From the IMG/VR virus record IMGVR_UViG_3300010149_006012, positions 1 to 21,159 of that record: DNA of 21,159 nt; one strand, written 5' to 3'. Each line of letters opens with the position of its first letter. The first letter of the stretch is position 1. A program made the position numbers and the translations under genes. The notes under the pieces were generated by a model that saw only the letters and a list, made by a program, of their open reading frames with translations, did not search any database and had not been told where the DNA came from. Positions 1-21,159 of the stretch are shown here, piece by piece. The stretch comes from a virus.

Positions 1-1040
1 CCGTCAACTCCAACTTCTTTTAAAAAAGCAGTAAATATTGGCCCGTTATTTTCTCTATTTAATAGTGCCTGTGCAGTCTTAGAAAGAAACCAACAGACAA
101 AATAAACTCTATGAAAATCATTAGATTCTGAAGGTGTAGTATTTAATGATTTTTTTAAAAACTTATTAAATGTTGAGTCAAGATTATTTATATTTTTTCT
201 AATTAAATTCTCTAAAAAGCTAATTATTTTTGTCAATTCAGATCTAGGCATATCTCTTTGCAAAGCGAATTCATTAAACTCACTAACTTCTGATGCTTTC
301 TTTATATTATCCCAAAAAACCCAGCATGAATCCGCATCGATTTTTAAACCGCTTTTAACTGCATCAGTTTTACCAGTTAATAGATTTTTTATTTCTTTGT
401 TTAAAAATGATTGAAAGCTTACGAAAACTGTTTTAAACACTTTACTGTTAAAATCTTGTCCAGACTTTTTTGTATAATATCCTGTTGCAATTAAATGAGC
501 AAAAGATCTTACAACTCTGTCTATATCATTTTCTACAGATAGATCATCATATCTTGTTGATTTTTTATTGTATGCTCTATTTGATAAGATTTCTTTGTAG
601 TTACTTGATCCATCTTTATTTATAACTACAGTATTTGGACTATCTACTTTGTATAATAAAAAATAAGGTCTATTTATTGCAAATCCAGCACCTTTTACAG
701 TAATTGATCTCATTAATTCTCTTAAGTTTTCATGATTCAAAGGATAAGAGTAGTTGCCATGAGGCGTTTCGTAAGCAGCATTTGGATTAATGCTAAAGTG
801 AGGTACTTCCTTGTTCCCTTGATCGTTTTCATAAGAATTTGTAAAGCTTATACATGTTTTATCACCTAAGTTTTTCATTAATATTCTTAAAATTTCTTTA
901 GGATCTTCAATATGCGTCATGTCTTTTTTTAATTTAGGAGATAATTCATGTTGAAGATCAGCTGTAATTTCTGATCCTGAAAATGGTATTGTTGCCTCAA
1001 CTAAATATTGTCTTATATAATTTATAAGTAATTTGCTCAT
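1..1040 (-). CDS. Partial large protein with capsid-targeting-like N-terminus; candidate internal virion protein
   Basis: Open reading frame on the minus strand from ATG at 1040-1038, uninterrupted to the window edge (about 346 residues), so the C-terminus is missing. The N-terminus is a short amphipathic segment ending in L-V-E-A (residues 13-16). This resembles T4 internal-protein capsid-targeting sequences (IPIII begins MKTYQEFIAE) cut by prohead protease at L/I-x-E. Around residues 80-135 there is a TPHGNYSYPLN-like stretch followed by a GAGFAINRPYFLLYK-like segment. I associate these with uncharacterised phage proteins that often share such N-termini, but this is recollection and no domain name can be given. 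No clear Shine-Dalgarno is seen. It diverges from the UV endonuclease gene. Reading frame is certain; virion role is inferred. Confidence 0.85.
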   Translation of the reverse strand, partial: MSKLLINYIRQYLVEATIPFSGSEITADLQHELSPKLKKDMTHIEDPKEILRILMKNLGDKTCISFTNSYENDQGNKEVPHFSINPNAAYETPHGNYSYPLNHENLRELMRSITVKGAGFAINRPYFLLYKVDSPNTVVINKDGSSNYKEILSNRAYNKKSTRYDDLSVENDIDRVVRSFAHLIATGYYTKKSGQDFNSKVFKTVFVSFQSFLNKEIKNLLTGKTDAVKSGLKIDADSCWVFWDNIKKASEVSEFNEFALQRDMPRSELTKIISFLENLIRKNINNLDSTFNKFLKKSLNTTPSESNDFHRVYFVCWFLSKTAQALLNRENNGPIFTAFLKEVGVD

Positions 1041-1063
1041 TGTACAATATTGTTCTTTCTAAT

Positions 1064-1094
1064 ACGTGTATATTTTTATAATTTATTTTATTAT
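1064..1094 (+). promoter_or_regulatory. Phage promoter, box ACGTGTA - 18 - TATTAT
   Basis: ACGTGTA (1064-1070), 18 bases, TATTAT (1089-1094), the same geometry as seven other intergenic sites here. It lies between divergent genes and points at the UV endonuclease gene, whose likely GTG start is 26 bases downstream. Its presence argues that the reading frame extension upstream of 1120 is not translated. Confidence 0.7.
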
Positions 1095-1119
1095 TAATTA
1101 TATCAAAAAGGAGGTAAAT

Positions 1120-2034
1120 GTGATTCAATTAGGTTACGCTTGTATTAATATGGAACTTAGAGAAAAAGGTATATTTAATTCTCGCACAATGAGAAAAAAA
1201 ACCTTTTTAGAAAAAGGCTTACCATATGCTTCTTCTCTTGTTCTACAAAATGTAAAAGACATGCTTCCTATATTTAACTGGAATTATAAAAATAATGTTA
1301 AAGTATTTCGCATATCGTCTGAACTTACACCATGGGCTTCTGAATATGAATTGGAAGATTTACCGGACTACGAAGAAATTTGTAGGTACCTTAAAATGGC
1401 CGGTGATTATTCTAAAGTAACTGGTCTTCGATTGTCATTTCACCCAGGACAATTTAATTGCTTGGCATCAGAAAAAGACTATGTTATAGAAAACTGTATC
1501 AAAGACTTAAATATTCATGGAAAGATATTTGACTTAATGGGCATGTCAAGAGATCATAATGCTAAAATCAACATACACTTAGGTTCAACGTGTGGAAACA
1601 ATCTTTCACTTGCTGCAGATAATTTTAATAGGAATTTTCAAAGATTGTCAGATAGTGCTAAATCAAGGCTTACTGTAGAAAACGATGATAAAGCTTCAAT
1701 GTTTTCGTCTAAGTTTTTATACGAAAACGTCTATAAAATATCAGGTACACCTATTGTTTTTGACTCTCATCATTTCGAACTTGGCCCTCAAGATTCAAGT
1801 TATGACGAAGCGTTTCATATGGCATATGAAACTTGGGGTGATGTTGTTCCTACATGTCATCATTCAAATGGCAAAAAAGAACACGAGGATTCTTCTATAA
1901 GATCAGCAGCTGCACATTCAAATTTTTACTATAAACCTTTTAATAATTGTGGTAAAAGAGTAGACGTTATGCTTGAAGCTAAAATGAAAGAAAAAGCACT
2001 TAAGAAATATATAGAAGATTTTGTAGAACTGTAG
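1120..2034 (+). CDS. uvsE: UV damage endonuclease (UvdE/UvsE)
   Basis: Cuts DNA 5' to UV photoproducts and some abasic sites, starting an alternative excision repair; TIM-barrel metalloenzyme. Start chosen at GTG 1120, because AAGGAGG lies just upstream and the protein then begins (M)IQLGYACIN, the usual family N-terminus. An in-frame GTG at 1066 would run through a promoter. The 304 residues are normal length. Expected ligand motifs are present: HPGQF (108-112), IHLG (152-155), VENDD (186-190), FDSHH (214-218), CHHSNG (246-251) and MLEAKMKEKA (284-293). The position two residues before the metal-binding His near 247, which is a carboxylated Lys in the Thermus enzyme, appears to be Thr here. 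It heads the block leading into the purine genes, 57 bases upstream of the next start. Confidence 0.95.
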   Translation: MIQLGYACINMELREKGIFNSRTMRKKTFLEKGLPYASSLVLQNVKDMLPIFNWNYKNNVKVFRISSELTPWASEYELEDLPDYEEICRYLKMAGDYSKVTGLRLSFHPGQFNCLASEKDYVIENCIKDLNIHGKIFDLMGMSRDHNAKINIHLGSTCGNNLSLAADNFNRNFQRLSDSAKSRLTVENDDKASMFSSKFLYENVYKISGTPIVFDSHHFELGPQDSSYDEAFHMAYETWGDVVPTCHHSNGKKEHEDSSIRSAAAHSNFYYKPFNNCGKRVDVMLEAKMKEKALKKYIEDFVEL

Positions 2035-2091
2035 CTTATACATTTTATTTTTAAGTTCTACAATGTAATTTTATATACAGGATATAATATA

Positions 2092-3156
2092 ATGATAACA
2101 ATTTTAGATAAAGAGGCACTTAGCTTTGATGACTTGATACTCATGCCTCTATACTCTGACATCAAGTCTCGAAAAGAAATAAATACTTCAGTAACATTAA
2201 AAAACTCTGATGGATCTGAACTTAAATTTCAAACACCAATAATTAGTTCTCCAATGTCTACAATAACTGAAGCTTATATGTGTAATGCAATTAATAGCTG
2301 TGGAGGATTAGGTATTATTCATAGATACAATACAATAGATCATCAAGCAAAACTTCTATCTTACGTTAATTCAGACATTTACAAGGCAGCTGCTGTTGGT
2401 GCTAGTGGTGATTATAAAGAAAGATTAGATAGATTAGTTGAAACAGGACTAAAAATTGTATGCATTGATGTAGCACATGGTGATCATATCCTTGTTAAAG
2501 AAGCAGTTGAGCACATTAAACAATATCATCCACATTTATTTATTATTGCAGGTAATATTGCAGGAGCTGGTGCATACCAAAGATTGTCTGAATGGGGTGT
2601 GGATGCTATTAGAACTAGTGTGGGGAGTGGATCAATCTGCACAACACGTATTCAGACAGGTCATGGCATGCCAACTTTAAATGCACTAATTCAATGTACT
2701 GAAAGAAGAGAAGAGCTTAAAAAATTAGGAAAACCCACAGCATATATTATTGCTGATGGTGGTATTAAAAATACGGGTGATATTGTTAAATGTTTAGCAA
2801 TAGGTGCTGATCTGGTTATGCTTGGGTCAATGTTAAGTGGTACAAGAGAAACGCCTGGTAAAGTTATTATTGACAAAGAAACTGGAAAAAAAGTTAAAAG
2901 ATATAATGGTATGGCATCAAAAGCAGCACAAAAAGCATGGAAAGGAAGTTATTCTTCGATTGAAGGTGTGACTTCTTATGTACAATACAAGGGAACTGTC
3001 AATAAAGTAATAACAGAGATAACCTCGAACATTAGAAGTGGTATGTCATATAGCAGTGCAAGATGCTTAAGTGAACTAAGAAGTAATGCACTATTCATGA
3101 GGCAAACAATTAACTCTCACACAGAAGGTTTGCCACACATTTATAACAGAAAGTAG
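2092..3156 (+). CDS. IMP dehydrogenase/GMP reductase family enzyme, CBS-less; GMP reductase-like flap
   Basis: TIM-barrel purine nucleotide oxidoreductase acting either GMP to IMP (reductase) or IMP to XMP (dehydrogenase). The 354 residues match GMP reductases and leave no room for the CBS pair of typical IMP dehydrogenases. Seen: FDDLILMP near the N-terminus; the Cys loop GSGSICTTRIQTG (about 179-191); phosphate-site ADGGIKNTGDIV and VMLGSMLSGT. The flap between NGMAS and EGV is only about 16 residues and contains no Arg-Tyr dyad, which IMP dehydrogenases need for XMP hydrolysis; this favours GMP reductase. In contrast PIISSPMSTITE, the TRETPG end of the barrel and the EGLPH tail look IMPDH-like. 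Family is certain, direction is not. Five bases separate it from purA. The Shine-Dalgarno is weak (cagga). Confidence 0.9.
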   Translation: MITILDKEALSFDDLILMPLYSDIKSRKEINTSVTLKNSDGSELKFQTPIISSPMSTITEAYMCNAINSCGGLGIIHRYNTIDHQAKLLSYVNSDIYKAAAVGASGDYKERLDRLVETGLKIVCIDVAHGDHILVKEAVEHIKQYHPHLFIIAGNIAGAGAYQRLSEWGVDAIRTSVGSGSICTTRIQTGHGMPTLNALIQCTERREELKKLGKPTAYIIADGGIKNTGDIVKCLAIGADLVMLGSMLSGTRETPGKVIIDKETGKKVKRYNGMASKAAQKAWKGSYSSIEGVTSYVQYKGTVNKVITEITSNIRSGMSYSSARCLSELRSNALFMRQTINSHTEGLPHIYNRK

Positions 3157-3161
3157 AAATA

Positions 3162-4352
3162 ATGCCAAGTAAATTAGTAATAGGTCTCCAACATGGAGAC
3201 GAAGGTAAAGGAAGAATTGTAGACGACTTATGCCAAAATTGGGCAGAATTAGTAGTAAGATTCCAAGGCGGTGGAAATGCTGGGCATACTGTTTATGATA
3301 GTGAAGGAAAAAAACATGTGACACATATTTTACCGGTAGGCATTTTAACTGAAGGTGTCACTAGTTATATAGCAAAGGGTTGTGTTTTAAATCCTATTGA
3401 TCTTGCTAAAGAAATAAAAGAGTTTAATGTTACGCCAGATAAATTAAAAATTAGTGGCTTGACACCTATTATTGAACCAACACATATTTGGTTAGATAAA
3501 TTAAAATATCAGGGTAAGATAGGTACTACTGCCAAAGGAATTGGTCCAGCATACTCTTCTTTTTATGCTCGAGATTCAATTCTTTTCAAGGATTTTGTAA
3601 ATAACTTTGATGCTTCTTACTTAAAAATTATAGAGAATATTGAAAATTTTCTAAACAACAATAAAGAAATTAAGCACGAAGATGAATTCTATTTTGAATT
3701 GTTAGATGATTATACAGTTAAGACTAGAGAATTGTTAGAATGTATTGATATAGTAAAACCATTTCTGTCAGATAATGAAAGCTTTATTCAAGATAGCTAT
3801 GCAAAAAATATAAACATTCTTTTAGAAGGTGCACAAGGTTGGGGATTAAATGTAATGTCAGATGAATATCCAAACGTTACTTCATCTATGCCAACAATAG
3901 GAGGCGCAATTAACTCAACTGGACTTAGTCATAAACAAATAGATGAAGTAATCGGTGTTTCTAAAATTTACAAAACAAAAGTAGGAAAAGGCAACTTCCC
4001 AAGTTTGTGTAACAATGACAGTGAAAAGATATTAGCAGAAATAGGCAAAGAATACGGTGCAACTACAGGTAGAAGAAGGAAATGTGGTTGGCTAGATATG
4101 AATGAACTCAAGCAAGCATGCATGGAAAATGGTGTAGATCATATTGTTATTACAAAAACTGATGTTTTTGCTCACTTAAAAGAACAAAACATCTATCTTT
4201 GTGACGATATCAGGCCAATTATGAGAATTAATGAACCTAGCACAAAAGATCCTTCTTTTGTTTCTTTATTAGAATTTATTAAAGAAGAAACAAGTATAAA
4301 GACAATTTCGTTTACAACAGGCCCAAATAGAGGTGAGATCATATGGGGATAA
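3162..4352 (+). CDS. purA: Adenylosuccinate synthetase
   Basis: Joins IMP and aspartate using GTP to make adenylosuccinate, the first step from IMP to AMP. Clear motifs: QHGDEGKGR with catalytic Asp13; GGGNAGHT with the partner His43; TTAKGIGPAYS (the usual STGRGIGPAY loop); GATTGRRRKCGWLD (about 299-312), the Asp/IMP-binding loop; and TKTDVF, the guanine-binding segment. The 396 residues are some 30 shorter than typical bacterial PurA. The Asp13 is important: viral PurZ enzymes that make 2-aminoadenine replace it, so this should be an ordinary AMP-pathway enzyme. It sits between the IMPDH/GMPR-family gene (5-base gap) and purB (3-base gap), clearly one transcription unit. ATG 3162 has only a poor Shine-Dalgarno, so translation may be coupled to the upstream gene. 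Confidence 0.95.
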   Translation: MPSKLVIGLQHGDEGKGRIVDDLCQNWAELVVRFQGGGNAGHTVYDSEGKKHVTHILPVGILTEGVTSYIAKGCVLNPIDLAKEIKEFNVTPDKLKISGLTPIIEPTHIWLDKLKYQGKIGTTAKGIGPAYSSFYARDSILFKDFVNNFDASYLKIIENIENFLNNNKEIKHEDEFYFELLDDYTVKTRELLECIDIVKPFLSDNESFIQDSYAKNINILLEGAQGWGLNVMSDEYPNVTSSMPTIGGAINSTGLSHKQIDEVIGVSKIYKTKVGKGNFPSLCNNDSEKILAEIGKEYGATTGRRRKCGWLDMNELKQACMENGVDHIVITKTDVFAHLKEQNIYLCDDIRPIMRINEPSTKDPSFVSLLEFIKEETSIKTISFTTGPNRGEIIWG

Positions 4353-4355
4353 ATA

Positions 4356-5510
4356 ATGATACCTAGATATAAAGTAAAAGAAGTCCATGATATATGGTCA
4401 ACAGATAATAAATTAAACACATGGTTAAAAGTAGAACTAGCCCATCTTGACTCATTAGCAAGTAGTATTACACATAAAACTATCACGCAAGAAGAGTTAG
4501 ATACAATTAAGAGTCATGTTAAAGTTGATAAGCAAAGATGGAAAGAAATAGAGGAAACAACAAGGCATGATGTGCAAGCATTTGTCCAGATGTTAGAAGA
4601 AAATATTCCTGACAATAGTGGGAGATGGATACATTATGGATTAACATCTTCAGATATTTTAGACACATCTTTAGTTTTAATGTGTAGAGAATCATTGCAG
4701 ATTATTGTTGACTATACTTCAGGAACTTGCTATCATTTAACTAAATTAATGAAGCAAGAGTCTGCTAATACTGAAATACTTGCAAGAACACATGGCAAGG
4801 CTGCAGAAGTTCAAACTTATTATAATGTTTATAAAAGATGGATTGTTGCCTTAAGAAGAGGATTGGACTCTTTAGTAGAAGCAAAGAAGAAGTTAAACTT
4901 TGGTAAAATGTCTGGACCTGTTGGAAATCATACTACAAACTCAGTATCAATAGAATCTACTGCTTTAAGATCTCTAGGTCTTTATCCGACAACATGCTCA
5001 CAAATAATCCCAAGAGATATGTTTTTAGATTATTTTTATGCAATATTGAAAGTTATGCTAGCTGTAGAAAAAATTGCATATGATATTAGAATATACTCTA
5101 TGGATGGGATCAATGAAATGTCTGAACCTTTCAGGAAGGGACAAAAAGGTAGCTCTGCTATGCCTCATAAAAAAAATCCTATCTTGACTGAAAACATTTG
5201 TGGTTTGTCTCGTCTTTATAAAAGTTATATGCACACAGCAATAGAAAATTGTCAAACTCTATTAGAAAGAGATATAAGTCATTCTTGTTCTGAGAGAATT
5301 ATATTTAAGGATGCAGCACATATTGCTTGTTATACTCTAAGCAAGTTAACATATATTTTTAAAGACATGAATATCAATACAGACTTTGCACAAAAAAATG
5401 TAGATTCATTTAAAAATAAAGTATCTTCACAAAGTAATATGAATGAGTTAATAAATCAAGGTATCTCTCGAACAGATGCACATAATATTGCACAGCAAGA
5501 AGATATTTAA
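4356..5510 (+). CDS. purB: Adenylosuccinate lyase, C-terminally shortened
   Basis: Fumarase/aspartase-superfamily lyase that splits adenylosuccinate into AMP and fumarate. Seen: ETTRHDVQAF (about 67-76), HYGLTSSDILDTS (the His-bearing region with the TSSD motif), ARTHGKAAEVQTY (about 143-155) and the superfamily signature GSSAMPHKKNP (about 264-274) with the catalytic Ser loop; LERDISHSCSER follows. The protein ends at residue 384, shortly after the segment equivalent to TREEAYD..Q in Bacillus PurB (431 residues), so roughly 45-50 residues of the C-terminal helical domain are missing. The main catalytic motifs lie before that point. A GGGGAT Shine-Dalgarno lies inside the end of purA. Together with PurA it completes IMP to AMP. 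Confidence 0.94.
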   Translation: MIPRYKVKEVHDIWSTDNKLNTWLKVELAHLDSLASSITHKTITQEELDTIKSHVKVDKQRWKEIEETTRHDVQAFVQMLEENIPDNSGRWIHYGLTSSDILDTSLVLMCRESLQIIVDYTSGTCYHLTKLMKQESANTEILARTHGKAAEVQTYYNVYKRWIVALRRGLDSLVEAKKKLNFGKMSGPVGNHTTNSVSIESTALRSLGLYPTTCSQIIPRDMFLDYFYAILKVMLAVEKIAYDIRIYSMDGINEMSEPFRKGQKGSSAMPHKKNPILTENICGLSRLYKSYMHTAIENCQTLLERDISHSCSERIIFKDAAHIACYTLSKLTYIFKDMNINTDFAQKNVDSFKNKVSSQSNMNELINQGISRTDAHNIAQQEDI

Positions 5511-5533
5511 TAAAATAACAAAGGGATTATTTT

Positions 5534-6043
5534 ATGAGAAGTAAAATTGATGAAAGAGCTATAGCTAGAAAGTTTTTAACTAACATGAACGAAAGCATGA
5601 TTGGAATGATGCCACTCGGCATGCAAGATTCTAGCTGCGAAGATGACGATATGTATAGCATGCATAGCGAAGAATATAGCGAAGCACACGGAGAATTAAA
5701 AACAGATCAATATGGCGTTGTTCCTAAAGATGAGTTATACAGTCACTTTGATTTAAACAGTGATGGAACTGTAACCCCAGAAGAATATGCTGAACATATA
5801 GACTTTCATTGTGCACATCCTGAAACTTTGGATCACTATAGAACACATAGAAGTCAATCATGTGAAACAGTTCCTTGTCAATCATCTTATGATTCTGTGT
5901 CACAACACTTTATGGGGAAGCCTGATTCTTTAATGACATTTGTTCAAGATACTTGTGACGAAACAGGATCAACATGTCATACCTCTACAATGCAAGGAAT
6001 GTTTGACGTTTTAAAGTCTTTAAAGGATGCAGGTATTATTTAG
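5534..6043 (+). CDS. EF-hand protein, Met/His/Cys-rich, unknown role
   Basis: 169 residues with one textbook EF-hand loop, DLNSDGTVTPEE at 73-84: Asp1, Asn3, Asp5, Gly6, Val8 and Glu12 are all in place, so calcium binding is likely. The region before it (30-55) is acidic and Met/Ser-rich; the region after it has several His and Cys (for example CAHPETLDHYRTHRS and paired Cys near 109-114 and 140-148). There is no signal peptide or membrane segment. It has a good Shine-Dalgarno (AAAGGGA) and follows purB by 23 bases, so it is probably the last gene of the purine transcription unit. It might be structural or a metal-binding factor; nothing in the sequence decides. Confidence 0.85.
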   Translation: MRSKIDERAIARKFLTNMNESMIGMMPLGMQDSSCEDDDMYSMHSEEYSEAHGELKTDQYGVVPKDELYSHFDLNSDGTVTPEEYAEHIDFHCAHPETLDHYRTHRSQSCETVPCQSSYDSVSQHFMGKPDSLMTFVQDTCDETGSTCHTSTMQGMFDVLKSLKDAGII

Positions 6044-6048
6044 TATTT

Positions 6049-6079
6049 GCGTGCAAAATTAAAACTGCATTATTATTAT
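6049..6079 (+). promoter_or_regulatory. Phage promoter, box GCGTGCA - 18 - TATTAT
   Basis: GCGTGCA (6049-6055), 18 bases, TATTAT (6074-6079). It begins 5 bases after the EF-hand gene's stop and drives the gene starting at 6131. A TATAAATA string overlaps the downstream box (6077-6084). Confidence 0.75.
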
Positions 6080-6130
6080 AAATAATATAATAATTTAATA
6101 TAATACTTTGATATACAAAGGAGAAAAATT

Positions 6131-6331
6131 ATGTTAAAAATAGGTCAAAAAGCTACACATTTTATGCAGTCACACAAGGTCGGAACAATTGTGCAAATTA
6201 TAACAGAAAACGCACACAACTATATGACAATTGGTGGAACAACGCAAAGTGATGTTTTTGTAGTTATCAAGTACAGTGAAAACGATATCCAAAAATTTAA
6301 ATCAGGAGACGTGATAAGAATTTATGATTAA
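6131..6331 (+). CDS. Small SH3/KOW-like barrel protein, unknown function
   Basis: 66 residues, strong Shine-Dalgarno (AAAGGAGAAA). Alternating hydrophobic strands (VGTIVQI, VFVVIKY, GDVIRIYD) with a GTIV turn suggest a small SH3- or KOW-like beta barrel, similar in style to the proteins at 7420 and 17570. No catalytic residues are evident. Its last 8 bases overlap the start of the transglycosylase gene, so the two are probably translated together. Confidence 0.8.
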   Translation: MLKIGQKATHFMQSHKVGTIVQIITENAHNYMTIGGTTQSDVFVVIKYSENDIQKFKSGDVIRIYD

Positions 6332-6863
6332 AGAAATACTAATTTGCTATTCTCTTACTAACATGAATGGTGTAGTAAATCAAGAAAACATTTGTAACAA
6401 TGTTGAGTCTCTTCATAAAATTACTAAAGAATACAATATTAAGCCAGAATTATACGTTTCGGTTTTATGGGTTGAAAGTAATTTTAAAACAAATATAAAA
6501 AGCTACACAGGAAGAGCATGTGGTATTTCACAAGTAATACCAAAATACACTGAACCAAAGTATACATGTAAAGAATTAAACTCGGATCATGTTGTTGCTA
6601 TGGAACAAGGTGCTAGAATTTACTCGCTTTTTAGACCTTATGCAAAAGGTAATGATAAAATTAATCTTTGCGCATATAATCAAGGATACAGATGTAAAGG
6701 TGAAAAAGGTCCTAAATATGTTGAAAGCGGTATGGGTTATGCAGAAAAAGTTAAAAAATTTCAAAGAAGGTTGAAGAGACAACTAAGAAAAGATAAGAAA
6801 AAGATTAACAGCTTTAAAAAAGTTATTTGGCGTGCATATAGTGACTTTAAAGGACTATTATAA
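6324..6863 (+). CDS. SLT-family lytic transglycosylase / lysozyme-like protein
   Basis: Cleaves the glycan strand of peptidoglycan. Residues 33-121 hold the Slt/goose-lysozyme fold motifs: SVLWVESNF with catalytic Glu51, GRACGISQVIP (63-73) and CAYNQG (116-121). 179 residues, about the size of a single-domain enzyme with a basic tail (QRRLKRQLRKDKKK near 147-160). The N-terminus (MIKEILICYSLTNMNGVV) is only weakly hydrophobic and not a convincing signal peptide, so export would need a holin, or the enzyme could be a virion-associated lysin. Six cysteines, several near the active cleft, could form disulfides outside the cytoplasm. The start overlaps the upstream gene by 8 bases. Confidence 0.88.
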   Translation: MIKEILICYSLTNMNGVVNQENICNNVESLHKITKEYNIKPELYVSVLWVESNFKTNIKSYTGRACGISQVIPKYTEPKYTCKELNSDHVVAMEQGARIYSLFRPYAKGNDKINLCAYNQGYRCKGEKGPKYVESGMGYAEKVKKFQRRLKRQLRKDKKKINSFKKVIWRAYSDFKGLL

Positions 6864-6884
6864 TTTCACAATAGGAGGTGAACA

Positions 6885-7364
6885 ATGTCAAAACAATATA
6901 AAGCAGGATTTAATTTTTTAAAATTATTTCTCAATAAAAAGTATGGCGTAAAAGTTGTACAAATATCTGGTGCAGAAGACGCTTGGTACCCTGCAATTAA
7001 GAAGATTATAATTAACAATGACTTGCAATGGAGAGAAAGGCTTCTTGCTTTAATCCACGAAAGTGGACATGTTCAAATAGACTTAGAAGCAAGTACTGTA
7101 AAAAACATGAAATGTACTGGTACTTTTTCTGATTATACTGATTCAAATAATATTAAATCTAAAAAGCATCTTGTGAATGTTTTGAATGAAGAACTCATGG
7201 CTTGGAATTTAGGAAAAAATCTAGCTGTAAATCTTAATATACAATTTGATAATCATAGACTAGAAGAAATAACTACAAGATGTATCATGTCATACGTAAA
7301 ATACGGATTAAAAAAAGTTTACGGTAAAAAGATTAATGTTGAAGTGATCGATCCTCGTACTTAA
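6885..7364 (+). CDS. Zincin-like metallopeptidase (HExxH), ImmA/IrrE-like in style
   Basis: 159 residues with HESGH at 58-62 inside LLALIHESGHVQID, the zinc-binding and catalytic helix of zincins, followed about 40 residues later by NEELMAW (101-107), whose Glu is a likely third ligand. This spacing resembles small ImmA/IrrE-like phage metallopeptidases. No signal peptide. The Shine-Dalgarno is very strong (TAGGAGGTGA). The gene lies 21 bases after the transglycosylase and shares its transcription unit, so it might process a lysis or host factor. The substrate is unknown. Motif and gene are well supported; the family name is tentative. Confidence 0.82.
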   Translation: MSKQYKAGFNFLKLFLNKKYGVKVVQISGAEDAWYPAIKKIIINNDLQWRERLLALIHESGHVQIDLEASTVKNMKCTGTFSDYTDSNNIKSKKHLVNVLNEELMAWNLGKNLAVNLNIQFDNHRLEEITTRCIMSYVKYGLKKVYGKKINVEVIDPRT

Positions 7365-7367
7365 TTC

Positions 7368-7398
7368 GCGTGTACAATATATTTATAATTATTATAAT
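7368..7398 (+). promoter_or_regulatory. Phage promoter, box GCGTGTA - 18 - TATAAT
   Basis: GCGTGTA (7368-7374), 18 bases, TATAAT (7393-7398), starting 3 bases after the upstream stop codon and 22 bases before the next ATG at 7420. Matches the shared pattern exactly. Confidence 0.78.
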
Positions 7399-7419
7399 AT
7401 TGTTGAAAGGATAATCAAC

Positions 7420-7737
7420 ATGACGTATCGCAAGCAAGACATGGATGCTTTAAAAAAGCAACTCAAGAAAGACCCAAGTTTTAATGCAAGAACTAAATCA
7501 AAAAGAAAAGTAGTTAAAAAAGAGTTTAAGAAAAACTTTGAATCTAAAAAAACAGTCATAAAGTGGAACTATAAAGTTAATGACATTGTAGGATGTCCTT
7601 ATTTGAGTGGGGATCCAATCGGACTAATAGTTTCTGATACTACTTATTTTGGTAGAAAAGTAGAGACAAACACGTTCTTTGTTCTTGTCGGCTGTAAAGT
7701 AGTTCAGATGAGTGGACAACATATTAAAAAACTATGA
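7420..7737 (+). CDS. Basic small protein with C-terminal SH3-like domain
   Basis: 105 residues. The first half is highly basic (KSKRKVVKKEFKKNF region, about 27-41), consistent with nucleic-acid binding. The second half (about 50-105) is a predicted small beta barrel: NDIVGCPYL, GLIVSDTTYFG, TNTFFVLVGCKV. The NTFFVLVG stretch resembles NTFLLVLVG in the protein at 17570, suggesting distant relatives within this genome. It has its own promoter on each side, so it is a single-gene unit. Function unknown. Confidence 0.8.
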   Translation: MTYRKQDMDALKKQLKKDPSFNARTKSKRKVVKKEFKKNFESKKTVIKWNYKVNDIVGCPYLSGDPIGLIVSDTTYFGRKVETNTFFVLVGCKVVQMSGQHIKKL

Positions 7738-7768
7738 GCGTGCAATTAGTTTTTACTTAAAATATAAT
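7738..7768 (+). promoter_or_regulatory. Phage promoter, box GCGTGCA - 18 - TATAAT
   Basis: GCGTGCA (7738-7744) begins immediately after the TGA of the preceding gene; 18 bases; TATAAT (7763-7768). Drives the RadA-like gene at 7812. Confidence 0.8.
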
Positions 7769-7811
7769 ATTAAAGAATTAAACATTTAAAAATTAAAAAA
7801 GGATTTATTTT

Positions 7812-8561
7812 ATGAAGCTTAACGTTAAAAACGACAAAATTGTTTTTGGAACCAATATCCTTGATGTTAGAATTCCAGATCAACTTCGAAAAAGAAACAA
7901 ATGTGGTGTCCCGTTTATTGATGATGCTTTTGGTGGAGAAGGTTTTACACCTTCAACTATTTCTTTATTTACTGGTGAGCCAGGAGCAGGTAAAACTACT
8001 CTCATGCTTACACTTGCTGATGCTTTAACTGCTCAAGGTTATGTTTGTTTGTTTAATACGGCAGAAGAAAGTTTATATCAAGTAAAACTTACATGTGAAC
8101 GTCTTGATATTCGAAGCGGCTTTGTTGCAGGACAAGAAACATATGTCCCTCGTTTGCTTTCACAATGTTCAGCACTAAGAGCTAAATTTCCTAATCGTCC
8201 TTTCTTTCTAATTGTTGATTCATTGCAAACTCTTAATGATGGTAAATACGGTGAAGATCATACAAACGGTCAATCAGCAGTTAGAGCATTACAGTTATTA
8301 ACAGATTATGCAAAAGAGCATTACGTAAACGTTATTTGTATTGGACAAGTTAATAAAAGCGGAAACATGGCTGGTTCTCAAAAGCTTAAACATATGGTTG
8401 ATGCCATGCTTCATCTTTCAATCGAAAAGAAAGATGAAGATTTCAAAGGATTACGTGTTCTAGAAACTGTAAAAAATCGTTTTGGTGGTGCAGGCTGGAC
8501 TTTCTTTATGGATTTAAAACAAAACGGCTTTGAAGAAGTTGCTAGAATTGGAGCTAGATAA
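7812..8561 (+). CDS. RadA/Sms-like RecA-fold ATPase core
   Basis: RecA-family ATPase. Walker A GEPGAGKTT (55-63), Walker B FFLIVDS (131-137), the IGQVNKSGNMAGSQ stretch (178-190) that matches the IGHVTKEG.IAGP region of RadA, and KNRFG (221-225), the RadA hallmark motif. Bacterial RadA (about 450 residues) also has an N-terminal four-Cys zinc finger and a C-terminal Lon-like domain; both are absent, leaving the 249-residue motor. RadA promotes branch migration and processing of recombination intermediates, and this form may do the same as a minimal helicase; an alternative is a DnaB-type helicase core, but KNRFG argues against it. Shine-Dalgarno AAAAAGGA. The stop is followed at once by the next ATG (TAATAATGG). 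Confidence 0.9.
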   Translation: MKLNVKNDKIVFGTNILDVRIPDQLRKRNKCGVPFIDDAFGGEGFTPSTISLFTGEPGAGKTTLMLTLADALTAQGYVCLFNTAEESLYQVKLTCERLDIRSGFVAGQETYVPRLLSQCSALRAKFPNRPFFLIVDSLQTLNDGKYGEDHTNGQSAVRALQLLTDYAKEHYVNVICIGQVNKSGNMAGSQKLKHMVDAMLHLSIEKKDEDFKGLRVLETVKNRFGGAGWTFFMDLKQNGFEEVARIGAR

Positions 8562-8563
8562 TA

Positions 8564-8896
8564 ATGGTTAAAGCTATCCTGATCTTTATGTTAGGATCAA
8601 CATTCGCTTTTTTACAAAACAATATGCAATTTATTGTTCCTGAATGGAAAGATAAATCTTTGCTTATAGCACTAGTATTTGCTGTACCTACAAGCTTGTG
8701 TTATATACATTCATATGGATTCTTTGTAAATCAATATGCTTCAGCATGGTCTGGCAAGTTTATACTATTTGGTATATCTTATATGTTGTCACCACTTTTA
8801 ATTTTTACTTTTCTAGGTGAGTCTCCGTTTAATCTTAAAACAATGTTGTGTATGTTATTGAGTATTGTTATTGTGACAATCCAAGTTAAACTATAA
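8564..8896 (+). CDS. Small four-helix inner-membrane protein, DMT-like
   Basis: 110 residues with about four hydrophobic segments: roughly 3-20, 32-55, 65-85 and 90-108. The end of segment three, LIFTFLGES, and the following segment recall the last part of drug/metabolite transporter (EamA/DMT) halves, but similarity is only in style. No signal for secretion beyond membrane insertion. It starts 2 bases after the RadA-like gene, so it is translationally coupled, an odd pairing for a DNA-repair ATPase. Function not recognised. Confidence 0.78.
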   Translation: MVKAILIFMLGSTFAFLQNNMQFIVPEWKDKSLLIALVFAVPTSLCYIHSYGFFVNQYASAWSGKFILFGISYMLSPLLIFTFLGESPFNLKTMLCMLLSIVIVTIQVKL

Positions 8897-8927
8897 GCGT
8901 GCATTTTGTTTCTTTTTATATTATAAT
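8897..8927 (+). promoter_or_regulatory. Phage promoter, box GCGTGCA - 18 - TATAAT
   Basis: GCGTGCA (8897-8903) directly after the TAA of the membrane protein gene; 18 bases; TATAAT (8922-8927). Drives the MoxR gene at 8975. Confidence 0.8.
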
Positions 8928-8974
8928 AAATCATAATTTACAATCAATCAATTTTTTAAAAGGAATATTAAAAT

Positions 8975-10063
8975 ATGAATATTTCAAGTTTTATTTCAAT
9001 TGCTTCTAAACTTCCTCCTCATATTGCTATTCTCATGAGAGGTTCTACTGGTATCGGTAAATCTGCAATTACAGCACAAATTTCTCAAAACATTGAATTA
9101 CCTCTTATTGACGTTCGTGGTTCAACTATGACTGAAGGTGACGTTGGTGGATATCCTGACGTTGAAGGTATGAAAAATAAAAAGGTTATGACTTTCTGTA
9201 TGCCAAGTTGGTTTATCCGTGCTTGTGAAGAGCCGGTTGTCCTGTTTCTTGATGAATTAAATCGTTCTTTACCTGCTGTACAGCAAGCTTTCTTTCAAAT
9301 TGTTCTTGATCGATGCTTAGGTAATGATGAGTTTGGTAATTCATATCAACTCCATCCTGAAACACGTATCTTTGCAGCTGTTAATCATGGTAGTGAATAT
9401 GATGTCAATGAAATGGATCCAGCCTTGTTAAGACGTTTTTGGACTGTTGATATTCATCCTTCACCTGAAGACTGGTTTGCTTGGGCAAAGAAAAATAATG
9501 TTGATCCTTTAATCATTGAGTTTTTAACTACAAGAACATTACATCTTTCACCTGAGCCGAGCAGTTTTGAACCAGGTTCTGTTTTTCCTACACCTGCTAG
9601 TTGGACTCGATTTGATGAAAGCTTAAAATTTGCAGGTATTGATTTGCTAAAATCAGGTAAAAAAGGTGAAGGAAAAGCTTTAATTTTTAATCTTGCTAGT
9701 GGCTTTATTGGTAATCCAACAGCAATAGAGTTTTCTGACTTTATTGAAAAGTATGAAGTTAATATTACACCAGAAGATATTTTAAATCGCTTTGATGATG
9801 TTAAAGAAAAAGTTGAGCAAATGTCTAATGATCGATTAAATCTTCTTATTGAAAGATTAGCAGAGTATGGTAAGACAAACGATTGGGATGTTACTCAAGG
9901 TGAAAATGCATCTAAACTCGGTAGAATGATTTCTGAAGAAATGCTATTACACATGTGGAATAAAGTTACAGAAACTAAAAACATTAAAACAATTCAGAAT
10001 TTCCATAAGTTTATCGGGAATTACCTTGTTGAAGTAGTTAATAATAGTAAAAATCTAAGTTAA
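8975..10063 (+). CDS. MoxR-family AAA+ ATPase
   Basis: AAA+ chaperone-like ATPase. Walker A GSTGIGKS (23-30), Walker B VVLFLDELNR (88-97), sensor 1 in AAVNHG (Asn137), arginine finger LLRRFW (151-156), then an alpha-helical lid and a C-terminal helical region to 362. MoxR proteins normally work with a von Willebrand factor A partner to remodel or activate other proteins. Such a partner is encoded next at 10147, so the pairing is strongly supported by context. The target is unknown; candidates are host complexes or phage assembly intermediates. Each partner has its own promoter of the shared class, so the two can be expressed together. Shine-Dalgarno AAAAGGAAT. Confidence 0.92.
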   Translation: MNISSFISIASKLPPHIAILMRGSTGIGKSAITAQISQNIELPLIDVRGSTMTEGDVGGYPDVEGMKNKKVMTFCMPSWFIRACEEPVVLFLDELNRSLPAVQQAFFQIVLDRCLGNDEFGNSYQLHPETRIFAAVNHGSEYDVNEMDPALLRRFWTVDIHPSPEDWFAWAKKNNVDPLIIEFLTTRTLHLSPEPSSFEPGSVFPTPASWTRFDESLKFAGIDLLKSGKKGEGKALIFNLASGFIGNPTAIEFSDFIEKYEVNITPEDILNRFDDVKEKVEQMSNDRLNLLIERLAEYGKTNDWDVTQGENASKLGRMISEEMLLHMWNKVTETKNIKTIQNFHKFIGNYLVEVVNNSKNLS

Positions 10064-10069
10064 ATTAAT

Positions 10070-10100
10070 GTGTGTAAAATTATAAATTAAATTATATAAT
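10070..10100 (+). promoter_or_regulatory. Phage promoter, box GTGTGTA - 18 - TATAAT
   Basis: GTGTGTA (10070-10076), one base off the common GCGTGTA, 18 bases, TATAAT (10095-10100). It starts 6 bases after the MoxR stop and lies 46 bases before the ATG at 10147. Confidence 0.65.
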
Positions 10101-10146
10101 AAACTCATAAGGACCTATTATCAACTTTAATTTAAAAGGACTTACA

Positions 10147-11442
10147 ATGAAAGATACAACAAGTAATGATCTGCCTGTAGCAGACGCAGAAGTATCTCAA
10201 GAAAAACTAGACAACTTTAAACTATCAAATCATTTAGTTGAATTATTATGGAACGAACCTTTTTACAGTTCTATTCTTAGAAACTTATCTAAAGTAGAAA
10301 CAGATCAAATTCCAACTGCAGGTGTTCTTGCAAAAGACGGTAATATTACAATGTGGTGGAATAGAAGATTTCTTGCTGGTTTAAAACCTAGACAAGTTAG
10401 AGGTCTATTAAAACATGAATGTTTACATTTAGTATATCAACATACTACTGAAAGACGTAAAACTCCTCATATTATATGGAATTATGCAACAGACTTAGCT
10501 ATTAATAGCACAATTCCTTATGAAGAGCTTCCTGAAGGTGGATTAGTTCCTGGTTATAAACTTCCGCCCTTATCAAAAGAAGTTGTAAACAAAATGACAT
10601 CAAAGCAACTAAAAATGCATAAGAAGCTAAGTGAATTAATCTTTAACTTGCCTCCAGATAAAACATCAGAGTTTTACTTTGAAAAGCTGCAAGAAGACAA
10701 AGATCTTGCTGAAGAACTTGAAAACGGTGGTGAATGCCCTATTACTGGTATGGGCTTTGATGACCATGAAGGATGGGATGAATTATCTGATGCAGAAAGA
10801 GAAATGGTTTCTCAAAAAATTAAAGAAGCATTAAAAGGTGCAGTAAATGAAGCTAATTGTAAAGGATGGGGATCTGTTTCTGCTCAGCGTGCTTCTGAAT
10901 TAAATAAAATGATTTCAAGAACTATTAACTGGAAAGATATATTACAGACTTTCTGTGGTTTTGCAAGACGTGATGAAAGACAATCTTCAAATAAACGTTT
11001 AAATAGAAAGTATCCTTTTATTCATCCTGGTAGCAAGAAATTATATAAGCCGAGAATTGCTGTGTATGTTGATGAAAGTGGTTCAATGGCAGACCAATAT
11101 CTAGAAATTTTTTATTCTGAACTTGAAAACCTAAGTAAAAGAACAGACTTCTATCTTTATAAATTTGATGCTGAAGTTAATGATAAAGAAGGATTCTTGT
11201 GGAAGAAAGGTAAACGCATGAATATTTCTAGATCAATGTGTGGAGGCACAAGCTTTCATGCTGTAACAAAACATGCATTAAAGAATAAGAAAAAATTTGA
11301 TGGTTATATCATCTTTACAGATGGTGAAGCTGATAAACCAAAACCTTCAGTAGGACTTAAAAGAGCATGGCTTTTATATCCTGGCGTTAGTCTTGCATTT
11401 AATAAAGACAAAGCTGATACCCTAATCTCCATGAAAAACTAA
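10147..11442 (+). CDS. Metallopeptidase-like / VWA domain protein (DUF2201 type), MoxR partner
   Basis: 431 residues with two parts. N-terminal: LLKHECLHLVYQH with HExxH at 90-94 and NYATDLAIN (112-120) as the expected downstream ligand region, the pattern of DUF2201-type putative metallopeptidases. C-terminal: a von Willebrand factor A domain with a complete MIDAS, DESGS (309-313), GGTSF (366-370) and TDGE (391-394), which binds a divalent ion and partner proteins. The AAA+ MoxR gene just upstream is the usual companion. Acts in the cytoplasm (no signal or membrane segment). Protease activity is possible but not shown by sequence alone. A small gene follows after 11 bases. Confidence 0.9.
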   Translation: MKDTTSNDLPVADAEVSQEKLDNFKLSNHLVELLWNEPFYSSILRNLSKVETDQIPTAGVLAKDGNITMWWNRRFLAGLKPRQVRGLLKHECLHLVYQHTTERRKTPHIIWNYATDLAINSTIPYEELPEGGLVPGYKLPPLSKEVVNKMTSKQLKMHKKLSELIFNLPPDKTSEFYFEKLQEDKDLAEELENGGECPITGMGFDDHEGWDELSDAEREMVSQKIKEALKGAVNEANCKGWGSVSAQRASELNKMISRTINWKDILQTFCGFARRDERQSSNKRLNRKYPFIHPGSKKLYKPRIAVYVDESGSMADQYLEIFYSELENLSKRTDFYLYKFDAEVNDKEGFLWKKGKRMNISRSMCGGTSFHAVTKHALKNKKKFDGYIIFTDGEADKPKPSVGLKRAWLLYPGVSLAFNKDKADTLISMKN

Positions 11443-11453
11443 GGCAACATAAA

Positions 11454-11618
11454 ATGTTATATCACTTCAAAGGTGAAACTTTTAAACTAGAAAACAAATC
11501 TGAAAATATTAAACTATATCACAAAGCTGTTAATAAATGGTCCAGTGGTTGGACATACGTTGGCACTTTTAACACAGAAGATAAAGCACAAGCTGCTGCA
11601 AGACAATACACACTTTAA
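11454..11618 (+). CDS. Small protein, 54 residues, unknown
   Basis: ATG 11454 to TAA 11618, 54 residues, 11 bases after the VWA gene with an AAGGC-type weak ribosome site. The sequence has a Trp-containing strand pair (NKWSSGWTYVGTF, 27-39) and an Ala-rich end (DKAQAAARQYTL). No cysteines and no membrane segment. Probably co-transcribed with the MoxR partner gene. Supported by position, a clean frame filling the gap, and codon use like its neighbours. Confidence 0.65.
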   Translation: MLYHFKGETFKLENKSENIKLYHKAVNKWSSGWTYVGTFNTEDKAQAAARQYTL

Positions 11619-11648
11619 ATAAAACTATACTTAAAAAGGAAAAATAAC

Positions 11649-11882
11649 ATGGCACAATTAAAACGATATCAATTAACTTTACGTAACCACGGACTTCGAG
11701 ATTATGACGTTGAAAAGGTCAAATATGTTTTTGAGTCTTCATCACCTAGAGACGCAATTCGTAGAGTAAGTAAAGTATATTCTCTATGTGAAAGAAATAA
11801 TGTTCGAATCTCTTACTATGCTAAACAATTCTTAGAAGCGTTAGCAATTTCTGCAGAAACTGACTTACACGAAGTTAAGTAA
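11649..11882 (+). CDS. Small basic protein, 77 residues, unknown
   Basis: Good Shine-Dalgarno (AAAAAGGAAA) ahead of ATG 11649. Begins MAQLKRYQLTLRNHG and contains a helical middle (SPRDAIRRVSKVYSLCERNNV, split by short loops), net basic in the N-terminal half. It may bind nucleic acid, but no known motif is seen. It lies 30 bases after the 54-residue gene and ends just before the promoter of the ligase gene. Confidence 0.78.
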   Translation: MAQLKRYQLTLRNHGLRDYDVEKVKYVFESSSPRDAIRRVSKVYSLCERNNVRISYYAKQFLEALAISAETDLHEVK

Positions 11883-11888
11883 TATTAA

Positions 11889-11919
11889 GCGTGTATTTTG
11901 TTTGTTTTTATTTTATTAT
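11889..11919 (+). promoter_or_regulatory. Phage promoter, box GCGTGTA - 18 - TATTAT
   Basis: GCGTGTA (11889-11895), 18 bases, TATTAT (11914-11919), with a further TATAAT just downstream at 11919. Six bases after the preceding stop; drives the DNA ligase gene at 11959. Confidence 0.75.
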
Positions 11920-11958
11920 ATAATATAATTTGCTCCAACTAAAACAAAAGGATATAAC

Positions 11959-13257
11959 ATGGATTTAAATATTGTATATGACTTTATCAAAGAAATGAAT
12001 TCTTCCACATCATCTAATGATAAGATTGATTTAATTAGATTTGCAAAACCTGAAGTTAGAAAAGTTTTGTTCTATACATACAACACATTTCAGCAATACA
12101 ATATTACACCTAAGGTATTAGACAAAAGACCAGATCTTTGCAACAAGCATACTAAATTTGCTTCTGTTTTTGAATTACTAGATTCTTTGAATAATAGGAT
12201 GATTACAGGACATAAAGCAGTAGAGGAAACAAACGGATATTTGTTTAACAATCCAGAATCAAAGTCTCTATTATATTTAATGCTCGAAAGAAATCTTAAA
12301 GTTAGAGCTTCTGTTAAACTTATTAACAAGGCTTTACCAAAGTTTATTCCTGAGTTTAATGTAGCTTTAGCTAACAAGTATGATGAAAAAACAAAAAAGA
12401 AAGTCGACTTACAGAAAGATGTTTGGTATGTATCAAGAAAACTTGACGGTGTTCGTTGCCTTATCGTGGTTAACGAAAAAGGAAAAGCAAAATCATTCTC
12501 AAGAGCAGGAAAACAATTTCATACACTATCCTTGGTAGAAAAAGAAATTGAAAGTTTAGGTATTAAAAACGTAGTTTTTGACGGTGAAATGTGTATTGTA
12601 AATGAAAATGGTGACGAAGATTTTCAAAATGTAATGAAAGAAATAGGTCGCAAGGATCATACAATACAGACGGGATTATTTCAAGTATTCGACTTCATTC
12701 CGTTAGAAGTTTTTAATAATGGAATATCTACTGAAAGCTTGTTTTCTTGTAGACTTAATGCTTTGAAAGTTCTTTTATCTTATCATAAAGATCTAAGGTA
12801 CATTAAAATTCTAAATCAATTTCCTTTTTTTAGTTTTGATGAGCTAGAAAGATATATACAAAAAGCATCTGATAAAAACTGGGAAGGAGTAATGATTAGA
12901 AAAGACGAACAATATAAAGGTAAAAGATCACATGATATCTTAAAAGTTAAAACATTCCATGATGCTGAATACAAAGTAAAAGAAATCATAACAGGCCCAT
13001 TTAGATATGTCAAAGAATGCATTGAAGTTGAAGAGGAAATGCTAAGTGCTGTATTGATTGAGCATAAAGGACATGATGTTAGGGTTGGTTCTGGATTCAC
13101 AATAGACCAACGAAAACATTTGTTTTTAAAACCTGAAGACATTTTAGATAAAATTATCACAGTTCAGTATTTTGAAGAATCGCAGAATCAAGAAGGTGGT
13201 TTTTCGTTAAGATTTCCAACAATTAAAGTTATCCACGGTGAAGAAAGAAAAATGTAA
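11959..13257 (+). CDS. ATP-dependent DNA ligase
   Basis: Seals nicks using ATP through a lysyl-AMP intermediate. Motif I KLDGVR (161-166) with the adenylated Lys161; motif Ia SRAGKQF (181-187); motif III VVFDGEM (205-211); motif IV EGVMIRK (309-315); motif V LKVK (328-331). Residues 1-150 are a helical N-terminal domain, and about 340-432 form the OB-fold, ending FSLRFPTIKVIHGE, which holds the expected RFP of motif VI. 432 residues is close to phage ligases of the T4 group (T4 ligase 487). Same block as the RadA-like ATPase and MoxR pair; likely acts in replication and repair. Shine-Dalgarno AAAAGGAT. Confidence 0.95.
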   Translation: MDLNIVYDFIKEMNSSTSSNDKIDLIRFAKPEVRKVLFYTYNTFQQYNITPKVLDKRPDLCNKHTKFASVFELLDSLNNRMITGHKAVEETNGYLFNNPESKSLLYLMLERNLKVRASVKLINKALPKFIPEFNVALANKYDEKTKKKVDLQKDVWYVSRKLDGVRCLIVVNEKGKAKSFSRAGKQFHTLSLVEKEIESLGIKNVVFDGEMCIVNENGDEDFQNVMKEIGRKDHTIQTGLFQVFDFIPLEVFNNGISTESLFSCRLNALKVLLSYHKDLRYIKILNQFPFFSFDELERYIQKASDKNWEGVMIRKDEQYKGKRSHDILKVKTFHDAEYKVKEIITGPFRYVKECIEVEEEMLSAVLIEHKGHDVRVGSGFTIDQRKHLFLKPEDILDKIITVQYFEESQNQEGGFSLRFPTIKVIHGEERKM

Positions 13258-13263
13258 AATATA

Positions 13264-13302
13264 GGGCTTGATACAATGAATAATGAGATTGTTGTATTAC
13301 CC
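13264..13302 (+). other. Imperfect hairpin in leader between ligase and membrane protein genes
   Basis: GGG-ATAC-AAT (13264-13276) can pair, with mismatches, with ATT-GTAT-CCC (13289-13302). No clear U-run follows. It may be a weak terminator or leader structure; the region has no box of the shared promoter class. Confidence 0.25.
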
Positions 13303-13350
13303 ATATGAATTATTAGAAAAACTAAACTTATAAATAAAAAAGGATAAATC

Positions 13351-13623
13351 ATGAAAACTCTTTTAATAGAAACGCTACTTGTATTTATTACATTCATTTT
13401 AGTCGGCATCTTATATACCCTTGATAATGCTAAAGTAGATATACATTCAGCACCACCAAAAGTTCAATCATATATTAATAAAAACTGTGAAGGTCAAAAG
13501 GATTTTATCAATAGCGGTAACATTAAATTATTTGTTAAAATGTCGAAACAAGGAGCTTTTTGTTCTTTACTATTTGCAAGATTCCCAACAGAGTTTATTG
13601 AAAGCAGTTCAGAAGTTAAATAA
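13351..13623 (+). CDS. Single-pass membrane protein, 90 residues
   Basis: N-terminal hydrophobic helix (about 4-24, LLIETLLVFITFILVGILYT) followed by a short soluble domain with two cysteines (about 46 and 71). Either an uncleaved anchor with the domain outside the inner membrane, or a signal anchor. Shine-Dalgarno AAAAAGGA. It stands alone: unknown leader upstream, a strong hairpin terminator about 50 bases downstream. Its position before the giant protein and its topology would suit a spanin- or superinfection-type role, but nothing specific is recognised. Confidence 0.75.
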   Translation: MKTLLIETLLVFITFILVGILYTLDNAKVDIHSAPPKVQSYINKNCEGQKDFINSGNIKLFVKMSKQGAFCSLLFARFPTEFIESSSEVK

Positions 13624-13670
13624 AAAAAGTAAGTCAATTGTATAAGAGACGTAAAATTAAATAACTAATT

Positions 13671-13695
13671 AAACCTGCTTTTTGCAGGTTTTTTT
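13671..13695 (+). terminator. Rho-independent terminator
   Basis: AAACCTGC (13671-13678), loop TTTTT, GCAGGTTT (13684-13691), then a continuing T-run to 13695. Perfect 8-base stem with a U-tract, placed after the membrane protein gene. Confidence 0.85.
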
Positions 13696-13709
13696 ATGCC
13701 TGCAAAAAG
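13678..13709. other. Alternative overlapping hairpin using the terminator's right arm
   Basis: CTTTTTGCAGG (13678-13688) and CCTGCAAAAAG (13699-13709) are perfect 11-base complements with a 10-base loop. They compete with the terminator stem for the same central arm. No U-run follows. Confidence 0.6.
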
Positions 13710-13763
13710 ATATATATAATTAAATCAATATCTGTATATAAAATTAAAAAAATAACAATAGTT

Positions 13764-13773
13764 TTGACGAAAC
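13764..13773 (+). promoter_or_regulatory. TTGACGAAAC element upstream of the giant gene
   Basis: TTGACGAAAC starts 21 bases before ATG 13785 and is followed by N3-AGG before the start. The identical ten bases occur at 17937, 22 bases before another ATG. TTG 13764 is in frame but lacks a Shine-Dalgarno, so I read this as a regulatory element rather than a start codon. Confidence 0.45.
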
Positions 13774-13784
13774 TAGAGGCAAGC

Positions 13785-16700
13785 ATGGCAAAGAACAGCA
13801 AGGCAAGTAAAAGTAATAAAAAAAAATATACCTTAAAAGAAGTATATAAAAGTCTTTTAGTAGAGGCAATAATTACTCCTGCAGAGTTTCTAGAAAGAAT
13901 AGTAAATATTGTAGAAAAAAAACCTAAAATTAGTGGGAAATACGGACCAATTATTAAAAAATTACTCGAAAAAACAAAAGAAACAAAATTACTTGCTTTT
14001 AAAAGTAAAGAAAACAAAAGGGATAGAAAACTTGCAGAATTTGAGATTATTAAAAGTCTTCAAGCTATAAAAGGTATAGACGGTAATCCAATTAATCTAA
14101 AAAGAATGAGACCTCTTTATGACAGTCTCGCAAAATATTTAGAAACAAGTGTTGATGCAAACATTGACGATTGTTTAAAGTCAGCTGATTATTATATGAA
14201 AGAGTTTTATGTCAGTGCAGATAAAGAAGACGTTGACTTAATTACAAAAGGTAAGTTTAATTTTGCAACAGTTTTTAAAAGAACTAATTTTTATCAGTCT
14301 GTAGATGAATATAAATCTCAGCTTTCTGGGATGGATACATCAGGTGCAGAATACTTTGATGTATATGAAAGTCCAGATAAAAAAATAAAAATTGTATATC
14401 CTCTCTCGTCTTATGCTTTTAATCTTTATATTAAAAATAACAACTCAGGTCAGACTTTAACATGGTGCACTCAAAGTGAGTCTACATGGTTTAGTTATAA
14501 CAAAAAACAATATGTAATGATAATGACAGTTGATTCTGACAATAAAGAAGAAAGATTAATAAGTCTTAAGGTAAGTAAAGAAGGCACAATTGATAAATAC
14601 GAAACGTGTGACGCTGACAATCAACATATGAATGATAGGCTTGATAGCTTATTAAGTCTAAATCTTGTAAATAGTGTAAAATCAGCTACGCAATCTTTAA
14701 ATGAAAAAATTAAAACAAGCGAAATAACACTAGTTGACAAGAGAGACGAAAGCAAAGAAGTCATTAAAGGTTTAGTAGAATTAAATAGATACTCAGACAT
14801 TATTGATATTTTAAATTATTCGATTGTTGACTATGCTGAAGGTATTGAAGGTCTTGAAGGTGAACATAATTTTGAAATTGTAATAAATACTTTAAATTCT
14901 GAAGCACGTGCTAACACACAAAAAAAAGAAAGTATATTAAATGCCTATACAGATTTTTTAACATCTTCTTATATAGATAACAATATTGATTTAAGATTAG
15001 ACAGTTATCTGCAGTTTTTTGAAACTAAATCGGCTATGGATTTATTTTATAAAAGATTAATAGAGAAATCTTTAAATCATAGATCACATGAAAAATACTT
15101 TATAACTTTAATAGATGATATAAGTAGTGAGAACCAATATATCAAAACAGTTAATATTGAAGATCATGCTGCTTTTTTTGGTGATCCTAAAGAAGTATTA
15201 GAAAATTGTCTTTTAAATTCTCTAAATACAAATAATATTCTATTTTTCAAAAGAATAATCAAATCTTCTCTGGAAATCGAGTACATCAAAAAAAATATAC
15301 TGACTGAAAACTTTAATGGTATATTAAAAACAAAAGGGTTTTCAAGACTTGTTGATGCTAGAAAAGAAAATATTATCAATACAGAAAATGAAGAAGATAA
15401 ATCAGAATTATACTTGCAAGAAACAATTTTTCAAGAACAAAACAAAGAAATAGTTTCTCAAATACTACAGGAAAAACAAATAGATATTAAAAATACTGAC
15501 ATGCGTAATTTTATTTGTTTAATTGAAAGATTTAATAAAACACGTGACGAAAAACATTTAACAAAAGAAAATATTGATCGACATCTAATTTCTCAAAATA
15601 GAGAAGATTATAATAACGCTATTGAAAAAATAACTTCTGATTTAAGTTTTTTTAATAACATGTTTAGTCTTTCAAAACAAGATGATTTCGATATTGAAAT
15701 TTTTAAATTATTTATTAACGCAAAAGATTCTCAAAATTTAATTAACTATAATGAAAGAAGTTACATTATATTTGATCATATAATAAATCAGAGAAGCGAA
15801 AATGAACTATATCGTGCTATTTCAAGTTCTAATCCTGATCGCATACTTGACTTAATTGAAATTGTCATGCAAAATTTTAAAAAGTCGAAAGAAGAAGTAT
15901 CAATAAAGCTAGCCAATACTATGTTAAAAGGATTGAAGATTTTAATACCTGTCATATTACGAAATCAAAAAGTTAGTGAAAGATATACGTCGAATGAAGA
16001 AAACTTTAAACAAATTATAAATATTGCTGACGCAAATAATGATTACTTTGATTTGTTTCTTCATGTTATAGACTTTCTCCCTATAGATAAATATCCTTCA
16101 GATTATGCTCAGTCTCTTGCAAAAGACTTGTTTGACCAAAAAATGTTTAAAGCGTCAATTAAGTTTTTAAAATCAAATGACGTTGATTATCTTTTAACAA
16201 AAGAATCTATTCTTAGATTAGGTTATCATCTTCTTAAAAATAATAAAATTGCTGATACAACTATTATAGACAAATTATTTAAAGTATACTTTAAAACTCT
16301 GTCTTCTTACGAACGTATTGATGTATCTTTTTGTTTTGATTTTTTAGATATTATTATGTTATACTTTAAAGACAAACAAACGTTATCTACTTTTATTAAA
16401 GATAATTTTGAAATTACTGTTTATAACAAAGAATTATTTTTTAAGATTATAGAAGAATTTAATAAATTAAAAATAGCTTTTAACAAAGAAAAGCTAGGTA
16501 AATTTATGAGTGATGATAATTTTAAAAGCTTGGACAAAAATACAAGACTGTCTTTTTATGAAAATCTCATTACTATATCATCTGACGGTCATGCTAATCA
16601 CCTAGACTTAATTGATGATATAGATAAAGTAAAGTCAATCTTAGCTTATAACCTAAAAGATATAAGTAAAAGTTCAGGAGGTCTTAAGCGAGAAACTACA

Positions 16701-16889
16701 AACTTTGTTGATGATTTAGAAGATATTATTAACTTTATATCTCGCTTGAGAAGTGCAAGTAGAAAAAAACTTTCACAAGCTATTCCGCAAGCAAAAACAA
16801 TAAAAAGACTTTGGCAGCAGCAACCTCATGATCATGATGACTATTTTGAATCTTTGTTAAGACAATATTTAAAATTAATGATTGATTAA
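13785..16889 (+). CDS. Giant protein with capsid-targeting-like N-terminus and WCT motif; candidate internal virion protein
   Basis: About 1034 residues from ATG 13785 (AGAGG Shine-Dalgarno; an in-frame TTG at 13764 would add 7 residues). Residues 1-14 are basic and low-complexity; about 15-27 read YTLKEVYKSLLVE, followed by A28, closely resembling the N-terminus of the minus-strand protein at 1040 and the T4 capsid-targeting/prohead protease pattern L-x-E|A. Around 215-260 is a TLTWCTQSESTW...YNKKQYVMIM segment; a WCT motif followed by a Y-containing strand recurs in uncharacterised phage proteins, with no firm name. The remainder is long alpha-helical, repeat-like sequence rich in Lys, Asn, Asp and Ile. 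No membrane or signal segment. Likely late and virion-associated; an ejected effector is an inference. Confidence 0.88.
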   Translation: MAKNSKASKSNKKKYTLKEVYKSLLVEAIITPAEFLERIVNIVEKKPKISGKYGPIIKKLLEKTKETKLLAFKSKENKRDRKLAEFEIIKSLQAIKGIDGNPINLKRMRPLYDSLAKYLETSVDANIDDCLKSADYYMKEFYVSADKEDVDLITKGKFNFATVFKRTNFYQSVDEYKSQLSGMDTSGAEYFDVYESPDKKIKIVYPLSSYAFNLYIKNNNSGQTLTWCTQSESTWFSYNKKQYVMIMTVDSDNKEERLISLKVSKEGTIDKYETCDADNQHMNDRLDSLLSLNLVNSVKSATQSLNEKIKTSEITLVDKRDESKEVIKGLVELNRYSDIIDILNYSIVDYAEGIEGLEGEHNFEIVINTLNSEARANTQKKESILNAYTDFLTSSYIDNNIDLRLDSYLQFFETKSAMDLFYKRLIEKSLNHRSHEKYFITLIDDISSENQYIKTVNIEDHAAFFGDPKEVLENCLLNSLNTNNILFFKRIIKSSLEIEYIKKNILTENFNGILKTKGFSRLVDARKENIINTENEEDKSELYLQETIFQEQNKEIVSQILQEKQIDIKNTDMRNFICLIERFNKTRDEKHLTKENIDRHLISQNREDYNNAIEKITSDLSFFNNMFSLSKQDDFDIEIFKLFINAKDSQNLINYNERSYIIFDHIINQRSENELYRAISSSNPDRILDLIEIVMQNFKKSKEEVSIKLANTMLKGLKILIPVILRNQKVSERYTSNEENFKQIINIADANNDYFDLFLHVIDFLPIDKYPSDYAQSLAKDLFDQKMFKASIKFLKSNDVDYLLTKESILRLGYHLLKNNKIADTTIIDKLFKVYFKTLSSYERIDVSFCFDFLDIIMLYFKDKQTLSTFIKDNFEITVYNKELFFKIIEEFNKLKIAFNKEKLGKFMSDDNFKSLDKNTRLSFYENLITISSDGHANHLDLIDDIDKVKSILAYNLKDISKSSGGLKRETTNFVDDLEDIINFISRLRSASRKKLSQAIPQAKTIKRLWQQQPHDHDDYFESLLRQYLKLMID

Positions 16890-16931
16890 TATAATAAACA
16901 TACTACTGCAAATTATCAAGAAAGATTAAAC

Positions 16932-17573
16932 ATGAAGAATATATTTTTTTTACTTTTATTAACAAACTTTGCTTATGCACAAGGATTTGAGTGTGACAAT
17001 AATTTTAGTGATTGCGGAACTCCAGAGCAAAGTGGAGGAGGTGGAGGAGGTAAAGGTTCTGTATTGATAGCAAACACAGACTTAGGAGATTCATATCAAC
17101 ATGCTGATGACTATGACGATGATGGAATAGAAGATCCTTCAGATAATTGCATGAGAGATTATAACCCAGACCAGTTGGACTCTGATGCAGATACGATAGG
17201 TAACATGTGTGATAATTGCATAGGAACATGGAACTTGTATCAGGATGATTCAGACGGTGATGGTTATGGTGATGCATGTGACGAAGATATTGATGGTGAC
17301 GGTATTTTAAATTCTGCTGATGATTGTCCATATCAATGGGGAAATTCATATTGTTTAGAACAAGAAAAACAGCATCAATTTAAGATGACTGAAGATCAAA
17401 TATATGAAATGCCAGAATTAGAAAGAAAATTAGATGAAGATATAAACACACCTAAAGACACAATTTCAAATCAAGGTTGTGCATCTTTAGATGTTAGTCA
17501 AACAAAAAACTTTTTTCTATTAGTAGGTATATCTATTTTTTTTGCAACAATTATAAATCTAAAGAGAAAATGA
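16932..17573 (+). CDS. Secreted calcium-binding protein with thrombospondin type 3 repeats and C-terminal anchor
   Basis: 213 residues. Signal peptide 1-16 (hydrophobic FFLLLLTNF, AYA|Q cleavage). Glycine run at 35-40. Thrombospondin type 3-like calcium repeats at about 58-132: DDYDDDGIEDPSDNC, DQLDSDADTIGNMCDNC, DDSDGDGYGDACDEDIDGDG, with alternating Asp and paired Cys. Then a charged linker, GC at 182-183, a hydrophobic helix (about 193-210) and the tail KRK. Cys + helix + basic end resembles MYXO-CTERM/GlyGly-CTERM surface-sorting tails. In a phage, a host-surface protein of this kind could modify or mask a receptor. It directly follows the giant gene and overlaps the next gene by 4 bases. 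Confidence 0.88.
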   Translation: MKNIFFLLLLTNFAYAQGFECDNNFSDCGTPEQSGGGGGGKGSVLIANTDLGDSYQHADDYDDDGIEDPSDNCMRDYNPDQLDSDADTIGNMCDNCIGTWNLYQDDSDGDGYGDACDEDIDGDGILNSADDCPYQWGNSYCLEQEKQHQFKMTEDQIYEMPELERKLDEDINTPKDTISNQGCASLDVSQTKNFFLLVGISIFFATIINLKRK

Positions 17574-17902
17574 ACATAAACGATATTGTATATATTAAAT
17601 CTTGTAAGGCTGTAATTAAAAATAAACCTTATAAGATTGTTTATATAAATAAAACACATGCTATAATAACAGATATAGATAATATTAGAATGCAAAAAAT
17701 ATCAATAGACTTTTTAACTATTGATACAAATAAAACTTATTCATCTGAATCTATTAAGAAAGGTGATTTAGTAAAGTGTATAGATAACTTTGCTGTAAAA
17801 GAAGGTATAGTGTTAGAAACTTATAACACATTTTTACTTGTCTTAGTAGGTAACAAAAAAAGAAAGATAACTAAAAATAAAGTTATTCTTTTAAATACAT
17901 AA
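17570..17902 (+). CDS. Tandem SH3/KOW-like small protein, unknown function
   Basis: 110 residues; ATG overlaps the preceding stop (ATGA), so translation is coupled to the thrombospondin-repeat gene. Two similar halves can be seen: NDIVYIKSCKAVIKNKPYKIV (about 4-24) and GDLVKCIDNFAVKEGIVLET (about 65-84), each starting with [NG]D[IL]V and continuing with Lys-rich strands, typical of small beta-barrel repeats such as KOW or SH3. The NTFLLVLVG stretch matches NTFFVLVG in the protein at 7420. No signal peptide, so unlike its neighbour it stays in the cytoplasm. Confidence 0.78.
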   Translation: MNINDIVYIKSCKAVIKNKPYKIVYINKTHAIITDIDNIRMQKISIDFLTIDTNKTYSSESIKKGDLVKCIDNFAVKEGIVLETYNTFLLVLVGNKKRKITKNKVILLNT

Positions 17903-17936
17903 AACATTTAATAAAACAATAAGAAAAAGTTGCGGC

Positions 17937-17946
17937 TTGACGAAAC
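17937..17946 (+). promoter_or_regulatory. TTGACGAAAC element upstream of a small gene
   Basis: Second exact copy of the ten-base element, 22 bases before ATG 17959 and again followed by N3-AGG. Here an in-frame reading from TTG hits TAG after four codons, so it cannot be a start codon. Confidence 0.45.
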
Positions 17947-17958
17947 GATAGGTTATAC

Positions 17959-18138
17959 ATGCAAGGAACAAACGAAATAGGTGTTATAAAGAATTGGAAC
18001 ATGTCTTTAAATAATTCTGTGTGCTTAATATTAGAAGAAAAAAAATACTCTAAAGATATAAGATCACACTTTTGTAAAGTTTTAATTGAAAAAAGTATTT
18101 ATACAATACCTAGAAAAAATATAGAATTACTTAGCTAA
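17959..18138 (+). CDS. Small protein, 59 residues, unknown
   Basis: ATG 17959 to TAA 18138, with an AGG ribosome site. Contains a hydrophobic strand (SVCLILEE) and a basic second half; it ends IPRKNIELLS. Fills an otherwise empty 230-base gap, with codon use like its neighbours. The shared upstream element with the giant gene suggests similar timing. No family recognised. Confidence 0.6.
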   Translation: MQGTNEIGVIKNWNMSLNNSVCLILEEKKYSKDIRSHFCKVLIEKSIYTIPRKNIELLS

Positions 18139-18146
18139 ATTAAAAA

Positions 18147-18163
18147 GCTATATGATATATAGC
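18147..18163. repeat. Inverted repeat GCTATAT-3-ATATAGC
   Basis: Perfect 7-base inverted repeat with a GAT spacer, 28 bases before ATG 18191. It may be an operator-type site or a -10-containing promoter region for the small peptide gene. Confidence 0.4.
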
Positions 18164-18190
18164 AATCATTACAATAAAAGGACTTCTATT

Positions 18191-18280
18191 ATGAATAATC
18201 AATCTGACAAAATTTGTATTTGTATTTCAATGTTTTATGCTATTTGCTTTTTTATTCCTGGACTCTTTCAGTATGTATAA
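18191..18280 (+). CDS. Small hydrophobic peptide, 29 residues
   Basis: ATG 18191 to TAA 18280 with a good AAAAGGA ribosome site 8-10 bases upstream. After a polar start (MNNQSDK) the peptide is hydrophobic (ICICISMFYAICFFIPGLF), enough for one membrane helix. It could be a small holin-like or membrane-modifying peptide, or spurious. The Shine-Dalgarno and position right before the terminator favour a real gene. Confidence 0.5.
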   Translation: MNNQSDKICICISMFYAICFFIPGLFQYV

Positions 18281-18281
18281 A

Positions 18282-18315
18282 AAAAGCCAATGCATTTAAA
18301 AATGCACCGGCTTTT
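18282..18315. terminator. Bidirectional hairpin terminator between convergent gene blocks
   Basis: AAAAGCC (18282-18288) pairs with GGCTTTT (18309-18315), and TGCATT (18291-18296) with AATGCA (18301-18306), separated by a 2x2 internal loop. Read on minus, the stem is followed by seven Ts, so it ends the Hsp20 transcript; on plus the tail is four Ts. Confidence 0.82.
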
Positions 18316-18346
18316 AAAAAATAAAAAAATTGTTAATTAAGTAATA

Positions 18347-18730
18347 TTAGAAATTAATACTTACAGACTTCTTGTCTTCTTTTAGAGGCATACGAATAGT
18401 CAGAATACCTTGCGATAATTCTGCAGCAGTATTACTTGCTTGTACATCACCAACAGGTAGCTTAAAGTCGAAAGAAGAAATAAACTGTCCTTTTTCTCCT
18501 GACTTACCTTTAACTTGTAGCTTTTTGTTTTCAATACACATTGTAATGTCTTTTTCTTTTAGGCCAGTAGCTAAAGTCTGAAATATAACTTCATCTTTTT
18601 CTCTAGTTAAAGAATATGAATTCGAATGTGCATAAGACTTTTTTAAAGACGTTTTTATGCCGCTATTTTCCATTTCATCAAGAAGGCCGTTATATAATAG
18701 ATCAAAGCTGTTTGGACGTAATGTTAACAT
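18347..18730 (-). CDS. Small heat-shock protein, Hsp20/alpha-crystallin family
   Basis: 127 residues. An alpha-crystallin domain spans about 36-120: SNSYSLTREKDEVIFQT, GLKEKDITMCIENKKLQVKG and the signature AELSQGILTIRMP (103-115), then a C-terminal VSI that can act as the I-x-I anchoring motif. ATP-independent holdase that keeps unfolding proteins soluble. The N-terminal arm (1-35) is short. Hsp20 genes occur in several large phages and cyanophages, where they may help folding of virion proteins. It is the last gene of the minus block, followed by the terminator; Shine-Dalgarno AAAGGAAA. No box of the shared promoter class precedes it. Confidence 0.92.
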   Translation of the reverse strand: MLTLRPNSFDLLYNGLLDEMENSGIKTSLKKSYAHSNSYSLTREKDEVIFQTLATGLKEKDITMCIENKKLQVKGKSGEKGQFISSFDFKLPVGDVQASNTAAELSQGILTIRMPLKEDKKSVSINF

Positions 18731-18812
18731 AAATTATTTTCCTTTCGTTTTTTATTTTATTATGTTATGTTGATGTTATTAATTTAAACACCAAATTTAA
18801 AAGTGTAACCCT

Positions 18813-19049
18813 TTATATTAAACTTTTATAATAATTGTTTATAAGTTGTTTTAATGTAACAGTTTTTAATTTTCCTCCCCAACTATTAATCATATATTCT
18901 AGCTCTGGAATACTCATTTTATTATCTAAGAATAGATCGTATATTTCTTCTTCATATCCTTTCACGTTTTCAAAAATATATATGATGCTTTGATCGCTGG
19001 AGTTTACAACAACATTGTCTTTAGTTGTGCTAATTACAAATTTATTCAT
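18813..19049 (-). CDS. Small protein, 78 residues, unknown
   Basis: Strong Shine-Dalgarno (AAGGAGGTTG) before ATG 19049. First half beta-rich with hydrophobic strands (FVISTT, VVVNSS, IIYIFE), second half helical and acidic-then-basic (EEIYDLFLDN, LKQLINNYYKS). No catalytic motif. Lies 17 bases downstream of the 67-residue gene, in the same minus-strand run. Function not recognised. Confidence 0.75.
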   Translation of the reverse strand: MNKFVISTTKDNVVVNSSDQSIIYIFENVKGYEEEIYDLFLDNKMSIPELEYMINSWGGKLKTVTLKQLINNYYKSLI

Positions 19050-19066
19050 GACAACCTCCTTATAAT

Positions 19067-19270
19067 TTAATTAGGAAGCTTTAAGAATTCGCAGCTAAAT
19101 CTGTTATAATTTATTAATACTATTCTGTTTTTGTAAAGAACTTCAACGTATGTGTCCTCTATCATGCTCAACACTAGATAAAAACCAGGTTTAGCCCAAA
19201 AATTAATTACTGAACTATCAGGACTTTCTATGTATATTGCATTAACAGGATATTTTATTTCTAAAAGCAC
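19067..19270 (-). CDS. Small beta-rich protein, 67 residues, unknown
   Basis: GTG start at 19270, one base after the stop of the RNase H-like gene (TAA-C-GTG), with an AAGAAAAGA ribosome site inside that gene. Strand-rich: EIKYPVNAIYI, FYLVLSMIEDTYVEVLYKNRIVLI, so probably another small beta barrel. Translationally coupled to the gene upstream. Function unknown. Confidence 0.7.
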   Translation of the reverse strand: MLLEIKYPVNAIYIESPDSSVINFWAKPGFYLVLSMIEDTYVEVLYKNRIVLINYNRFSCEFLKLPN

Positions 19271-19271
19271 G

Positions 19272-19763
19272 TTAATCTTTTCTTGTATGATTATCTGCTA
19301 TACTGCTAGCAACAAAAGATTCTGGTTTTATTCTACATTCAAACCCACAGCCTGTTACATAACCGATCAGAGTGTTTTTAAATTTACTAGATTTGTATTT
19401 AGAATCTGTATTAACATCAATATGTATTTCAATGTTAGGCTCTCCTAAAGCAGTTTGAATAAAGTTAGCTATTTCAATTGAATCATAGGTTTCTTTTAAT
19501 AGTCTTTTAGCTAACATATAATACGAATCATCTTTAATCTTTTTTCTATTATAAAAATATGTTCTGTCATATTTTTCGTGATCATTTAAAATACAAATAG
19601 AACTAGTAAAAATAAAAGATTGATTTGATTTAACACTGTCTGTACCAATGATTATTTTATGATCTTGATATTCAGATACTTCTCTCAATATGTTTAACAT
19701 ATCAAGGTAAGGTATAACTTTTCTTTTACCGTTTTTCCAAGTGTCAGAGACTAAACATGTCAT
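19272..19763 (-). CDS. RNase H-fold protein, DUF458/YkuK-like
   Basis: 163 residues. The pattern IIIGTDS (37-43), IEIHIDVN (111-118) and a C-terminal VTGCGFECRIKPESFVASSIAD block (about 136-157) matches the DUF458 family of Bacillus YkuK, an RNase H-like fold. Candidate metal ligands are Asp42, Asp116 and Asp157. Family members are presumed nucleases; the physiological substrate is not established. In a phage it might process RNA primers or hybrids. Its ATG lies a few bases after the zinc protein's stop, and the next gene starts 1 base after its own stop, so it sits in a tight transcription unit. Confidence 0.82.
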   Translation of the reverse strand: MTCLVSDTWKNGKRKVIPYLDMLNILREVSEYQDHKIIIGTDSVKSNQSFIFTSSICILNDHEKYDRTYFYNRKKIKDDSYYMLAKRLLKETYDSIEIANFIQTALGEPNIEIHIDVNTDSKYKSSKFKNTLIGYVTGCGFECRIKPESFVASSIADNHTRKD

Positions 19764-19765
19764 AA

Positions 19766-19963
19766 TTACCTGCCAATATGTTTTGCTGCATTAATATTAC
19801 CTATGTATTGATAACTGCCTTTATTGAAAAGAGGCGCAACACACTTGCTTTTTCTAATAGCTTCACTTCTTGCTTGTTTATCACCACATTCAATACATAC
19901 TTCATAACCAATATCTCTTCTTGGATCTGGAAATTCATCATAACATTTTACACATACTGCCAT
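19766..19963 (-). CDS. Small zinc-ribbon protein
   Basis: 65 residues with CVKC (4-7) and CIEC (23-26), a four-Cys zinc knuckle of the kind common in phage proteins; a further Cys at 41. The C-terminal KCVAPLFNKGSYQYI stretch resembles a recurring phage small-protein tail (VAP..NKGxY). Probably an RNA- or protein-binding accessory factor. Shine-Dalgarno AAAAGGA; overlaps nothing, with 2-12 base gaps either side. Confidence 0.82.
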   Translation of the reverse strand: MAVCVKCYDEFPDPRRDIGYEVCIECGDKQARSEAIRKSKCVAPLFNKGSYQYIGNINAAKHIGR

Positions 19964-19975
19964 TTTAAAGTCCTT

Positions 19976-20461
19976 TTATTTTGAGTTCGTTTCTAGATAA
20001 TAAGATTTATATAATCGATAACCTTCTTCGGTAAACTCTTCTTCAAGTGGAGTACTAATACCATCAGAAAAACTATCTGTTTTTTCCCAAGAAGGAGACA
20101 TCTTTTTTCTTTTAAAAGATGATCTATAAAGTTTAAGTGTTTTAGGCGTGTCTTCTAGAATTGTTGATTTCAAAACAAATTCACATGAAATATTTGTTTT
20201 GATCTTTGTATTATTCTTAGTTATGATTTCACAGACACAAAATTGATTGCTTCTTCCTTTAACATGTTTAAACTTTATCCAAGCAGTTCTTTTCTCCTTA
20301 AAGATTTTAACAAGGTTGATTGCGTCTTTTACACTTATATTTCCTGAATGTATACTCGATGTAATTTCTTGAATAATATCTTTAAATTCTTTTGTATTTA
20401 AAGGTACATAAATCCATTTGTTTCTAACATCTTTAAATTTGTAATTGATTTGATCGCGCAT
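19976..20461 (-). CDS. Protein of unknown function, 161 residues
   Basis: First gene after the minus-strand promoter at 20492-20522, so it heads a unit that likely runs to the Hsp20 gene. N-terminal half mixed alpha/beta and basic (EFKDIIQEITSSIHSG, KDAINLVKIFKEKRTAWIKFKHVKG); middle strand-rich with Cys at 74, 76 and 91; C-terminal part Ser/Glu-rich. No recognised motif. Ribosome site TAAGGA before ATG 20461. Confidence 0.78.
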   Translation of the reverse strand: MRDQINYKFKDVRNKWIYVPLNTKEFKDIIQEITSSIHSGNISVKDAINLVKIFKEKRTAWIKFKHVKGRSNQFCVCEIITKNNTKIKTNISCEFVLKSTILEDTPKTLKLYRSSFKRKKMSPSWEKTDSFSDGISTPLEEEFTEEGYRLYKSYYLETNSK

Positions 20462-20491
20462 AACAATCCTTATAGTTTTAGTTTTTTATTT

Positions 20492-20522
20492 ATTATAATA
20501 TAATATTAAACTAAATGCACGT
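20492..20522 (-). promoter_or_regulatory. Phage promoter on minus strand, box ACGTGCA - 18 - TATAAT
   Basis: On minus, ACGTGCA (20522-20516), 18 bases, TATAAT (20497-20492). The box overlaps the last base of the upstream gene's TAA. It lies 30 bases before ATG 20461. The only copy on this strand, with the same 18-base spacing. Confidence 0.78.
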
Positions 20523-20728
20523 TAATCTTCTAAAATCTCCCAAGATGATACTTCAAATCCATACTGCTCTTCTAGATATTCCTGAATGTTATCTTCATCC
20601 TCGTCTTCATCTAATTCAATACTAACTCTGCTTGGTAAACCTAAGTTAATGCAAGTTTCTTCATATTGGCCGTATGTGTCTTCAAACTCTGTCCCTTCAA
20701 AGGACCATTCAACTAAAACTTTTGTCAT
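20522..20728 (-). CDS. Small acidic protein, 68 residues, unknown
   Basis: Very acidic, with an ELDEDEDED run (38-46) and a C-terminal YGFEVSSWEILED. Strong Shine-Dalgarno (AAGGAGAAAAG). The fold may be a small alpha/beta; acidic proteins of this size in phages often mimic DNA or bind basic host proteins, but that is only a possibility here. Ends at the promoter of the next gene. Confidence 0.75.
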   Translation of the reverse strand: MTKVLVEWSFEGTEFEDTYGQYEETCINLGLPSRVSIELDEDEDEDNIQEYLEEQYGFEVSSWEILED

Positions 20729-20766
20729 CTTTTCTCCTTGATGTTTATTTTGCTATATATTATCTC

Positions 20767-20982
20767 TTATCTCAAATTAGATATTGTTCTCTCAATATAC
20801 CAAATAGCTTTATTTAAATCTTGTTTCTTTTTCTCGGGATCTTTCAATCCAGCTCGAGCAATGTATTTTACAGCGTTACCCAGACTAAAGTCTAAATTCC
20901 AAGCTTCGATAACATCAATTACTTCAAATCCAGTCCCTTTTAAATAATGTTCTGGATGGTTAATCATTTCTTTTTCTTGCAT
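20767..20982 (-). CDS. DUF3310 (SaV-like) protein
   Basis: 71 residues matching the DUF3310 pattern: INHPEHYLKGTGFEVIDVIEAW (split around 8-29), GNAVKYIARAG (35-45) and QDLNKAIWYIERT (54-66). The family is widespread in tailed phages and phage-related elements; its biochemical role is not established, though it is sometimes linked to nucleotide metabolism. ATG 20982 with AAAGGAAA Shine-Dalgarno; overlaps the end of the Cys-rich gene by 19 bases. Confidence 0.9.
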   Translation of the reverse strand: MQEKEMINHPEHYLKGTGFEVIDVIEAWNLDFSLGNAVKYIARAGLKDPEKKKQDLNKAIWYIERTISNLR

Positions 20983-21110
20983 GTTTTCCTTTCACAAGCA
21001 CCACAATAACACAGATAATCTTCTGTAGAATTAGGACATCTTTCTATTTTCTTTTTAATACAATAACTACATTCACATGAAAATTCTTTAGGGGAGTATT
21101 TCGGACACAT
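20964..21110 (-). CDS. Cys-rich microprotein with two CxCxxC motifs, 48 residues
   Basis: ATG 21110 to TGA 20964 on minus. Nine cysteines in 48 residues, including CECSYC (12-17) and CYCGAC (34-39), plus Cys 2, 25 and 44. Two CxCxxC clusters with a Cys between suggest zinc or iron-sulfur binding. Basic tail KKKK. It overlaps DUF3310 by 19 bases and the upstream frame by 23 bases, as is common in compact phage gene strings. No strong Shine-Dalgarno, so moderate confidence. Confidence 0.6.
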   Translation of the reverse strand: MCPKYSPKEFSCECSYCIKKKIERCPNSTEDYLCYCGACERKTCKKKK

Positions 21111-21159
21111 CTTGATTATCTTCTTCTATTAAATCATTAATAGAAAATATTCCCATACC
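21088..21159 (-). CDS. C-terminal end of a gene continuing beyond the window
   Basis: Open frame on minus from the window edge to TAA at 21088, ending IFSINDLIEEDNQDVSEILP. An in-frame ATG at 21156 is inside the window but has no visible ribosome site, so this is more likely the acidic end of a longer protein. Too short for identification. Confidence 0.4.
   Translation of the reverse strand, partial: GMGIFSINDLIEEDNQDVSEILP

Follow-up and report, generated by a model that had tools for sequence, protein, structure and literature searches.

An AT-rich phage carries, on one strand, a tight unit of genes for an IMPDH/GMPR-family enzyme, for adenylosuccinate synthetase (PurA) and for adenylosuccinate lyase (PurB), and as judged from the sequences these three enzymes most likely lead from GMP via IMP and adenylosuccinate to AMP. 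That the trio is a path for conversion of guanine to adenine purines, with the supply of dATP included as its aim, is considered probable. The window, the whole stretch of DNA analysed here, comprises an entire IMG/VR record (21,159 bp). The record is classed as linear, and such records are often fragments. Its GC content was computed as 29.8%. The three reading frames all start with ATG and are separated by gaps of 5 and 3 nucleotides (Table 1), and a scan of the unit from 2092 to 5510 detected no terminator-like sites between the three genes. The first-pass annotation had described a tight three-gene unit in an AT-rich phage which follows a logic other than that of the usual de novo purine genes. 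All of this was borne out, as no PurF/PurL/PurQ/PurE-type genes were found among the annotated open reading frames of the window, and no such genes, nor PurN-like ones, beside the module. UvsE is the usual upstream neighbour and is found 5' of the GMPR gene in most relatives, and a homologue of the reading frame downstream of PurB takes the same place in nearly all of them. Further genes of the window are phage-like and include a lytic transglycosylase, a DnaB/RecA-like ATPase, an AAA/VWA pair, an ATP-dependent ligase, Hsp20, and DUF3310. No tRNAs were found in the 21 kb window or in a 115 kb relative, and seven are encoded by a 239 kb relative.

Table 1. Features of the purine gene unit and its neighbours, with positions in the window.
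Feature	Positions	Strand	Basis
UvsE UV-damage endonuclease, outside the pathway	1129..2034	+	TIGR00629, 169.8 bits, above cut-off
IMPDH/GMPR-fold enzyme with a short flap (354 aa), probably a GMP reductase	2092..3156	+	PF00478, residues, AlphaFold model
Catalytic cysteine loop ICTTR, with C183 and T185	2635..2649	+	aligned to C186/T188 of E. coli GuaC
Truncated flap YNGMASKAAQKAWKGSYSSIEG, without Arg-Tyr, A275 in place of Gly, E291 kept	2902..2967	+	alignment
Adenylosuccinate synthetase PurA (396 aa), with a shortening close to the C-terminus	3162..4352	+	PF00709, residues
Codon of PurA Asp13 (Ser in PurZ/PurZ0)	3198..3200	+	GDEGKG motif; PMC12884076
Adenylosuccinate lyase PurB (384 aa), lacking about 50 C-terminal residues	4356..5510	+	TIGR00928, residues
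Protein without assigned function, weak EF-hand match, 3' of PurB	5534..6043	+	Pfam; present in nearly all relatives

IMPDH and GMPR have a common barrel, a common catalytic cysteine and the common intermediate E-XMP*, which IMPDH hydrolyses with the help of a mobile flap containing Arg418-Tyr419, whereas GMPR has a shortened flap without this dyad and requires Cys186, Thr188, and Glu289 (PMC2525682). Removal of Arg418 lowers hydrolysis about 1000-fold, and an enzyme devoid of this arginine could still hydrolyse E-XMP* slowly via a Thr/Glu path (PMC2525682). The first enzyme of the unit passed the Pfam IMPDH/GMPR domain PF00478 with 306.9 bits (E 2e-91, gathering score 25.6 bits), and Pfam detected no CBS domain in its 354 amino acids. 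It was aligned with E. coli GuaB and GuaC, human GMPR1 and GMPR2, staphylococcal GuaC, and other IMPDHs including two IMPDH structures. In the alignment with assayed enzymes of both kinds its flap proved to be shortened like that of the GMPRs. The catalytic cysteine, threonine and glutamate of GMPR (C186, T188, and E289 in E. coli) correspond to C183, T185, and E291, which are invariant in 29/29 trio sequences. When the first enzyme is taken together with 82 short-flap relatives, these three residues are kept in all 83 sequences, the Arg-Tyr dyad is present in none, the GMGS motif of IMPDH reads GMAS throughout, and Gly415 (human IMPDH2 numbering) is always replaced by alanine. Such an exchange of glycine for alanine is one of the two differences which have been proposed to underlie the missing IMPDH activity of Trypanosoma brucei GMPR, an enzyme with an IMPDH-like sequence which reduces GMP and does not oxidise IMP (PMC4701174). 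Judged by the absent dyad, the retained Cys183, Thr185, and Glu291, and GMAS in place of GMGS, the enzyme is probably a GMP reductase, the option which had been raised in the first-pass annotation, and it belongs to a flap-less lineage that is so far uncharacterised.

The first enzyme is outside the classical GuaC families, and in overall sequence and fold it is nearer to IMPDH. It scored 254.9 bits against the IMPDH model TIGR01302 (cut-off 481.5), 189 bits against TIGR01305 (cut-off 492), 201 bits against PRK05096 (cut-off 397), and 203 bits against PRK05458 (cut-off 344) and passed none of them, so that in the comparison of whole-sequence models IMPDH (255 bits) ranks above GMPR (203 bits) with each well below its cut-off. 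In an unrooted tree calculated without outgroup the viral clade is found with IMPDH and with the Legionella structure 3r2g, apart from the classical GMPRs (support 93/89). This Legionella protein was deposited as IMPDH and likewise lacks the Arg-Tyr dyad. The AlphaFold model of the first enzyme (pLDDT 87) shows an IMPDH/GMPR barrel with a TM-score of about 0.85 to IMPDH barrels. As the top matches in the fold search are all IMPDH and the confidence of the model is low in the flap, this search does not separate IMPDH from GMPR. In a bacterial collection, short-flap matches were limited to two contigs from metagenome-assembled genomes (L086 and L087), which are perhaps viral in origin.

The assignment of the two further enzymes is based on domain models and on catalytic residues. 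PurA passed the Pfam cut-off of PF00709 (319.6 bits, E 4e-95) and yielded 309 bits with the NCBIfam PurA equivalog model, where the cut-off is 402; as the equivalog cut-offs are not reached, it is a divergent PurA. The residue set Asp13, Lys16, His41, Arg303, Arg305, and Lys331 is present. Among the trio proteins D13, K16, H42, Q225, R304, R306, D334, and G387 are invariant in 31/31 and K332 in 30/31, one relative having an arginine at the Lys331 position. The protein is shortened ahead of a retained TTGP motif at the C-terminus. PurB matched Lyase_1 of Pfam with 111 bits and the NCBIfam model TIGR00928 (purB) with 312.5 bits. The latter score falls just short of the cut-off of 326.2, owing to the lack of some 50 residues at the C-terminus. 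All residues of the signature SSAMPHKKNP and of the catalytic His/Ser/Lys set are present in 32/32 sequences, in which H71, H146, S267, K272, and the other catalytic residues are invariant.

IMG/VR was scanned with the first protein and then with PurB. The scan with the first protein yielded seven contigs with 63–68% identity, all of them with the same block, and altogether the order GMPR-PurA-PurB was found in 26 other IMG/VR contigs, which is every one with room to display it, the other close PurB matches beginning at or near a contig edge. This repeated order is therefore neither chance nor an accident of assembly. Identities across the 26 contigs range from 63 to 69% for GMPR, from 48 to 77% for PurA, and from 47 to 80% for PurB, with dN values of 0.15–0.41 and dS values of 1.3–2.1, the latter being near saturation. 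The spacing between GMPR and PurA is −1 to 6 nucleotides in all except two contigs. Between PurA and PurB it is often 84–209 nucleotides, with gaps that can hold a small reading frame, and in some contigs it is as tight as in the window. Because of near-identical copies (L004/L005 and L120/L121) there are somewhat fewer distinct phages than contigs, and as all 27 contigs with this trio represent one lineage, the conserved order stands for few independent events. The counts for PurA are lower bounds, since the peptide patterns used were too specific and returned few viral loci. Genes for DNA polymerases, UvsX, and a head-tail adaptor are present in the 115 kb as well as in the 239 kb relative; the former has in addition both ribonucleotide reductase subunits, dUTPase, and GroEL, and the latter PhoH. 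A search for Gp23 in the relatives gave no match, and neither did its control. In the wider flap-less GMPR clade the gene is found near dUTPase and the DnaE polymerase, and some phages of this clade have a PurA at a distance from it (L014, L019, L031, and the records of L021 and L047). From these data we infer that the trio is transcribed as a single unit in a large tailed phage and that its genes are expressed together.

A second assembly of the same steps came from the PurB scan, which at 31–33% identity led to a contig of 312 kb (L139) where PurB, PurA, and GMPR follow each other with overlaps of a few bases. In L139 the GMPR belongs to the GuaC type, scoring above the curated cut-offs of two GMP reductase models, and PurA and PurB likewise exceed curated cut-offs. 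Scans with these proteins found two further contigs, one with the order PurB-GuaC-PurA (L162) and one with PurB-PurA-GuaC (L163), in both of which the reductase is above PRK05096 and PurA and PurB are above a curated cut-off. The GMP reductases of the three contigs, which show two other gene orders than the window, scored 524–536 bits (cut-off 397). Their family differs from that of the window enzyme, and their PurA groups with bacterial PurA (98/98), away from the window clade. As PurA is of different origin and GMPR of a different family, two phage lineages have assembled these three consecutive steps from separate components. GuaC-type genes are common in viruses, with at least 593 loci, and PurA and PurB were absent from the neighbourhood of nearly all of the 80 loci kept. 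The fact that a curated GMP reductase is coupled to PurA and PurB there is the strongest argument for a first enzyme of the window that works from GMP to IMP and for AMP as the product, and it lends weight to the GMP-to-AMP module which had been proposed at the outset.

Were the first enzyme an IMPDH, the trio would be a branch-point set, with IMPDH leading to XMP and GMP, PurA and PurB leading to AMP, and both purines being raised from host IMP. The best HMM match, the top sequence and fold matches in the PDB, and the position in the tree agree with this, and active IMPDHs without a CBS domain exist. Against it stand the missing Arg-Tyr dyad in 83/83 sequences with the loss of hydrolysis to be expected from it, the alanine at Gly415 which is also found in TbGMPR, and the distance of the best score from its curated cut-off. 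No GMP synthetase gene is found beside the first enzyme, and the second lineage has a true GuaC at the equivalent step. An IMPDH is disfavoured by what the flap sequence predicts, and the branch-point set is judged unlikely. Far more improbable is a path to 2-aminoadenine (Z-DNA), in which the PurA-like enzyme would be PurZ acting on dGMP and PurB would finish dZMP. Some phages of the PurZ type (Archimedes and Hiyaa) do combine PurZ with PurB, and the matching PHROG is named "2-aminooxy adenylosuccinate synthetase". Yet serine occupies the Asp13 position in all 147 phage PurZ/PurZ0 sequences (PMC12884076), whereas the aspartate is retained in 31/31 trio proteins, which makes the window protein PurA and not PurZ. 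It also scores 115 bits against the PurZ model NF038379 (cut-off 300), compared with 309 for PurA, and in the PurA tree the window clade stands apart (100/99) and is separated from PurZ0. An identity as PurZ was rejected on these three grounds.

In the preferred path from GMP to AMP, the flap-less IMPDH-like enzyme would act as a GMP reductase and convert GMP and NADPH to IMP and NH3, PurA would join IMP with aspartate at the expense of GTP to give adenylosuccinate, and PurB would release AMP and fumarate. AMP could then be converted to ATP and via ribonucleotide reductase to dATP for phage DNA. In the net reaction GMP, NADPH, GTP, and aspartate yield AMP, NADP+, NH3, GDP, Pi, and fumarate, and as PurA also consumes GTP, guanine nucleotides would be drained at both ends of the path. 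The direct evidence lies in gene content, gene order, and conservation, in the active-site residues, in the presence of PurA instead of PurZ, and in the second assembly. A wider proposal is put forward tentatively, as quite possible: phages would have built a path from G to A at least twice from non-orthologous GMP reductases, the window enzyme would represent a third, largely viral, flap-less family, and guanine nucleotides, for instance from degraded host RNA, would be turned to adenine for a genome with 70% A+T.

AT bias is a plausible rationale for the module. Supply of dATP fits the base demand of the window DNA, which is 2.36:1 for A:G, and the location of the wider-clade gene near dUTPase and DnaE; it is not proven by them, since the loci of the second-lineage trios have 28.6–40.5% GC and those of the wider GMPR clade without PurB mostly 37–45%. 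In named phages where a GMPR-fold gene occurs alone, the GC content of the locus is 26–49%, presumably lower than that of their hosts, which may serve as a lead. The cell has most of its purine in RNA, which is not poor in G, so the GC content of the host genome is a weak test either way. The same enzymes might instead benefit the phage by lowering GTP, ppGpp, or guanine-based defence signals, or by providing AMP and ATP as energy. GMPR and PurA do each use up guanine nucleotides, phages with 37–45% GC are also among the carriers of GMPR genes and of second-lineage trios, and many phages have GMPR alone; on the other side, the wider-clade gene neighbours dUTPase and a replicative polymerase, and the trio loci of the first lineage all have 26–36% GC. 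A gain of this kind other than dATP is regarded as rather unlikely.

Phage genes of nucleotide metabolism are usually taken as genes for de novo synthesis or for DNA modification, and a self-contained purine interconversion in one direction would be a distinct phage strategy. It makes an old question testable, namely whether phages which are more AT-rich than the RNA pool of the cell shift its A/G ratio. The presence of the trio in two unrelated phage groups suggests that some phages rebalance the purines of the infected cell from G to A. The enzyme lineage is largely viral, and its many members among public entries, now labelled IMP dehydrogenase or simply dehydrogenase, may be GMP reductases.

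All parts of the module are known families in phages. No published phage module of GMPR, PurA, and PurB was found in the literature searched, where neither this combination of families nor its repeated assembly nor the reductase lineage without a flap appears to be described. Lone GMPR-fold enzymes are found in the phages XacN1, RAS14, Cr30, G (gp120), and crAss cr108_1, with no PurA or PurB beside the gene in the annotated regions, and a pelagimyophage with a lone GMP reductase has been reported (PMC7029224). Gordonia phage Archimedes and Streptomyces phage Hiyaa resemble the trio in having a PurA-family enzyme together with PurB, but they make 2-aminoadenine and have serine in place of the aspartate, and no GMP reductase was seen in the regions examined. 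In two de novo sets (L145 and L147) PurB has a role in de novo synthesis and is found beside PurF/PurL/PurQ/PurE/PurN-like genes; L145 has a GuaC-type enzyme too, and an adjacent PurA was found in neither. The second-lineage contigs resemble the window in that the genes for GMP reductase, PurA, and PurB are closely clustered, and differ from it by their GuaC-type reductase, their gene orders, and their bacterial-type PurA. T. brucei GMPR (PMC4701174) and mycobacterial GuaB1 are GMP reductases which are nearer to IMPDH than to classical GMPR; both have a CBS domain, which is absent from the phage enzyme with its predicted activity. GuaC, PurA, and PurB of E. coli perform the same three reactions in the same sequence of steps as proposed for the phage trio. 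PurA and PurB of E. coli are homologous to the phage proteins and have all checked catalytic residues in common with them, whereas E. coli GuaC belongs to another branch with about 30% identity to the IMPDH-like, flap-less phage enzyme. To our knowledge guaC, purA, and purB are not clustered in bacteria, whereas the phage genes form one unit.

Between the GMPR and PurA genes of the module an ORF of 218-220 aa, with no function assigned, is inserted in two of the relatives (the viral contigs L002 and L119), and the gap between PurA and PurB is in many relatives filled by small ORFs which resemble the SH3/KOW-like small proteins of the window. The 1041-aa protein of the window had no Pfam match.

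Features in the window and in compared loci
Locus	Position	Feature	Remark
Window	17570-18138, 6131-6331	Small proteins resembling SH3/KOW-type modules	Scattered in the window
Window	16932-17573	Putative secreted protein, thrombospondin type 3 (calcium-binding) repeats	
Window	13764-16889	1041-aa protein	Largest gene of the window
L139	5052-6008	Amidohydrolase, cytosine-deaminase type (PRK06886)	
L243	4708-5673	Amidohydrolase, cytosine-deaminase type (PRK06886)	
L245	1051-2535	Predicted GuaC-type GMP reductase	
L243/L244	7704-7880	GuaC remnant	

In the wider viral clade (L008-L080), whose GC content is mostly 37-45%, the predicted flap-less GMPR is kept close to DnaE polymerase and dUTPase, and GroEL is often found some kb downstream of it.

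The amidohydrolase gene is located immediately 5' of the PurB or PurA gene in the second-lineage contig L139 and in the compared locus L243, sharing an 8-base overlap with purB in L139, and may belong to the second-lineage cluster as its fourth member. In L243 and L244 only the final 59 codons of GuaC are left beside an intact PurA gene, so the reductase has decayed there. The GuaC-type reductase of L245, a viral contig of 227 kb, is interrupted by an inserted in-frame segment, roughly 142 aa long, which carries a Hint/intein signature and adjoins the catalytic cysteine.

In the Opitutia MAG locus L088 an ORF with IMPDH including the Arg-Tyr flap dyad adjoins a PurA-family ORF, and the two would form a bacterial IMP branch-point pair.
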